64,000 nt of DNA from contig NZ_CP037452.1 in the NCBI RefSeq assembly GCF_007754425.1, positions 3,199,164-3,263,163 on the forward strand. The letters run 5' to 3'. A program made the position numbers and the translations under genes. Each line of letters opens with the position of its first letter. Position 1 is the stretch's first letter. The stretch is from Gimesia fumaroli (GTDB lineage Bacteria > Planctomycetota > Planctomycetia > Planctomycetales > Planctomycetaceae). Positions 1-64,000 of this stretch are shown one piece after another. Under the pieces are notes generated by a model that saw nothing but the letters and a program-made list of their open reading frames with translations, did not search any database and was not told the DNA's origin.

Positions 1-1801
1 TTTCCTGCATCTTTTGTGAGATGGAATCGATCACCGCTTTTGATTTTTGTGATTTCACTTTTGAGGCCAAATTGATGACTGCGGTTACTAGTGCCTGCTG
101 TGCTTGTTGTAGTGTGTTTACGTCTTCTGCGTACTGGCTGGATACGGTCTCCTTGATTTCGCGACGGATGATTTTCCAGGTCGCATTGATGATCTGTTTT
201 TGTTGCTCTGCCAGTTTTTCAGCCTGTTGGGCATTGCCACCACTTTTTCCGGATTTTGAGGAACTGTTGGCAGAGCGGCCTTGCTTGAAGATTTCTTCAA
301 AGTGGCGGACTTCCATGAAATACATGTCACTGAGCACCTTGCGTCTGCTGCCGTCAGGGGCGATGTCTTCCGCAAACAGGTGATACGAAATCAGTGTGTC
401 GGGTTGAACCTGCAGCTGCTCCAGAGAGAGGAGATGCTCGGTTGCCACCTCCTGCTTAGGTTTTGCTGTGCTAAGTAATTTCAGGGTTTGGGTAGACTGA
501 CCGGGAATCGAATAGACGAGTCCTACCTGTTGCACGCCGAAATCATCGACTACGGTCCCTTGAACCAGTGCTTCCTCCAGCGGAGAGACGCGTGTATCAC
601 GGCCCGGGAATGTAACTTTAATTTCCGGTGGCAGGTTGGGAATAACGGTGAGATCTATGAAAGGCTGCGCACGGTTTTCGCGTTCGTCAGCATCGATAAT
701 CCGCAGGTTCCAGGACTGGCTTTCTGTGGCTAAAAACCTGAGCCGGGCGACGAAACCATCGGAACTGACCTCCATTGGGAGTGTCTTCCCTGTTCCCGTT
801 TTCAGTTGAGCTTGTTTTACAGGTTTGTTGAACTTAGCGATGAATGCGATTTTCGAGCCAGTAATCGCACTGATGGTCAGGCTGTCTTCAACAGTTCGCG
901 TAGGTAGCCCCGTGTAGTTGGGGGGAATGATCATCGAATCCAGTTGGACCAGTTTTGGCAGGACATAGACTTTGACCTGATAGGTTTCTGATTCCCAGTC
1001 ATTCACTTGTACCGAGTAAGTAAGATCCTCGCTCACGTCAGTTAGCCGGGCGGCAAAAACCGGGTCGTCCAGGTGTTTGACGAGCGGCAGTTTCTGAGTT
1101 TCTCCTGATGCCGCGCGGATGTGCAGGCTTGCGATATCGGGGATTTTCTCTGTGAATCGTGCGGTGATCAGGAGAGGGTGATTTTTTTCCAGATCGGTGG
1201 TTCCCGGTTTGATTTCGACCTGAAACTGTGCTTGTGTGGAAGCGATTGTCGTCTGCAGTTCGCCTTTAGGAATGGGGGCCGCCTTCAAGTAAAACCAGCA
1301 GGTGAGACAACTGATGAACCAGGCGGTAAAACAGACGAGGTGTGTTGTGCTTTGCAGGATCAGTCTGCGGTTGGAGATCGTCTGTCGCCAATCGTGTTCG
1401 GTTCCATGCTGAATGACTTGTTGGATCAGCCGATTTTGTAGAAAAGTGGGAAGCGTTTCATCGGTTGTTTTTTCCAGTTCCAGTGTGGCTAGCAGGCTGG
1501 TGTCCAGATCCGGGTAGGTTTGTTCAATTAAAGTGGCGATTTGATGGCGGCTGGCAGGAGAAACACGACTTCGGAAGCGGAACAGGAGCATTCCTATTGC
1601 GACCAGACATGGTACTCCCAGCAACACTGCCAGAAATAAGTGTTGATAATACGGTGCGGCAATTGGTTCGAGGAATGTGAAGGTCAGTAGTGTCAGGCTA
1701 CCGGCAATCAGCCAGAGGATGGTCAATCGTTTGAGATTCTGGCTGGTCTGGTAACGAAAGACGACCTGGTTAAGTTGTTGTAAGAGATCGGGCAGGCCCA
1801 T
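1..1801 (-). CDS. Large membrane protein with coiled-coil region, DUF4175-like (C-terminus cut by window edge)
   Basis: The frame is open from an ATG at 1801 to base 1 (about 600 codons), so only the C-terminus is missing. Two hydrophobic segments near residues 38-80 are followed by a third near 165-185 (LVCFTAWFISCLTCWFYLKA). Next comes a long, probably periplasmic, beta-rich region, then a Gln/Lys-rich helical stretch (QQAEKLAEQQKQIINATWK) typical of coiled coil. The start lies 2 bp after the stop of the BatA-like gene, so the two are co-transcribed. Large proteins of this layout follow moxR-DUF58-batA in planctomycetes and resemble DUF4175, whose role is unknown. The family label is an inference; the open frame and the operon position are clear. 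Confidence 0.8.
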   Translation of the reverse strand, partial: MGLPDLLQQLNQVVFRYQTSQNLKRLTILWLIAGSLTLLTFTFLEPIAAPYYQHLFLAVLLGVPCLVAIGMLLFRFRSRVSPASRHQIATLIEQTYPDLDTSLLATLELEKTTDETLPTFLQNRLIQQVIQHGTEHDWRQTISNRRLILQSTTHLVCFTAWFISCLTCWFYLKAAPIPKGELQTTIASTQAQFQVEIKPGTTDLEKNHPLLITARFTEKIPDIASLHIRAASGETQKLPLVKHLDDPVFAARLTDVSEDLTYSVQVNDWESETYQVKVYVLPKLVQLDSMIIPPNYTGLPTRTVEDSLTISAITGSKIAFIAKFNKPVKQAQLKTGTGKTLPMEVSSDGFVARLRFLATESQSWNLRIIDADERENRAQPFIDLTVIPNLPPEIKVTFPGRDTRVSPLEEALVQGTVVDDFGVQQVGLVYSIPGQSTQTLKLLSTAKPKQEVATEHLLSLEQLQVQPDTLISYHLFAEDIAPDGSRRKVLSDMYFMEVRHFEEIFKQGRSANSSSKSGKSGGNAQQAEKLAEQQKQIINATWKIIRREIKETVSSQYAEDVNTLQQAQQALVTAVINLASKVKSQKSKAVIDSISQKMQE

Positions 1802-1803
1802 AA

Positions 1804-3903
1804 TTACGCCTTTCGTGTCGCTGATGTTTTGCCGGCGATCCATTTCGCCAGCACTGTTTCCAGACCGAGCATCGCCAGCGCGACGATGATCAGCCAACGC
1901 CAGATTTTCTGTTTCTGTTCCATCTCCCGGATTAACGCTTGGCGTTTGAGGTCGGCGTGGGTGGAATTGGCGGCAGTGGTTTTACTGTGGCTGAGCAGCT
2001 TGATTCCCAGAGCTTCCAGTTTTTCGATTGCCAGTGGTGCGGTTTTACTTTCTTCGATGTCGAGATTGACCACAAACTTTTGTGCCGGCGTTGTTTTATC
2101 TTCCGAGGTAATCTGGTACAGGCCGGGTTGGACTGTCTGTTCGAAGTTCTGCTGACCAGCTGCTAATTGAATTGATGAGGCCTTGGGAACGCTCACCTTG
2201 GCTGCTTTGAGGGACTCTGGCAGTTTGACGGTTTCGCCGACGATGAACTGAGACGGTGTATCGATCATGTTGGCATTGAGGGCCAGAATGGCATTCATCA
2301 TCGGTACAAATTTGGTTGAAAGAGCGAACTGGCTTTCCTGGGGAGTCCAGCCAAACGTCGTAACGATTAGTTTTCCCTGACCGAGGGGAACGTTCACGAT
2401 TGCCGGACTCTCATGATCGAAACGGGCCAGAACTTGATGCGGTACATCTTCAGGAAGCGAGAGCCGACGATAATTCCAGAACTTTAACTTAGTGAAGTCC
2501 GAATATTCGGGAGCTTGAAACATCTGAAACAGCGGGTGCTCAAACTTGATATTTGTAAGCAGCGCGTAGCCATTGACGTCGGCCTCTGAGGTAAGATTAT
2601 TTTGCGAATGGGAAATCAAAAGTTGAAACGTGTCGTTAGTCTGTTGTTGGTTCAGGGAAAACAGGACCACCCCGCCCTGCTCCAGGTAGTTCTTGACGAG
2701 GTTGGTTTCTTCCGCGGCTAGTTCGCGGCTGACAATCATCAGATGTATCTTTGCGACTGCAAGGAGAACTTGCGGCGAGTCAGGGCCAACCGTTAGGAAT
2801 TCAATTTTGCGCTGGGGCGTTGTCGGAAATGCACGTTTGGCATAATAATCGGGGGACTCGGTGGAGCCTGCGGCAGGTGTACCGTAATGGACGATGGTGA
2901 TGTTTGCCTGTTCGCGGGGTTGAAGATAGAGGCTGTTATCAAAGTCGTGCTTGTCGCCCGTGAGTACAATTCGAGTCGCTTGTTGCTGTTCGTCCATTGC
3001 CGGCATATGAATGACACGGGACTGACCTGTGGGGACATAAATCTTCTGCGGTTGCTCGGATTCGCTGAGGGCTGTCTGATAAGCGACTTGAAATTGTTCC
3101 TGCTGAGAGTCTGCTGCATTGACAATGCGAACCGTTGCCTGCCCCTGTTCGTTCAGTGCCAGGAGTTGGAGTCCGGCATTACTGGTCTGTTTTTCTTTGA
3201 GTTGATGCAAGCGGACCTGGAGCTCTGCCGGCCAGGAAAACTCCGTGAGTGAGTCGATTTTCGCACCAGCCTGGAAATCCGTAATCAGCTCTATCGTGCT
3301 GTTTTGTAACAGAGTTCCCGATGGATCAGAAATTGCCTGTTGCTGAAGTCGTGCTGCGATTTCTGTCAATGCAAGACCCAGATTGGTTGCGTTCCAGCCC
3401 GGAGTAAGCTTCGTAAGCCGTTCGCGGTCATTCTGCTGCGTTTGTTGTGGTGTGTCCTGTTTCGTTTCCTTGAGCGGTTTAACCGTGGTAAGACGGGAAT
3501 CAAAGGTGTAGATGGCGATCTGATTCTCGTCGGCCTGCTTGATAATTTCGTCGGCGGTCTGAAGTGCCTGCTTCCAGAGAGTGCCGCGCTGCATGCTGGA
3601 ACTGGTATCGATCAATAGAATTGTCTGGTGCTTTGTGTCTGACGACGCTAGTTCGAGGTCTGTGTTTTTGAAAAAGGGGCGTGCAAAGGCTGTTACCAGA
3701 AGCATGACGGCGATAGCTCGCAGCATGAGCAGCAACCAGTGCTCAATCTTATTTTTGCGGTTGGTTTGAGGGGGCTTGTGTTCCAGAAAACGAAGCGAGC
3801 TGAAAAAAAAGACATTTTTTGGCTGGTGCCGGACCAGGTGGAGCAGGATCGGCAGGCCGACGGCAATGATTCCAACTAAATAGAGCGGGGTTAAAAAACT
3901 CAA
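1804..3903 (-). CDS. BatA-like membrane protein with von Willebrand A domain
   Basis: A 699-residue protein. The N-terminus matches the BatA (aerotolerance regulator N-terminal) domain: one membrane helix at residues 5-24, the LLHLVRH motif, and a second helix near 55-75. A vWA domain begins with a MIDAS motif DTSSS at residues 99-103. A mostly beta domain follows, and a last membrane helix (IWRWLIIVALAMLGLETVLA) lies close to the C-terminus. The start is TTG, supported by GAGGA seven bases upstream; no ATG fits. Its partners are the DUF58 and MoxR proteins upstream. In known Bat/MoxR systems the AAA ATPase acts as a chaperone for vWA proteins in envelope or stress functions. The substrate here is unknown. 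Confidence 0.88.
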   Translation of the reverse strand: MSFLTPLYLVGIIAVGLPILLHLVRHQPKNVFFFSSLRFLEHKPPQTNRKNKIEHWLLLMLRAIAVMLLVTAFARPFFKNTDLELASSDTKHQTILLIDTSSSMQRGTLWKQALQTADEIIKQADENQIAIYTFDSRLTTVKPLKETKQDTPQQTQQNDRERLTKLTPGWNATNLGLALTEIAARLQQQAISDPSGTLLQNSTIELITDFQAGAKIDSLTEFSWPAELQVRLHQLKEKQTSNAGLQLLALNEQGQATVRIVNAADSQQEQFQVAYQTALSESEQPQKIYVPTGQSRVIHMPAMDEQQQATRIVLTGDKHDFDNSLYLQPREQANITIVHYGTPAAGSTESPDYYAKRAFPTTPQRKIEFLTVGPDSPQVLLAVAKIHLMIVSRELAAEETNLVKNYLEQGGVVLFSLNQQQTNDTFQLLISHSQNNLTSEADVNGYALLTNIKFEHPLFQMFQAPEYSDFTKLKFWNYRRLSLPEDVPHQVLARFDHESPAIVNVPLGQGKLIVTTFGWTPQESQFALSTKFVPMMNAILALNANMIDTPSQFIVGETVKLPESLKAAKVSVPKASSIQLAAGQQNFEQTVQPGLYQITSEDKTTPAQKFVVNLDIEESKTAPLAIEKLEALGIKLLSHSKTTAANSTHADLKRQALIREMEQKQKIWRWLIIVALAMLGLETVLAKWIAGKTSATRKA

Positions 3904-3931
3904 CTATGTGTCCTCTGTTTCTGGACTGCTT

Positions 3932-4870
3932 TTATGCGGCGCGATCAGCTAAAAAATCGGAGAGCCCTGCTTCCAGTGGTGTATCGGTGGTCAATTTGTG
4001 ATAATGCACGCCCTGTTTGCGGCAGATGCTTTGGATTTCCTCCAGGTGCTGGTTCAACTGTTGTCGATAACTGGCTTGTGCTGCTTTGGGATTGAGTGCG
4101 ATGCGGTCGCCCGTTTCGAGATCTTCGAAAATCGCGGTTTCATTGAAGTTCAGATGAATCTCGGCGGGGTCCAGAATCTGAAACAATGCCACTTCATGCC
4201 CTTTAGCACGCAGATATCCCAAGTGTGTATTTAACTCATCCAGCGGCGACATAAGATCAGAGATTAAAACAACCAGTCCCCGTTTTTTAATGGTTTCGAC
4301 GGCGTGTTTCAGAGGCGATACAACGTTGGTGTGTGATCCCTGTGGCGGTCGTTCCAGTTCAATCAGAATTCGTCTAAGCTGACCCCGGGTGAACCGGGCG
4401 GGAACAACCGATTCGACCTGCTCATCAAAGATGATCAATCCGCTGGCATCGCGCTGAGTGGAGAGGAAATAGGCAAAGGTTGCGACCAGGGTTTTCGCGT
4501 AATCCGATTTGGAATAGCCCAGACTGTGAAATTGCATGGAAGTACTCAGGTCCAACAGCATGTGACAGCAGAGATTGGTCTCTTCTTCAAAGCGTTTGAT
4601 AAAATGCTGGTTGGAGCGGGCCGCCAATTTCCAGTCGATGTGGCGCGGATCGTCGCCGGGCGTGTATTCGCGGTATTCGGTGAATTCAACGGAGAAGCCG
4701 TGATAGGGGCTACGATGCAGGCCTTTCCAGGTCCCTTCGACGACGGATTTGGCCCTGAGTTCCAGAGACTTAATCCGCATCAGACAGGCAGGATCAATCC
4801 GTTGAGAGGCCAGTCGCTTGCTCTGTTGGGGTGTGTGTGATGTATTTTGTTTCATGCGAATCGAACTCAT
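3932..4870 (-). CDS. DUF58 domain-containing vWA-like protein
   Basis: A 312-residue soluble protein carrying the DUF58 hallmark EYTPGDDPRHIDWKLAAR at residues 69-85. A vWA-like fold with a MIDAS-type DLSTS at 107-111 follows. There is no signal peptide or membrane helix, unlike longer DUF58 proteins. Its ATG overlaps the moxR stop by four bases (ATGA), indicating translational coupling. DUF58 proteins are the standard partner of MoxR ATPases, and their biochemical role is not established. Confidence 0.92.
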   Translation of the reverse strand: MSSIRMKQNTSHTPQQSKRLASQRIDPACLMRIKSLELRAKSVVEGTWKGLHRSPYHGFSVEFTEYREYTPGDDPRHIDWKLAARSNQHFIKRFEEETNLCCHMLLDLSTSMQFHSLGYSKSDYAKTLVATFAYFLSTQRDASGLIIFDEQVESVVPARFTRGQLRRILIELERPPQGSHTNVVSPLKHAVETIKKRGLVVLISDLMSPLDELNTHLGYLRAKGHEVALFQILDPAEIHLNFNETAIFEDLETGDRIALNPKAAQASYRQQLNQHLEEIQSICRKQGVHYHKLTTDTPLEAGLSDFLADRAA

Positions 4871-5892
4871 GCTGTGATGGGCCTTTTAATGGTGTCAATC
4901 AGATGTTGAACGACTTGTTCGACAGTAATACCTTCAGCTTCGGCGCGGTAATTGATCAGAATGCGGTGACGTAAAACGGGTGCCAGTAGTGCCTGGATAT
5001 CTTCAACGGTGACATGTACCCGCCCGCGCAGGACAGCACGCGCTTTGGCGCCCAGAATCAGGCTTTGCGCGGCACGCAGTCCGGCACCCCAGTTGACCCA
5101 TTCATTGATGAAGTCCGGCGTTGTTTCCTGATGCGGACGAGACGCGGCACAGAGTTGGACGGCATAACGCACGATCTCTTCGGCGACGGGAACTTCACGG
5201 ACAAACTGGTGGAACTGTTGGATGTCGCTGCCGGTAAACAGCGGGACAATGGGTTCGGCATTACGGGCCGTTGTTTGCGTGACAACGGCGACTTCATCAT
5301 CTTCCGAAAGATAATCTATCACCAGGTTGAACATGAAGCGGTCCAGCTGTGCTTCGGGCAGCGGATAGGTGCCTTCCATTTCGATCGGGTTTTGCGTTGC
5401 TAATACGAAAAATGGTTTATCCAGTTCATACTTGACGCCGGTGACGGTGACCTGTTTTTCCTGCATTGCTTCGAGTAACGCGGCCTGTGTTTTGGGAGGC
5501 GTACGGTTGATTTCATCGGCCAGCAGAATATTCGTGAAGACGGGACCTTTGACAAACTTCATGCCCCGCGAATCCTGTGAGTCGCCTGCCAGGATTTCGG
5601 TTCCCGTGATGTCGGCAGGCATCAGGTCAGGGGTGAATTGAATTCGCTGTGATTTCAGTTTGAAAACCTGTGCCAGTGAATTAACCAGAAGCGTTTTGGC
5701 CAGCCCCGGCGCTCCGGTGATCAGACAGTGTCCGCCGGCAAAGAGCGCGATCAACAGCTGGTCTACGATTTCTTTCTGGCCGATGACTGCTTTGGAGATT
5801 TCGGCATCAATCTGCTTGCGGCTGTTTTGCAGCATTTCAAAAGTGCGTTCGTCATCGCTGCGACCATCGGGGGAGACTACTTTGAGATTCAC
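4867..5892 (-). CDS. moxR: MoxR family AAA+ ATPase
   Basis: A 341-residue cytoplasmic AAA+ ATPase. Walker A is GAPGLAKT at residues 60-67 and Walker B is ILLADEINRTPPKTQ, with D126 and E127. Sensor 1 is visible as FVLATQNPIEMEGTYPLPEAQLDRF (shortened: ATQNP then LPEAQLDRF). Length and motif order match the MoxR subfamily. The start is GTG, with AGGAG seven bases upstream. It is the first gene of a tight minus-strand run with DUF58, BatA-like and DUF4175-like genes. MoxR proteins are thought to assist folding, metal loading or activation of vWA partners; the client here is most simply one of the two downstream proteins. Confidence 0.95.
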   Translation of the reverse strand: MNLKVVSPDGRSDDERTFEMLQNSRKQIDAEISKAVIGQKEIVDQLLIALFAGGHCLITGAPGLAKTLLVNSLAQVFKLKSQRIQFTPDLMPADITGTEILAGDSQDSRGMKFVKGPVFTNILLADEINRTPPKTQAALLEAMQEKQVTVTGVKYELDKPFFVLATQNPIEMEGTYPLPEAQLDRFMFNLVIDYLSEDDEVAVVTQTTARNAEPIVPLFTGSDIQQFHQFVREVPVAEEIVRYAVQLCAASRPHQETTPDFINEWVNWGAGLRAAQSLILGAKARAVLRGRVHVTVEDIQALLAPVLRHRILINYRAEAEGITVEQVVQHLIDTIKRPITA

Positions 5893-5935
5893 GTTTTGGC
5901 TCCTGAAAAAAATTATAAAGTCAGCTGCGCTGGAT

Positions 5936-6742
5936 TCAGTGGGTCATGGCATAAAACACAATATTGATGCCGAGGGGGTAGGCTTTCTTCTCTGAGAACT
6001 CCTGGAAATACCACTTGTCCTCTCCTTCCCGTTCCCAGCCATCACCTAAGTCGGTGTTGTGACAGACAACCGCCATCAATCGACCTTTATCATCGAACAG
6101 TCCTCGGTAGTGGACCTGTTTGGCATCTTCCCGTTCCCAGGTAATGCCTTCCGAGCGGCCCCACTGGGCGACACCAATACTGGGGACCTGGGGCTTTTCT
6201 TTCAGATCATAGACACAATGAAAAATCGGATGTTCCAGAGGAATATCAACGAGTTCTCGTTCGGGAAAGACGCGTTTCATTTCCAATGCGAAATTATCCC
6301 ATTCAGCTTCGCCCCAGAAATCGTCGACCATCATAAAGCCACCATTGGAGAGATAGCGTCTGAGGGCGGTAACTTCATCTTCCGTGAATTCCAGCGAGCC
6401 CGGCTCAATCAGATAGATAAAGGGATAATCGAAGAGTTCTTCGTCGGTCAGTTCCAGAATGCGGCCTTCGGGGTCGACTTTCATGGAAGTCAGTTGCTGG
6501 AGTCGATAGGAAAAGTTCAAATCGCTGTCGGGATAATCCGTGGCCCAGCGCCGCCAGCCCTGGTGCGAGTTGTATCGGATGCGTACGAAGGTGAATACAT
6601 CGTGCTTGAATTCCGCATCGTTTTTCCACTCGGGAACACCGCCGCGATCAGCGGGGATGGAGGGCCGATATTGCCCAATGCAGATCGTAACGACGATCAG
6701 TAATCCGCAGACCACAGTCAGTGAAATCAAACTATTCTTCAT
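5936..6742 (-). CDS. DUF4159 domain-containing exported protein
   Basis: A 268-residue protein with an N-terminal hydrophobic signal or anchor (residues 4-23), followed by a DUF4159 domain recognisable from FTFVRIRYNS near the start and a GGFMMVDDFWG segment in the middle. DUF4159 has a class I glutamine-amidotransferase-like fold, commonly beside moxR clusters in planctomycetes and Bacteroidetes. GGAGGAGC precedes the ATG. It sits 43 bp upstream of moxR in the same direction and probably belongs to the same transcription unit. No enzyme activity is known for the family. Confidence 0.9.
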   Translation of the reverse strand: MKNSLISLTVVCGLLIVVTICIGQYRPSIPADRGGVPEWKNDAEFKHDVFTFVRIRYNSHQGWRRWATDYPDSDLNFSYRLQQLTSMKVDPEGRILELTDEELFDYPFIYLIEPGSLEFTEDEVTALRRYLSNGGFMMVDDFWGEAEWDNFALEMKRVFPERELVDIPLEHPIFHCVYDLKEKPQVPSIGVAQWGRSEGITWEREDAKQVHYRGLFDDKGRLMAVVCHNTDLGDGWEREGEDKWYFQEFSEKKAYPLGINIVFYAMTH

Positions 6743-6794
6743 GGCAGGCTCCTCCGTGAGCCTTAGTGGTTCATGTCAAAACTCGTGCGAGGCA

Positions 6795-9404
6795 TTATGG
6801 TGTGTTTGCAGTCAATTCAAGTAACAATTGATGAGCGGCCCGAAAGCGGGGCGCCTCTTCGAGCGCGATGAGTGTGTGTCGCTTGGCTAGTTTTAAATTT
6901 TCCGATTGAAGTAACCGGGCAAGCTGGTAGTGGGCGGCTGCTTTGTTGTGTGGTTTCAAGGCCAGGATGGCACGCCAGGCGTTGATGGCTTCCTGGCGTC
7001 GCTCCAAGTGAATACAGGCTTCCGCAAGTATCTGCTGAGTATCTCGATTGAGCGGGTTAATCGCATTTGCACTTTGCGAGGCTGCGTAAACGGCGTCCCA
7101 GTTTTTGGATTTCTGATAGACTTCCGCTAAGCGTTGAAATACCGCGAGCGCGTTTGGATTATACCGGGCATGCAACTCCAGGTATTTCTGTTCCTCATCG
7201 AAGCGTTTCTGGTTCAGGTAGAGATTTGCCAGTCGCAGACAGGCATTGTCGGCGCCCGTGTATTGGGGATAGATTTTGGTCAGTTTCTTGAGCGTCGCTT
7301 CCAGTTCTTCGGTCCGGTTTTCTTCTTCCAGAATCTGGGAATAGGCCATCAGGCCTTCAAAATGATTCGGATGTTCTTTAATCCAGTCGTCAAAACGCTT
7401 GGTGTCATCACTGATCAGCGGCCGCAGATCCTGTTCTGACCAGTCGACACCGGGAGCGAAGTATTCTGCCTGATCTTTGAGAAACGCGGTAAACTCCAGT
7501 TCCAGTTCTCCCATTGTTTTCGTGCGACGCTCGATGGCGACATTGATGGGGATACCCACGCGTAAATCATTCAAGATGAGCCGCAGTGCTTCGAAGCCGA
7601 ACTGGTCGATCAGGTATTCCACAACCATCGAAGACTGATAATATGCGAATTGCACATGCAGGCTGCTTTTGGGATTGAGAAACGCGCTGCTTAATTCGCT
7701 GATCGGAGTAGCTTCTCCATTCAGAATCAATTCCCGGTACTGCGGCACCATTGTTTCACCCCAGTGGGAATTTTTCTGGCGTTCTTCGTAGACCGAGATG
7801 CCTTCACTGATCCAGCGGGGCATCTTGTTTTTCGTTAACTCAAGTGTGACCACATGACAGAATTCGTGCCAGAGGACGGACTCCCAGTTGGTGGGATGGT
7901 CGGCCTGAGAGGCGGGACTATTGGCGGTGATGACTTTTCCGAAGCAGACTCCCAGGTAACCGGAGACCGCAGGCATGCCGAAAGTGCGGACGGCAAAGTC
8001 GTCTGGATTGGGAAAGATCTCGACGGTGATTTTGGATTTCAGATCCAAGCCATATTTTTGACAGAGCGTTTTGCGGGCATCCTGGAGCAGTTGGACGACC
8101 TGTTGTCCGTAGACTTTGGCTTCATTCGAATCCATGCGAATGATGAAATGGTCATCTTCCAGTGTTTTGAATTTAGCAATTTGATCTTTTAATTCAAGCA
8201 GATTGAATGTGGTGGTATCGTAACCATCCTGCTGGTGCGCCTGGAGTGCATGTTCCCAGCCGCTGACTTCCTGACCCAGGCGTAGCTCGTCCTGTGCCAG
8301 TTGAATGCGGGCAGGTAGGTATTGATGATCTTTTTCCAGAGCCTGGCGTTGATATGCGGCGCCTTCGGCGAAGCGATAATGTTCGGAAAGGGCTTTACCG
8401 ATCAAATAGTCGACCAGAGGATTCCGATCATGATGGCTGAGTGCCTGCCAGTAAAAAGCGGTTTCCTCGTGAGGCCGGTTTTCGAAGTGAGCTATCACGG
8501 CGAGTGTCGCCCAGGCTTCTGCCAGGTGCGGGTTGATAGCGAGAACCTGCTCCAATCGTGTTTTGGCATTCGAAAACTGTTCCGAGTGAATCAGCAGTGC
8601 AATCTGTTCCAGGTGAGCGGGGATATGGTTAGGGTTTATGTTGAGCACCTGAGTCATTAATGTCTCATAGCGTTCGGGGTCGGATCGCTGGAGGGACTGG
8701 GCCAGTCCGAACAGCAGGTCGGCATCGCCTGGGATCTGTTTTAATGCCGCCTGAAACGTTTCCTGCGCCAGGGCATAGTCGTTTTTGGACAGTGCCAGAT
8801 TTCCACTGGCAAGGTAAGCGTCTTTTTGGTCCGGGTATTCTTTGATTGCGCGATCGTAAAAGGATTCGAGTACTTCGCCAGGATCAACGTTTCGTAATAG
8901 CGATGCGCGTCCTAACGCGACCAGACTGCTGGCATCGGTATAACGCCAGGCAGAGCGGCTGGCGAGATCGTGGATGCTGCTTAGGAATGTTGCGGCTGCT
9001 TCGTGCTCGTTATTCAACTGGTAGATTTGTACGGCTAAGAGTCTAAGTGGCAAGCTCCAGGAATAACGTTTGAGGCCGGCGTCAATCGTTTGCCTGGCTT
9101 CGACATACTGACCGACTGCCAGTTCAGCCTGTGCTTTGAGGAGTGGCCATTCAGAGCCATAGGCTTTCTTGGTGATCGCTGCCTCTGCGACGTCGATGCA
9201 TTTTTGGTATTGCCCGGTTTGCAGTAATTGCTCGCAGTTTTCAATCTCTGACGCGTAAGAACAGATCGGAAAGCCGACGATGGTGAGAAGGAAACTAAGT
9301 GCCTGGAGAGTCTGAGTGCGAGGACACAGGCTGAGAAAAGAAAGCGGGTGTCGAACGGGAACCTGAAGGTTCTGCCTGATCCAGAAACGTTGCACTCGTT
9401 GCAT
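6795..9404 (-). CDS. TPR-repeat protein with gluzincin-type (HExxH) peptidase domain, exported
   Basis: About 869 residues. After a long basic N-terminus, a hydrophobic stretch (ALSFLLTIVGFPICSYASE) looks like a signal peptide. Tetratricopeptide-like helical pairs fill roughly residues 50-420, and more TPRs close the protein. Between them lies a peptidase-MA-like domain with HEFCHVV at 513-519 and a downstream WISEGISVYEE supplying the third, Glu, ligand of a gluzincin. The chosen ATG (9404) has GGAAGGG five bases upstream, whereas the longer start at 9452 has only a weak site. Similar TPR-peptidase proteins are frequent in planctomycetes. Substrates are unknown. Confidence 0.87.
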   Translation of the reverse strand: MQRVQRFWIRQNLQVPVRHPLSFLSLCPRTQTLQALSFLLTIVGFPICSYASEIENCEQLLQTGQYQKCIDVAEAAITKKAYGSEWPLLKAQAELAVGQYVEARQTIDAGLKRYSWSLPLRLLAVQIYQLNNEHEAAATFLSSIHDLASRSAWRYTDASSLVALGRASLLRNVDPGEVLESFYDRAIKEYPDQKDAYLASGNLALSKNDYALAQETFQAALKQIPGDADLLFGLAQSLQRSDPERYETLMTQVLNINPNHIPAHLEQIALLIHSEQFSNAKTRLEQVLAINPHLAEAWATLAVIAHFENRPHEETAFYWQALSHHDRNPLVDYLIGKALSEHYRFAEGAAYQRQALEKDHQYLPARIQLAQDELRLGQEVSGWEHALQAHQQDGYDTTTFNLLELKDQIAKFKTLEDDHFIIRMDSNEAKVYGQQVVQLLQDARKTLCQKYGLDLKSKITVEIFPNPDDFAVRTFGMPAVSGYLGVCFGKVITANSPASQADHPTNWESVLWHEFCHVVTLELTKNKMPRWISEGISVYEERQKNSHWGETMVPQYRELILNGEATPISELSSAFLNPKSSLHVQFAYYQSSMVVEYLIDQFGFEALRLILNDLRVGIPINVAIERRTKTMGELELEFTAFLKDQAEYFAPGVDWSEQDLRPLISDDTKRFDDWIKEHPNHFEGLMAYSQILEEENRTEELEATLKKLTKIYPQYTGADNACLRLANLYLNQKRFDEEQKYLELHARYNPNALAVFQRLAEVYQKSKNWDAVYAASQSANAINPLNRDTQQILAEACIHLERRQEAINAWRAILALKPHNKAAAHYQLARLLQSENLKLAKRHTLIALEEAPRFRAAHQLLLELTANTP

Positions 9405-9780
9405 ATGCGCCCTTCCCTGGGAAAGTCCAATGTGCGAATGGAATTCGTACATTGAATCACTTTCTTCAATGCGGGATCAGAAACGATTTCACGATCCCGA
9501 ACCACTGAAGAATTTTATCTCTGACTCAATTGGAGGACGCCTGTTGTAGATCTTGTAGTATGTGAGTCAACAGGGAACGATATCGAATTTCCCCGATATG
9601 TGCAATAAGAATTTTCTAAAGGAGGGGTTTTGATGACGTTTTCTGTTTTGAGTTGATTCACTGGTGAACGCAAAACAGGCAGCGATTTCAACGGTTTGAA
9701 GGTCGAAATACTGCCTGTTTGTTATTTGCTGTTCAGCTACTCAAGTAGAGCTGAAACCATATTCTGGTGTTGTTCTTATT
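9405..9780. other. Intergenic region without a convincing gene
   Basis: This separates the TPR-peptidase gene from the upstream DUF1559 gene, both on the minus strand. It should hold the promoter of the former and the 3' end of the latter. Two hairpins are visible: a terminator-like one at 9673-9720, and a smaller one at 9732-9755 (TTCAGCTAC paired with GTAGAGCTGAA, with a two-base bulge). A strong AAAGGAGGGG sequence on the plus strand precedes a seven-codon ORF only (9633-9656). Confidence 0.6.
9673..9720 (-). terminator. Terminator-like hairpin after DUF1559 gene
   Basis: AAACAGGCAG (9673-9682) pairs perfectly with CTGCCTGTTT (9711-9720). A second block, ATTTC/GAAAT, extends the stem inward past a small bulge. 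Read on the minus strand it lies 60 bp after the DUF1559 stop and ends in TTTTG. Because the arms are A/T-ended it could work in both directions, but only the minus strand has a gene upstream. Confidence 0.6.
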
Positions 9781-10746
9781 TTAGAATTCACCAATTACTT
9801 TGCCATCGTTAATACCAGCAAGCCAGGTATAGGTGTCGCCGTTGATGTTTTCGCTAATGAATCGAACTTTTCCATCACCCATCAGGAAGTGACATCCACC
9901 AACGTGCGGGCTGCTGAATGCGTGCTCGCTTCCCTGGTTGATGAGTTGAGAAGTTTGAGGGCCTGTGCCGTCGGCACTTGATGCTGTTCCGCTAATTGAA
10001 TTGATATCAGTAGTGTTGGTGTCACCATCAACATGGAAGCCAACCCAAATTGCACCAGTACGCGTGATACCAGGGCTACCAGGTGTATCCAGAGTGGCTC
10101 GCTCACCGACCATGATGATGTTGCTGGTACCGTCTGTCATGTCGCGGAAACGAACTTTTGTGTCACTGTTCCCAAAGCTACCCTTTACTGTTACGGCAGC
10201 TGGTGTAGCAGCGTTCCAGTAAACCGAATCTCTCACAGCAGGATAGTTTGATTTTCCCCATTGGTAATTATTGGTTGGGCTGGGGCGATCTGCATTCCGG
10301 CCACCCATGGGGTCGGAAGGGCAGTTGTAGAAGGGAATGACAGTCTGAGCCTGTGTCGTCGCAGCAACTGCGGGACTGACATTTGCAACAGTTAACCAGC
10401 CACCTGTACCTGGATTATGGAACATGGAAGAGCTCATCTGGTTGTACAAGTTTGCCTGGTCGATGAAAGGCAGAATCATCGCTGACCATGCCAGGAGGTT
10501 CGGATTCTGTGCGCTGGCACCAGTACCAACATAACCGGGAGGGAAGATGCTGAATGTTTCGTGGTAGTTATGGAGCGCGAGTCCGATTTGCTTCAAATTG
10601 TTTTTGCAGTTTGAACGACGGGCTGCTTCACGTGCCTGTTGGACGGCAGGGAGAAGTAAGGCAATCAGAATCGCAATGATTGCAATTACAACAAGTAGTT
10701 CGATCAGTGTGAATCCGCGCTGAGCGGTTCCTTTGCATCTCTTCAT
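9781..10746 (-). CDS. DUF1559 domain-containing protein with type IV pilin-like leader
   Basis: About 321 residues. A short basic leader (MKRCKGTAQRG) is followed by the prepilin cleavage/methylation motif GFTLIELLVVIAIIAILIA, the AVQQAREAARRS segment and NNLKQIGLALHNYH. The C-terminus has the family's HVGGCHFLMGDGKVRFIS motif. These DUF1559 (SBP_bac_10-like) proteins exist in large numbers in planctomycetes, are probably exported through a type II/IV pilin-like route, and have no established function. The upstream TTG (10761) and ATG (10749) sit too close to GGAG, so the ATG at 10746, five bases after it, is preferred. A paralogue lies at 33743-34750. Confidence 0.9.
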   Translation of the reverse strand: MKRCKGTAQRGFTLIELLVVIAIIAILIALLLPAVQQAREAARRSNCKNNLKQIGLALHNYHETFSIFPPGYVGTGASAQNPNLLAWSAMILPFIDQANLYNQMSSSMFHNPGTGGWLTVANVSPAVAATTQAQTVIPFYNCPSDPMGGRNADRPSPTNNYQWGKSNYPAVRDSVYWNAATPAAVTVKGSFGNSDTKVRFRDMTDGTSNIIMVGERATLDTPGSPGITRTGAIWVGFHVDGDTNTTDINSISGTASSADGTGPQTSQLINQGSEHAFSSPHVGGCHFLMGDGKVRFISENINGDTYTWLAGINDGKVIGEF

Positions 10747-11071
10747 CATTACTCCAGTCAAAACAGTGTGTTTGTAGAGGGCGCCTGCTTAAAGCGAAAT
10801 TCAACTCTGTAAGAAACAGAGTGAGCTTGAGCAGCAGGTGAAATTACATCTGTAATGAGGAGGAAACAAGAACGGTTTAAAGTTAGTTTAAAAAAAACTG
10901 GAAAATAATTTTTCCGGGGTGCTGTTGTGTTTAGTGTAACGTCTTTGAGGCCCTTTTTTATAGGGTTTATTTTATTAAATTTTGTCAAGAATATTCTTTT
11001 TTCGACGAACGTGACGTTCTGTGCATAAGAAGAAATACTCATGCTTGTGATGGCAATTGTTGAGTTGAAAA
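10747..11071. other. AT-rich leader region of the DUF1559 gene
   Basis: No credible coding sequence. On the minus strand this is the promoter and leader of the DUF1559 gene. It contains runs of A/T around 10880-10920 and two short perfect inverted repeats near the gene: ACTCTGT/ACAGAGT at 10804-10822 and ATTAC/GTAAT at 10843-10856. The squalene-hopene cyclase gene ends at its far side with no clear terminator. Confidence 0.5.
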
Positions 11072-13228
11072 TCAACGCCGTAAACGCTCAAAACGGGCTA
11101 ATGCCATCAAAGGAAAATAGGTGCGGTAGAGGTGGTATTTGAGATAGAACACCTTGGGGAAACCGGTTCCCGTAAAGGGGGCTTCATCCCAGTTTCCATC
11201 AGACCTTTGCGTATCCAGTAAAAAGTGAATTCCGCGCCGCACCGCCGCCGAGTCAATTTCGCCCGCCGCCATCAATCCCATTAAAGCCCAGGCTGTTTGC
11301 GAGGGAGTTTCGGCTCCCTGTCCGCGTAGGGACGGGTCGGCATAGCTGTCTGCTGTTTCTCCCCAGCCTCCCGATGGTTGTTGCGTTGATTTAAGCCAGC
11401 CAATTGCACGGACAATGCGCGGGTCGTCTGCGGGGACCCCGATTTGAGTCAGACCAACAATCGACTGCCACGTTCCGTACAGGTAATTCACGCCCCAGCG
11501 GCCATACCAGCAGTGGTCGTCTTCCTGTTCACTCCAGACATATTCGATAGCGCGTTGGCATGCGGGGTGGCTGATTGGCAGTTGCATATCTGCGAACGCT
11601 TCCAGTACACGCGCCGTGAGATCAGCGGTGCTCGGATCCACCATCGCGTTATGATCGGCAAAGGGAACCTGGGTGAATAATTCGCGGTTGTTATCACGGT
11701 CAAAGGCACCCCAGCCTCCATCTTTATTTTGCATGCCCAGCATCCAATGCATGCCGCGCTGAATGGCGCCAATCATCGGCTGCAACAGATCCAGATCAGC
11801 AAAGGCCTGTTCTCGCGATTCGCTTCGCCCGGCGATGATAGCTTCGGTGTCGAGATCTTCTTCATACGGGTTCCATTCCGGAGTCACCATGAAGTCGGTC
11901 AGCCACTGGTCGTTTTTTAGCGATTTTGGCATGCAGCGTCGCAGGGCCATAATCACCATCGCAGTATCATCGACGTCGGGATAAAACTCATTATTGAATT
12001 CAAAGTACCAGCCGCCCGGAGTTTGTGAACGACTGGAATTGACCCAGTCTCCCGGCTGTCGTGCTTCCTGGGAGAGGAGCCATTTGACGCTCTTTCGAAT
12101 TGCCGGATGTCGATTCGAAACGCCTGCTTCGCGTAACGCGATCGTGCTGATCGCAGTGTCCCAGACAGGAGATTTACAAGGTTGCAGGCGGATGCGATCA
12201 CCTTCTTTGATCTGCAGCTTTTTTAATTCACGCAAGGCCCGCTGGATATCAGGGCTGCTCTCGTCTTCTCCCAGACATTTGAGTGCAATCACAGTCCAGA
12301 CAATGGGCGGAAAGATGGCGCCCAGCCCGTCGCTGTGTTCAAAGCGGGCTTTCATCCATTCGTGGGCTTTGTTGACGGCTCGTTTTCGTAGTGGTTTGAT
12401 TCCCAGATTTTCCAGGCTTTTATAACCCAGGTCTACGAGTTGAAAGAAGCGATGCCAGTTGATCCAGGTTTTCTTTTTGAGTGTATCCAGAGCTTCTGAT
12501 TTGGGAATGGTTCTGGGATAGGAAGCCGGGTCGCCGGTAAACAGTTCTGTGATTTCCTGCTCTGGTGGTAGAGTGATTGAAGGACGATATGCCCAGAGGA
12601 TACTGAGGGGAACGAGAATTGTGCGTGACCAGGCAGACATCTCAAAGATATTGAACGGCATCCAACGGGGGATCAGCATCAATTCAGGAGGCACTGCCGG
12701 GCATTTTGAGTACGGAATGACTCCCAGTAATGCGAGATAAAAACGGGTGAAGCTGTTGACGGCTTCGACACCGCCGGCTGCCAGAATGGCGATTCGGGCG
12801 CGCTGCATGTAGTCGGCTTCGGGGGAATGTCCGGTGAGCTTGAGAGCAAAGTAGGCTTTGACCGAAGCGCTGATTTCGATGGGGCCTTCCGGGTACATGT
12901 TCCAACCCCCGTCAGGCATCTGGATATCCATCAAGTAATTCGCGGCCTGGATGGCTTCTTCTGAATCATGTTTTCCGAGAAATGCCAGTAGCAGGATGTA
13001 TTCCGATTCCAGAATGGAATCGCCTTCTAACTCGCCGACCCAATACCCGTCTTCATGTTGTTGAGACAGCAGGTAGTCGCGCGAACGAGCAATCCCTTTC
13101 AACAACTGTTCCGGATGATCGAAGGGGGCTGCTTCGGTACTGGGGAAAATTTTGAAGGTGGGGTTTGTTTCGTGCCCGGCTACCGGTTCGCCGGTAAGGT
13201 GGCTGGCTCTCAGTCTGCCTGAATTCAT
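11072..13228 (-). CDS. shc: Squalene-hopene cyclase
   Basis: A 718-residue protein that cyclises squalene to hopene/hopanol for hopanoid membrane lipids. The catalytic DxDD motif is DVDD at residues 418-421, followed by TAMVIMALRR. Several QW-type repeats are visible: EDGYWVGELEGD, PDGGWNMYPEG, KDGGWGAFDRDNN, SGGWGETADSYADPS, and SDGNWDEAPFTGTGFP near the end. Length matches the family, usually 630-720. GGGAGC precedes the ATG. It has no other hopanoid genes next to it. Hopanoid synthesis is well known in planctomycetes, which supports the taxonomic call. Confidence 0.96.
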   Translation of the reverse strand: MNSGRLRASHLTGEPVAGHETNPTFKIFPSTEAAPFDHPEQLLKGIARSRDYLLSQQHEDGYWVGELEGDSILESEYILLLAFLGKHDSEEAIQAANYLMDIQMPDGGWNMYPEGPIEISASVKAYFALKLTGHSPEADYMQRARIAILAAGGVEAVNSFTRFYLALLGVIPYSKCPAVPPELMLIPRWMPFNIFEMSAWSRTILVPLSILWAYRPSITLPPEQEITELFTGDPASYPRTIPKSEALDTLKKKTWINWHRFFQLVDLGYKSLENLGIKPLRKRAVNKAHEWMKARFEHSDGLGAIFPPIVWTVIALKCLGEDESSPDIQRALRELKKLQIKEGDRIRLQPCKSPVWDTAISTIALREAGVSNRHPAIRKSVKWLLSQEARQPGDWVNSSRSQTPGGWYFEFNNEFYPDVDDTAMVIMALRRCMPKSLKNDQWLTDFMVTPEWNPYEEDLDTEAIIAGRSESREQAFADLDLLQPMIGAIQRGMHWMLGMQNKDGGWGAFDRDNNRELFTQVPFADHNAMVDPSTADLTARVLEAFADMQLPISHPACQRAIEYVWSEQEDDHCWYGRWGVNYLYGTWQSIVGLTQIGVPADDPRIVRAIGWLKSTQQPSGGWGETADSYADPSLRGQGAETPSQTAWALMGLMAAGEIDSAAVRRGIHFLLDTQRSDGNWDEAPFTGTGFPKVFYLKYHLYRTYFPLMALARFERLRR

Positions 13229-13412
13229 TTCAGGTGCTCCCTGACTCAGTTAATTCGGATTCCATTCCCAGAGATAAAGACGAGGCATGTAATGCGCGCA
13301 CTCACCTTCAATGGTGGGATCATAGAAAGACGCGGATTTTCTTACAACCTCAATCTACGTAAGGGGTTTGAGAAATCCTGAATCTCACGGCAAAATCTGG
13401 AATGTTGCTGGA

Positions 13413-14471
13413 TTAACAGGACTCACTCTGGGCAGCCAATTCGGGGGCTGCGTCGGTTGCTTTCATCTCATGTCCGGAAATAATGACCTCAAATCCAAGA
13501 TCGGAAATCATTTCGTAGTCAGCTTCTGCGGCTTGTCCTTTAGTCGTCAGGTAATCGCTGACGAACATTGAATTGGCAGCGTATAAGCCCATAGCCTGCA
13601 TCGATCGCAGGTTCACTTCCCGCCCGCCGGCAATGCGGATTTCTGTAGTGGGATGTGCCATTCTGAATAGACAGAGTGCTTTCAGGCAATAGCGGGGATC
13701 GAGTTCGTCGACGGCTTCCAGTGAGGTACCATCAATCGAATTCAGGAAATTGACCGGAATGGATTTTGTTTCGAGCTCACGCAATTCGAATGTGGCATCG
13801 ACGATGTCTTCCGGGGTTTCACCCATTCCGACAATCAGGCCGCTACAGAGTTCCATGCCGGCATCCCGGGCGACTTTGAGTGTTTGCAGGCGATCTTCGT
13901 AGGTATGGGTGGTACAGATCTTTTCGTAATACTCACGGCTGGTGTTGAGATTATGGTTGATACGATTCACGCCAGCCTGTTGCAGGCGTTTGGCCTGATC
14001 TTCGTTTAACAGTCCCAGGCAGCAGCAAATTCGTAAGTCGTATGATGATTTGATCTTTTCGACGACGGAAGCGACGTGGTCAACTTCTTTGTCAGTTGGT
14101 CCACGTCCACTGGCGACGATGCAATAAGTGCCTGCTTTGGCCTCATCAGCGGCTTTGGCGCCGTCCAGCAGTTTCTCTTCATTCAGCATGCGATATTTGG
14201 GGATTTCTGCTTTCGATCCGCGGGCCTGTGAACAGTAGCCACAATCTTCGGGACAGAGACCACTTTTCGCATTTTTCAAGTAGTAGAGCTGAACCTGCTT
14301 CCCAAATGCTTTCTGACGGATCCGAAAAGTAGCCGCCAGTAAGTCGAGCAACTCATCATCAGAAGAATTCAGGATCTCCAACCCTTCTTTGTGGGTAATC
14401 TGATAACCAGACAGAACCTGATCCGCGAGAGTCTGCCAGCGTGAAGGAGACGAATTAACCTGAGTGTTCAT
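13413..14471 (-). CDS. bioB: Biotin synthase
   Basis: A 352-residue radical SAM enzyme that inserts sulfur into dethiobiotin. The radical SAM cluster motif CxxxCxxC is C73-C77-C80 in GLCPEDCGYCSQARGS, the BioB signature. Other family blocks are YCIVASGRGPT, GVNRINHNLNTS and CSGLIVGMGETPEDIVD. The ATG at 14471 is preferred to the adjacent in-frame TTG; GAAAG lies upstream. No other bio genes are nearby and no BirA-type operator was recognised in the leader. Confidence 0.97.
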   Translation of the reverse strand: MNTQVNSSPSRWQTLADQVLSGYQITHKEGLEILNSSDDELLDLLAATFRIRQKAFGKQVQLYYLKNAKSGLCPEDCGYCSQARGSKAEIPKYRMLNEEKLLDGAKAADEAKAGTYCIVASGRGPTDKEVDHVASVVEKIKSSYDLRICCCLGLLNEDQAKRLQQAGVNRINHNLNTSREYYEKICTTHTYEDRLQTLKVARDAGMELCSGLIVGMGETPEDIVDATFELRELETKSIPVNFLNSIDGTSLEAVDELDPRYCLKALCLFRMAHPTTEIRIAGGREVNLRSMQAMGLYAANSMFVSDYLTTKGQAAEADYEMISDLGFEVIISGHEMKATDAAPELAAQSESC

Positions 14472-14726
14472 CAAATAGATCTTTCAGAGCATTAGAAGCA
14501 ATTTGGTTTTAGTCCGGCCATCCGGGCTCGGTTTTGGAGTAACATCAGTCCTGCCAGTTGATCAGAGGCTGAAGAAACGGTGGAAACTCCAGTCTGATCA
14601 TGATTTGTGAGAATCCGGGCAGTTGATCTTGAGATATATCCTGCCCCTATGATAGGCAAAATGGGTGAGAGTACAAGTAAACTCATTGCCTGGGAAGCTA
14701 CAGTTTGGCGGAATCGTCGATTCGGC

Positions 14727-15311
14727 TCAGTATGCGGTGCGAATCCACTTTTGGCTGACATCGCCTTTGTTATCACGAAGCGTGAACATTTTGTCCTCAA
14801 TGGAGTTGATCTCGCGGACAAATTCACTTCCCCAGAGCTGTCTGATGTAATCCAGCTTGTTTTCCGGCTTTCCACCGACGGCACGCAGAGTCAGAGTGGC
14901 GGCGTTGAGGCTCCATTCGATATCGATGGTGACCTGTTTTCCCAGAACGGCTGTCCAAAGGCCTTGCGGTTCGATCAGCATCGTCGCTGTCCCATTTTCC
15001 TTGATGGTCAGGATTTGCTTGCTGGAACTTTTGGTTTGTTCCCATTTACCGACGAGTTTTGCCAGTATTTGCTCGGAAGAGAACCCTTCAAAAGAGCCCG
15101 TTGATTCCGGTTTTTGAGCCGCAGCATCCGTAATCTGGTTGAGAGTATTCTTGTGGGCCAATCGGGCTGGAATTTGTTGCAGAATCGGCTGCTGTCGCAG
15201 AGTTTTACTACGACTTTGCTGAGAAGGAATCTGCTCTGAATTCACTGTTTTTAACAGGAATGGGGCTGAGATACCTGTCAAAGCCAAGATAATGATTCCC
15301 GTTTTTTTCAT
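14727..15311 (-). CDS. Hypothetical exported protein
   Basis: A 194-residue protein of unknown function. It starts at an ATG with AGGA eight bases upstream and has a signal-peptide-like start (KKTGIIILALTGISAPFLL). A Gln/Arg-rich linker follows. The C-terminal half (residues about 95-190) has LVGKWEQ and LTIKENGTATM, an arrangement that recalls the beta-barrel 'how much is expressed/remaining' proteins with a WxGxW-like start (lipocalin-like), but this is only a resemblance. It lies between dnaE and bioB on the same strand. Confidence 0.72.
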   Translation of the reverse strand: MKKTGIIILALTGISAPFLLKTVNSEQIPSQQSRSKTLRQQPILQQIPARLAHKNTLNQITDAAAQKPESTGSFEGFSSEQILAKLVGKWEQTKSSSKQILTIKENGTATMLIEPQGLWTAVLGKQVTIDIEWSLNAATLTLRAVGGKPENKLDYIRQLWGSEFVREINSIEDKMFTLRDNKGDVSQKWIRTAY

Positions 15312-15445
15312 CACATGTGTCCTGAATAACCTGAACCCCCTGATAGTTATGCTAACTATATCTTATTTTCGGCTTGAGGGAACGGCAAGATTTCTTAAAA
15401 AATGACAGAACGCGGACTTTGTTTTACCCTCTTGCTGCAAAGGTT

Positions 15446-18400
15446 TTAGCGGCCCATACTTCCATTCGTATTTTTTTTCTTAATCGGAGTATGGAAGTGA
15501 ATATGACTCTCGCCGATGACAGCAGTCAGTTGGTTTTCAAGCTCATTACTGCAGGATACACGCATGCTTCCGGGAGGGTTCAGAACATAACGCAAATGGG
15601 TATTGGGCTTCTCCTGATCGACGGAGTCAACGACAAGCAGGACTTCTGTCTGTCCCGGATACTGAGTCAAAACATCGTGCACGTTGACCATATCCTGACG
15701 GGTGTGGACACCACGTTTGAAGTTGATAGCCAGGCGATCGGTGAACTGTTTGCGGGCGTCATTGAGGGTCAGCAACTGATCAACAATCACATTGGGTTCC
15801 CTGCCCCGTTTGTCGATTTTCCCTTTGATGATCACCATCGCTTCCATTTTGACTTTTTCACCCATTGATGCGAACTGTTCGGGCCACATGATGCAGCGAA
15901 CAAGGCCGTGGGGATCTTCAAGGTCAAAGTTAGCGTAACGGGTATTTCCGTTCTTGCTTGGCTTTTTAGTGGCTGCCATTTTGATAGAGGAAACCATGCC
16001 GGCCAGGATGACTTCGACCCGATCATCCATTTCCGCCAGTTCGTTTGTCTGGTGTTGCGCGTATTTGGTCAGTGATGTTCCCATTTCGGCCAGTGGGTGT
16101 GATGTGAGGTAAAAGCCGAAGACTTCTTTTTCCGCGCCCAGTTTCTGAGCACGTGGCCAATCTTCCGCTTCGGGTAAAATCGCTTCCTCGGCGCCGCCTG
16201 GTTCATCGTCTGCTGGTTCATCGCCAAACAGGCTTTTCTGCCCGCGGGCTCGATCACGATGGATGTTGAGAGCTGACTGTACCGCCCGCTCGACGGAGAG
16301 CATCAATTGCGCCTGGTTTCCTCCCAGACTGCTAAGTGCTCCTGCTTTGATCAGAATTTCGAGGGTGCTCTTATTCAACGTTTTCGGGTCGACCCGTTCG
16401 CAGAGATTATACAGATTCAGGAACAGTCCGTTTTCTTCCCGTTCTTTGACGACCGCTTCCAGAACCTGCTCGCCGACCCCTTTGATGGCACCCATACCGA
16501 AGCGGATTTTCTCGCCTTCGACGCTGAATTCGACGTCCGAGTGATTGATATCGGGCGGCAGTACTTCTATTTTCATCCGGCGACAGTCATCGACGTGTTC
16601 GTTAATGCGCTCGTGGCTTTCCATTCCGCAGGAAAGGAGTGCCGCCATGAATTCTTTGGGGTAATGTGCTTTTAGATAGGCAGTTGCATAAGCCACGCCG
16701 CCGTATGCAGTCGAATGCGATTTATTAAAGCCGTAGCCGGCGAATTTTTCGATCATCTCGAACAGGTCGGTTGCCAGTTTGACGTCGACGTCGTTTTCTT
16801 TTGCGCCCGCCAGATACTGGTCGCGGAAGTCGGCGATGATTTTCAGTTTTTTCTTACTGATGGCTTTAATACAACGATACGCGGCAGAAAGCTCGATGCC
16901 ACCCACACGGTTCAGAATCCGCATGACCTGTTCCTGGTAGACCATTACGCCGTAGGTCTCATCCAGAATTTCATCCACAATGGGATGCACTTTCGGGATC
17001 GGAATCCGGTTGTGCTTTACATCGACGTACTGCATTACCATTCCTCCTTCCAGAGGACCCGGGCGATACAAGGCGGATGTTGCGATGATGTCTTCGAATT
17101 TGTCCGGTCGCATCTTGGTCAGCAGGTCACGCATCCCGCCACTTTCCAACTGGAAGATCCCTTTGGTTTCTCCCCGTTGTAAGAGTTCGAACGTTTCCTT
17201 GTCATCCAGAGGCAATTTGTGAGGATCGATATCGATGCCGCAATGTTTTTTCACGTTCTGAACGGCTTTGTCCAGAATCGTGAGGTTGCGCAAACCGAGG
17301 AAGTCCATCTTGAGCAGGCCCACCGATTCCACAGTGGGACCATCCCATTGGGTGATGATGTCGGTTTTGCCGGTAATGGTTTGCAGCGGGACAACTTCTG
17401 AAAGAGGCAGGTCGGCGACCACAACCCCCGCCGCGTGAGTACCGGCACTGCGGCATAAGCCTTCCAGCTGCATTGCGAGGTCGAGAAGTTGTTTGACTTC
17501 CGAATCCTGATCATAGGCGGTTTGCAGATCGGGACTTTCTGTAAGTGCATCCTTGAGTTTGATTCCGAGAGATTCAGGAATCATTTTAGCGATTTCGTTC
17601 ACACGTGCCAGCGGGACCCCCAGCGCGCGCCCAACGTCGCGAATGGCGGCTTTTGCTTTCAGGGTACCAAACGTGCCGATTTGTGCGACGCTTTTTTCGC
17701 CGTATTTCTCTTTGGTATAATCGATCACCAACTGACGGCGGTCGCGGCAGAAATCGATATCGATGTCAGGTGGTTCCGAACGGCTGGGGTCCAGAAACCG
17801 TTCAAACAGCAGGTCGTATTTCAGTGGGCAGACTTGCGACATTCCCAACAGGAAGGCCACAATCGCCCCACAAGCCGAACCACGGGCCGTACAGGGAATT
17901 CCTTCGTTTTCTGCAAACTGGACGAAGTCCCAGACGATCAGGAAGTAGCTGGAATACCCCATTTGCTCGATCACGCCCAGTTCCAGGTGCAGTCGATCCC
18001 AGTGGGCCTGAGTCAGTTCGTCACCGTATTTTATCGGCAGGCGGTCTTCACAGAGTTTGCGCAGATATTGCGTATCAGTCATGCCATCAGGCGGCTGAAA
18101 GACCGGGTAGAATTTTTTGTCCGACATCTGAATGTCGACCCGTTCCGCCAGTTCCTGTGTACGTGCGACCGCGTGTTCCAGTCCTGGAAAGGCGTCGTAC
18201 ATTTCATCCTGTGTGCGGACGAAAAACTGATCGCCGGTCATTTTCATCCGTTTTTCATCGCTCACCACAGAGCGTGTACTGACGCAGAGCAGGACGTCCT
18301 GGGCGACGGCGTCTTTTTGGTCGACATAGTGGGCGTCGTTGGTGGCGACCAGGGGCAGTCCCATCTTATTGGCAAGGTCGACCGTGCCTTCCAGGCACTG

Positions 18401-18961
18401 CCGTTGAATCTCCAGACCAGCGTTCTGAACTTCCATGTAAACACGGTCACCAAACACTTTTTCATACCAGGCGCACAGCTTTTCCGCTTCCTCAAAGTTT
18501 TCGCCGAGAATATGGTGCGACAGTTCTCCTGCTGCACAGCCTGTGAGCAGGATCAGACCTTCACTGTGGGCTTCCAGGATTTCCTTGTCGATACGGGGTT
18601 TGTAATAGAACCCTTCGAGATACGATGTGGAAGAGAGTTTGATCAGATTTTCAAAGCCCTGACGGTTTTGTGCCAGCAAAGTCAGGTGAAAGCTGGCCTC
18701 TTTCATTCGTGAGGCCCCTTTTTCGAAGCGGCTGCGGGGGGCGATATACGCTTCCAGCCCCAGGATCGGATTGATGTCCTGGCTGCGGCATTGCTGGTAA
18801 AAGTCCATCGCGCCGTAAAGATTGCCGTGATCGGTAATCGCCAGCGAATTCATGCCGGCTTCTTTGACTTTGCTCACCATTTCAGGGATGCGGCTGGCAC
18901 CATCCAGCATACTGAAATGGGTGTGACAATGTAGATGAGCAAAAGGGCGTGGGTCGCTCAT
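15446..18961 (-). CDS. dnaE: DNA polymerase III alpha subunit
   Basis: An 1,171-residue replicative polymerase of the DnaE1 type. The N-terminal PHP domain opens with HLHCHTHFSMLDGASR, so its metal-binding His residues are retained. The polymerase active site includes PDIDIDFCRDRR, and GSACGAIVAF, GVMVYQEQVMRI and FNKSHSTAYG blocks follow. Tandem helix-hairpin-helix and OB-fold regions occupy the C-terminal third (VILAGMVSSIKMAATKK). Length is normal for DnaE1. There is no intein or frameshift. Expressed on its own, with 130 bp to the next gene downstream. Confidence 0.97.
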   Translation of the reverse strand: MSDPRPFAHLHCHTHFSMLDGASRIPEMVSKVKEAGMNSLAITDHGNLYGAMDFYQQCRSQDINPILGLEAYIAPRSRFEKGASRMKEASFHLTLLAQNRQGFENLIKLSSTSYLEGFYYKPRIDKEILEAHSEGLILLTGCAAGELSHHILGENFEEAEKLCAWYEKVFGDRVYMEVQNAGLEIQRQCLEGTVDLANKMGLPLVATNDAHYVDQKDAVAQDVLLCVSTRSVVSDEKRMKMTGDQFFVRTQDEMYDAFPGLEHAVARTQELAERVDIQMSDKKFYPVFQPPDGMTDTQYLRKLCEDRLPIKYGDELTQAHWDRLHLELGVIEQMGYSSYFLIVWDFVQFAENEGIPCTARGSACGAIVAFLLGMSQVCPLKYDLLFERFLDPSRSEPPDIDIDFCRDRRQLVIDYTKEKYGEKSVAQIGTFGTLKAKAAIRDVGRALGVPLARVNEIAKMIPESLGIKLKDALTESPDLQTAYDQDSEVKQLLDLAMQLEGLCRSAGTHAAGVVVADLPLSEVVPLQTITGKTDIITQWDGPTVESVGLLKMDFLGLRNLTILDKAVQNVKKHCGIDIDPHKLPLDDKETFELLQRGETKGIFQLESGGMRDLLTKMRPDKFEDIIATSALYRPGPLEGGMVMQYVDVKHNRIPIPKVHPIVDEILDETYGVMVYQEQVMRILNRVGGIELSAAYRCIKAISKKKLKIIADFRDQYLAGAKENDVDVKLATDLFEMIEKFAGYGFNKSHSTAYGGVAYATAYLKAHYPKEFMAALLSCGMESHERINEHVDDCRRMKIEVLPPDINHSDVEFSVEGEKIRFGMGAIKGVGEQVLEAVVKEREENGLFLNLYNLCERVDPKTLNKSTLEILIKAGALSSLGGNQAQLMLSVERAVQSALNIHRDRARGQKSLFGDEPADDEPGGAEEAILPEAEDWPRAQKLGAEKEVFGFYLTSHPLAEMGTSLTKYAQHQTNELAEMDDRVEVILAGMVSSIKMAATKKPSKNGNTRYANFDLEDPHGLVRCIMWPEQFASMGEKVKMEAMVIIKGKIDKRGREPNVIVDQLLTLNDARKQFTDRLAINFKRGVHTRQDMVNVHDVLTQYPGQTEVLLVVDSVDQEKPNTHLRYVLNPPGSMRVSCSNELENQLTAVIGESHIHFHTPIKKKNTNGSMGR

Positions 18962-19221
18962 AATATTCCGTGCTCCCGTCTATTTGGACGCCATCCAGGC
19001 TATAATCAGCTAAAGCTGTGAGAGAATTTGAGTGCAGAAAACAGAAGGAAGTTCCTTCACGGTCTTCTACTCTTGAGTGTATTTGGATTCTTCCGTTTGT
19101 CAATCAACCTTGCGGCATTGAGATTTTGGTTTTTGATATGTGTGAGAGTTGATGAAACCGGAATGGCATCGGTTGCCGAGAAAATATCCATCTGCCTGAT
19201 TGAGGTGAAACGCAGGTTTGA

Positions 19222-19512
19222 TCAGCCGATCCAGAGGCTGATATACCAGTTCACGCCGTCGGAGAGCGGCGGGCAAAGGTCGCAGGCCAGTAGCAGCGGC
19301 ATGTAGAACGACGCGAAGAAAGGTGAGCTCATCGAGTTAAATGAAGCGTACCATTGCCAGAAAAACGGTCCGATGGAAAGGACATACAGGGAAAAGATGA
19401 TCGTTACCTGAATCAGCGATTTGATAATGTACCGCCGCCATGACCATTTCGGCGGCTCCGTTGGCTGACTTTGTTCGGGCAGTACAGTTGCTTGCGTTGA
19501 TTCACTTTCCAT
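19222..19512 (-). CDS. Small hypothetical membrane protein
   Basis: About 96 residues, starting at MESESTQATV; the longer start at 19539 would add nine residues. A Pro/Gln-rich N-terminus and WSWRR are followed by a membrane helix (IIKSLIQVTIIFSLYVLSIGPFFW) and a second hydrophobic stretch (SSPFFASFYMPLLLACDL). This may be two-pass. It is unrecognised. It lies between the SDR gene and dnaE on the same strand. Coding status rests on the hydrophobic pattern and position only. Confidence 0.55.
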   Translation of the reverse strand: MESESTQATVLPEQSQPTEPPKWSWRRYIIKSLIQVTIIFSLYVLSIGPFFWQWYASFNSMSSPFFASFYMPLLLACDLCPPLSDGVNWYISLWIG

Positions 19513-19615
19513 GATGACTATTCTACCCATCAGGTCCAAGCAGGGTCAAATGCGAGCGTTCTGATGGGAGTGGATTACGGCATCTTTTCATGCAAAATTC
19601 ATCATCCCCGGTAAC

Positions 19616-20620
19616 CTACGGGAGTTTGTGGTTTTCGCGAAACCAGTCAATCGTTTCCGTCATTGCCTGCTGAAACGACTTTTCAGGGTGATAATCGAGC
19701 TCTTGCTGGGCTTTTTGCGTACTGAAATCCAGGTTCAGCCCCAGGAACTTGATGCGTGCCTGTGAGAGGATGGGAGCCTGTTTCTTACCCAGGAATCTCC
19801 AGAGGCCTTCCAGAACTCGGGCCAGATTTCGGGCAATGGGCAGCGGAACAACTTTCTGGGGGATTGGATACTGAGCGAGTTCGGCGATGGTGGAGATAAA
19901 TTCTCGTTTACTAACCAGGGTGATGTCTGTGACATTATAAATCTGGTTGAGTGCTTCTTCGTTGAACAGAGCCAGAAAGATAGCATCGACCAGATGTTCG
20001 ACGTAAGTATTGTTCATCAGGTTTTCAGGAGAGCCGAGGTACGCGAACTGTCCTGATTTCAATCGCTCCAGAATACGCGGTAAGACGGTACGGTCGCGTG
20101 GGCCGTAAATAAATCCGGGACGTAGAATCGTGTAAGGGAGTGAATGTTTCTGCAGAAGCTGCTCAGCTTCGATTTTGCTGAGTGTGTAGCCATCGATGCC
20201 GGCAGTATGAGGCGACTCTGTTTCATCGGTCCCAAAGTGATCACGGGCTTCATAAACGCCCAGCGAACTGATATGGATGAAATGCTTGATCAGGCATTGT
20301 TCTTCCAGTGCGGTCAATAGAGATTCCAGGCCGCCGACGTTGGTTTTGCGATATTCGTCGACAGGGCCCCAGTCGCCGACCTTCGCCGCGGTATGCACAA
20401 CTATCGTGACACCGCGGAGAACCTCTTTCAGAGTTTTATAATCTGTCAGATCTGCTTCAATCAGTTCGGCACCCTGTTCTGCTAAGAACTCTGCTTCTGC
20501 TGGCGAACGCACCATGGCCTTCGTAGGGATTCCTGATTCCAGCGCGCGTTGAATGACGCGACTGCCGACCAGGCCTGTCCCGCCGGTTACCAACAGTTTT
20601 TCTTCTGATGCCACGGTCAT
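19616..20620 (-). CDS. NAD(P)-dependent epimerase/dehydratase, 3-beta-HSD-like extended SDR
   Basis: A 334-residue extended short-chain dehydrogenase. The nucleotide-binding GGTGLVGS motif is at residues 13-20, the acidic residue EADLTD near 56, and the catalytic YTLSK at 145-149 with an upstream HISSLGVY. The substrate is not evident. Similarity to 3-beta-hydroxysteroid dehydrogenase/NSDHL-like proteins and to hopanoid-associated HpnA is possible, and a squalene-hopene cyclase is in the window, but the two genes are not adjacent. AGGA lies eight bases before the ATG. Confidence 0.9.
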   Translation of the reverse strand: MTVASEEKLLVTGGTGLVGSRVIQRALESGIPTKAMVRSPAEAEFLAEQGAELIEADLTDYKTLKEVLRGVTIVVHTAAKVGDWGPVDEYRKTNVGGLESLLTALEEQCLIKHFIHISSLGVYEARDHFGTDETESPHTAGIDGYTLSKIEAEQLLQKHSLPYTILRPGFIYGPRDRTVLPRILERLKSGQFAYLGSPENLMNNTYVEHLVDAIFLALFNEEALNQIYNVTDITLVSKREFISTIAELAQYPIPQKVVPLPIARNLARVLEGLWRFLGKKQAPILSQARIKFLGLNLDFSTQKAQQELDYHPEKSFQQAMTETIDWFRENHKLP

Positions 20621-20657
20621 AGCCGGTATCCTGATTCAGAGTTTAGGGATGAGAATC

Positions 20658-21152
20658 TCACTGGCCACATTCAGGATTTTCTCGTTTGAGTGCATCAACG
20701 ATTTTGGTTGAACGGGAGCCCTGCCCTTTAATGTGAAAAGTGCGTGCCGTATCAGAACTGTGTTCGATGTTGATTTGCAGTAAATCGCGAGGCAAGACTT
20801 CCGCGACCTTGTCAGCCCATTCAATCAGGCAGATGCCGTCTGAGTACAGCAGGTCATCGGCACCAAGCTCCAGGAATTCATCGGTATCCTGCAAGCGGTA
20901 AGTATCGAAGTGATACAGCGGAAGGCGTCCCTGGTATTCCTGGATCAGAACAAACGTCGGGCTGTTGACCTCGGCGCGATCCACTCCCAGCGCAGCTGCG
21001 ATTGCCTGGACCAGACGGGTTTTCCCTGCACCTAAATTACCATTTAGGGCAATAACGGTTCCTGGTTCAAGTCGTTGTGCCAGCATGGTTCCCAGGCGTT
21101 GGGTCTCTGTTTCACTGGTTGATTGAAAGGTCCACTCTGAAGCAGTGTCCAA
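20658..21152 (-). CDS. tsaE: tRNA threonylcarbamoyladenosine biosynthesis ATPase TsaE
   Basis: The ATPase partner of TsaB/TsaD in making t6A37 in tRNA. Walker A is GNLGAGKTRL at residues 38-47. The family blocks SPTFVLIQEY, YHFDTYRL and GICLIEWADK are all present. The in-frame ORF extends to 21416, but that would give 252 residues against the usual 150-165 and run into the divergent MFS gene. A TTG at 21152 preceded by AGAGAG gives 164 residues, so it is preferred; no ATG is available before residue 23. The gene follows the SDR gene's position closely (37 bp). Confidence 0.9.
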   Translation of the reverse strand: MDTASEWTFQSTSETETQRLGTMLAQRLEPGTVIALNGNLGAGKTRLVQAIAAALGVDRAEVNSPTFVLIQEYQGRLPLYHFDTYRLQDTDEFLELGADDLLYSDGICLIEWADKVAEVLPRDLLQINIEHSSDTARTFHIKGQGSRSTKIVDALKRENPECGQ

Positions 21153-21371
21153 GGAATGTTCTCTCTGAATAGTTTGCAAAAAAGTCGATGTGATATCGCA
21201 GGTATAGCTTTTTTCTGACGAAATCACAATACAAGCTATTTTCAGAGTGGGATGAAAAAAGTAATAAAAACAGGCAGACAGTCTTATGAACCTGATTCCC
21301 AAATTCCTGTCTGGCTCTGTAGAATAGAGTCTGCTTTCAAATCGAACTCCCGCCTTGAAGTTATACCAGAA

Positions 21372-22568
21372 ATGTCTCACGCCTATCGTTGTCTGATCTG
21401 TCTCACGCTGACCCACATTATCGTTGATGCTTCGGCGATTATTGTGGGTCCCTTGTGGGGTGAGTTAAAACGTGTGCATTCATTAACCGAGAACACCTTG
21501 TTCATGGTGCTGACCATTCATGCGCTTGCATCCTCTCTCGCGCAGCCGGTCTTTGGATATCTGCGCGATCGCTATCCGATCAAATCCATATTGTGGCTGG
21601 GCCCATTACTGGGGGCGGCTCTGATGCCGATGGTCGGGCCGGCAAACAGCTTGATTGTATTGAGCGTGGCACTGTTGCTGGGAGGGATTGGCATTGGTTC
21701 CTTTCATCCCGAAGCAGCAGTGATCGCAGGTTCTTTGATACCGGAACGCCGCACACGAAGTCTATCGTTATTTATGTTTGGCGGCGCCATGGGGCTGGCA
21801 CTCGGGCCATTGATTTGTGGTGCGATTGTTTCGACCTGGGGTCTGTCCAGTATCTGGGTGTTGGCGCCCTTGTATTCCGGACTGATTCTGTTGCTGTACC
21901 ATTTGGGAAAGCCGCCTGCTGCCCTGTTTGAACGAGATCGGAAAAAGCCGGTACAGTCACTGTCGCAGATGCTGGAAGGACGCGTCTTTTTAGCGTTCTT
22001 TCTGTTTCTGGTCTGTTCGCTCAGGCTGGTACCGAATATGGCGATGGATAAACTGATTTCCTTCATTCTTGAAAAACAGGGCGCGTCTGCGTTTGAGATT
22101 GGAATGACGCAATCGGTGTTTCTGTTTTCTGCCAGTGCCGGAATGTTGCTCATGGCGTTCCGTTTCAAGTCGGGCCATGAAAAAGCATTTATGATTGCCT
22201 GTCCGTTGTTGGGGATTCCGTTAATGTTTGTGCTGGGGTGGGAAGGTTGTCCGACTTGGCTCATGACGCTTCTCCTGATTCCCAGCGGCTTGATTTTGTG
22301 GGGGACCAGCCCGGCGATGGTTTCCTATTCACATCAACTGTTTCCCAATGGGGGCGGAGTGGCTTCGGCGATTACGATGGGAATGGCCTGGGGCGGAGGC
22401 GGGATGATCCAGGCCAAAATTACGAGTCACTTTGTGGCTCTGGATGTTCCGCATCAGGCGTTTCATGCCATCATTCCCTGTCTGATTCTGGCGACGCTCG
22501 GCACGCTGTTCCTGCCAGCATTGGCAACACGAACACAACCTCAGACTGAAGTGGTAGAGGCTACTTAA
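21372..22568 (+). CDS. MFS transporter, fosmidomycin-resistance (Fsr)-like
   Basis: A 398-residue, 12-helix major facilitator. The start was set at MSHAYRCLICL, because the longer frame from 21252 adds 40 hydrophilic residues that overlap the divergent tsaE leader. Family clues are the loop 2-3 motif GYLRDRYPIKS, GGIGIGSFHPEAAVIAGSL, and FMFGGAMGLALGPL, which resemble Fsr exporters. The natural substrate is unknown. There is an intergenic hairpin about 90 bp after the stop. Confidence 0.85.
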   Translation: MSHAYRCLICLTLTHIIVDASAIIVGPLWGELKRVHSLTENTLFMVLTIHALASSLAQPVFGYLRDRYPIKSILWLGPLLGAALMPMVGPANSLIVLSVALLLGGIGIGSFHPEAAVIAGSLIPERRTRSLSLFMFGGAMGLALGPLICGAIVSTWGLSSIWVLAPLYSGLILLLYHLGKPPAALFERDRKKPVQSLSQMLEGRVFLAFFLFLVCSLRLVPNMAMDKLISFILEKQGASAFEIGMTQSVFLFSASAGMLLMAFRFKSGHEKAFMIACPLLGIPLMFVLGWEGCPTWLMTLLLIPSGLILWGTSPAMVSYSHQLFPNGGGVASAITMGMAWGGGGMIQAKITSHFVALDVPHQAFHAIIPCLILATLGTLFLPALATRTQPQTEVVEAT

Positions 22569-23527
22569 GCAGTGCCGGCTTTTCATCTCTGTGAATGTGG
22601 TTTTATCTGATAGCATCAAGCCTGTCAGGAATCAGTCCTGTTGCACGAAGTTGTACAGAGAAATCAGGCTGACTGATTTCTCCTGATGCAACTCCCATTC
22701 AAACAGTTTGGATACAGAGATTTGTATCATGCGGAACAGTGTCAACGAAGCAAGTGGGAAGTTTCAGGAAGTGGCTGTGATAGTCAGTGATCCTTCTTTG
22801 AAGCGGCATCGAAGCGGAACGAAAACAACTGCTCATCGGAAACTGAATAAAGGGAGGTCCATGTTTGGTCCTTTAAAAACAGGAGTTTTGAATAGTGAAT
22901 CGATTAACAGGTTATGGCGTATGCACTATAAAAAAACGAGTCACTCGCGCGCGCGACGCTAAACCCGCAATTTAAGGAGTGGGATGAGGGAGTCAAGAGG
23001 TAAATCAAAGCCCTGTTTCTAAGGTGTTTTCGAGGGTTAAAAAAGATTTCCGCGTCAATGAGATGTTCTTTTCCAGCAGATCTGCGAGAAGAATTTTGAT
23101 AAATTCAGTGAAAAATATTTCTCAAAGTGGGAGATTTCAGACTCCTGAAATCGAGCTGGCACAAGATGTGGTATGTCAAAGATTGAATGAGAAAATTTTC
23201 GCTCAAAATGATCGATTCGCTGGACAGCCTGATTTCAGGTTACTAAGATCCGCTCACTCAAGTGATTTGGAATGATTCATGAAACAAACATTTGAGACTA
23301 CTGAGTTTTTTTCAGTACGAAACGGACCGAAGGAACGGACCGCTAAAAGAGAATGGATTCTATTTCTATTCGTTCGACAGGGGGGAATTTCATCCGCTCG
23401 AACGCACTTCTTTGGCGCGTCTTTCTGTAGTTTGCTTCCGCCGGTCTGTTACTTTGGGGAGTTCCCGTTTTATCCCCGGAATATTTTTTGACCGCACAGG
23501 AAGTGCATTGAAGTGAAGGATGGAACC
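22569..23527. other. Long intergenic region with hairpins and short repeats
   Basis: Nearly 1 kb with no convincing gene; short ORFs at 22732-22962 and 23024-23275 lack any recognisable domain. Near the left end, AGAAATCAG/CTGATTTCT (22659-22681) forms a perfect nine-base stem with a five-base loop. Before the next gene there is an inverted repeat TACTGA/TCAGTA (23299-23317), a direct repeat AACGGACCG (23321-23329 and 23334-23342), and an inverted repeat CGTTCGA/TCGAACG (23371-23404). This may be a regulatory leader. Confidence 0.5.
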
Positions 23528-24292
23528 ATGTCTAAAAAGCCCTTGATCGGAATTACCGGAGACTATCGCGCTGAGCAAAAAGAAGCACAGGCGTTGAGCT
23601 GGTTTTATACCGGCTATTATGATTCGGTAACCGATGCTGGCGGGATTCCCGTGATGATTCCGCCATTGGCCGATGACGACGACTTAAAACAGTTTTTAGA
23701 ACAACTCGATGGTCTTGTGCTTTCAGGATGTACTCTGGACCTCGATCCCATTCGTCTGGGATTTGAAAAACATCCCGCGTCACGGGCGATGCCTCTGCGA
23801 CGTGAAGACTTTGATCGCCGGATTTGCACCATGGCAATGGAAAAGAAGATGCCGATTTTGGCAATCGGTTCCGGCATGCAGATGATGAATGTGATCAGTG
23901 GCGGAACACTGCATCAACATGTAATCGAAGATGTTGCCGGTGCGATGTATCACCGTGATGCAGTCGAATCCAATCTACGACATATTATCAATATTGTCCC
24001 CGGAACACGGGTTGACAAAATGTACGGACCGGGTGAAATTCGGGTTAACAGCCAACATCATATGGCCGTGAATTATATTTCGAAAATGTTTGTGGTTTCA
24101 GCGACTGCCCCGGATGGTGTCATTGAAGCAATTGAAGTTCCTGATGAAGACTGGTTCTGTGTGGGCGTGCAATGGCATCCCCAAAATCATTCCGCGTCTG
24201 CGTTAGATATGCAGGTCTTCGAAAACTTCCTGACGGCTTGTGAAGAGCCCGAGCCACAAATTCTGCAAATGCCTGTCCGCAAAGCTGCCTGA
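23528..24292 (+). CDS. Class I glutamine-amidotransferase-like protein (peptidase C26 family), catalytic residues lost
   Basis: A 254-residue protein resembling gamma-glutamyl-GABA hydrolase PuuD. ATG 23528 has GAAGGA seven bases upstream; the GTG at 23513 is less likely. The fold blocks are clear: KPLIGITGD, AGGIPVMIPPL, DGLVLSG, VNSQHHMAVN and VGVQWHPQNHS. However, where the family has the nucleophile in AICRGMQ, this has AIGSGMQ (Gly114, Ser115), and the triad His-x-Glu (WHPE) is WHPQ (H217, Q219). Cys68 stands where LSGG usually has the second Gly. It therefore probably is not a normal cysteine hydrolase and may be a binding or regulatory protein. Confidence 0.85.
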   Translation: MSKKPLIGITGDYRAEQKEAQALSWFYTGYYDSVTDAGGIPVMIPPLADDDDLKQFLEQLDGLVLSGCTLDLDPIRLGFEKHPASRAMPLRREDFDRRICTMAMEKKMPILAIGSGMQMMNVISGGTLHQHVIEDVAGAMYHRDAVESNLRHIINIVPGTRVDKMYGPGEIRVNSQHHMAVNYISKMFVVSATAPDGVIEAIEVPDEDWFCVGVQWHPQNHSASALDMQVFENFLTACEEPEPQILQMPVRKAA

Positions 24293-24352
24293 TCCGAATT
24301 TCGGATTGTTTGATCTTAGTCAGCTTTGTGTCATCGTGAGTTGATGTACTCG

Positions 24353-24392
24353 AAAATCGGCAAGTCATAACGACTTGCCGATTTTTTATTTC
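24353..24392 (+). terminator. Rho-independent terminator
   Basis: AAAATCGGCAAGTC (24353-24366), loop ATAAC, GACTTGCCGATTTT (24372-24385), followed by TTATTTC. A perfect 14-base stem with a T-rich tail, 60 bp after the amidotransferase-like gene. It insulates scpA. Confidence 0.88.
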
Positions 24393-24588
24393 TCGGTCTG
24401 GAAATCGGAATCGATGAATCTGTAGCGGTTAATCTGACGATAACGATAATATGCGATTGAATACCGCGATGACTGACGACTCATCGTATTCTATTCTTGA
24501 TTAGAAATGCGATATAACTAAAAGACAGGTAACAGTTTAACGATGGATCGTGAAGACAATATCTGTTAGTTGAGCCCGAAACGAAACT

Positions 24589-25461
24589 ATGACGACTGCG
24601 CAATACCGGGTCGATCTAAGTATATACAGTGGTCCATTGGACTTGCTGTTGTATTTGATTCGACGTAATGAACTGGACATTCTCGACCTGCCTGTCGCTC
24701 GGATTACGTCTTCTTTTAACGAGTTTCTCAATGTTCTGGAGTTGATCGATCTGGATCTGGTGGGCGATTTTATCGTGATGGCTAGCACACTCGCAGAAAT
24801 CAAAAGTCGGATGGTCCTGCCGCGGGCGGAAGAAGAAGAAATCGCGGAGGTCATTGATGATCCCCGTAGCGATCTGATTCAGCAGCTGCTGGAATATAAA
24901 AAGTTCAAGGATGCCGCCAATGCGTTGGAAGAACACGCAGCGGAATGGCAGGAACATTATCCGCGGTTATCGGATGAACGTCCTAAATCAGGGAAAGATC
25001 CATCCGAAGACCTGATTAAAGAAGTCGAGCTGTGGGATCTGGTCAGTGCGCTAGCGCGGGTCGTTAAACGCAAGGAAGTCGAAGAACAGTCGAGTATCAC
25101 CTATGACGATACACCGATTTCGACCTATGTCGAATTGATCGGTGCCCGTGTTCGTGAAGAACAGCGGGTTGCGTTCAGTGACTTCTTTCAGGGAGAGAAT
25201 CTGCGCAGTCGGATCATTGGTATTTTTCTGGCGATCCTGGAGCTCCTGCGACATCATCAATTCCGGGCGGAGCAGCCTGTGGAATATAGCGAAATCTGGG
25301 TAATGCCTCCTCTCTCGGATACTGGTGAAACAGATGCGAGTGAAACAGAGAAACTGAATGATGTGAGCCAGGATGTGCCAGGGGGTGAAGAGGCGACTAC
25401 ATCCTCTGAAGATCTGACCGATACAGAGCCCCCGTCAGATGAAACAGGGGCTGAAGACTAA
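24589..25461 (+). CDS. scpA: Segregation and condensation protein A (ScpA)
   Basis: A 290-residue kleisin that bridges the SMC heads for chromosome segregation. The N-terminal block YSGPLDLLLYLIRRNELDI and the following FIVMASTLAEIKSRMVLPR are characteristic, and a winged-helix C-terminal domain is present (FLAILELLRHHQFRAEQ). An acidic, Ser/Thr-rich tail of about 45 residues ends the protein. The partner scpB is not adjacent. A hairpin CCAGATTA/TAATCTGG (25484-25510) follows the stop without a T-run. Confidence 0.93.
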   Translation: MTTAQYRVDLSIYSGPLDLLLYLIRRNELDILDLPVARITSSFNEFLNVLELIDLDLVGDFIVMASTLAEIKSRMVLPRAEEEEIAEVIDDPRSDLIQQLLEYKKFKDAANALEEHAAEWQEHYPRLSDERPKSGKDPSEDLIKEVELWDLVSALARVVKRKEVEEQSSITYDDTPISTYVELIGARVREEQRVAFSDFFQGENLRSRIIGIFLAILELLRHHQFRAEQPVEYSEIWVMPPLSDTGETDASETEKLNDVSQDVPGGEEATTSSEDLTDTEPPSDETGAED

Positions 25462-25685
25462 GCTGGCAGTTTTTTTCAGGTATCCAGATTAAAATGGGAG
25501 TCTAATCTGGAAGAATTTGCACATATGCCTGAAATAGATGGCACTTTGATTCTGCTCTTTTGGTCCCTTTCCCCTGCCGAAGTCTTTCCTCTACAATAAA
25601 CACAGATATCCCCATTCCACGTCGGAAGCATTGAGTATCAGAAACGTTCTAACGGGATAAAATAGAACTAGAGGAATCATTGAGT

Positions 25686-27731
25686 ATGTCCGTTTTCCAG
25701 TTAAAGAGTGACTTCCAGCCCTCGGGGGATCAGCCTCGTGCTATTGAAGGTCTGATCAAGGGGATTCAAGAGGGAAAGTCGGATCAGGTCTTGCTGGGGG
25801 TCACGGGATCGGGGAAAACGTTCACGATGGCGAATGTGATCGCAGAGTTGGGCCGCCCTGCTCTGATTCTTTCGCACAACAAAACTTTGGCCGCCCAATT
25901 GTATTCGGAGTTTAAAGAGTTTTTTCCGGAGAACGCCGTCACATATTTTGTCAGCTATTACGATTACTATCAGCCGGAAGCCTATATTCCGCAACGGGAT
26001 ATCTACATTGAGAAAGATGCGTCGATCAATGATGAAATCGACCGTCTGCGTTTATTGGCGACCAGTGCACTGGTCAGTCGCCGGGATGTGATTGTAGTTG
26101 CCAGCGTCAGTTGTATTTATGGTTTGGGTTCTCCCAAAGACTATCTGGAAATGATGATCCCACTTCGAGTGGGCACTGAGATTGATCGCGACGAGATGCT
26201 GCGGAAGCTGATTGATATTCAGTATGATCGAAATAATGTTGAGCTCGCGCGAGCCAAATTTCGGGTTCGCGGAGATGTGGTAGAGTGCTGGCCCGCTTAC
26301 GAAGAGTTCGCATATCGAATTGAATTCTGGGGCGATGAAATTGAAAATCTCGCGGTGATCAATCCTCTGACAGGCGAAGTATTGCGGACAGTGCAGGAAG
26401 CGTATATTTATCCGGCCAAGCATTTTGTACTGCCCCAGGAGCGAATTGAGTCTGCCATTCACGAAATTCAGAGCGAATTGGACGAACGGCTGCAGGTGTT
26501 GCAGAATGAAGGAAAGTTGCTTGAGTCTCAAAGGCTCAGTGCGCGAACCCGTTATGATATGGAGCTGCTGGAGGAAGTTGGTTTTTGTCCGGGGATCGAG
26601 AATTACAGCCGCGCATTGGCAGGTCGAAAACCGGGTTCGCCACCGGATACGTTGCTTGACTTCTTTCCCGATGATTATCTGTTGTTCGTCGATGAATCTC
26701 ATGTGACGGTTTCTCAGGTACGTGCGATGTTTGCAGGAGACCGGTCTCGGAAGACGAATCTGGTTGAGCATGGGTTCCGTTTACCGATGGCGCTGGACAA
26801 TCGCCCGTTGACTTTTGATGAATGGAACGAACGACGCCGACAGACGGTTTTTGTCTCTGCGACACCCGGTGACTGGGAACTGGAGCGTGTCGAAGGGGAA
26901 GTGGTTGAACAGGTCATTCGTCCGACCGGGTTGATTGATCCCGTGATTCGAATTGTGCCGGCCCGAGGACAGGTTCCCCATTTGAAGGAGGAGATTCTGA
27001 AACGCGTTGCGGTGAAAGAACGTGTGTTGGTGACAACGTTGACCAAGCGGTTAGCGGAAGATCTCTCCTCTTATTTTCAAGAGGAAGGAATTCGCTGTGC
27101 CTGGTTGCATTCCGAGTTAGATGCGTTTGAACGCGTGGAAATATTACGAGGGCTGCGAGAGCAGAAATATGATGTTGTTGTCGGGATCAACTTATTACGG
27201 GAAGGTCTGGATATTCCCGAGGTCTCACTGGTTGCCATTCTCGATGCCGACAAGGAAGGGTTTTTGCGAAGTGAAACCAGTCTGATTCAAACCATCGGTC
27301 GTTCAGCACGGCATGTCAACGCGGAAGTCATTCTTTACGCAGACCGGATGACGAACAGCATGCAGAATGCGATCGACGAGACCGAACGTCGCCGCGCGAT
27401 TCAGGAAGAATATAATCGCGAGCATGGGATTACACCGGAGTCTATCAAGAAAGCCATCAAACGCGGCATTGAGGAAGAAATCGAAGCCCGTCAATTTGTG
27501 CGGGAATCCGTCGGGTTTTCAGACGAGTCAGAGTACATCACTCAGGAATTTCTGGGTGAGCTGGAAAAGGAGATGCTGGAAGCGGCCGAAAAGCTGGAGT
27601 TTGAGCGAGCTGCATTATTGCGGGATCGCATAGATGATTTGAAAAAAACGGGAGGCGCGGCTGGAAACAAGCAAACCGGGAAAGCATCTCGATCTGGAAA
27701 AAAAGGAAAACGACAGCGGCGGAAGCGTTGA
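25686..27731 (+). CDS. uvrB: UvrABC excinuclease subunit B
   Basis: A 681-residue nucleotide excision repair helicase. Walker A is GVTGSGKT at residues 38-45. The beta-hairpin region [12 protein letters not shown], motif DESHVTV, and [11 protein letters not shown] are all in order, and a C-terminal UVR domain ([20 protein letters not shown]) is followed by a very basic tail ([14 protein letters not shown]). The ATG at 25686 is chosen over a TTG six bases before it, as GAGGA is then at a normal spacing. Its 3' end lies 12 bp from the convergent UvrA-family gene. Confidence 0.97.
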
Positions 27732-27743
27732 GTCTTGTGATCT

Positions 27744-30365
27744 TCAGGAATGTGAGAGCCGTTTTTTGATTGCAGTCGCGGTGTGAGAGGTGGGGTGTTG
27801 GGCGATTTCTGCGGGGGTGCCCGTCGTCACAATGGAGCCTCCTGCTTCGCCAGCTTCCGGCCCCAGGTCGATGATATGGTCTGCGGCACAAATCATTTCC
27901 AGGTTGTGTTCGGTGACAATAATAGAGTGCCCCGCTGTGAGTAAATGTTCGAAACAGTTTATCACATATCGGATATCCAAGGGATGCAATCCGGCCGTTG
28001 GTTCATTCATTAAGAAGAGAGTCTTGTTGCGACTGCTGGTGGTCAGGTAGGCTGCGAGTTTTAGTCGCTGGCACTCTCCACCCGAGAGCGTGGGGGTCGA
28101 CTGGCCTAAGGGAATGTATCCCAGGCCGACATCTTTGAGTTGTTTCAGCTTTTTTTGAAGCGCTGGTTGACCACGAAAAAAAGGAAACGCTTCATCAACG
28201 GTCAGTTCCAGTACTTCGGCAATATTGAGTTTGCGATATTTTATTTCCAGAAGCTCGCGTTGATAGCGTTTGCCATGACATTCCGGGCAGGTCATATTTA
28301 AGTTCGCCAGGAACTGCAAATCGATTTCAATAGAGCCCGTCCCTTTGCATTCAGGACAACGTCCACCATTTTTGCTGTTGAAACTGAAATGTCTGGGAGA
28401 GAGATTGCGCAGCTTTGCATCACTGGTCTGGGCAAACACCGAACGAATGTCGTCGAACAGATTCAGGTAGGTTGCCGGTATACTCCGGGGAGTCTGGCCT
28501 ACGAGTGACTGGTCTAGAAAGATGACTTCGTCAATCTGCTCGCTGCCAGTTATTGACTGGCAGAACGGAAATGAATGAGCGTGTTCTGTTTCCGTCAGCA
28601 GGTCTGACAGAACAGGAAAAAGAGTCTGTTCAATCAGGCTGCTTTTTCCGCTGCCGCTGATGCCTGTGACAACACATAACTGTTCCAGGGGAAAAGAAAC
28701 AGCGATGTTTTTCAGGTTGTTACAAGTGATTCCACTGAGTGTGATCCAGTCGGGATCTACTTTTCTCGGAACCGATTTCAGTGCTGCTGACGAAGGGGCA
28801 TTCAGAATTTCACCAGTAGGTGAGGAAGTCGAGGCAATGAGTTGGTCATAGGTGCCTTCAAAAACAAGTTGGCCCCCTGCTTTACCTGCGGCAGGTCCCA
28901 GTTCGACAATGTGATCGGCTGTATGGATGAAGTCTGCATCGTGTTCGACGAGGACGAGTGTGTTGTTGAGGCGACACAGTTTCTGGAGAACTGTTATCAC
29001 GCGACTGTTTTCCACAGGGTGCAGACCCGAGGATGGTTCATCCAGCACATAGAGTGTGTTGACCAGATTCGAGGACAGAGTTGACGCCAAGGCGATGCGT
29101 TGTGCTTCTCCACCGGAGAGCGTTCGCATAGAGCGATTGAGTGCCAGGTAGCTGATTCCCAGTTCGGCTAATAGGTCCAGTCGATTGTTGAGTTCACGGA
29201 GAAGCGGTGTCACATGTTGTTCAACGGGTTGATTCAGGTTCTGTGACAACTCTGAGAACCAGTTTTGCAGTTCCAGAATCGATTGTTGGCAGAGCTGGTC
29301 GATGTTTTTGTTTTGGATCTGGACCGCGAGTGCGGCTGTATTCAGCCGGCTGCCATGACATTCGGGGCAAGCCTGTGTTGTTTTCAAGGAACTTGCGGAA
29401 TCCGAAATCACTCCGGTTCCCTGGCAGGTGGAACAGGCAGCGGTCGGGCTGAAAAAATTGAATAGTTGTGGTTCCGGAAGACAGAAATTTTTTTTGCATT
29501 GGGAGCAGGTCAGATCTGTCGAAAAATCATAGCGAAGCCAGAGTTTCTCGTCGACTGTCAGGGATACCGTTGAATTATCGATGTCCGGATGATGTTCGAC
29601 GAGGATCACTGACTGCCCGGATGATAATTCAAACGCGAGTTCCAAGCTGTCCAGAACGCGTTGTTCTTCAAGATTTTTTGTACTCAGGCGGTCAAGGACT
29701 ACCAGGTAAGGATCTCCTGAAGGGTTGATTTCTCGTACGCTATTCTCTGTCAGTTTAAATATTTTGTGATTGGCAATGACACGCGTTGTGCCTTGTTGGA
29801 TAAGGTCCTCAATGATCTCTGCTGGTTGTTGATCCTTTGCCAGGAGCAGTGGGTAACAGATCTGGTAGCGTCTGTTTTCAGGGAGTGTTTTCAGGAACTC
29901 AAGAACCGATTCCGGTGTTTGTGGCAGGACTGGTAACTGACATGTGGGGCAGATGACTTGTCCCAGGGATGTATACAGCAGTCTTAAGTAGTGGTGAATT
30001 CCTGATTCGATCGCCACAGTTGGTTCGATTCCGCGGCTGCCTGACTGTCTTTTACCTGCATTTTGCTTTAGGGCAATTGCGGGCGGAATATGAGAGACAT
30101 GGTCGGCGTCTGGCTTGGGGAGTTGGTTTAAGTATTGCCGGGCAGATGCGGAAAGCGTTTCGATGTAGCGTCTTTGGCCTTCTGCATAAAGTGTATCGAA
30201 AGCCAGGCTGGTCTTGCCGGACCCGCTGACGCCGCAGAGGACAGTCAATTGATTGAGGGGGATGTCCAGGTTGATATTTTGCAGATTATGGACACGGACG
30301 CCACGAAGTTGAATGGCAGGCGTCTGCTGACTGGAAGAAGATCCACTTGGCAACTGATTTGTCAT
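27744..30365 (-). CDS. UvrA-family ABC ATPase with variant second Walker B
   Basis: An 873-residue protein with two UvrA-type nucleotide-binding domains. Domain 1: Walker A GVSGSGKT (45-52), signature LSGGEAQRIALAS, Walker B LYVLDEPSSGLHP. Domain 2: Walker A GISGSGKS, signature LSGGECQRLKLAA, but Walker B reads LFLMNEPTAGLHP, with Asn787 for the usual Asp. Zinc-binding Cys pairs are present (CPTC, CSQC, CPEC, CSTC). It is shorter than canonical UvrA (about 940) and the text around the first domain differs (PAIALKQNAGKR), so it may be a UvrA2-like paralogue rather than the housekeeping UvrA. It shares a strand with rimI, 12 bp downstream of it. Confidence 0.9.
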   Translation of the reverse strand: MTNQLPSGSSSSQQTPAIQLRGVRVHNLQNINLDIPLNQLTVLCGVSGSGKTSLAFDTLYAEGQRRYIETLSASARQYLNQLPKPDADHVSHIPPAIALKQNAGKRQSGSRGIEPTVAIESGIHHYLRLLYTSLGQVICPTCQLPVLPQTPESVLEFLKTLPENRRYQICYPLLLAKDQQPAEIIEDLIQQGTTRVIANHKIFKLTENSVREINPSGDPYLVVLDRLSTKNLEEQRVLDSLELAFELSSGQSVILVEHHPDIDNSTVSLTVDEKLWLRYDFSTDLTCSQCKKNFCLPEPQLFNFFSPTAACSTCQGTGVISDSASSLKTTQACPECHGSRLNTAALAVQIQNKNIDQLCQQSILELQNWFSELSQNLNQPVEQHVTPLLRELNNRLDLLAELGISYLALNRSMRTLSGGEAQRIALASTLSSNLVNTLYVLDEPSSGLHPVENSRVITVLQKLCRLNNTLVLVEHDADFIHTADHIVELGPAAGKAGGQLVFEGTYDQLIASTSSPTGEILNAPSSAALKSVPRKVDPDWITLSGITCNNLKNIAVSFPLEQLCVVTGISGSGKSSLIEQTLFPVLSDLLTETEHAHSFPFCQSITGSEQIDEVIFLDQSLVGQTPRSIPATYLNLFDDIRSVFAQTSDAKLRNLSPRHFSFNSKNGGRCPECKGTGSIEIDLQFLANLNMTCPECHGKRYQRELLEIKYRKLNIAEVLELTVDEAFPFFRGQPALQKKLKQLKDVGLGYIPLGQSTPTLSGGECQRLKLAAYLTTSSRNKTLFLMNEPTAGLHPLDIRYVINCFEHLLTAGHSIIVTEHNLEMICAADHIIDLGPEAGEAGGSIVTTGTPAEIAQHPTSHTATAIKKRLSHS

Positions 30366-30377
30366 TCGCTGTCAATT

Positions 30378-30929
30378 TCAGGCAGCATCCGAGGCATCGA
30401 GATAATTGCTGATCCGATTCTTGGGGGCAAGGCCGGGAGCGAAATCCTGTTCAGCGCGTTCCATGCGATATTGGAGAACGTAGGCATCCTCTCCTGCATC
30501 TTCAAAATAGTTTCTCAACACGGAAACAGCGCGGAAATCCATTTTGCGGAAAAACAGTTGAGCAGACAGATTGGTCTCACGTACTTCCAGTACAATCTCG
30601 CGACGACGTTGCTGGGATAGTTTGTCGATGACGCGCTGTACCATCTGGCGTCCGATTCCCTGCTGTCGAAACTCAGGGGCGACTGCAAAATTCAAAACCT
30701 GGATCATTGATTTATGAAGTTCATATATCATGAAGCCGACGATCTGGTGATTGTGTTCCGCAACCATACCGATACAGTTTCGTTGTCTGAGACAGCTTAG
30801 GAAATACTCTTCCGTCCAGGTGAACTCGAAGCTTTCCTCTTCAATTCGAAGGACCTCTGGCATATCTCTGCGGATAAGCCAGCGGATTTGTACCATGGTA
30901 TCTTGATTCGAGTGATGATTCAGACTCAT
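30378..30929 (-). CDS. rimI: Ribosomal-protein-alanine N-acetyltransferase (RimI-like GNAT)
   Basis: A 183-residue GNAT. The acetyl-CoA binding motif RQQGIG is at residues 88-93, preceded by VLNFAVAPE. The C-terminal AQLFFRKMDFRAVSVLRNYF is typical of RimI. ATG 30929 has AGGAAGG five bases upstream. About 20 residues beyond the usual RimI end have no known role. The gene lies 12 bp before the UvrA-family gene and is likely co-transcribed. The exact substrate is not shown by sequence. Confidence 0.85.
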   Translation of the reverse strand: MSLNHHSNQDTMVQIRWLIRRDMPEVLRIEEESFEFTWTEEYFLSCLRQRNCIGMVAEHNHQIVGFMIYELHKSMIQVLNFAVAPEFRQQGIGRQMVQRVIDKLSQQRRREIVLEVRETNLSAQLFFRKMDFRAVSVLRNYFEDAGEDAYVLQYRMERAEQDFAPGLAPKNRISNYLDASDAA

Positions 30930-31262
30930 AGTGGCCTTCCTGCTACTGATAAGTGCTGCAATAAGTACCTGGGACGATTGCTTTTTTCTTCATGAGTCCA
31001 GCAATAGTCTGGGAAAAGTAATTGAATAAGGTTTAATTTGGGCGTCGGAAAATGTTGATCATGATTGAGGATGTGTTTCAGAGTTGAAGACGCCTAAAAC
31101 AGCGAGGTTGATTCGCGAAAGTTAGCAGAAGTGGATAACGGCGCACAGACGAATTTTTGTTTTTTTGCCAAAAAAACAAACGAATGGGAGAGTTTGCTGC
31201 GCACAAGAAGCCTGCTCAACATAAATTTCATTGAGGCGTACTAGTGGTAACTAAAGTACTGC
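30930..31262. other. Intergenic region with A/T-only hairpin
   Basis: No coding sequence. It should hold the promoter of rimI-uvrA on the minus strand. A perfect inverted repeat TTTGTTTTTTT (31156-31166) / AAAAAAACAAA (31170-31180) with a three-base GCC loop lies about 80 bp after the BON-domain gene. It is A/T-only apart from one G-C pair, so it would be a weak terminator. Confidence 0.5.
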
Positions 31263-31577
31263 TTACCCTTTTGGGGGTAGCGGCATTCGTTTTTTCATCA
31301 TGAGGTGATTGATGACTTCTTCAACGCCTGTGAGTGCCTTGATTCTGTTGCAGATGTCCGGACATTCGTCATCAAATTCGAGAACACCTTCGAGGCAGAC
31401 TCCATTTTTAGTGCGACGAACAACCAAGGAATTCAGGCAGACATCAGAGTCAAGTGCTAATGCATGCTGGATTTCACACTCCAGAGAATGGGGCGCATCA
31501 AACTGCAATGATGTGGCTCGAGCGGTAGACTTGGTTGGAGTCGGGTTAGAAGACTGGGCGAGCGATTTCTTTTTCAT
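31263..31577 (-). CDS. BON-domain-like protein
   Basis: A 104-residue protein. The ATG at 31577 with AAAGGA eight bases before it is chosen; the frame extends 15 residues upstream. A basic, Ser/Thr-rich N-terminus precedes one BON-like domain (residues about 40-100, IQHALALDSDVCLNSLVV then LTGVEEVINHLMMKK). BON domains bind phospholipids or periplasmic partners, but no signal peptide is visible here, so its location is open. Confidence 0.72.
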   Translation of the reverse strand: MKKKSLAQSSNPTPTKSTARATSLQFDAPHSLECEIQHALALDSDVCLNSLVVRRTKNGVCLEGVLEFDDECPDICNRIKALTGVEEVINHLMMKKRMPLPPKG

Positions 31578-31685
31578 GTGGTTGTTCCTTTCACCACTTT
31601 CAAATACGGTCCTTCTTTTCATGTTTTGGGGAGGATCAGCTCCCTCTAAACATTATCTTAACATTCAAGAAATAAACCGATAGAT

Positions 31686-31711
31686 GAAAAAGAAATCTTC
31701 TTTGAAGATTT
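31686..31711 (-). terminator. Terminator after PhoPQ-related gene
   Basis: On the minus strand: AAATCTTC, loop AAA, GAAGATTT, then CTTTTTC. A perfect eight-base stem with a T-tract, about 50 bp after the stop of the PhoPQ-related hydrolase gene. Confidence 0.65.
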
Positions 31712-31763
31712 TAAAAATGGATCTCCTGCTTCAAAAATCCAAAAATAAAAGGTTGTGATGCGA

Positions 31764-33092
31764 TTATTTTGCTGTCGTAATCGTGCATAGTGAGTAAGGG
31801 ATTTGGTTTATGGTGTAGATGGCCTCCAGGTAATAAGCGACATGCCCTTTTTCTGGTTTGTTTATTTTTGCTAAATACACATCTTCATTTGGGTTGATTT
31901 CGTTGGAAGTCCATTTGGAGTTTCGAAAATCTTTAGTCTCCGAGTAAGCACTCCACAGGCGGACCTGTGTCGGTTTGCTTTTACAAGTGAGCTTCAATTC
32001 AAAGTCAGTGGAGTTGTCCCATTCGATTTTCGGAAGTTCTTTGCCTGTTGCAGCATGAATAAAGAATGCGCCGATTGTCTGAAGGGCATATTCAACTCCG
32101 TCACCCAGATTGTGACCGGCATTCGGAACCTGAAGAATGTATTTCGGTCCTACCAGATCCGGCCAGTAAAAACGCATTGCATCAACAACCCAGTAGGGGT
32201 CGTTGGTTCCATTGATAATTAATTTGGGTAGTTTTAGCTGGTTTCGGTAGGTATAAGGGTCCATCATTCGGCGGAGGTGTCTCTCTCTCTGGTTTTCTTC
32301 GCCTTCTACAATTAGTCCCTTGCTGGTGTAGTCGATAATTTGTTCGCTGTATTTTCCCCAAGTGGCAATCTGGTGTTTCATTTGTTTTCTAAAGTTGAGC
32401 GTGTCGATCACAATCGGAGCTGTAGCGATGATTCGCTTGTCAACGACGGGTGTAAGCCAACTGGTCCAGCCTCGTTTAGAGGCACCAGTAATGACAAAGC
32501 CATCAATGATTGTGTTGCGTTTTTCCCGAACAATTTCCTGAATGGCATCCATCGCTTTGACGGCGCTTTTAGCCATGGGAAACAGCAGTGGCCAGTTTTC
32601 GTCTCCTGTTTTCAGGTAACGCAGCCAGGTTTCTGTAATCAGGTCGTCTTCTTTTTTTCCATCAAACAGGGGTTGGTTTGGAACCTGAGTGAGTAAGGCG
32701 ATGCGGGCACCGGTTGTTTTAGCCAGTAAAAATGCCGGGTGGAGTCGTTTCTCGCTGGGGCGAGAGCCGTTGCTGCCTCCGGTGACAAACAGGAGAACCT
32801 TGTTATTGATTCGAACTGTGTCTGGCTCAAAGATATACAACCAGTGTTTCCAGGTCATTCCCTGCCAGGTTTGAGATGTCAGTTCAACAGGATAGGCGGT
32901 GACGCCATCATGTGAGAACGAGTCATGGAGCTCCCACTTATAAGCTGGCTCTTTGCGTTGAATGTAATTGAAAAACGCATCGGGGATTTCTCTAGCTGCT
33001 TTGAGTGAAGCAGGAACATTCGAGTTCTCGGCCGCGAAAATAGTGGATCCGACTGTAATGGCTAGCAAAAATGTGAAGACTCGTGAAATCAT
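31764..33092 (-). CDS. PhoPQ-activated pathogenicity-related family alpha/beta hydrolase, exported
   Basis: A 442-residue protein with a cleavable signal peptide (ISRVFTFLLAITVGSTIFAA, cut near AENS). The PhoPQ-related family (PF10142, eukaryote AprA-like) is recognised by WQGMTWKHWLYIFEP, TGGSNG, ITGASKRGWTSWLT and LIINGTNDPYW. The likely nucleophile is Ser205 in GASKRG, and a late GTNDPY and NAGHNLG supply Asp and His. Role unknown. It is widespread in planctomycetes. Confidence 0.92.
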   Translation of the reverse strand: MISRVFTFLLAITVGSTIFAAENSNVPASLKAAREIPDAFFNYIQRKEPAYKWELHDSFSHDGVTAYPVELTSQTWQGMTWKHWLYIFEPDTVRINNKVLLFVTGGSNGSRPSEKRLHPAFLLAKTTGARIALLTQVPNQPLFDGKKEDDLITETWLRYLKTGDENWPLLFPMAKSAVKAMDAIQEIVREKRNTIIDGFVITGASKRGWTSWLTPVVDKRIIATAPIVIDTLNFRKQMKHQIATWGKYSEQIIDYTSKGLIVEGEENQRERHLRRMMDPYTYRNQLKLPKLIINGTNDPYWVVDAMRFYWPDLVGPKYILQVPNAGHNLGDGVEYALQTIGAFFIHAATGKELPKIEWDNSTDFELKLTCKSKPTQVRLWSAYSETKDFRNSKWTSNEINPNEDVYLAKINKPEKGHVAYYLEAIYTINQIPYSLCTITTAK

Positions 33093-33126
33093 AGATTCAT
33101 TCCAGTTTTCAGACAGACGTTAAATT

Positions 33127-33161
33127 ATGATCCAGGAAGCTCCAGAAGCAGGCTGGATCAT
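33127..33161 (-). terminator. Hairpin between lipoprotein and hydrolase genes
   Basis: ATGATCCAG (33127-33135) and CTGGATCAT (33153-33161) make a perfect nine-base stem with a 17-base loop. It lies between the two genes on the minus strand. Only AATTTAAC follows, so it is either a weak terminator or an mRNA-stability element. Confidence 0.42.
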
Positions 33162-33199
33162 TATAAATTTGTTTTCGAAGAGACTCATTAAATGTGGAG

Positions 33200-33640
33200 T
33201 TATTTTGTGGTTAATTCAATGGTACCGAGATCAGTAGGCTTGCCTTCAACCACAGAAAATTTGATTTTAGATTTTTCCGGTTTATCGTAACGCTTTTTGA
33301 GTTTGTCAGGGCCACTGTAGCCGCGTGACATGATGTCATATTTCTTCCAGACAAAAGTTAAGGTATAGTCGCCAGGAGGGATTCCGTCACCGCTAGTGTA
33401 GGTTGACAGTTCAAATGTTCCATCATTGGCAGAAATGCTACCTGATGCGGTGGGATGTTCTGTGTCAATTTCGCCTGTGCTCAAGCATTGAATCTGGATG
33501 GGGGAACCAGGTTCTTTCCCGTCGACAGAAATTTTTCCTTTGACCGGGTAAGTTTGTTTGGTGAAGGGTTGCTCGGGGCTGCTGCAGGAAAACATGGATG
33601 CTGTGATCAGTGTTAGAAAGACTGTCTGCTGTATTTGCAT
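33200..33640 (-). CDS. Small secreted lipoprotein with carboxypeptidase-regulatory-like (Ig-type) domain
   Basis: A 146-residue protein. The signal peptide ends in a non-canonical lipobox (SMFSC, Cys19). The remainder is one beta-sandwich with YPVKGKISVDGKEP at its start, DGTFELSTYTSGDGIPPGDYTLTFVW, and DLGTIEL at the end, matching the transthyretin/carboxypeptidase-regulatory-like fold common in planctomycete lipoproteins. It follows the DUF1559 gene, a frequent pairing in this phylum, and is separated from it by a strong hairpin. Confidence 0.82.
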   Translation of the reverse strand: MQIQQTVFLTLITASMFSCSSPEQPFTKQTYPVKGKISVDGKEPGSPIQIQCLSTGEIDTEHPTASGSISANDGTFELSTYTSGDGIPPGDYTLTFVWKKYDIMSRGYSGPDKLKKRYDKPEKSKIKFSVVEGKPTDLGTIELTTK

Positions 33641-33685
33641 AGAACTCTCTCAGGTAGTACCAGAGGGGAAATGTGGTGCTTAAAC

Positions 33686-33715
33686 GTCGGCAGGCACCTG
33701 AGGGGGCCTGCCGAC
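33686..33715 (-). terminator. Strong hairpin after DUF1559 gene
   Basis: GTCGGCAGGC (33686-33695) and GCCTGCCGAC (33706-33715) form a perfect GC-rich ten-base stem with a ten-base loop, 27 bp after the DUF1559 stop on the minus strand. The run that follows is GTTTAAGC, so termination may be partial and set different levels for the DUF1559 and lipoprotein mRNAs. The core GGCAG also occurs in the hairpin after the other DUF1559 gene. Confidence 0.6.
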
Positions 33716-33742
33716 ATACAATGAACCGTATGAGAGGTGGGG

Positions 33743-34750
33743 TTAGAATTCCCCAACGATCTCGCCACCTGCTCTTGTGGTAAGAGAGGCGAATGTATAA
33801 GCGTCGACATTTTGGCTGATGAACCGCACTGCGCCATCGCCGAGCAGGAAATGGGCACCACCAACATGGAAGCTTAAAAAACCGGTGCTTCTTGCACTAC
33901 TACAGTTGATGGCACAAGGTCCACCACTTCCCCCATCGGAGCCATCACGTAGGGACCCCTGGTACCAGTGTTCTCCGCTGAGGAAGTCTCCCCAGCCGCC
34001 ACCGTTACTGGGCCCTAACAATGCTGTTTGAGCGGCATTAACCGTTGTGCCGGTATAAATCTTATTACCACCCACTCGCTCTCCTAGTAAGATCGTATTG
34101 GAGGGGCCGTCAATAATATCGCGAATTCTGGTGATACTGTCTCCGGGGGAACCTCCCGCGCTAAGGCCCACAAAATTTAACATTCCGCTTCGGCTGGCTG
34201 CTGCCGGGTGCCCTGTATAGGCAAGGCTCGAGTAGGTACCCCTGACGCCTGATGCAGGACAATAGTCGGAACGAGCTGCAGTCCAGCTGAAAGGAAAGCC
34301 TGGGGTCAAGTCATAGTCGTGTTTCGTCGTTTCTGGAGTCGACGGGCACATAAATACGGGAAGAGGTGTCCCAATGACAGTCAGGTTTTGAGCAACCTGG
34401 GGAATCGCTGCGAACTCATTCAAAGCGGGGTATGAAGAGTTCCACTGATTATATAGGGGGGCTTGATCAAGATAGGGGAGCAGCATGGTGCCATAGCTGC
34501 CGGCTTTTAGATTGGCAGGGTTGGTGGGATCTAAAAACCAGGCATACGGGAAACTACGATGCGTATCATGGTAATTGTGGAACGCCAGTCCAAGTTGTTT
34601 CAGATTGTTTTTACAGGTAGACCTTCTGGCAGCTTCTCTTGCCTGTTGTACAGCCGGTAATAGAAGGGCGATTAAGATAGCAATAATTGCAATGACGACA
34701 AGAAGTTCGATCAGAGTGAACCCTTTTTTGTGGCGCGAGTTTTGTAGCAT
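33743..34750 (-). CDS. DUF1559 domain-containing protein with type IV pilin-like leader
   Basis: A 335-residue paralogue of the 9781-10746 protein. Leader MLQNSRHKKG is followed by FTLIELLVVIAIIAILIA and NNLKQLGLAFHNYH. The C-terminus has HVGGAHFLLGDGAVRFIS. ATG 34750 with AGGAGA eight bases upstream is chosen over the ATG 21 bases earlier. Residues 11-60 are nearly identical to the paralogue while the middle differs, yet the DNA differs at many third positions, so the match reflects selection and not recent copying. Followed by a lipoprotein gene. Confidence 0.9.
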   Translation of the reverse strand: MLQNSRHKKGFTLIELLVVIAIIAILIALLLPAVQQAREAARRSTCKNNLKQLGLAFHNYHDTHRSFPYAWFLDPTNPANLKAGSYGTMLLPYLDQAPLYNQWNSSYPALNEFAAIPQVAQNLTVIGTPLPVFMCPSTPETTKHDYDLTPGFPFSWTAARSDYCPASGVRGTYSSLAYTGHPAAASRSGMLNFVGLSAGGSPGDSITRIRDIIDGPSNTILLGERVGGNKIYTGTTVNAAQTALLGPSNGGGWGDFLSGEHWYQGSLRDGSDGGSGGPCAINCSSARSTGFLSFHVGGAHFLLGDGAVRFISQNVDAYTFASLTTRAGGEIVGEF

Positions 34751-35465
34751 ATTCTCTCTCCTTTGGCACATCGAAATGAAATGTTTGATCGGGGAAAAGT
34801 AAGTTGAGAATAGTTTCTCCTTTTACAATTGAAGTCTTCGATGACTTCAGCTGCTGATCTGCTTTTCAGCAGAATGCGAAGTAAACAGCAAGAATTTGCA
34901 GTTTGATTAAACTTGTTATGAAAACGAAATTACGTTCAAAAAGTGTGATTCAGATGTTGATAGAGATGGAAGTGAGACACATCTGATCTGCTTACAGGAT
35001 ACATAGAGTAAACCCCTCAATCCATAGTATTGTGTACCAAATAGGTAAAAATACCGATTTTAATTTTTGGAGTAGATAGTATGAAATGTCAGTTTCCAGA
35101 CACTGTTTCAGCGAAAATCATGCCTTGCTCTGATAATAGTGAAGTAAGAGAAATCGGTAGAAACGCAGGGGACGAAAAGCAGTGTGTAGACAGGTCGGGA
35201 AAATGAATTCATGCTGTTGTGCCAATGTTTGCTGTGGTAAGTGTTTCTGTAATAATTACAAGGTGGTCTTGGGGGGGCTACTTTTTTAAATAACCAGGGT
35301 TGACCTGATCCTGAGAATTACGAGAATGCTCCCCTGCTCAAAAAGTAATAATTTCAATCTGTTCTATTCCCTTGCCGGTTCCGGCTTTGATCAACTTTTT
35401 CAATCTTCAGTTTACCACCAAAATCTCCCCTACTCCTCGTCCCTTTCATAGATGGTTTTACTGAA
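34751..35465. other. Divergent intergenic region between DUF1559 gene and murE
   Basis: No gene seen. On the left are two adjacent perfect hairpins in the DUF1559 leader: TGAAGTC/GACTTCA (34830-34849) and CTGCTGA/TCAGCAG (34851-34872). On the right lies the murE promoter region; a TTGACC at about 35299 might be a -35 element but no good -10 follows at the right spacing. A run of seven G at 35272-35278 is followed shortly by a T-run. Confidence 0.5.
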
Positions 35466-37007
35466 ATGCATGGTTCTTACCTCACATCCATGTCATCTTC
35501 ATCGCTCAGCTTATCACCGGGAACAGTTGCCATAAGCTTAAGGGCGCTTTTCCCCTCTGCAAGCTTTGTCGATTGTGCTGACATTTGTGCCACATCGATT
35601 CAGTCTGACAGTCGTTGTTGTGAACCGGGTGATCTTTTCGCAGTCGTACCCGGTACGAAAGAAAATGCCGAAAAATATATTCCTGAGGCGCTCAGAAAAG
35701 GCGCGAAAGCAGTTCTTACAGGCCATCCTTTAGTGGACCTCCCAGTGCCTCAGTGTATCGTCAGTGATGTCCGCAAAGCTTATGCGATTCTCTGTTCTGA
35801 ATTTGCAGGTCATCCAGCCAGTCATCTGCAGACTGTGGGGGTGACCGGTACGAATGGAAAAACGACAGTAACCTGGCTGATTAGAGCCATTCTACAGAAT
35901 ACTGAGCGGCGAACTGGGCTGTTGGGGACGGTCGAATATCATGACGGTGTTACTGCATGGCCTGCTTCATTAACGACACCAGATGCGAGTGAACTATCGC
36001 AGATGCTATCCAAAATGGTCAAAAATAATGTCACTCACTCAGTTATGGAAGTTTCGAGTCATGCGTTGGATCAATGCCGTCTGGCAGGGACAGGACTTTC
36101 GATTGGTGTCGTCACCAATGTGACCCAAGATCACTTTGACTATCATCAAAATCGTGAAAACTATGCAGCCTGTAAGGCAAAGATCATTCAGCACGTCAAG
36201 CCGAATGGGACCGTCGTTTTGAATCGTGATGACTCAGCCTGCCAGGCATTTGCATCCGAAGTAAGTTCGTCACAGTCTGTTTTGACTTATGGTATTCATG
36301 GTCAGGCAGACATTTCAGCCGAGCAGATCCAAGAAACTGTAAATGGAGTTGCATTTCAACTTTTATATGGTGAGATGAGCGTGCCCGTCAAAAGTTCGTT
36401 AATTGGAATGCATAATATATCAAATTGCTTAGCGGCGGCGGCTGTTTGTCTGGCTTTAGGCTTATCGCTGACTGAAATTGCCGAGGGGATTCGCAGCACT
36501 GATTGTGTTCCGGGAAGAATGGAACAGGTGCATTGCGGTCAGCCGTATACGGTACTTGTTGATTATGCTCATACCGATGATGCATTAAGCCATGTAATTC
36601 GAGCTGCCAGAAAAGTCTGTTCACAACGCATTCTGTGTGTGTTTGGAGCTGGTGGTGACCGCGATAATTCCAAACGTCGGTTATTAGGGCTGGCAGGCAG
36701 CGAAGCGGATCAAGTTATCATCACCAGTGATAATCCCCGGAGCGAAGATCCCATGCAGATTATCGAGATGGTTGCGGAAGGTTGTCGAACCAAGGGGATA
36801 ACCCCCGAATTAATTATCGATCGAAAAGAAGCCATCTGTCGGGCGCTCGACGAAGCGCAGGCGGGAGACCTGGTGCTGATTGCCGGTAAGGGGCACGAGT
36901 GCGAACAAATCATTGGAGATCAAAAGATTCCTTTTAGTGATCGGCTGGTGGTCGAAAATTATTTCAGCAACTTACTCTCCGGGAGCTCAGCAAGGATTCC
37001 CGCTTAA
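35466..37007 (+). CDS. murE: UDP-MurNAc-tripeptide synthetase (meso-DAP-adding)
   Basis: A 513-residue Mur ligase. It adds meso-diaminopimelate to UDP-MurNAc-L-Ala-D-Glu. The ATP-binding loop is TGTNGKTT (127-134); SSHALDQ and GMHNISNCLAAAA are conserved Mur blocks. The DNPR motif at 422-425 (SDNPRSEDP) is the meso-DAP specificity signature, predicting DAP-type peptidoglycan. The start is uncertain: the next ATG is at 35490. murF follows 56 bp later. Planctomycetes do make peptidoglycan, so the gene is expected to be functional. Confidence 0.96.
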   Translation: MHGSYLTSMSSSSLSLSPGTVAISLRALFPSASFVDCADICATSIQSDSRCCEPGDLFAVVPGTKENAEKYIPEALRKGAKAVLTGHPLVDLPVPQCIVSDVRKAYAILCSEFAGHPASHLQTVGVTGTNGKTTVTWLIRAILQNTERRTGLLGTVEYHDGVTAWPASLTTPDASELSQMLSKMVKNNVTHSVMEVSSHALDQCRLAGTGLSIGVVTNVTQDHFDYHQNRENYAACKAKIIQHVKPNGTVVLNRDDSACQAFASEVSSSQSVLTYGIHGQADISAEQIQETVNGVAFQLLYGEMSVPVKSSLIGMHNISNCLAAAAVCLALGLSLTEIAEGIRSTDCVPGRMEQVHCGQPYTVLVDYAHTDDALSHVIRAARKVCSQRILCVFGAGGDRDNSKRRLLGLAGSEADQVIITSDNPRSEDPMQIIEMVAEGCRTKGITPELIIDRKEAICRALDEAQAGDLVLIAGKGHECEQIIGDQKIPFSDRLVVENYFSNLLSGSSARIPA

Positions 37008-37063
37008 GCAATAATTTGAACTACATCTGACTGTCAGAGTTTAGAAAATAAAGAATTCATCGT

Positions 37064-38476
37064 ATGGATCGTGTTTCACTCAACAAGGTTATTCAGGTTA
37101 TCCAGGGGACTTCTGTCCTGGCGGATCAGGTAGCCGCTAGTGTTGAGGGGATTTCGATTGACTCCCGAACGACTACTCCAGGGGACTTGTTTTTTGCGAT
37201 CCATGGGCAGCGTTTGGATGGGCACGAATTTGTTGCCGAGGCAATTGAGCACGGCGCGCAAGCTTGTGTTGTAAAGCATGGTACGGAAACAGGTCCACTT
37301 TCACAGCCATTGATCGCTGTAGATGATGTCAATCGAGCTTTGCAGGAGTTTGCTGGCTGGTATCGCAGTCAGCAGCAGGCGACTGTGATTGGTGTGACGG
37401 GGAGTGTTGGCAAAACGACGACTCGAAATATGATTCATTCGGCATTGTCCCCGTTTTTAAAGGGTGTTCAAAGTCCCGCCAATTACAATAATGAGTTCGG
37501 TGTGCCTTTGAGTATTGCACAAATTGAATTGGTTCATGAGTACGCGGTTCTCGAGCTGGCTGCTTCGCGTTCAGGTGAAATTCAGGAATTGGCCCAGATA
37601 GCACAACCGGAACTCGGTGTGATAACAGGAATTGGTCCCTCGCATTTAGAGCATTTTGGAACCCTGGATCAAACGGCAGATGCAAAAGCAGAGCTGTTCG
37701 AACAGCTCTCTGCTCAAGGGTTAGCAGTTGTCAATGGGGATGATCCATTTGCTGAATCGCTGATTTCAAAGACATCGGCTCGGACCCTGACGGTGGGGTT
37801 GGGTGATCAGAATGATTTACAGGCTGTTTTTGTTCGGCAAGCACACGACGGAATAAAATTTCAGTTTGAAGATACAGAATATTTCGTGCCAGCACGGGGA
37901 AAGCATTTTGTGTATGCGGCTTTGTTTGCGATCGCAGTCGGGAAAGAATTTGGATTATCGAATCAGAACCTTATTGAGGGAGTTTGTCAATTTGCTTCGG
38001 TACCGGGGCGCTGTCACGTTGAACAGATCGGTCACTGGACGATCATTGATGATACTTATAACGCCAGCCCTGTTTCGATGAGAGCGGCATGTCAGATTCT
38101 GAAGGATTGGTCGGGCTCCGGTAAACGCATTCTCGTGATGGGGGATATGCTGGAGTTGGGAGCCGAGTCAAGACGGTACCACCATGAAATGGGAGAATTC
38201 ATCGCCGCGTCTGGAATTGATTTGCTTTTTGTCTGTGGAAAACAAGCCGGAGCCGTTGTTCAGGGAGCGGTTTCTGCAAATCTATCCCGGGATCGAATCG
38301 TACAGGCGACGGATGTAAGCGAATTACAAAGTGATGTGGTCTCTTGCCTGGAAGTGGGAGACGTTGTGTTAGTCAAAGGTTCTCGAGGTATGCGGATGGA
38401 ACGATTGATTTCCTATTTGAATCGACAGGTTTCTCTTGATGCTACTTCGGGGGAGAAAAAAATATCATGTGTCTAA
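37064..38476 (+). CDS. murF: UDP-MurNAc-tripeptide D-Ala-D-Ala ligase
   Basis: A 470-residue Mur ligase that adds D-Ala-D-Ala to give the UDP-MurNAc-pentapeptide. The P-loop is VTGSVGKTTTR (111-121). NYNNEFGVPLS and the later DDTYNASPVSMRAA are MurF-type blocks; the C-terminus carries LVMGDMLELG (as ILVMGDMLELG). It lies in the order murE-murF-mraY as in the classical dcw cluster, but with a 292-bp gap before mraY holding a strong hairpin. Confidence 0.96.
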   Translation: MDRVSLNKVIQVIQGTSVLADQVAASVEGISIDSRTTTPGDLFFAIHGQRLDGHEFVAEAIEHGAQACVVKHGTETGPLSQPLIAVDDVNRALQEFAGWYRSQQQATVIGVTGSVGKTTTRNMIHSALSPFLKGVQSPANYNNEFGVPLSIAQIELVHEYAVLELAASRSGEIQELAQIAQPELGVITGIGPSHLEHFGTLDQTADAKAELFEQLSAQGLAVVNGDDPFAESLISKTSARTLTVGLGDQNDLQAVFVRQAHDGIKFQFEDTEYFVPARGKHFVYAALFAIAVGKEFGLSNQNLIEGVCQFASVPGRCHVEQIGHWTIIDDTYNASPVSMRAACQILKDWSGSGKRILVMGDMLELGAESRRYHHEMGEFIAASGIDLLFVCGKQAGAVVQGAVSANLSRDRIVQATDVSELQSDVVSCLEVGDVVLVKGSRGMRMERLISYLNRQVSLDATSGEKKISCV

Positions 38477-38607
38477 ACTTGTGATTTCATCATGTGCTCC
38501 TGGGTTTGCGGGAATCCTGAGCGCGTTCGTTTCGGCGGACAAATCAGCACAGGAATTTGTGATTACTTGGGTCGATCACTCCACTGCTGTATCATGATGA
38601 AATCCTT

Positions 38608-38642
38608 ACCGGACGTCGGGATATGGGGTCTCGGCGTCCGGT
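38608..38642 (+). terminator. Strong GC-rich hairpin between murF and mraY
   Basis: Left arm 38608-38621 (ACCGGACGTCGGGA) pairs with 38629-38642 (TCTCGGCGTCCGGT) over 14 positions, 12 Watson-Crick and 2 G-T wobble, leaving a seven-base loop. The following sequence, GCTTTCATTT, is only moderately T-rich. It may be a terminator after murF or an attenuator/leader structure for mraY. Confidence 0.6.
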
Positions 38643-38768
38643 GCTTTCATTTACGAGTATGTGAATACTCGGTAAAATGAGTCAGAGTCGAGTTCAACAG
38701 GTTAGTGGAATGAATATGAATCCTGGCCCTGATTTGTGTGATACAGTATGTGACGAGAAAAATACTTC

Positions 38769-39875
38769 ATGGTAATCTGGTTATTGAAGACGTTTTCTCC
38801 TCTGCTCGAACAACTCGAAGTTCTCTCAACCGGTGATTCGCGTGTCTTTCTGACGGCACGAATTGCACTGGCCAGTCTTTCTTCTTTTCTGATTGCCTTG
38901 CTGCTGGGTCCATTGGCGATCCGCTGGCTGGAAAAACGGTTTCGTGAGCGCGTTGACAGTGCCTCGGAAAAGTTGAATGAAATCCATGCTTCGAAAAATG
39001 CTACTCCGACGATGGGGGGGATTTTCATCATCGGCGCAATTCTAATTTCAACGTTCCTTTGGGCAGATCTTTCGAACCGTTACGTTCAATTGGGAATTTT
39101 GACAGCCGCGGGTTTTGCTTTGTTGGGGGCTTATGATGACTGGATCAAGCTCAGTACTACTCGGAACGGATTAAAACCTCGTCAGAAGCTACTGGTCCAA
39201 ATCCTCTTTTCAGGAGTCATCGGGACGGCTCTCTACTTTAATAACGCCAATTTGAATTCAGGGCTGGATTTGATTATGCCAGTCACCCGTCTAACTTTTT
39301 ATCTAGGTGTCCTGTTTATTCCCTGGACGATCGTGGTCATGACAGGAAGTTCTAACGCTGTCAATTTAACGGATGGCCTGGATGGGCTGGCCAGCGGTTG
39401 CATGGTTTTTGCCGGCTCGGCCTTTGCGGGGTTGACTTATCTGGCGGGGCATAAAGTAATGGCTGATTACTTACAGGTGCCTTATATCGCCGGGGCTGGA
39501 GAACTGAGTATTCTTCTAGGAGCGGCTGTCGGAGCGGTGCTGGGATTTTTGTGGTTCAATTGCTATCCGGCTCAGGTCTTCATGGGAGATACGGGTTCGC
39601 TGCCTTTGGGGGCATTGCTTGGTTTTGCTGCACTGGTAATTCGTCAGGAAGCATTACTGGTGATTGCCGGCGGAGTGTTCGTTGTGGAAACACTCAGTGT
39701 CATTATGCAGGTATTCTGGTTTCGGCGCACAGGAAACCGGCTAATTGCTTGTAGTCCGCTGCACAACCATTATTTATTCAAAGGCGAGCATGAAATGAAA
39801 ATTGTTGTTCGTTTCTGGATCTGTTCTGCTTTGCTGGCCATTATTGCGGTTGCCAGTTTGAAGATCGCGACCTGA
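38769..39875 (+). CDS. mraY: Phospho-N-acetylmuramoyl-pentapeptide transferase
   Basis: A 368-residue polytopic membrane enzyme that moves phospho-MurNAc-pentapeptide to undecaprenyl phosphate (lipid I). Family blocks: ATPTMGGIFII, GAYDDWIKL (the DDx motif), NLTDGLDGLASG and FMGDTGSLPLGALLG. The His motif, usually PLHHHFE, is PLHNHYLFKG, with Asn333 for the central His. All the other core Asp residues are present. An ATG start with GAGAAA upstream. Confidence 0.95.
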   Translation: MVIWLLKTFSPLLEQLEVLSTGDSRVFLTARIALASLSSFLIALLLGPLAIRWLEKRFRERVDSASEKLNEIHASKNATPTMGGIFIIGAILISTFLWADLSNRYVQLGILTAAGFALLGAYDDWIKLSTTRNGLKPRQKLLVQILFSGVIGTALYFNNANLNSGLDLIMPVTRLTFYLGVLFIPWTIVVMTGSSNAVNLTDGLDGLASGCMVFAGSAFAGLTYLAGHKVMADYLQVPYIAGAGELSILLGAAVGAVLGFLWFNCYPAQVFMGDTGSLPLGALLGFAALVIRQEALLVIAGGVFVVETLSVIMQVFWFRRTGNRLIACSPLHNHYLFKGEHEMKIVVRFWICSALLAIIAVASLKIAT

Positions 39876-40117
39876 GCCTACATTCTTGAAATAGGTGATT
39901 GGCAAGCTAAATAGGGTTTGTTGATCATGTGGCTTTTGTCAGTCAGGAAATGTAGTCCGATTGGAGAAAGGCCTGTTATCACGGTTTTGTCAGCTAGTTC
40001 GTGTCGATGTCGAATGTTTCTAAATCGTGAATTCACAATGGGGTTGGGTTGGTGGAGTATCATTTTACAAGACGATTTCATTGATATCCATTCTCGTTTA
40101 TCGATGAGAGATTTCGA

Positions 40118-41581
40118 ATGAAGTCGGCTTCAATTTTACCACAATCGCAACCGGACCATGACCGCAGTCTGTTCATTTCGATGGCGTGTGCGCTGTTGGG
40201 GATCGGAGTGCTAATGGTGCATAGCGCCAGCATCACCTCCTGGCCGACTGAATTTGAACAGGTTTATTTGTCAAAACATTTGACGTTTCTGGTAATTGCT
40301 GTCACCGTGGCTTCAATTGCTTCTTATATGCCAGCCCGATATTGGTTTGATCGCGCTCCCCTGCTCTTCTGGGGAACCGTAGTTTTGCTGATTCTGGTTT
40401 TAATTCCCGGGGTCGGTACGCGCGTGAATGGTGCGCAACGCTGGTTAAGGTTCGGGGCAGTTTCTCTTCAACCTTCAGAATTGGCAAAAATTGCACTCCC
40501 CCTTTTGACAGTCCGGCTGATGCTGCAGCGGCGACGGTCTTTGAACCATTGGTTCAAAGGAACGATTCCTTTACTAATTCCTCTAGCTATTGTGATCCCG
40601 CTGGTTCTAAAACAACCCGACTTGGGAACATCGTTGTTTCTGGTTGGGGGAGTTGCGATTGCCTTGTTCCTGGGAGGCTGGCCGCTCAGAAACTTTATCG
40701 TTGGGATGCTTTGTGCGATTCCCGCTGTGGGGATGTTGGTGGCATTAAGGCCTTATCAGTTAAAGCGAATCAGTGGGTTTCTTGATACCTGGACTGACTG
40801 GCAATCGGCTCCCTATCAGCTGAAGCAGTCGCTAATGGCGTTAGGAACAGGTGGCGTTTCCGGATCCGGCTTGGGGAAAGGAGCACAAAAATTAAGTTTT
40901 CTGCCTGAAGCAAATACCGATTTCGTGTTTTCGGTGGCAGGAGAAGAGCTAGGCTTGATTGGGACACTCGGAATTGTGGGACTCTGGCTGGGACTGTTTC
41001 TGGCAGGCTTCAATATTATTCGCTCACAGAATCAGAAGTCATATGCCTATGTTGTCGGGTTTACTTTGTTGATGCAGTTGGTTCTTCAGGCGATTATCAA
41101 TGTCGCCGTTGTGACAGCGATGGTGCCTCCGAAGGGGATTTCACACCCCCTCATCAGTTATGGTGGAACAAATTTGATGGTAAGCCTGCTCTCTTTGGGA
41201 ATTATCGTCAGCTTGACCCGGTCGCCGGCGGGGGCAGAATTGTTGATCGATCCGGAGCAAGGAGAAGAGGAGCCGCTATCTGATCCGCAAGCGGTTATGG
41301 AAAGAGATCTCGCAGACTCCGAGTCGGAAGCAGATGAAGAGTACGAGGATGAAGAGTGCGAGGATGAAGAGTGCGAGGATGAAGAGTGCGAGGATGAAGA
41401 GTGCGAGGATGAAGAGTGCGAGGATGAAGAGTACGAGGATGAAGAGTGCGAGGATGAAGAGTACGAGGATGAAGAGTACGAGGATGAAGAGTACGAGGAT
41501 GAAGAGTACGAGGATGAAGAGTACGAGGATGAAGAGTACGAGGATGAAGAGTACGAGGATGAAGATGAGGAGAAGAATTGA
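40118..41581 (+). CDS. ftsW: FtsW (SEDS-family peptidoglycan polymerase) with acidic repeat tail
   Basis: A 487-residue protein. The core (about 1-375) is a SEDS membrane protein: [48 protein letters not shown] and [11 protein letters not shown] are conserved. FtsW polymerises lipid II glycan strands, normally paired with a class B PBP. After the last helix there is an acidic linker and then 15 copies of DEE(Y/C)E, ending EDEEKN. That gives about 90 extra, almost uncharged-free acidic residues at the cytoplasmic C-terminus, far longer than usual. It follows mraY with a 242-bp gap where murD commonly lies. Confidence 0.95.
41333..41557 (+). repeat. 15-bp tandem repeat, 15 copies, in frame in the ftsW 3' end
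   Basis: The unit is GATGAAGAGTACGAG. Fifteen copies in a row are identical except at one base: TAC or TGC at codon 4, ordered Y,C,C,C,C,C,Y,C,Y,Y,Y,Y,Y,Y,Y. The period keeps the frame. Such near-identity implies recent growth by slippage or unequal exchange. The copy count may differ between strains. Confidence 0.97.
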
Positions 41582-41668
41582 CTGGGAATTTGAGAAGAGT
41601 TTTCCTATGCTGGACCCTTTGATTGGTGTTTAGTTGAAAAGTCACTCCACCAGTGATTCCAGGGTACA

Positions 41669-42820
41669 ATGACCGAGTCTATTCTTAGGAAGAAAACAAT
41701 CGTTTTTGCGGGAGGCGGAACAGGAGGTCATCTGCTTCCTGGAATCGCAGTCGCTGAGCAGTTGGCTTCACTCGGTGAATTTCAGACGATATTTGTAGGC
41801 TCCAACCGCATTGTCGAGCAACAAATCATTGAAAATTCAGGGTATCAACATCTCAGTTTGCCATCGTCATCAACCAGCGATTTAAAACGCGCCCCTTTTC
41901 GATTTCTTTGGCATAATGGCCGCGCATTCTTGCAGGCAATTCGTTTTTTGCGAACAAAAATACCTTCCGTTGTTATTGGTCTGGGAGGTTTTGCGAGTGT
42001 GCCTGTGATACTTGCCGCTTCCTGGTTAAAGATTCCAATTGTTTTATTAGAGCAGAATATCATTCCAGGGAGAGCAAATCAGTTTTTGTTCTCTCGCGCT
42101 TCTCTGGTCTGTATTTCTTTCTCGGAAACAGAATTCAAATGCAAGCGAAGTGGAGTAAATCACAACCAGCCTCGTGTTGTTTTGACAGGGAATCCGGTCA
42201 GACAGCAGATTGTTAATGCAGGAATACAGAAGGGGACGGCAGAAAAATCTACCGAAACTTCAATTCTGATCTTAGGCGGTAGTCAGGGAGCGACAGCTGT
42301 TAATGACGTTGTGCTCTCCCTGCTGAAACAAACCGGAGACGATCTTCCAATGCCACTACATGTGATACATCAGACGGGAGAAGCGGGATATGCGTGTGTC
42401 AATGTTACCTATGAATGGATGAGAAAACAGTGGCCTCAACTGAGGGTGACAGTACAGCCCTTTTTTGATGACTTGACAGAATGGTACACACATACGGATC
42501 TGATCATTTCTCGGGCTGGTGCTACGACGCTGGCTGAAATCGCCTGCTTGGGTATTCCGACCGTTCTGATTCCGTTTCCGAATTCAATCAGAGATCATCA
42601 GTTAATCAATGCCCGTTTTTATGCCGAACGGGGGGCAGCATTCTTGGTGGAACAAGCTCCGGACTCCAATGTGACCGCTCAGTTGCTCAGCAAAGCGGTT
42701 CTGGATTTGTTGAATGGCCCGGAGGAACGAAGCAGTATGTCACAGAAAGTCCATGAACTTGCCTACCCTCAGGCGGCTCACAGGGTTGCAGAGGAGTTAG
42801 TTGAATTAATTCGGGATTAA
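41669..42820 (+). CDS. murG: UDP-GlcNAc:lipid I GlcNAc transferase
   Basis: A 383-residue GT28 enzyme that completes lipid II on the inner membrane face. The N-terminal [20 protein letters not shown] is the MurG glycine-rich signature, and [11 protein letters not shown], with the C-terminal [22 protein letters not shown], completes the nucleotide-sugar site. ATG with AGGG upstream. 87 bp separate it from ftsW. Confidence 0.96.
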
Positions 42821-43105
42821 CGGGGGTGCTGTTTTGAACACTTCTGTTTTGGCTGGCTCCTAACTACGGTATTGGATCTGAGCTGCCAGAATTTAGGAAT
42901 ATGACACATTTCAAAGCAGTTTTTCAAGATTTATCGAATCAGAAAAGTCTGTTGATTCACGAAATTGATTCGATTTGTTACCTTCCAAGTTCTTTGACTC
43001 AGCCTGAGGATGCTCAAAATTTCGTAATATACTGTTTTTATGCTACGGCATTTTCAATGAGTCAGATCATCATTTTTTCAAAGAGTAGAGAAACGGAGAA
43101 GAGAC

Positions 43106-44902
43106 GTGTCGCTCATAGTCCAGAAGTTTGGTGGAACGAGTGTTGCCGATACCAGCAAAATTCTCGCTGCAGCGCGGCGTGCTACCGAAATGCATCAAGC
43201 CGGTCACCAGGTTGTGATGGTGGTCAGTGCGCGTGGTAAAAAGACGGACGAACTAGTGCGACTGGCTGCGGAAATGACAGATAGTCCTACTCCGCGTGAG
43301 ATGGATATGTTGCTTTCGACAGGGGAACAGGAATCAGTTGCATTGATGGCGATGGCCATTCATAAGCTGGGGGGCGATGCAATCAGTCTGACAGGATCGC
43401 AAATTGGGGTCGTCACAGATTCCTCGCATACGAAAGCACGTATTATTTCGATTTCGACAGAGCGGATGCGTACTGCTCTGAATGAAGGAAAGATCGTCAT
43501 TGCTGCCGGTTTCCAGGGACGGGATAAGGATTGGAATATCACAACTCTGGGACGAGGAGGCAGTGATACAACCGCGACCGCTCTGGCAGCTGTGCTGGAA
43601 GCAGATATGTGTGAAATTTATACCGATGTGGAAGGCGTGTTTACAACCGACCCACGCATCGTACCGGAAGCCCACAAAGTTGACAGTATTTCATATGACG
43701 AAATGTTGGAACTGGCAAGTTTGGGAGCGGGGGTGCTGCACTCGAGATCGATTGAATTTGCAAAAAAATACCAGGTGCCTCTGAAAGTTCGTCCCTCATT
43801 CTCTGATGGCGAAGGAACTCTGATTGCTGCGGAGCCTTTAGCTGATGCCTCGGTAGTAACCGGCGTGGCTTTTGTGCGCGATGAAGTCCGGGTCAGTTTA
43901 ACCGATATTCCTGATGAGCCGGGAATCATGAGCAGTATTTTTACTCGAATGTCAGAGCGAAAAATTTGTCTGGATATGATCGTACAGGATGTGGGAACGG
44001 GAGGAGTCGCACGGGTTTCCTTTACCGTTCCACAGTCAGATCTGGCGGAAACGCTCACTGCAGCCAGTGAGGCCATTGATGCTATTGGTTCAGGAAAGAT
44101 TCAACATGGAACGAATTTGTCCAAGGTCTCAATTGTTGGAAGTGGCATGCGGAATCATTATGGAGTGGCCAGCCGCATGTTCTCGATCCTGGCCGGAGCA
44201 GGCATTAATGTCGGAATGATTACAACCAGTGAAATTAAGGTGACCGTTCTCGTTGATCGAAATCAATGTGAAGAAGCAGTCCGTGTAATTCATAATGGTT
44301 TCGAATTGGACCGTCTGACTAGTTACTCGTTTGCTACAAATCAGAAATTACCTGCAGGCGAGTGTTCTGAAGAGTCGTCACAGCGGTTGACTCAGCTTGA
44401 GCAGGAAATCATCGATCAGCTAGCCAATATGGAAGACATTGTGGTGAGTGAAGTTCTGCTCGATCAAAGTCAATCTCGTGTGACTGTCAGAAATTTGCCG
44501 GATAATCCCGGAATCTGTTCACGTCTGTTCTCTGTGGTAGCGGAGGGGGGCGTTTCAGTCGATATGATTGTGCAAAACATGGGCGAAGAAGAGCAGGCGC
44601 ACCTTTCGTTTACGGTGCCTCGGACTTCGCTGGAAAAGAGCCTGGAACTTGTGAGGCCCCTGCTCTCGGAATGGGGAAATGCTGAATTGAGTCACGAAGA
44701 AGCGATTGCAAAGCTGTCGGTGGTTGGCATTGGTCTCCGTAGTCATACAGGAGTTGGCCAAAGCATGTTTAGCGCCTTAGCGGAGTCCCAGATCAATATT
44801 CAGATGATAAACACCAGCGAGACCCGGATCAGTGCTGTCGTGGCCCTTGAGCATGGCGAGCAGGCTTATCAGGGGTTGTTGAAGAAATTCGAGCTGGATT
44901 AG
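43106..44902 (+). CDS. lysC: Aspartate kinase with four ACT domains
   Basis: A 598-residue enzyme that phosphorylates aspartate, the first step toward DAP, lysine, threonine and methionine. The kinase domain has KFGGTSVAD at its start, [21 protein letters not shown] (shortened: [16 protein letters not shown]) and [13 protein letters not shown]. Two ACT pairs follow (about 265-410 and 430-595); the second pair repeats the pattern of the first ([16 protein letters not shown] vs [16 protein letters not shown]). GTG start with GGAG. Four ACT domains are known from cyanobacterial aspartate kinases. Its product feeds the DAP used by MurE. Confidence 0.94.
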
Positions 44903-44933
44903 CTTCTGAGTATCCCTGTGATTTTCAGGTTGT

Positions 44934-45305
44934 CTAATCAAACGCCGCATCGATGAGCCGTGGAAGCTGTGCTGAAAATTGACTGCGAGGAAGTACCTGC
45001 GTACAGCCGATCTCGCTTGCTTTGGCGAGACGTTCCGTATCGACGTGGGGGCCGAAGGCAATGCTGCTTATGCTGTCATTGCGTTGATGGATTGATTCAA
45101 GCAAGCCCCAGTCCAGATTTTGTTGCGTTAAGTCGATCAGCAGTAACTGTCTGGTTTCATTCGACAACGACGCAGCTGCTTTATTGCAGCTGAGCGCCGT
45201 GCAGAATGTGTAGCCCAGCTCTCTGGCTGTACCAGTGATCTTACTGAGAAACAGCATGTCAGAACAGAGAATGACAATTTGGGGTGTTGAATCGGATTCA
45301 GTCAT
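44934..45305 (-). CDS. Receiver-like (CheY-fold) protein, possibly degenerate
   Basis: A 123-residue protein with alternating beta/alpha segments like a response-regulator receiver: IVILCSD near the start, LLLIDLTQQ at the usual phosphorylation strand, then IAFGPHVDTERLAKASEIGC. The usual pair of acidic residues after strand 1 is reduced to one Asp, and the Lys of the KP motif is replaced (VLPRSQF). It may therefore be a pseudo-receiver. It lies 13 bp after the CaMKII-association-like gene. It could instead be a related Rossmann-like protein. Confidence 0.65.
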   Translation of the reverse strand: MTESDSTPQIVILCSDMLFLSKITGTARELGYTFCTALSCNKAAASLSNETRQLLLIDLTQQNLDWGLLESIHQRNDSISSIAFGPHVDTERLAKASEIGCTQVLPRSQFSAQLPRLIDAAFD

Positions 45306-45318
45306 CGCGGGCGAACAA

Positions 45319-45708
45319 TCAGGAAATTAGAGAACGGTGAAAATGCACATGTTGCCAGTCGCCGTCCTGCTTTTCCCAGATACGGGTTTCTTCAAAAGAG
45401 GAACTGGATGCATGGCCGTGTTCGTCAATTGCCTGGACAATTCGAACATAAGTAATCAAAGCCACATCACCCATGACCGAAACCATAGGCGAACTGATGG
45501 TTGATTGTCTGGGTCTTCCTGTTGGATTCATTTCGAAATAGAAACGATGGAAGTCCATCCCTGTGATCAGGTGTCCTTGAGACTCTGGTTCAAACGAAGT
45601 CAATTCTTCATCACAAAGATTTGTGTAGGTATTCCAGTCTTTATGATCAACGGCATCAAGAAGCTGTTTACTCAATTTCAAAAGTTGCTGTACGTCATTG
45701 TCCGACAT
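45319..45708 (-). CDS. CaMKII-association-domain-like (SnoaL/NTF2 fold) protein
   Basis: A 129-residue NTF2-fold protein. The block NLCDEELTSFEPESQG followed by HLITGMDFHRFYFE closely recalls the association domain of calcium/calmodulin kinase II (PF08332), and WEKQDGDWQHVHFHRS ends the domain. Bacterial members of this family are small stand-alone oligomerising proteins of unknown role. AGGA precedes the ATG by seven bases. FHA and receiver-like genes flank it. Confidence 0.85.
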   Translation of the reverse strand: MSDNDVQQLLKLSKQLLDAVDHKDWNTYTNLCDEELTSFEPESQGHLITGMDFHRFYFEMNPTGRPRQSTISSPMVSVMGDVALITYVRIVQAIDEHGHASSSSFEETRIWEKQDGDWQHVHFHRSLIS

Positions 45709-45740
45709 AATTGAATCCTGTTGAGAAAGTCAAGATGGGG

Positions 45741-46310
45741 TCAATTTTGATCTATGTTATCAGTTAATTCAATTTCTGGAAATTGAATCGTCTTTTTATT
45801 TTCCCGGGAATTCTGATCTGGTTCGTATTCGTCAATCGTTACTGTGTCATTGGATTTGCTTTGCCCGGGATGTTCCTGGGGCTCTGGCAGAGAGATCTCA
45901 TCAGGAGTATGAATAGGAATGACGTCATCCGAAGCAGAAGCAAGCGGATGTTCGGGCATCAGAGATTCAATTCCCTTCAGGTTGATAGTAGATCCAACAT
46001 CCACAAATACCTGTGGATCATAGTCTACTAGAAAACTGACGTCGGCGATGGACAACAGGCAACCGGGAGCCAGCTTGGTGTCTCGCTTGGGAGTCACCTT
46101 TTTACCATCGATGAAAGTACCATTGGAACTACCCAGGTCATGAACCAAAGCAACTGATTCAGTCAGAAAGATTTTGCAATGATGGCGGCTGACCAGATCT
46201 GACTTGAGTTTGATATCGCAGTCTGAGGCTCTCCCGATTAAGGTTGTTTTCGAGAGTGTCATAGACTTCGTTTTTTTTGAAGGACTTTGAAGACTCAGGC
46301 GAATTTTCAT
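45741..46310 (-). CDS. FHA-domain protein
   Basis: A 189-residue protein with one forkhead-associated domain, which binds phosphothreonine. The signature runs TTLIGRASDCDIKL, VSRHHCKI, HDLGSSNGTFIDGKKV at about residues 22-74. The remaining 100 residues are polar and acidic with no recognised domain. It is downstream of clpX but behind a strong terminator, so it likely has its own promoter. It shares an operon with two small genes. Confidence 0.88.
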   Translation of the reverse strand: MKIRLSLQSPSKKTKSMTLSKTTLIGRASDCDIKLKSDLVSRHHCKIFLTESVALVHDLGSSNGTFIDGKKVTPKRDTKLAPGCLLSIADVSFLVDYDPQVFVDVGSTINLKGIESLMPEHPLASASDDVIPIHTPDEISLPEPQEHPGQSKSNDTVTIDEYEPDQNSRENKKTIQFPEIELTDNIDQN

Positions 46311-46325
46311 GACTCAGCCACACGT

Positions 46326-46357
46326 AAGAAAACCCGCCGAAGAAACACTTCGGCGGG
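46326..46357 (-). terminator. Rho-independent terminator after clpX
   Basis: CCCGCCGAAG (46333-46342), five-base loop, CTTCGGCGGG (46348-46357): a perfect ten-base GC-rich stem. On the minus strand it is followed by TTTTCTT, about 50 bp after the clpX stop. Confidence 0.9.
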
Positions 46358-46405
46358 AAAATTGTTTATTTCTGATTTAATTATAGATCCTGGGGTGCAG
46401 CGAGT

Positions 46406-47695
46406 CTATGCGGCTGCTGAATCATCTTTGGGAAAAAGTTGTTCCGTCCCTCGGATAATCTCCGGTGTAACCACATATTTTTTCTCTGCATCCTGTTCGG
46501 GAAGCTCGAACATGATATCAAACATTGCCTGTTCAATTACGCTTCGTAACCCGCGTGCTCCCGTGTTTTTCTTCTGAGCAATACATGCGATTTCATGAAG
46601 TGCCTCATCTGTAAACTCGAGAGTGGCATTTTCCATCTCAAAGAATTTCTGGAACTGCCTGACCAGAGAGTTCTTCGGTTCAGTCAGTACGCGGACCAGA
46701 TCATTTTCTTCCAGTTGAGAAAGTGTCGACAATACGGGAAGACGTCCCAGCAATTCCGGAATCAAGCCGAATTCCAAAACATCATCGACTGAAGCCTGTG
46801 CCAGTAAATCGTTCTTGGATTTTTCCTGCTGCTTTTCTTTCTTCTGGCCTGATTGACCGAAGCCAATTGTCTTACGCCCCAGTCGCTTGCCGACAATATC
46901 TTCGAGACCGACGAAAGTACCACCGCAGATAAACAGAATATTTGATGTGTCTAATTGAATGTATTGTTGCTCGGGGTGCTTTCTTCCACCTTGAGGGGGC
47001 ACATTCGCAACGGTTCCTTCCAGCATTTTCAGTAAGGCCTGTTGAACCCCTTCTCCGGAAACATCACGCGTAATCGAGACGTTCTGGCTGGTTTTGCCGA
47101 TTTTATCAATTTCGTCGATGAACAGAATCCCGCGTTGGGCTGCTTCGACATCAAAATCAGCGGCGTGCAGCAATTTGAGTAAGAGGTTTTCAACATCTTC
47201 GCCTACATAGCCGGCTTCGGTTAAGGTGGTTGCATCACCGATAGCAAACGGAACTTGAAGATAGCGTGCCAGACTCTTGGCGAGCAATGTTTTTCCTGAG
47301 CCAGTCGGACCGATCAGGAGGATGTTTGATTTGTCGAGTTCCACTTCTGAAGCATCCTCTTCAGCATGCATCAGTCTCTTGTAGTGATTGTGAACGGCGA
47401 CAGCCATGACTTTCTTGGCTCGTTCCTGACCAATCACATACTCATTCAAGTGGGTTACAATCTCACGTGGCGTGGGAACATTTTTGAATAGTTTTTTCGT
47501 CGTTCCCCTGCGTCGATGCTCCTGTTCCAGTATTGATTGGCAGACTTCTATACATTCTCCGCAGATATACGCATTGTCGGGTCCCTCTACGAGAGGCCCC
47601 ACTTCGCGATAGCTTTTTCTACAAAAGGAACAGTTTGCATTTTTCTTTCCAGAAGAATTACGTTTTCCAGAGGTGATATCTCGTCCGGTGGGCAT
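46406..47695 (-). CDS. clpX: ATP-dependent Clp protease ATPase subunit ClpX
   Basis: A 429-residue AAA+ unfoldase that delivers tagged proteins to ClpP. The zinc-binding domain has Cys22, Cys25, Cys45 and Cys48 (CSFC and CGEC). Walker A is GPTGSGKT (129-136); [23 protein letters not shown] and the pore/arginine-rich RDVSGEG are all present. ATG with GAAGGGAAG upstream. There is no clpP next to it, unlike many bacteria. A short linker and [18 protein letters not shown] precede the zinc domain. Confidence 0.97.
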
Positions 47696-47879
47696 AGCTT
47701 CCCTTCAACGGTGTCAACTAAATGATGGCGTATAACGTCCAGTGAGTTTTGATTCTGCCTCCGTGCAAATCATTCGACATGTAAAAAACTTGTGACATGG
47801 ATTTAAAAGCGAAATCTACTAAAATTTAAAAGAGGCAATTGTTAGGTAAATTCGTAATCAGTGAAAATTGACTAGAGGA

Positions 47880-47899
47880 AGGCAGATGTTATTCTGCCT
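47880..47899 (-). terminator. Hairpin after SHOCT gene
   Basis: AGGCAGA (47880-47886) and TCTGCCT (47893-47899) pair perfectly around a six-base loop, 7 bp after the SHOCT stop. Its plus-strand exit is T-rich (GATTTTTC) while the minus exit is TCCTCTAG, so it may act mainly as an mRNA 3' structure. Confidence 0.45.
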
Positions 47900-47906
47900 G
47901 ATTTTT

Positions 47907-48236
47907 CTAATCGTCGTTTTCTATGTGATCAGTAGTTTCTTTTTTCTCCAAATCCTTCTCGGTGGGATCTACAAGCCGTTGTTTGATGGATCGGAATTCA
48001 TCGTCCGTAAGGTCACCTTCTCGACGCATTTCTGAGAATTGAAGAAGCAATTCACTCGCATCAACATGACGATCCTCATTTTCCCTAAAACGTCCTACGA
48101 TCCATACGATCAACCAAATCAAAAAACTGACAAGGAGAAACGCCAAAACCCACTGAAGGATATGGCCCTCAAACAGTTCCTTGAATAACTTTTGTCTTCC
48201 AGATCCATTTCCCAAAGTTAAAATATATAGAATCAC
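47907..48236 (-). CDS. Small membrane protein with SHOCT-like C-terminal domain
   Basis: A 109-residue protein. One membrane helix (WVLAFLLVSFLIWLIVWIVG, about 29-48) is followed by the short SHOCT motif ELLLQFSEMRREGDLTDDEF and a charged tail. SHOCT domains are often oligomerisation helices. The start is a GTG without a clear ribosome-binding site, so the N-terminus is uncertain. It is upstream of clpX, with 211 bp between them. Confidence 0.68.
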   Translation of the reverse strand: MILYILTLGNGSGRQKLFKELFEGHILQWVLAFLLVSFLIWLIVWIVGRFRENEDRHVDASELLLQFSEMRREGDLTDDEFRSIKQRLVDPTEKDLEKKETTDHIENDD

Positions 48237-48896
48237 TTTAAAACTGGCAGAAAGTATTATCTTCCTGTCTTCCCTAATACAAACCCATAACTACTTTACT
48301 GACGAAGTTACTCGCTTTCAGATTGGTCTTTCTCAGCATGCACCCATTATATATTGTCTGTCAACAATTATCGGGCTGTGTCCAGTTTGAGGCAAGTCCG
48401 CCTGCAGTAATTGATCTGTATCAGCTTCTGGAAATGTTAGCATTTCATGCGCCAAAAATCAGTAAGATTCGATATTAGTGGGTAATGAGCTCCCCAAGTC
48501 ATAGTCTTTAATGTGAGTATACAGGTTTTGACTAGAGTAGCGAAATCGCTGGTTTTCAACTGAAAACTGAGTCGAGGAATCATTTTCTTCTTCCTGAATC
48601 TATTTGAAAGATCGGGGTTCATCGGATAGAAGGCTGTTTTCCGTTCCACCAATCTGTCAGACAGGGAAATAGTAAGATTTACATTGTTGAATTTACCTAA
48701 AGTCAAAGCAGGACAGTGATTTGAACGATTCAAAAACTAGGGGGGAATTCGCGGCCTCTTAGAGCCCTTGCATTGCATCCCAATGTATTCACTTTTATGA
48801 TCAATTTTAGATTGAATTTCCCAGATACGGTTTATTGCAGATTTTTGGCTGTCAAAACCGGTTTAGCCCAGAGACTCATTTTTGTTAGGAATTTGA
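48237..48896. other. Intergenic region without a convincing gene
   Basis: No recognisable coding sequence; the frame at 48437-48733 on the minus strand has no domain and a poor start. Small hairpins AGCGAAATCGCT (48539-48550) and GTTTTC/GAAAAC (48552-48567) lie side by side. It should carry the promoters for the divergent SHOCT and 48897 genes. Confidence 0.5.
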
Positions 48897-49382
48897 ATGG
48901 ATTTTGAAAAACGTCTTCAGCACGCCATCAATAAAGGGCGCGCAGCCAAAAATGAAGAAATGCAACAAGCCGTCGGAAAGAAAATGTCTGAAGAAGAGTT
49001 CCGGAATCTTCATTTGAAATACCGACTGGAGTTGACTGACCATATTGATGGTTGTTTAAAAAAGCTGGCTGATCATTTTCCCGGTTTTCAATTTAAAACC
49101 CTGATGGAAGAGGAAGGCTGGGGATCTCGGATTACTCGTGACGATGTTAGCCTGGGAGCTGGGAAAAAGGCACAGAGTCTCTATACCCGGTTGGAGATGG
49201 TGGTGCGGCCTTTTACGGAAACACACATCATTGAACTGGTCGCTAAGGCGACGATACGAAACAAGGAAACCTTCAATCGATCCCATTATCAGTTTGTTGC
49301 TGAAGCTGATATGGATTCATTTAAGGATCTGGTTGATTTGTGGGTTCTGGAGTTTGCAGAACAATTCTCTTTTCAAGCATAA
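48897..49382 (+). CDS. Hypothetical conserved soluble protein
   Basis: A 161-residue charged, probably cytoplasmic protein. MSEEEFRNLHLKYRLELTDH and GWGSRITRDDVSLG are distinctive but not linked to a known family. A helical N-terminal half is followed by an alternating beta region (YTRLEMVVRPFTETHIIEL). It lies 50 bp upstream of the aldolase in the same direction. No function can be assigned. Confidence 0.7.
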   Translation: MDFEKRLQHAINKGRAAKNEEMQQAVGKKMSEEEFRNLHLKYRLELTDHIDGCLKKLADHFPGFQFKTLMEEEGWGSRITRDDVSLGAGKKAQSLYTRLEMVVRPFTETHIIELVAKATIRNKETFNRSHYQFVAEADMDSFKDLVDLWVLEFAEQFSFQA

Positions 49383-49432
49383 TCGATATTCAACCATTTA
49401 AAAATAGATCATAGAAATAAGGTGTTCATCAT

Positions 49433-50080
49433 ATGAGTCGGCATGCGGATTTCACTCAGGTTGTTGATCGTGGTGCTGTTGCCATCATTCGTGCACAATC
49501 AGGTGAGTTACTGGTTGATGTATCCAAAGCCATCTATGCGGGTGGTTTGGACGTGATTGAAGTGACTTTTACGGTTCCGGGAGTTTTGGATATTCTGGCA
49601 CAGGTCAAGCGGGAACTGGGAGATAAGATTCTTCTGGGCGCTGGAACGGTGCTCGACACGGAAACAGCGCGCGCTGCGATTCTGGCGGGAGCAGAGTTTA
49701 TAGTGACGCCCACAGTAAATACTGATGTGATTGAATTGTGCAATCGATACGATAAATTGATCATGACGGGCGCATTCACACCAACAGAAGTCTTAACTGC
49801 CTGGGAGGCCGGTGCAGACATCATTAAAGTCTTTCCGGCATTTGTGGGCGGCCCTGCCTACCTTAAAGCATTGCACGGCCCCCTGCCCCAGATACCGCTG
49901 ATGCCAACCGGTGGCGTTGACCTGGAAACATTACCCGCCTATCTCAAGGCGGGAGCTTGTGCCGTAGGCTTGGGGAGCTCACTGGTGACGAAGCAGATGG
50001 TCGATTCAGGCGATTTGGACGGAATTCAGAAGCTGACTACTGAATATATGAATCAGATTGCAGAACTCCGTAAAGGCTGA
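49433..50080 (+). CDS. eda: KDPG/KHG aldolase
   Basis: A 215-residue class I aldolase, splitting 2-keto-3-deoxy-6-phosphogluconate to pyruvate and glyceraldehyde-3-phosphate (or cleaving 4-hydroxy-2-oxoglutarate). The Schiff-base Lys is K132 in IIKVFPA and the general acid/base Glu is E43 in VIEVTFTV. GAGTVLD, TPTVNTDV, LMPTGGVD and GLGSSLV follow in order. Whether it serves the Entner-Doudoroff route is not shown. A strong terminator follows. Confidence 0.93.
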   Translation: MSRHADFTQVVDRGAVAIIRAQSGELLVDVSKAIYAGGLDVIEVTFTVPGVLDILAQVKRELGDKILLGAGTVLDTETARAAILAGAEFIVTPTVNTDVIELCNRYDKLIMTGAFTPTEVLTAWEAGADIIKVFPAFVGGPAYLKALHGPLPQIPLMPTGGVDLETLPAYLKAGACAVGLGSSLVTKQMVDSGDLDGIQKLTTEYMNQIAELRKG

Positions 50081-50114
50081 TTTTCGCACGAGATTCGAAT
50101 CAAAAAGTTGAACG

Positions 50115-50157
50115 AGCCTCTTTTATATATTTCATAAAACAGGGAGGCTTTTCTTCT
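50115..50157 (+). terminator. Rho-independent terminator after eda
   Basis: AGCCTC (50115-50120) pairs with GAGGCT (50144-50149), with inner TTTTAT/ATAAAA pairing past a small bulge, then TTTTCTTCT. It lies 35 bp after the stop. Confidence 0.75.
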
Positions 50158-50354
50158 ACTACGCTTCTGTTTTAACCAGAAAGATCGTCTCAAGTCATAC
50201 GATCTGATTTGACGATATGCCTAGATAGTCAAGATCCGGTTTACTAGTACCCGTACGTATTGGCTGTTGAAATATATTTACAACTTCTCAGGAGGGGGCT
50301 CCGAGACTGGATAACATCATAATTGCTGTTGTCTGGACATGGGGGTGAATTGGC

Positions 50355-51980
50355 ATGAGACTATTGACATTACTGGTAGTCAGTTGCTGTTGTTGGGGAA
50401 TTCTAACCGATTCAACACAGGCAGCTGCAGTTCCATCGGCGCCCGTCTATACCAGTAAGACTCAGTTTCGAATTCCCTATCATTATGATCAGGCGGAAAT
50501 CGATCGTCTGGGAGCTCGTGAAATCAGACTCTATGTCTCCACAGATCGGGGTGTTACCTGGAATCACTTGAAATCAGTCTCTCCCGCTACGCGCAAATTC
50601 CCCTTTGAAGCCACACAGGATGGCGAATATTGGTTTTCTGTTCGTACATTAGATTCAAAAAATCAGCTGCACCCTTCCGGTCGTGTCTTCGAGCCGGGAT
50701 TGCGCGTTGTCATCGATACGACTCCTCCCCGATTGGATCTCGATCTACGACAGGTTTCTCCCGGCAAGGTCCAGTTAATCTGGAACGCTGAAGATCAGTA
50801 CCTGGATCCAAGTAAGCTGGTACTGGAGTATTCTCAAAATGGAAGTCCGAACTGGCAACGAGTGATTGTTGCACCACATGGAAAAGGACAAACAACCTGG
50901 TCCATTTCTCAGGGAGGCGTTGTTGCCGTTCGCGGAATTATTAAAGACAAAGCAGATAATGTGGGGAGCAGCCAGAAGCAGATTCGTGTGGTTGCTTCTG
51001 CCAGTCGTTCATTACCTAAGAAAAAACAGGACCTGCCAGATTTTAATCAGCCGATCGCACAGGGAGGGACGCTAGATAACAGCCTGACATTGTCGGAGCC
51101 TGAACCGCTCGCTCCTTACTCAAGTCAAGGGCAGGACCCACAGTCGACTCAGCCGAAACCGTTTGAGCAGCAGACACCTCTAGCCAATAATCAACAGCTA
51201 CCCAGCGTGTTTCCCAAAGCAGGAGGCGGCAATCAGCCCATGCAGGATTCAGTGAAAGGGCAATTTGTCGCCGATGCTCCGGAGAATCGGCCGCATTATG
51301 CGAAAAAACGCTATCCTGCTTCCGAAAAGAACTGGGCGCCAGAACGTAAGCAGGTTTTAAACGGAACACAGTTTCAGATCGGGTTTCAGGTCGATGAAGT
51401 CGGTCCTTCAGGGATTGGGGCAATTGAGCTGTATATCACAGAAGACAATGGTCAGAAGTGGTATAAGTATGGTGAAGATGAAGATAAGAAGAGCCCCTTT
51501 CATGTGGAAGTTCCCCATGATGGAATTTATGGCTTTGCACTGCGTGTTCGCAGTGGAGTCGGGCTTGCTGATGCATTACCCAAGCCAGGTGAGAAGCCGG
51601 ACGTCGTGATTGTCGTTGACCGCACTGCTCCGGCAATTAAGCTGCATCCGATTAAACAGGGGTTGGGAGGCGAAGCGAATAAAGTAACCATTACCTGGGC
51701 AATGAGTGATCAGAACCCTGCAGAGAAGTCGATCGCCATCAATTATTCGACTCAGCCCAATGGTCCTTGGGAACCCATTGTAGATTGGCAAGAAGATACA
51801 GGAAGGTTTACCTGGTCTGTGGGACCGGGCAACCCTTCCAAGTTTTATCTGCAGGTTGTTGCACGTGATTCAGCGGGGAACATCTCAAAAGAAGTCACCC
51901 CTGACCCGATAATCCTGGACTTGACCAAGCCTTCAGGTCGCATCGTTGATGTTGAAGTATTGAATAAGGCTCCCTATTAA
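50355..51980 (+). CDS. Secreted protein with two repeated Ig-like modules
   Basis: A 541-residue protein with a signal peptide (RLLTLLVVSCCCWGILTDST, cut near QAAA). Two modules of about 170-190 residues repeat the order: SKTQFRIPYHYDQ, IRLYVSTDRG, DTTPPRLDLDL, LIWNAEDQYLDPS at residues 33-205, and NGTQFQIGFQVDEV, IELYITEDNG, DRTAPAIKLHP, ITWAMSDQNPAEKS at about 340-535. A Pro/Gln/Ser-rich linker joins them. Function is unknown; the modules look like calcium-free Ig-like sensors or adhesion domains. It is convergent with tatA. Confidence 0.85.
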   Translation: MRLLTLLVVSCCCWGILTDSTQAAAVPSAPVYTSKTQFRIPYHYDQAEIDRLGAREIRLYVSTDRGVTWNHLKSVSPATRKFPFEATQDGEYWFSVRTLDSKNQLHPSGRVFEPGLRVVIDTTPPRLDLDLRQVSPGKVQLIWNAEDQYLDPSKLVLEYSQNGSPNWQRVIVAPHGKGQTTWSISQGGVVAVRGIIKDKADNVGSSQKQIRVVASASRSLPKKKQDLPDFNQPIAQGGTLDNSLTLSEPEPLAPYSSQGQDPQSTQPKPFEQQTPLANNQQLPSVFPKAGGGNQPMQDSVKGQFVADAPENRPHYAKKRYPASEKNWAPERKQVLNGTQFQIGFQVDEVGPSGIGAIELYITEDNGQKWYKYGEDEDKKSPFHVEVPHDGIYGFALRVRSGVGLADALPKPGEKPDVVIVVDRTAPAIKLHPIKQGLGGEANKVTITWAMSDQNPAEKSIAINYSTQPNGPWEPIVDWQEDTGRFTWSVGPGNPSKFYLQVVARDSAGNISKEVTPDPIILDLTKPSGRIVDVEVLNKAPY

Positions 51981-52022
51981 ATCGTCAGACCGAATTTACT
52001 GATCTGACAAGTGCAGGAACAC

Positions 52023-52349
52023 TTATGCCTGTTCCGACTTCTCTTCTGTTTTGGGTTCTGAGCTGGGAACTTCAAATTTGGGAGCTGAGAACTCATCAGA
52101 ACGTTCCTCAGGTGCGGGACGAGGGGTTTCAGGCTGTGATTGTGAGTACGAAGCCTGATTGACTTCATCTTCAATTCCACTCACGCCTTTTTTGAATTCC
52201 ACAATTCCCTTGCCCAGGCTACGTGCGACTTCGGGTAATCGCTTACCAAACAGCAGCAGCGCAATAATCCCGACGATGATCATTTCATAGCCGCCAGGCA
52301 TTCCGAATATTGCGGGAACAGGAGTCATGTGTGTAATTGTCTGGAACAT
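52023..52349 (-). CDS. tatA: Sec-independent translocase TatA/E-type protein
   Basis: A 108-residue protein with the TatA fold: a short N-terminal extension, a helix (YEMIIVGIIALLLFGKRLPEV) and an amphipathic helix ARSLGKGIVEFKKGV, then a long Ser/Pro/Glu-rich tail. The LFGKRLPEVARSLGK core is the TatA/E signature. TatA oligomers form the export channel with TatC. A second TatA lies 131 bp upstream. Gene name is a family call. Confidence 0.9.
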   Translation of the reverse strand: MFQTITHMTPVPAIFGMPGGYEMIIVGIIALLLFGKRLPEVARSLGKGIVEFKKGVSGIEDEVNQASYSQSQPETPRPAPEERSDEFSAPKFEVPSSEPKTEEKSEQA

Positions 52350-52480
52350 TTTTGAACCTCTTTTATTTTAAGGTGTTGAAGGACGCTTTACTGAAAAGCG
52401 AATGCCCTCTGAGCCTCGTTTCTATTCTACTATACCATCTTCGAACATCTTGGCGCGATCAATTTTACTTCCCAGGAATT

Positions 52481-52684
52481 CTATTCTGGCTGCTTATCCT
52501 GTTCGGAGCTCTGTGAGTCAGATTTCGAAGAGTCATCTTCATCGATGCTCTCTCTCGCCCCTTTTTTGAATTCGACTATGCTCTTACCCAGAGAATTCAT
52601 GGCTCCTGGTAAACGTTTACCAAACAGGAGCAGAATGATCCCTAAGATGATGGTAATTTCAATCCAGCCTGGAAAGCCAAACAT
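52481..52684 (-). CDS. tatA: Second TatA/E-type protein
   Basis: A 67-residue TatA-like protein, with FPGWIEITIILGIILLLFGK as the helix and LPGAMNSLGKSIVEFKKGA as the amphipathic helix. It has a short acidic tail. It differs from the neighbouring TatA in helix sequence and lacks the long tail, so the two are probably not simple copies. No tatC is adjacent. Confidence 0.9.
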   Translation of the reverse strand: MFGFPGWIEITIILGIILLLFGKRLPGAMNSLGKSIVEFKKGARESIDEDDSSKSDSQSSEQDKQPE

Positions 52685-53063
52685 ACTAACGGTCCCACTA
52701 ACTTTGATGAATCTGTCGAGGTCGACGATTACAGTTTTCTGAAGGAATCAGGTTCTTTCGGTGAAATGGTAACAGATGGAGACTTCACCGAAAATGAACA
52801 CCAGCAATATGGGAAGGTTCCAAAAAGGTATGCGCTGTCGGCACTGAGAAAAAGACCGAAGGAAAGTTCTCGTTCCTGCTTGGTGGCCCTGCGAAAATAC
52901 ATCTCGGAGGAAATCCCATGGGATGGATATCCACTCGGTTTGCCCGCAGGAGTCGCAGGAGGATTGAGCGGTAAGTACTTAAATCATAACCGCGCAAACG
53001 CGGCTGTCAACAGAATTTAACGGCTCAATTCTCGTGATTTGGCATTCTGAACGGCAATCAGGT
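52685..53063. other. Intergenic region upstream of tatA
   Basis: No convincing gene. ORFs at 52766-53020 and 52785-52997 have no recognisable features. The promoter of the tatA pair should be in the left part. Confidence 0.45.
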
Positions 53064-53087
53064 AAAAAAAACGCCTTTTCGGGCTTT
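53064..53087 (-). terminator. Terminator after the 53123-54172 gene
   Basis: On the minus strand, AAAGCC, a GAAAA-type loop and GGC with a one-base bulge are followed by eight T (plus-strand A at 53064-53071). It lies about 36 bp after the stop. Confidence 0.7.
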
Positions 53088-53122
53088 GAGACTGTTGGTA
53101 GTTATGAAAAGCCGGCTTCGAC

Positions 53123-54172
53123 TTAACCTCTTACAGCATCTTGAGATGTTTTCTGAAGCAGGAGTTGCATCTCAATCCATTGTATCGTTTGTGCGAATCT
53201 GTTTAATTCCGGATCGTGTGTTGCTTCACATTCCGCGCAACAATCGACAAATGTGTTCAGTGACCATCGATCATTTTGCAGAAGTCGGCGTTTCCAGTTC
53301 TCAACGGAATCGCTACCCTCCAAATTAAACAAGTTTCCAACGACGTCTGGTAAGATGTCTTGCAGTGGATGATAGCCTACCGCCCTGCTCCAGTATTTGG
53401 CATTTGAATAGTCTGGCTCTCGGCGGTGCATGATATGATGCCAATAGTCGCCCGCCCCGTGAATCCCCTGGCTTTGGACTGATTGTGAATATTGATGACT
53501 TTCGTCCAGATAATCATGGATGCAGAATAAGCCTGCTTTGAGGGCCGTGGCGTCGGCTTGAGATGTAATGGATGGTAGATCCTGAGCTGGTTCATAATCC
53601 TGCAACAAATGGAGAAGCCAATCCTGATCAGGACCGGGATTTTTTGGAGCAAGACATGGAAAGACCACAGAACTGAGGTCGTCTTCTGAGGAAACAGAGG
53701 GATTGATCAACTGGCTGGGAATGCCTGCTTGCGCCAGGCGAATCAATGCCTGCCAGAGGATGTCGTTTGATTTCTCAAGGTTGTTCAGGGACGCAAAATC
53801 TGTTTTTCGAATCAGTACGGCTGCATGCTGAAGTGGATTCATCGCCAGTGAGGCTGCGACAGGAGGCAGTGCCTCCCATGCATCGACAAACGGACTGGAA
53901 TCGTGGAAAGGCAAGAAACAGACTCCCCCCTGATCGGAATCTAGATCCAAGTCGTTCAATTGATGGAAGAATGACTGATCAACGGGCTGTGATGACTCCA
54001 GGAAAGCAATATAACCAGCATCGGTCTCTGCAAACAGCGATTTCAAGGTATCACAAGTGATATTCGAGAACCCGGTCGAATCCAGGCTACTGAACGTCAG
54101 GTGAGAAAAATTGCTTTGACTTTCAGGGGGATTTTCGTTTCCTGAAAGATAGAGATCGATTGATGTGGTCAT
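53123..54172 (-). CDS. Conserved protein of unknown function with WHHIMHRREPDY motif
   Basis: A 349-residue, probably cytoplasmic protein. The C-terminal third holds a run of conserved-looking residues: IHGAGDYWHHIMHRREPDY, then SNAKYWSRAVGYHP. His, Asp and Glu in this block could bind a metal. The N-terminal half (VLIRKTDFASLN; AETDAGYIAFLESSQPVD) recalls a glycosyltransferase-like or nucleotide-sugar fold but is not convincing. I recall similar blocks in planctomycete hypothetical proteins; this was not searched. The start has a weak ribosome-binding site. Confidence 0.75.
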   Translation of the reverse strand: MTTSIDLYLSGNENPPESQSNFSHLTFSSLDSTGFSNITCDTLKSLFAETDAGYIAFLESSQPVDQSFFHQLNDLDLDSDQGGVCFLPFHDSSPFVDAWEALPPVAASLAMNPLQHAAVLIRKTDFASLNNLEKSNDILWQALIRLAQAGIPSQLINPSVSSEDDLSSVVFPCLAPKNPGPDQDWLLHLLQDYEPAQDLPSITSQADATALKAGLFCIHDYLDESHQYSQSVQSQGIHGAGDYWHHIMHRREPDYSNAKYWSRAVGYHPLQDILPDVVGNLFNLEGSDSVENWKRRLLQNDRWSLNTFVDCCAECEATHDPELNRFAQTIQWIEMQLLLQKTSQDAVRG

Positions 54173-54281
54173 GGGAATGAAACTTCAGTAATAGTATGAT
54201 CGAGAATAGTTTGACGTCTTTAACGTAACGGTTTTTGCTTCTATCTGAAAGTCAACCAATTCTGATTTCGTTACCGTCGAA

Positions 54282-57200
54282 TCATTCTTTTCTGAAGCAG
54301 AGAAGTTGTCCATTTTCCAAAGTGACCACAATTGTTCCTTCCGAATTGATGGCAGTTCCCCCCTTCACTGCCAATGCGGGCAATGGATGCGACCAGAGGT
54401 CTGTGCCCTGATTGATATCAATGGCCGTTAGAAAAGGAGCGTCTGATTTTTCGTCAGGATGTCCTGCGGTTAACAGTGTTTCCGGAGAAACAATAAAACT
54501 GGTGAAGCGTCGTTGCTTCTGGTCGATCCAGAGGTTTTTGCGTTTAAAAGCTTCTCCCGTGCGTCTGGCACGCATGCTCAACCAGCGGGCGACTTCTTTT
54601 TTCACCTTTGGTGCACCTGGTGGTAAGGCTTCTTTCAGGGTCAGATTGGTAAAAGCACTCCCTTCGTAGCTGGCATCATGTACCAGTTCCCGTCGGTCTG
54701 CCAGAGTGTGCTCAATCGACAGATATTTTCCATAGTTCGGGTAATATGGATAGAAAGCAGTTCGATATTGTGATGTGACTTCTGCGCGGGGCGTATTCAG
54801 ACATTTTAAAGTCTGCAGATCGTAACGGGCGATTTCATAGACGCCTCCCGCGAGGAACCGGAGTTCGTTTTCATCAATGTATAGGCTGCCTTGAAGGCTG
54901 ATTCCGCTGTTCACAGTTGCAGAAAGTGTACCTGACGTATTATTTTCCTGCTGTAATTCGCCGGTTTCCGCATTTAATGCGACAATGTGTGTCCCATCAA
55001 AATGGGCGATCCCCGCCGCAGCATAAACTGTGTTGTTCTGAACGACGACTCCCCCGGAGATGGGCCAGGTAGAAATCAGTTTTCCATACACGGGGATCCA
55101 GCGTTGCTCAGGCGCTACACGAAACGACCAGAGCGGTAGTCCGGTTTTTGCTTCATAGGCATAGACCCGCCCGTCGGCGGAACCCACAAACAGACGATCG
55201 TTGTTGACTGTAGGAGGGTAATAGATGGCTCCTCCTGTATATTGTTTCCAGACTTGCTTGCCTTGCATATCAAAAGCTGTCACAACACCATTTCGATCAG
55301 CTACAAAAATCAACTTTCCGGCGATGACTGGAGCCGTTGGCATTGCGGACTGCGTGACTTGGGCCGTCCAGCTGAGTTTGGTTTTAGCTGGGATTGATAC
55401 GTTGGTCGTTGAGGACTGCCGGTTGTCACCTCGAAATGCGGGCCAGTCACCGTTCCGAGCCGCCAATGGCTCAACTTTCGAAAGGTCACTACCATAGGCA
55501 ACGTGCCGCGGGGGAGCCTGGGAAGCTGGTGCAGCGGAATTCTTTTCCGGACCGAGGCAGATATGTCCGTAAAGCGAGAGCTCACAGCCACACATCCAGG
55601 GGCCCCAATAGAGTAACCCGTTAGAAACAATCACCCCGTCCTGACAGGGAGGCCGCATAGGGGCAATGTGTTGTGCTGAATGTGAATCAGTTTCGAGTCG
55701 GACGGTGCCTCCCCGGGTACGGAAAAAAATGCTGTCGACGCTCCCGGTGGCACGCGTGCAGGCACGGCGCGTGGGAAGCGACGCGATTTTTTCTCCGGTG
55801 GCATAATCGAGTTTCATCCCGGTTTCTTTTGGTCCAGCAGCATAAATACCATCTTTTCGTAAGACGAGTTGCAGATTTCCGTGTTCTTTCTCCCACATTA
55901 GATACCCGTCAGCGGCCGAGGCGGTGACTAGATGCAGGCGTTGTGGGCCTGCAAAAAACAGGTAATCGTCACTGCATTTGATGTAGTTTGTGGTGGCATA
56001 ACCGGTGACATAATGTTGTGCTTTCTGATTAGAGCCGATCGAAGCCAGAAGTTTTTTATCGTCGTTTTTCCAAACCTGTTTTCCATTTTCGATATTCAGG
56101 CAGGCTAGAAATTTATCGGGGCAATAATAAAAAATATGGTTATTTTTCATACAGACGCCGCGACTGTCGATGTAGTCTCTGTCGCGAAAATGCCAGAGAA
56201 CTTTTTTCGTGGCAGGATTGATCGCCACAAAGGTTCGGCCGAAACCAAACGCTTTTTTAGGGTCTGAATAGTCGTGACCTTTCCACATTCCCCAAGGCCA
56301 ATGTCCCAAGCCGCGTCGGGCCGATTTCTGGGTGTCGACTTTGACTTCCTTATTTCCGATGAGCGCATAAAGGGTTCCATTCTGCAGACCCATCCATTTC
56401 CAGACAGGTCCATCAGCTAGTTTCTCATCAATCACAATCTCGTCCCGAATCTCGCCTGTTTCACTGTCAATGATTTTGCATGATTCGTTGTCGGCCATCA
56501 ACAAGGCATCTTCGGTTCCGATCATGGTGTTCCGGTGAATCATGAAGCCTTCCGGAAGTTTACGTTTCCATAAAATTGTGCCATTGTATGCATTGATACA
56601 CATCAAGGTATTCAAAATGGCATTCTGATTCTGTTTATGGGCTATGTGGCCAAACGCTTTATAAACCTTGCCTCCTGCTGCAACAGAGACTTCCGGCATC
56701 GGAGAAAATTTGGGGTCTGCCAGAAATTGAGTTCGATAAGGAGATCTTGCGTTTTGATCGGTCGATTGCGGGTTGTTATCTGGCCCGTGGTAAGGATGGT
56801 CCCAATAATCATTTCCTTCAGGCACCGGCTTCGTGATTTGATAAGTAGGTGTAAAGGCAGTCCCTTGAGGCCGCAACACTCGTAAAAGTTCCTGTTGAGT
56901 GGCTGGTTTCGTCGATGGGGGTTGTACGAAGATCACATCGGCCAGATTACTGGCAAGTGCAATCGCGTTGTTTTTTCCCTGATCCGCGAAAATTCGTTGT
57001 CCTAATAGGCCTTGCTGATCAGACAGCTTTCGTACCTGATTCACTTCTTCTGTAGATTCAGATTGAAAATAAACCTGCAAATTACTGTTTTGCACAAGTT
57101 CTGTGACAAACGAAGCGGCACCAGTTTCGGGAAGTCCCAACACAACACAAAGCCCCCGATCTGAATTCAACTTCTTGAGACAGGATTTAGTCAAGGAAGA

Positions 57201-57305
57201 TGCTGGTTGGTTACTTTGCTGCGCTTCTCCCGAGAGGGGGCTTCGGATCAAAAGAAACAAAACAATGAGAGGGAATAACGTTCGTGTGAGACAGGGAGTT
57301 CTCAT
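54282..57305 (-). CDS. Exported PQQ-binding-like beta-propeller protein with N-terminal methyltransferase-like domain
   Basis: A 1,007-residue protein. The ATG at 57305 with GAGGA eight bases upstream is preferred to the TTG 15 bases earlier. The signal peptide is RTLFPLIVLFLLIRSPLSG. Residues about 35-140 look like a Rossmann/SAM-methyltransferase-like domain: GLCVVLGLPE, ADVIFVQPPS and ELLRVLRPQG. Then PQQ-type beta-propeller repeats follow (about 200-560 and 590-870) with GTILWKRKLPEGF, KKVLWHFRDRD, GKQVWKNDD and TGLPLWSFR; a final strand closes at the C-terminus (TAIDINQGTDLWSH). Several similar proteins exist in planctomycetes; the substrate is unknown. Confidence 0.88.
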   Translation of the reverse strand: MRTPCLTRTLFPLIVLFLLIRSPLSGEAQQSNQPASSLTKSCLKKLNSDRGLCVVLGLPETGAASFVTELVQNSNLQVYFQSESTEEVNQVRKLSDQQGLLGQRIFADQGKNNAIALASNLADVIFVQPPSTKPATQQELLRVLRPQGTAFTPTYQITKPVPEGNDYWDHPYHGPDNNPQSTDQNARSPYRTQFLADPKFSPMPEVSVAAGGKVYKAFGHIAHKQNQNAILNTLMCINAYNGTILWKRKLPEGFMIHRNTMIGTEDALLMADNESCKIIDSETGEIRDEIVIDEKLADGPVWKWMGLQNGTLYALIGNKEVKVDTQKSARRGLGHWPWGMWKGHDYSDPKKAFGFGRTFVAINPATKKVLWHFRDRDYIDSRGVCMKNNHIFYYCPDKFLACLNIENGKQVWKNDDKKLLASIGSNQKAQHYVTGYATTNYIKCSDDYLFFAGPQRLHLVTASAADGYLMWEKEHGNLQLVLRKDGIYAAGPKETGMKLDYATGEKIASLPTRRACTRATGSVDSIFFRTRGGTVRLETDSHSAQHIAPMRPPCQDGVIVSNGLLYWGPWMCGCELSLYGHICLGPEKNSAAPASQAPPRHVAYGSDLSKVEPLAARNGDWPAFRGDNRQSSTTNVSIPAKTKLSWTAQVTQSAMPTAPVIAGKLIFVADRNGVVTAFDMQGKQVWKQYTGGAIYYPPTVNNDRLFVGSADGRVYAYEAKTGLPLWSFRVAPEQRWIPVYGKLISTWPISGGVVVQNNTVYAAAGIAHFDGTHIVALNAETGELQQENNTSGTLSATVNSGISLQGSLYIDENELRFLAGGVYEIARYDLQTLKCLNTPRAEVTSQYRTAFYPYYPNYGKYLSIEHTLADRRELVHDASYEGSAFTNLTLKEALPPGAPKVKKEVARWLSMRARRTGEAFKRKNLWIDQKQRRFTSFIVSPETLLTAGHPDEKSDAPFLTAIDINQGTDLWSHPLPALAVKGGTAINSEGTIVVTLENGQLLCFRKE

Positions 57306-57800
57306 GTGATTTATCCTCAATCCTGTTTGAGTTGAGAGCTTGGGAGAACGGGGTTTGATCGTTCTGGATCATTAAGTCCATTGTGACTTCATGATGGCAC
57401 TATTGGTTTCATTTTTCAAAGAGAATCTGATACTTTCATCTTGAAATTCGACATGTGCGTTTTCAGCGCCGAGATACTGAAAGCGGGTGATTTATTAAGA
57501 CAGCTAATGAAATACTGGTGTTAGATAATATGGAATTAGTGATGTGTACATGTGATTCGATTGATGGCGAAAATATGATCGAACTTGAGAAAAAACCAAA
57601 TATCGGCTGGTTAAATTTTTGAAATGTGTGAACAATGAGTGCAGATTTCGTTGCCAGTCATGCTTTAATGATCAAATGGAAAAGACTTTGAATGTGACTT
57701 GGCACATTCGTTTGGGTGAAAAACAAGGGGACCTGTTTGTTTCTCAGACGTTTAAAACATTCGACTGGTGATCTATTCTAATCACTGGCGGTATTTTCGT
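57306..57800. other. Divergent intergenic region
   Basis: AT-rich, no recognisable gene. It should hold divergent promoters for the PQQ-propeller gene (minus) and the membrane protein (plus). A weak TTTCAG/CTGAAA inverted repeat is near 57453-57482. Confidence 0.5.
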
Positions 57801-59120
57801 ATGAACCACATCTTACCTGATTATTATGTAAGTGAGGCGACATGGTTTTACTTATCCCTGTTGCTGACGCTTGCGGTCTTTTTCCGATTTGACCGTATTG
57901 CTTCGCTGCGCAATCTGGATTTGTTGTTACTATTGTCGATCTCACCAGGGCTCTTATTTCTCAGTGACAATCCAGTCCTGGGAAATATCTGGTTGTTTGC
58001 GGGAACCGGATTGTTTGTCATTCGGATGAGCGTTGACTGTTTTTTTCAACGCAGGCCTCGTGGTGAGCAGAATCTCAACAGTTTTGGGATGGCCTTTCTT
58101 TGTATTTCCATTTTTGCATTTTTTATGGTGCGCGTTTTTACAGAGAAACCAGCGGCCGAAACCATACAAACCGTGAAGCAAGCCGACAGCTTGTTGAGCA
58201 TGGAAGACGTGACGGTTGATCAAAAGCAGGAAATACAGGAAGCGGGTCCCACTGCTCGTCTTTTCGCTGCGCCTGTTGTTCCACTTTCCAGTGCGGTGGC
58301 ACAATCCAGCTTGGACCCTGCGACTCTGGCTGCACGGATCATGGCGATTTTGGCACATGCCTTTGTGGTTGTTGGATTGATTATAATGGGGAGGGTCCAT
58401 TTTGCCGATACTCAACTTGGTCTGGCCATGGCACTACTTTACCTCCTGCTACCTTGTACTGCCTATGATGTCAGTAAAGCCAATCATGTACTCCCTGCTG
58501 CCTTGCTGGTTTGGGCATTTGTGGCCTATCGGCAACCGATTCTGTCCGGCATTTTTATGGGTCTGGCATGTGGCGCCATGTTTTTTCCCGTCTTTCTCTT
58601 ACCATTATGGGCCAGTTTTTACTGGAAAAATGGTCTCAAGCGGTTTGTCCTTTCCGGTAGCGTTGTGGCGATCGTTCTGCTGGGGAGTCTGGTTCTGACT
58701 TCCGTGGATCGTTTTTCATTTACACAACAAACGATCGGTTCCATTGACTGGTCGGTTCTCAAATTTGAAGGCGGTCAGCAAATGCCGGGGTTCTGGAGTG
58801 CCTACGATTCTGCTTATCGTATTCCTGTGTTTGTCGGATTCGTGTTGTTGATCGCTTGTCTGACAATCTGGCCGCGTAAAAAGAATTTGGGGCATCTGAT
58901 GTCTCATACCGCAGCGATTATCATCGCGACTCTGCTCTGGTATCCTCAGCAGGGAAGCGTTTATTTACTGTGGTATCTGCCGATGCTATTGATGGTTGTG
59001 TTCCGGCCGCGACTGCTGCATACGATTCAAAGTAAAGACGTTGATCGGAATCAGGAATCAGTCGAAAAACCAGTCTCGCGACATCAGGATTCGGTCAACA
59101 TTGTAAGGCACACCTCGTAA
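57801..59120 (+). CDS. Polytopic membrane protein, possible GT-C-like glycosyltransferase
   Basis: A 439-residue protein with about ten membrane helices. The ATG at 57801 has GGCGG at a suitable spacing; the GTG at 57768 is less likely. A hydrophilic loop of about 70 residues (TEKPAAETIQTVKQADSL) splits the first and later helices. Features such as LLPCTAYDVSKANHVLPAALL recall GT-C enzymes of the DUF2029/GT87 kind, though no clear catalytic motif is seen. It neighbours a GT2 enzyme. Confidence 0.75.
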   Translation: MNHILPDYYVSEATWFYLSLLLTLAVFFRFDRIASLRNLDLLLLLSISPGLLFLSDNPVLGNIWLFAGTGLFVIRMSVDCFFQRRPRGEQNLNSFGMAFLCISIFAFFMVRVFTEKPAAETIQTVKQADSLLSMEDVTVDQKQEIQEAGPTARLFAAPVVPLSSAVAQSSLDPATLAARIMAILAHAFVVVGLIIMGRVHFADTQLGLAMALLYLLLPCTAYDVSKANHVLPAALLVWAFVAYRQPILSGIFMGLACGAMFFPVFLLPLWASFYWKNGLKRFVLSGSVVAIVLLGSLVLTSVDRFSFTQQTIGSIDWSVLKFEGGQQMPGFWSAYDSAYRIPVFVGFVLLIACLTIWPRKKNLGHLMSHTAAIIIATLLWYPQQGSVYLLWYLPMLLMVVFRPRLLHTIQSKDVDRNQESVEKPVSRHQDSVNIVRHTS

Positions 59121-59153
59121 TAGTCATCTGCCAGGTGCGTTTTCTCAGGGTGA

Positions 59154-60236
59154 TCAGGATTGCTGAGAATATTCTTGATCAACATCAGTTTTGATCTGTT
59201 GTTTTGCAGAATTTTGTGTCGTCTTTGTTTGCGATAAAAGTGGCGTTTCAATTTCCGGGGAGTCAAAGTTGGTTTTCGTTCCCACGATGAACATGGGACG
59301 CGCTCGGACCTGGTCATAAATACGGGTGACATATTCACCCAAAATTCCAATTCCCAGCGCATTCAATGTACCAAAAAATGAGGCTGTGATGGTGGTAGAT
59401 GCCCAGCCGGGAATGGCCAGCCCGGTGACCAGTTTATGATACATCACAAAGGAAATCAGCGCTATGCAGACAACGGCAGACAGGGCGGCGATGACATAGA
59501 AAATCGTCAGCGGGAAAAAAGAAAAGGAGAAAATGGCGGTCTTCGCCAATCGGCATAACTGGAGAAATGAGACGCGCGGGTTTTCGTCATAGCGGGCCAA
59601 TCGCTCAACGGGAACACCGATCTGGCGATAACCAACCCAGGAACGGAGTCCGGGAAAGTAGCGGTCTCGGTCATTAAGTTGTGCGATTTGAATGGCGACT
59701 TGACGATCAATCAAACCAAAGTTGCCGGCATCCCTTGGGATTGATGTACTGGCGATTAAGTTGAGCGTTTTGTGGAACGTTTGAAAGGCCCATCGTTTGA
59801 GTACACCTTCTTTGCGATCCCTACGAATTGCGTATACAACATCGTAGCCCGATTGCCAGTGATCGATGAAATCGATGATGGCAACAGGGCTGTCCTGCAT
59901 GTCGGAATCCATAATGACAATGGCATCACCCGTCGCGTGCAGTAAACCGGCTTGAACCGCTGCCTGATGTCCAAAATTCTTTGCAAAGTGGAGCACCCTG
60001 ACCCGTGAGTTCAAATCGGCAAGGTCATTCAGGATTTGCCCGCTCTGGTCTGAGGAACCGTCATTTACGAAGATGATTTCATATTGACTGCCTGCAGACT
60101 GAAGCGATTCTTCAACGGCTTGCAGTAGTTGTGGCAGGACGGACTGTTCATTAAATACAGGGAGAACGACGGATATTAACGCCTCGTTTATTGGCATTCG
60201 GGCAAGCGATGAAGAGGTGGCCTGGGTTTGATTCAT
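59154..60236 (-). CDS. Polyprenol-phosphate glycosyltransferase (GT2, DPM1/GtrB-like)
   Basis: A 360-residue protein. The GT-A fold begins ISVVLPVFNEQSVLPQLL; the metal-binding motif is DSD at 110-112 (IVIMDSDMQDSP), and FVNDGSSDQS is a typical block. Two C-terminal membrane helices (FFPLTIFYVIAALSAVVCIA and GTLNALGIGILGEYVTRIY) match the GtrB/DPM group, which makes polyprenyl-phosphate sugars for membrane glycosyltransferases. The start codon at 60236 overlaps the methyltransferase stop (ATGA), so translation is coupled; a longer in-frame start would duplicate methyltransferase sequence. Confidence 0.92.
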   Translation of the reverse strand: MNQTQATSSSLARMPINEALISVVLPVFNEQSVLPQLLQAVEESLQSAGSQYEIIFVNDGSSDQSGQILNDLADLNSRVRVLHFAKNFGHQAAVQAGLLHATGDAIVIMDSDMQDSPVAIIDFIDHWQSGYDVVYAIRRDRKEGVLKRWAFQTFHKTLNLIASTSIPRDAGNFGLIDRQVAIQIAQLNDRDRYFPGLRSWVGYRQIGVPVERLARYDENPRVSFLQLCRLAKTAIFSFSFFPLTIFYVIAALSAVVCIALISFVMYHKLVTGLAIPGWASTTITASFFGTLNALGIGILGEYVTRIYDQVRARPMFIVGTKTNFDSPEIETPLLSQTKTTQNSAKQQIKTDVDQEYSQQS

Positions 60237-61021
60237 TTGGTTAAAACTCCTACGAGAGAAAGACCAAACGGAACTCCTGTTGAATGAATTAGCTTGCGTT
60301 CGATTTGCGCAAACGATTTCAGGCAGGCATTTGTAAACCGTGAAACACGCGTGAAGCATGGCGGGGAATCATCGGTTCGCTTCAGAATTTTGTCTCTTCC
60401 ACGAATGGCAATCGCAGCAGGTAACGTAAATGAATTCCAGTGGGTGACCCACTTCACTTTTAATCCGGCCTGCTCCGCATTATGACGAAATTTTAATTTT
60501 GTATAACGGCAGAAGTGCCCCAGTTTTCGATCCCAGTCTGAGTACAGCATCGGATAGGCGGGAACGGTAATGATAATTCCACCGTCCTCTGTCAGAGTCT
60601 CAGCTGCGTTTTTCAATAATTCTACGGGATCTTCCATGTGTTCCATGACATCTAACAAGAGTACTGCTTTGGCAGATGCAGGAGCAACGGGCCAGGGCTG
60701 ACTCAGTTCATGAACGAATACATTTTCCAGTCCGCGTGAACGTCCATGGTCCACTGCTTCTTGCATCAGGTCAAAGCCGGTGACTTCATAACCCAGACGA
60801 TTGAATTCAAGTAAGTTCCGTGCTGAGCCAATTCCCCCTTCAATCACTAAACCGGGGGGAGGAAATTCAGTAGTCAAGATTTCTGTTACCAGCTTGCGCT
60901 TGGCAACGTGCCACCAATAGTTCTCTTCCAAATCAATCAGTTCGGTGAGGTGTCCTGGATCCACGGGAAAATAATCTTTATTTTGGGATGACTTTTGTGA
61001 ATTGGAAATACAGAAATTCAA
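60233..61021 (-). CDS. Class I SAM-dependent methyltransferase
   Basis: A 262-residue methyltransferase. Motif I is LVIEGGIGSARNLLEF with acidic Asp in TGFDLMQEA, and DVMEHMEDPVELLKNAA is the class I post-motif. The C-terminal half may bind the acceptor. The first available start, TTG at 61021, has no clear ribosome-binding site and an in-frame stop lies just upstream; a later GTG at residue 22 is possible. Coupled to the GT2 gene, suggesting methylation of a glycan or lipid carrier product. Confidence 0.85.
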   Translation of the reverse strand: MNFCISNSQKSSQNKDYFPVDPGHLTELIDLEENYWWHVAKRKLVTEILTTEFPPPGLVIEGGIGSARNLLEFNRLGYEVTGFDLMQEAVDHGRSRGLENVFVHELSQPWPVAPASAKAVLLLDVMEHMEDPVELLKNAAETLTEDGGIIITVPAYPMLYSDWDRKLGHFCRYTKLKFRHNAEQAGLKVKWVTHWNSFTLPAAIAIRGRDKILKRTDDSPPCFTRVSRFTNACLKSFAQIERKLIHSTGVPFGLSLVGVLTK

Positions 61022-61223
61022 TCGTAATAGTTATCAAACAGACCTCTGATGGGGCTCAGCATAACAGTGCAATCAGGAGAACTCTGCATGTACCTGACAA
61101 AAATGGCAGATTTTCGTCCAAACGTAATATATTTATTTTACCTATGCTGCTTATTCCGTCTATAGTGTTTCTTGGTTCTGATCTGCAGAATTGAAGTAAA
61201 CAGTGTACTTGCGTGGAGTTTAA

Positions 61224-62972
61224 ATGGTGGGAAATCAGCGAACAGGTCAAATCACAGCATTTACATGGGCAGCAGCCGTGATTTTCTTACTGATTCTGAT
61301 TCTCAATGTCCCATTGTTCATTAGAATGCCGCTGGCAACTGATGTGGTGCTCTACGATTTGCAGGCCCAAATGGTTCTCAACGGGGGAACCATGTATCAG
61401 GATATGTTTGAGACAAATCTGCCGGGGATCGTCTGGGTTCATATGCTGGTTCGTTCCCTCGTAGGAATGAGTTCTGACGCGATACGAGCTGTTGATCTCG
61501 TCATTTTCAGCGGTACGGCTTTTCTGTTAATGCTGTGGAATCGCAGAAATCACCTTTCTCTGTCTGGAATGCTCTGGGTTGGAATTGCTTTATTCTCGTT
61601 TTATTTTTCCATCTCTGAATGGTCTCACTTTCAACGTGATACATTGATCCTGCTTCCTTCCATGGCGGCACTCTGGCTTAGACGAAAACAGACAGATCGA
61701 CTGATCAATCGTAGTCAGCAGGTTTCCTTTGCATCGATTTGGGGCTGGGCGTTCCTGGAAGGGCTTTTCTGGGCGGCAGCTTTTTGGGTGAAACCGTTCG
61801 TTGCGGTTCCCGCGTTGTGTGTCTGGATTGGGTCCCAACTGATGATCCGCCATTTCCGCAGATTAATGATTGATTTCTCCAGCTTATTGCTGGGAGGATT
61901 GTTTCTGGGGGGAATTGGTATCTTCTGGATGTGGCAGAATGGTGCCTGGCCTGCGTTTTATGAAACGTTTACGGAATGGAATCCTGAGTATGTAGCAGCA
62001 CGGAAATCAGGATGGGAGTCATTGCGTTTTGTCCAGTTTTTGTATCGATTTTATCCCTGGTTCTTGCTGCATCTGATTGCGGTCCCACTCGCATTGCTGG
62101 CATTGAAAACGTACTGGAGCAATAGCAGGAATTCTGAAACGGACTTTCCGGCTGAACCGGGGCAGCGAGACTCGGTTCTTTTGGCTTTCATGTATCTGGG
62201 TTGGTTATTTCAGTCGTTTGCGTTCCAGCATCTGTTTGATTATGTGCATCCCCCTTCCCATCTGTTGGCGATCACCGTCATTGGTGGTTATTTAGGAAGT
62301 CGTTTTCAGGAATGCTCCTTATCCTGGGGCTGGAAAGGGGGAATGGCGTTTTTCCTGATGATGGTGGTGCTCTCTTGTCCGGCATTCAAGCCCGAGCGGG
62401 CCAGATTGTGGAAGACCTGTGTCATGAATTCCAGTAATGCCCATTTAAAATCAAAATTGGCTTTATTGGTGCAGGTCGATTGGGAAGATCTGGAAGCTGT
62501 CAAACAGTATTTGAAAACACAAGACTTAAAAGACGAAGATTTACATTGTTATAACAGCACCCTGGTGTATTTGTATCCAGAGCTCAGTGTAAAACCTGCA
62601 ACACGATTTGTCTTTTTTGATTCGGTTTTGATCTTTTGTCCGAACCATCGAAACGAATTGTATGCCGCTGTGAAGGAAAGTCCGCAAAAATTTGTAGTCA
62701 CGGATCTGATTGATAGTGGCTTCAACCGCGATTCTGCTTTGGCGAAATCGTCGAGTTCGGAGCAACTGACACCTCCACAATATCCTGTCAGTTTGAAAGG
62801 TGCCTATCCCTGGTCGCATCCTGTTGTCTTTCGCTCAGGACGTTATCTGGTCCATAAAATCGAGCGTCCCATGGGAAAATTTATGGGAAGCGGAAAAGTG
62901 CCCACTGAAGATCGAGTCCAGGAATTCTTTAAACGCCAGAAAAAACAGAATTCAGAGAAACCGTCTAGCTAG
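61224..62972 (+). CDS. GT-C fold membrane glycosyltransferase-like protein
   Basis: A 582-residue protein with about ten membrane helices and a C-terminal soluble domain. The first loop after helix 1 (MPLATDVVLYDLQAQMVLNG then MYQDMFETNLPG) places Asp where GT-C enzymes have a catalytic acid, and GIVWVHMLVRSLVG follows. It likely uses a polyprenyl-phosphate sugar, consistent with the GT2 gene opposite. ATG with GGAG upstream. The family (PMT_2/ArnT-like) is an inference. Confidence 0.8.
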   Translation: MVGNQRTGQITAFTWAAAVIFLLILILNVPLFIRMPLATDVVLYDLQAQMVLNGGTMYQDMFETNLPGIVWVHMLVRSLVGMSSDAIRAVDLVIFSGTAFLLMLWNRRNHLSLSGMLWVGIALFSFYFSISEWSHFQRDTLILLPSMAALWLRRKQTDRLINRSQQVSFASIWGWAFLEGLFWAAAFWVKPFVAVPALCVWIGSQLMIRHFRRLMIDFSSLLLGGLFLGGIGIFWMWQNGAWPAFYETFTEWNPEYVAARKSGWESLRFVQFLYRFYPWFLLHLIAVPLALLALKTYWSNSRNSETDFPAEPGQRDSVLLAFMYLGWLFQSFAFQHLFDYVHPPSHLLAITVIGGYLGSRFQECSLSWGWKGGMAFFLMMVVLSCPAFKPERARLWKTCVMNSSNAHLKSKLALLVQVDWEDLEAVKQYLKTQDLKDEDLHCYNSTLVYLYPELSVKPATRFVFFDSVLIFCPNHRNELYAAVKESPQKFVVTDLIDSGFNRDSALAKSSSSEQLTPPQYPVSLKGAYPWSHPVVFRSGRYLVHKIERPMGKFMGSGKVPTEDRVQEFFKRQKKQNSEKPSS

Positions 62973-63124
62973 TGCTTTGTCAAGCTGGAAATTGAGGGTG
63001 GGGAGTGTTGTTTACGTGCTCCGTTGTCGCACTCTCGTGAGATCCATTATTTCAAAATTGAAATATGATACTCCACTAGTCTCATTCTGAATCATGCCCC
63101 ATAACAGTGAGCAACCACTATAGG

Positions 63125-64000
63125 TTATTTGTTGACGTCGAGTACGTTTTCGTTTGTCTTGGTTGCTTTCTCAGAGCGAAACGGCATGAGCAATAAAATC
63201 AAAATGATGGCAAGGGTGGTCACTGTGATGATACACCCGATTTTGAATCCAGGAGGCTCATAAGAGAGTTGAACCTGATGTTTGCCAGCTGGTAGTGGAA
63301 TGGCTCGCAATGAAAAATCAGCAGGTAAAACAGGAACTTCCGCTTCTTTAATTCGTGCAGTCCATCCCGGGTAGAAAATATCGGAAAGAATGAGATACCC
63401 GGGGGCATCCAGTTCCGTCATAATTAGAAGCTGATTGGGAGAGGCGTTCGATATTTCAGCCTTCTTGTAAGTTTGACGTTTCCCTGCAGGAAGAACATCC
63501 TGCGACAAGAGGACTTCTTTCCGCGGCTGCACGTTGGCAATCGAATCAACAATTTGTTTGCTTTGCTCATTGGGATTTAACGGTTTCGCCATACCGGTCA
63601 AAAATGTCCTTGGAAGCGGATCAGTATTTTCCAGAATCAAGTAAGGGATTAGGGCTGGTTCAGAGTTTCGGAACGCAAACTCTTCTGGAATGGTTCCCTG
63701 TTCAACTATTTTCCAGCCAGCGAGTTCGATCTTTTGATCGGTTTGCAGGATCGCGTATTTGATACTCATTAGATTCAGCAGTGGCTGTCTTGCTGTGTTG
63801 AGTTGGGGTTCAGCATAGCCTGCCATCATCAGCGAAGCGTCAGGTTGAGGGAATGTAGCCGCTGCCAGCAGGCCGAGGCGGACAAGCGGCACTGGCTCAT
63901 ATCCCTGTACTTTCAGAATCTGATGTTTCCATGCTTCCCGGTCGCTCAGCAGTTTCTGGCCAACCAGGACGCGATGCTGTCCCTGATTCTCTTTTAAGAA
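63125..64000 (-). CDS. YfhO-like large membrane protein, N-terminus cut by window edge
   Basis: The frame is open up to base 64000, giving about 291 residues of C-terminus; the internal GTG at 63892 is not the start. The soluble part (LDAPGYLILSDIFYPGWTA) and the PLPAGKHQVQLSYEPPGFKIG end followed by a membrane helix (IGCIITVTTLAIILILLLM) match the C-terminal part of YfhO-type proteins (PF09586), implicated in lipoteichoic or surface glycan glycosylation. It is convergent with the GT-C gene and completes a surface-glycan neighbourhood. Confidence 0.85.
   Translation of the reverse strand, partial: FLKENQGQHRVLVGQKLLSDREAWKHQILKVQGYEPVPLVRLGLLAAATFPQPDASLMMAGYAEPQLNTARQPLLNLMSIKYAILQTDQKIELAGWKIVEQGTIPEEFAFRNSEPALIPYLILENTDPLPRTFLTGMAKPLNPNEQSKQIVDSIANVQPRKEVLLSQDVLPAGKRQTYKKAEISNASPNQLLIMTELDAPGYLILSDIFYPGWTARIKEAEVPVLPADFSLRAIPLPAGKHQVQLSYEPPGFKIGCIITVTTLAIILILLLMPFRSEKATKTNENVLDVNK

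Follow-up and report, generated by a model that had tools for sequence, protein, structure and literature searches.

The ftsW gene of Gimesia fumaroli ends in a tandem array of 15-bp units that encodes a long acidic tail. The question raised by this locus is whether such a tail is an accident of assembly or of repeat expansion, or whether it is maintained for something that it does for the protein. The window, that is, the whole stretch of DNA analysed (64,000 nucleotides), lies in a genome assembled as a single contig of 7,704,373 bases (G000).

The open reading frame carrying the array was identified as ftsW, in agreement with the sequence-only reading made before any database search. Its product scored 338.2 bits against the FtsW model TIGR02614 (cut-off 337.5, a small margin) and 253.1 against the RodA model TIGR02210 (cut-off 336.7), and matched PF01098 at 2.1e-86. 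The gene is surrounded by murE, murF, mraY and murG and lies in a dcw cluster; murE and murF, further upstream of mraY, were named by translation, with no family search. The predicted fold of the core was compared with solved structures using Foldseek, and the best matches were FtsW chains of FtsWIQBL complexes (8bh1_A, E 5.7e-17; 8p1u_A, E 2.0e-16). D268, the Asp of the TDF motif, was invariant across 44 aligned sequences and is presumably the catalytic residue.

Tandem Repeats Finder located one array with a score of at least 40 in the entire window (41333-41565, period 15, 15.5 copies, 98% matches, score 424). A listing of the units agreed with what had been described from the letters alone: fifteen full units of GATGAAGAGTRCGAG are followed by a partial unit, all in the frame of ftsW, and the full units differ from one another at a single A/G base, the variable codon being TAC (Tyr) in nine of them and TGC (Cys) in six. 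The resulting tail extends 109 residues past core residue 378 and has a net charge of -73. In the structure prediction pLDDT was 37-49 in ten-residue blocks of residues 381-487 and 37-43 over the array, with coil from residue 400 onward and the array free of secondary structure. The tail is predicted to be a long, disordered acidic segment and, judging from the FtsW fold, would lie on the cytoplasmic side of the membrane. An antisense open reading frame at 41295-41669 is regarded as a side effect of the repeat. Coordinates are collected in Table 1.

Table 1. Features at and around the ftsW gene in the window
Feature	Position	Strand	Remarks
mraY	38769..39875	+	PF00953; next gene upstream of ftsW
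ftsW, whole open reading frame	40118..41581	+	487 aa
ftsW core, residues 1-378	40118..41251	+	PF01098, TIGR02614; membrane part of SEDS glycosyltransferase
Linker between core and array, 27 residues	41252..41332	+	22-29 residues in 14 genus genes, sequence diverged
Minisatellite, 15 units of GATGAAGAGTRCGAG	41333..41557	+	9 DEEYE + 6 DEECE
End cap DEDEEKN and stop codon	41558..41581	+	
murG	41669..42820	+	PF03033, PF04101; next gene downstream of ftsW

The array was then sought in 17 Gimesia genomes, one per species. A dcw FtsW was found in 14, and all 14 carried an acidic pentad array. The ftsW core of G011 was not found; its contig C42 opens inside an array coding for (DE)8-DG and a stop codon, followed by a flank nearly as in G004 and then by murG; this (DE)n end abuts the edge of a contig in an assembly of 640 contigs and may be a product of misassembly. 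G006, in which the murG contig starts too late, and G016, in which neither murG nor mraY was found at E 1e-30, were unreadable. Every one of the 15 genes with a readable ftsW 3' end in these genomes therefore has an acidic repeat tail. Twelve arrays were complete, with 4, 5, 9, 12, 13, 14, 15, 15, 15, 22, 25 and 27 units, and the corresponding tails measured 54-167 residues with net charges of -28 to -117. Between species the end cap varies by clade (EEKN, ELEKE, DLESEEKS and EEEA, for example).

An assembly artefact had been named as one finding that would overturn the proposal, and a tail missing from sister species, together with no effect of its deletion, as another. Neither was borne out. 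The presence of the array was confirmed in 12 complete copies from separate assemblies, nine of them single-contig genomes, which rules out an artefact as its source; exact copy numbers rest on the assemblies and are still subject to read evidence. Assembly ends broke the array in two fragmented genomes, G004 and G007, as repeats lead one to expect. The acidic array is neither an artefact nor an expansion confined to one species. A tree built from 14 Gimesia ftsW cores and 6 from elsewhere placed the genus in one clade (support 100/99), so that a single origin of the tail on the stem of Gimesia is the simplest reading.

Beyond the genus, an FtsW match at E 1e-50 was obtained in 145 of 170 family genomes, 14 of these being Gimesia. 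The non-genus tails read came from 59 loci representing 52 distinct FtsW proteins, many of them the longest open frames and chosen deliberately. An acidic tail, defined as at least 8 D/E per 10 tail residues, was present in 0 of these 52 proteins and in 14 of 14 genus genes; the most acidic ten-residue stretch held 6 D/E outside the genus against 8 or 9 within it. Non-genus tails run 4-71 residues past the aligned core (median 17) and lack an acidic run, whereas those of the 12 complete Gimesia genes are longer, as given above. Gimesia FtsW otherwise resembles the dcw-type FtsW (SEDS peptidoglycan glycosyltransferase) in the family models that it matches, in the genes beside it and in its predicted fold; it is a novel form of that protein and no new type of system.

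A search of 392 phylum-sample genomes with the tail peptide at E 0.01, which is not exhaustive since it misses the xDEEE tail of G004, gave matches in 24 genomes, 8 of them Gimesia; no FtsW was found at 18 loci of the 16 other genomes within flanks of about 1.5 kb, or less at contig ends. Within the genus, the acidic tail was absent from all six RodA proteins read. A shorter PBP_dimer protein of the FtsI type, a putative glycosyltransferase partner, occurs in genus genomes, and inspection by eye of the termini at 13 such loci revealed no charged repeat tail; a fourteenth (L119) gave another open reading frame. When the array DNA was compared with its own genome at E 0.001, one other match was found, a partial one of 66 bases at 76% identity in ftsK, and a genome-wide or mobile repeat was thereby ruled out. 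No published account of this FtsW tail was found in open-licence papers, searched mostly as titles and abstract openings. Other five-residue periods recur in the phylum: 15-bp repeats coding for units such as PAEDK, KDEQG, KAQDH/R, DESLE, DEVYE and DEPFP were seen in open frames of other Planctomycetota (L062, L064, L065, L066, L069, L070 and L075).

The units themselves turn over fast. Closely related species differ both in the number and in the order of units: G002 and G003, with cores 98.3% identical, have 22 and 25 units; G013 and G001 (97.0%) have 9 and 15; and G000 and G014 (88.1%) have 15 and 27. Like units were adjacent more often than in shuffled arrays in 7 of 14 cases at p<0.05 (p 0.066 for G000), and rare variants stood in tandem, YEECE twice in G014 and DEAFE three times in G001. 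Such clustering, together with the differences between sisters, points to whole units being gained and lost through slippage or recombination. The unit being 15 bp, a multiple of three, these events change the length of the tail and never its frame. In-frame tandem units whose copy number ranges from 4 to 27 between species constitute a coding minisatellite, and the recent expansion suspected from the near-identity of the units is upheld, as recent gain and loss, by the sister pairs with cores 97.0-98.3% identical.

Codon variants among the units were sorted by position. With left-edge units of non-acidic pattern and Leu cap units dropped, Asp and Glu codons showed 14 third-position against 2 first- or second-position variants (p 1.2e-5 against a null of 1/3), whereas the codon for the fifth residue (x) showed 3 against 14, which alone is not significant (p 0.13); within the same units, the D/E codons and the x codon differed at p 8.6e-5 (Fisher). 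With edge units kept, the D/E codons gave 17 against 9 (p 8e-4), and reducing the events to three clades left a thinner D/E contrast of 7 against 2. Asp or Glu occupied 760 of 772 non-x positions, edges included. The x residue of 193 units was Cys in 83, Tyr in 49, Ser in 41, Phe in 7, Pro in 6, Leu in 6 and His in 1. Units have the form xEDEE in 13 arrays, xDEEE in G004 and (DE)n, from a 6-bp unit, in G011; all are acidic, so that acidity has been kept across differing DNA units. Negative charge is conserved here, and Cys, DNA sequence and RNA fold are not. The cause is in all likelihood selection for acidity of the tail, a conclusion held more firmly than the reading of the tail as a handle that is given below.

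These data bear on several explanations of the tail. The Cys residues had been thought to add redox or metal behaviour, and a tail that binds metal or forms disulfides through them would agree with the presence of Cys at x in 10 of 14 arrays, including every unit counted in G015 and G012. Cys never occurs at x in the other four, however (G002, G003, G010 and G004), the visible last 18 residues of the G011 tail read (DE)8-DG, and Cys, Tyr, Ser and Phe, being second-base variants of one codon, interchange. The proposal did not survive as the common function of the tail, and a redox or metal handle seems barely credible.

The array might instead act on expression, the purine-rich repeat or its acidic codons slowing translation or destabilising the ribosome and so setting the output of FtsW or of MurG. 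Only 87 bases separate the ftsW stop codon from the murG start codon, and the RNA of the G000 array folds better than its shuffles (z -5.85 over 150 nt and -3.74 over 301 nt). This fold is not shared by the five other arrays tested (z +0.54, -0.81, +1.01, -1.37 and -1.69), and an RNA or DNA element is not supported: among the six, the window array is the only one that clearly beats its shuffles. Moreover, acidity persists through synonymous change, as would be expected if selection acts on the protein. An expression device is very improbable.

A tolerated minisatellite would have no specific job: slippage would proceed at a dispensable end of the protein, perhaps in a gene that is itself non-essential, and selection would remove only strongly harmful forms such as stops, or basic or hydrophobic residues near the membrane. 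The free variation of copy number and x residue is as expected under this explanation, as is the occurrence of 15-bp repeats elsewhere in Planctomycetota. In Planctopirus limnophila, moreover, ftsW, ftsI and mreB are reported to be deletable while ftsK appears essential (PMC6952346, PMC10632474), deletion of ftsW giving viable, rounder cells (PMC6952346), and a division-essential role of FtsW is therefore not to be assumed. Yet the tail is present in all 15 readable genus genes, the cores of which share as little as about 78% of their DNA sequence; acidic positions are kept where the adjacent x codon of the same units is not; and acidity persists in G004 and G011, the DNA units of which differ. 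Mere tolerance is accordingly rather unlikely.

The reading preferred here, to which a probability of about 0.5 is given overall, is that the tail is a disordered, polyanionic electrostatic handle in the cytoplasm, kept by selection while its units turn over. The acidic tail would have been gained on FtsW at the genus stem and then retained. Selection would hold its negative charge while constraining neither the fifth residue nor the exact length tightly, and gain or loss of units would make the length adjustable without loss of FtsW; the range of 4-27 units indicates that no precise tail length is needed. Through loose, multivalent contacts the tail may bind a basic region, exposed to the cytoplasm, of some other protein of wall synthesis or division; such binding could gather or restrain FtsW in a cell that has no FtsZ. 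Granted selection, the odds that the tail serves for electrostatic binding are judged to be evenly poised.

The lack of FtsZ, which the sequence-only reading had mentioned for planctomycetes, was found to extend to this genus: PF00091 was detected in 0 of 17 Gimesia genomes, while the control search succeeded in 13 of 14. Loss of ftsZ has been described for the Planctomycetes in general (PMC10632474). A tail that binds nothing could be of use in such cells if the nucleoid and anionic lipids repelled its charge, FtsW being kept off nucleoid-covered membrane in a crude form of nucleoid occlusion. The high, uniform negative charge, the predicted disorder and the want of a conserved motif suit a repulsive brush of this kind, as does the absence of FtsZ from the genus. 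On the other hand, loss of ftsZ has been attributed to the whole group, and the 52 non-genus FtsW proteins do without a tail; the mildest Gimesia tail, besides, carries a charge of just -28. Repulsion is an improbable explanation.

If the tail is an electrostatic handle, a basic partner is to be expected among proteins of the same process. The ftsK gene of G000 (C1:2774733-2776874, L061; array match at 2776232-2776297) encodes a linker in which an acidic, Tyr-containing block is followed by a polybasic block ending in RKPIKVNPPAG, and this arrangement was found in 16 of 16 readable linkers of the genus. The number of Tyr in the acidic block varies among the genomes. The basic block has 6 K/R in 8 residues in 13 genomes and 5 in 3, and a block ending in RKPIKVNPPAG occurred in 0 of 13 FtsKs of other genera. 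In that first non-genus set the FtsK linker of G040 reaches 5 K/R in 8; at 20 further family FtsK loci (19 genomes) only G360 has 5, the others having at most 3, and the FtsW tail of G360 is also without an array. Six K/R in 8 residues occurred in 1 of 34 window ORFs of at least 200 aa, so such blocks are uncommon there. All readable Gimesia genes carry these features, the array in FtsW and the basic block in FtsK; the two were not seen in combination in the non-genus genomes read. In FtsZ-less Chlamydia, FtsK is reported to be recruited ahead of the other division proteins assayed and to be needed for divisome assembly (PMC11975371).

From sequence comparison, the polybasic block of the FtsK linker is the best candidate partner of the tail, held as a long shot. 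In the specific form in which the FtsW tail would grip this block, FtsK would place FtsW directly and the repeat number would tune the strength of the tie, the proposal is somewhat more doubtful still; if true, a septal wall synthase and a DNA translocase would be tied by charge in a genus without FtsZ. Against FtsK, its acidic block could mask or neutralise its own basic block, and the lead depends on one shared branch, which proves no link. The moderately basic FtsK linkers of G360 and G040, outside the genus, weigh against it too. The linkers of two g19 FtsKs (G034, L221; G484, L220) contain long Glu/Asp/Tyr runs, yet the FtsWs of these genomes have no acidic array.

MurG is a weaker lead than FtsK, and a lead only. 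More acidic tails go with a higher MurG charge (Spearman 0.77, p 0.003, n=12), the highest correlation of the seven proteins tried; that of MraY was 0.70 (p 0.011, 12 species). After tree correction, made with a simplified version of the ftsW core tree, r was 0.41 for MurG (p 0.09) and 0.17 for MraY.

Known systems offer partial parallels. Mycobacterial FtsW interacts with FtsZ in vitro and in vivo, and a change of FtsZ D374-76 is reported to abolish the interaction (PMC2897852). There too, as is proposed for Gimesia, FtsW makes contact with a division protein of the cytoplasm, and acidic residues are needed for it. The polarity is reversed, however: the acidic residues belong to FtsZ, the very protein that Gimesia lacks, and mycobacterial FtsW as a precedent for an acidic FtsZ-binding tail was dropped for this reason (PMC2897852). 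A disordered acidic repeat tail is shared with eukaryotic D/E-repeat DNA-binding proteins such as HMGB1, in which the C-terminal 30 residues form a D/E repeat that is described as making loose electrostatic contacts with basic regions (PMC10250230). Unlike HMGB1, Gimesia FtsW is a bacterial membrane wall synthase, does not bind DNA, and has a five-residue unit with a variable uncharged residue. The C-terminal domain of RNA polymerase II (YSPTSPS) is also a tandem-repeat tail encoded by an unstable minisatellite and kept for function, but its sequence is unrelated and that tail is known to be essential (PMC7341143).

For the question of how wall synthesis is placed without FtsZ in budding Planctomycetota, a genus-specific, apparently selected appendage of FtsW provides a concrete handle that can be deleted. 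Its fast-changing repeat number supplies natural length variants for comparison, and the locus is a clear case of a minisatellite in which the DNA unit changes and the encoded charge stays.

Two minor observations concern murG. Contig C429 of G011 (2584-4750, L211) carries a second, distant murG (33%) adjoining an ftsW/rodA-like gene (29%), a pair that is either paralogous or on a contaminating contig. Within the genus, MurG is diverging much faster than the neighbouring proteins: identity to the window MurG is 64% in G004 and G007, 63% in G011 and 52% in G006, while in G004 and G007 respectively MraY is 89% and 92% identical and the FtsW core 91% and 90%.
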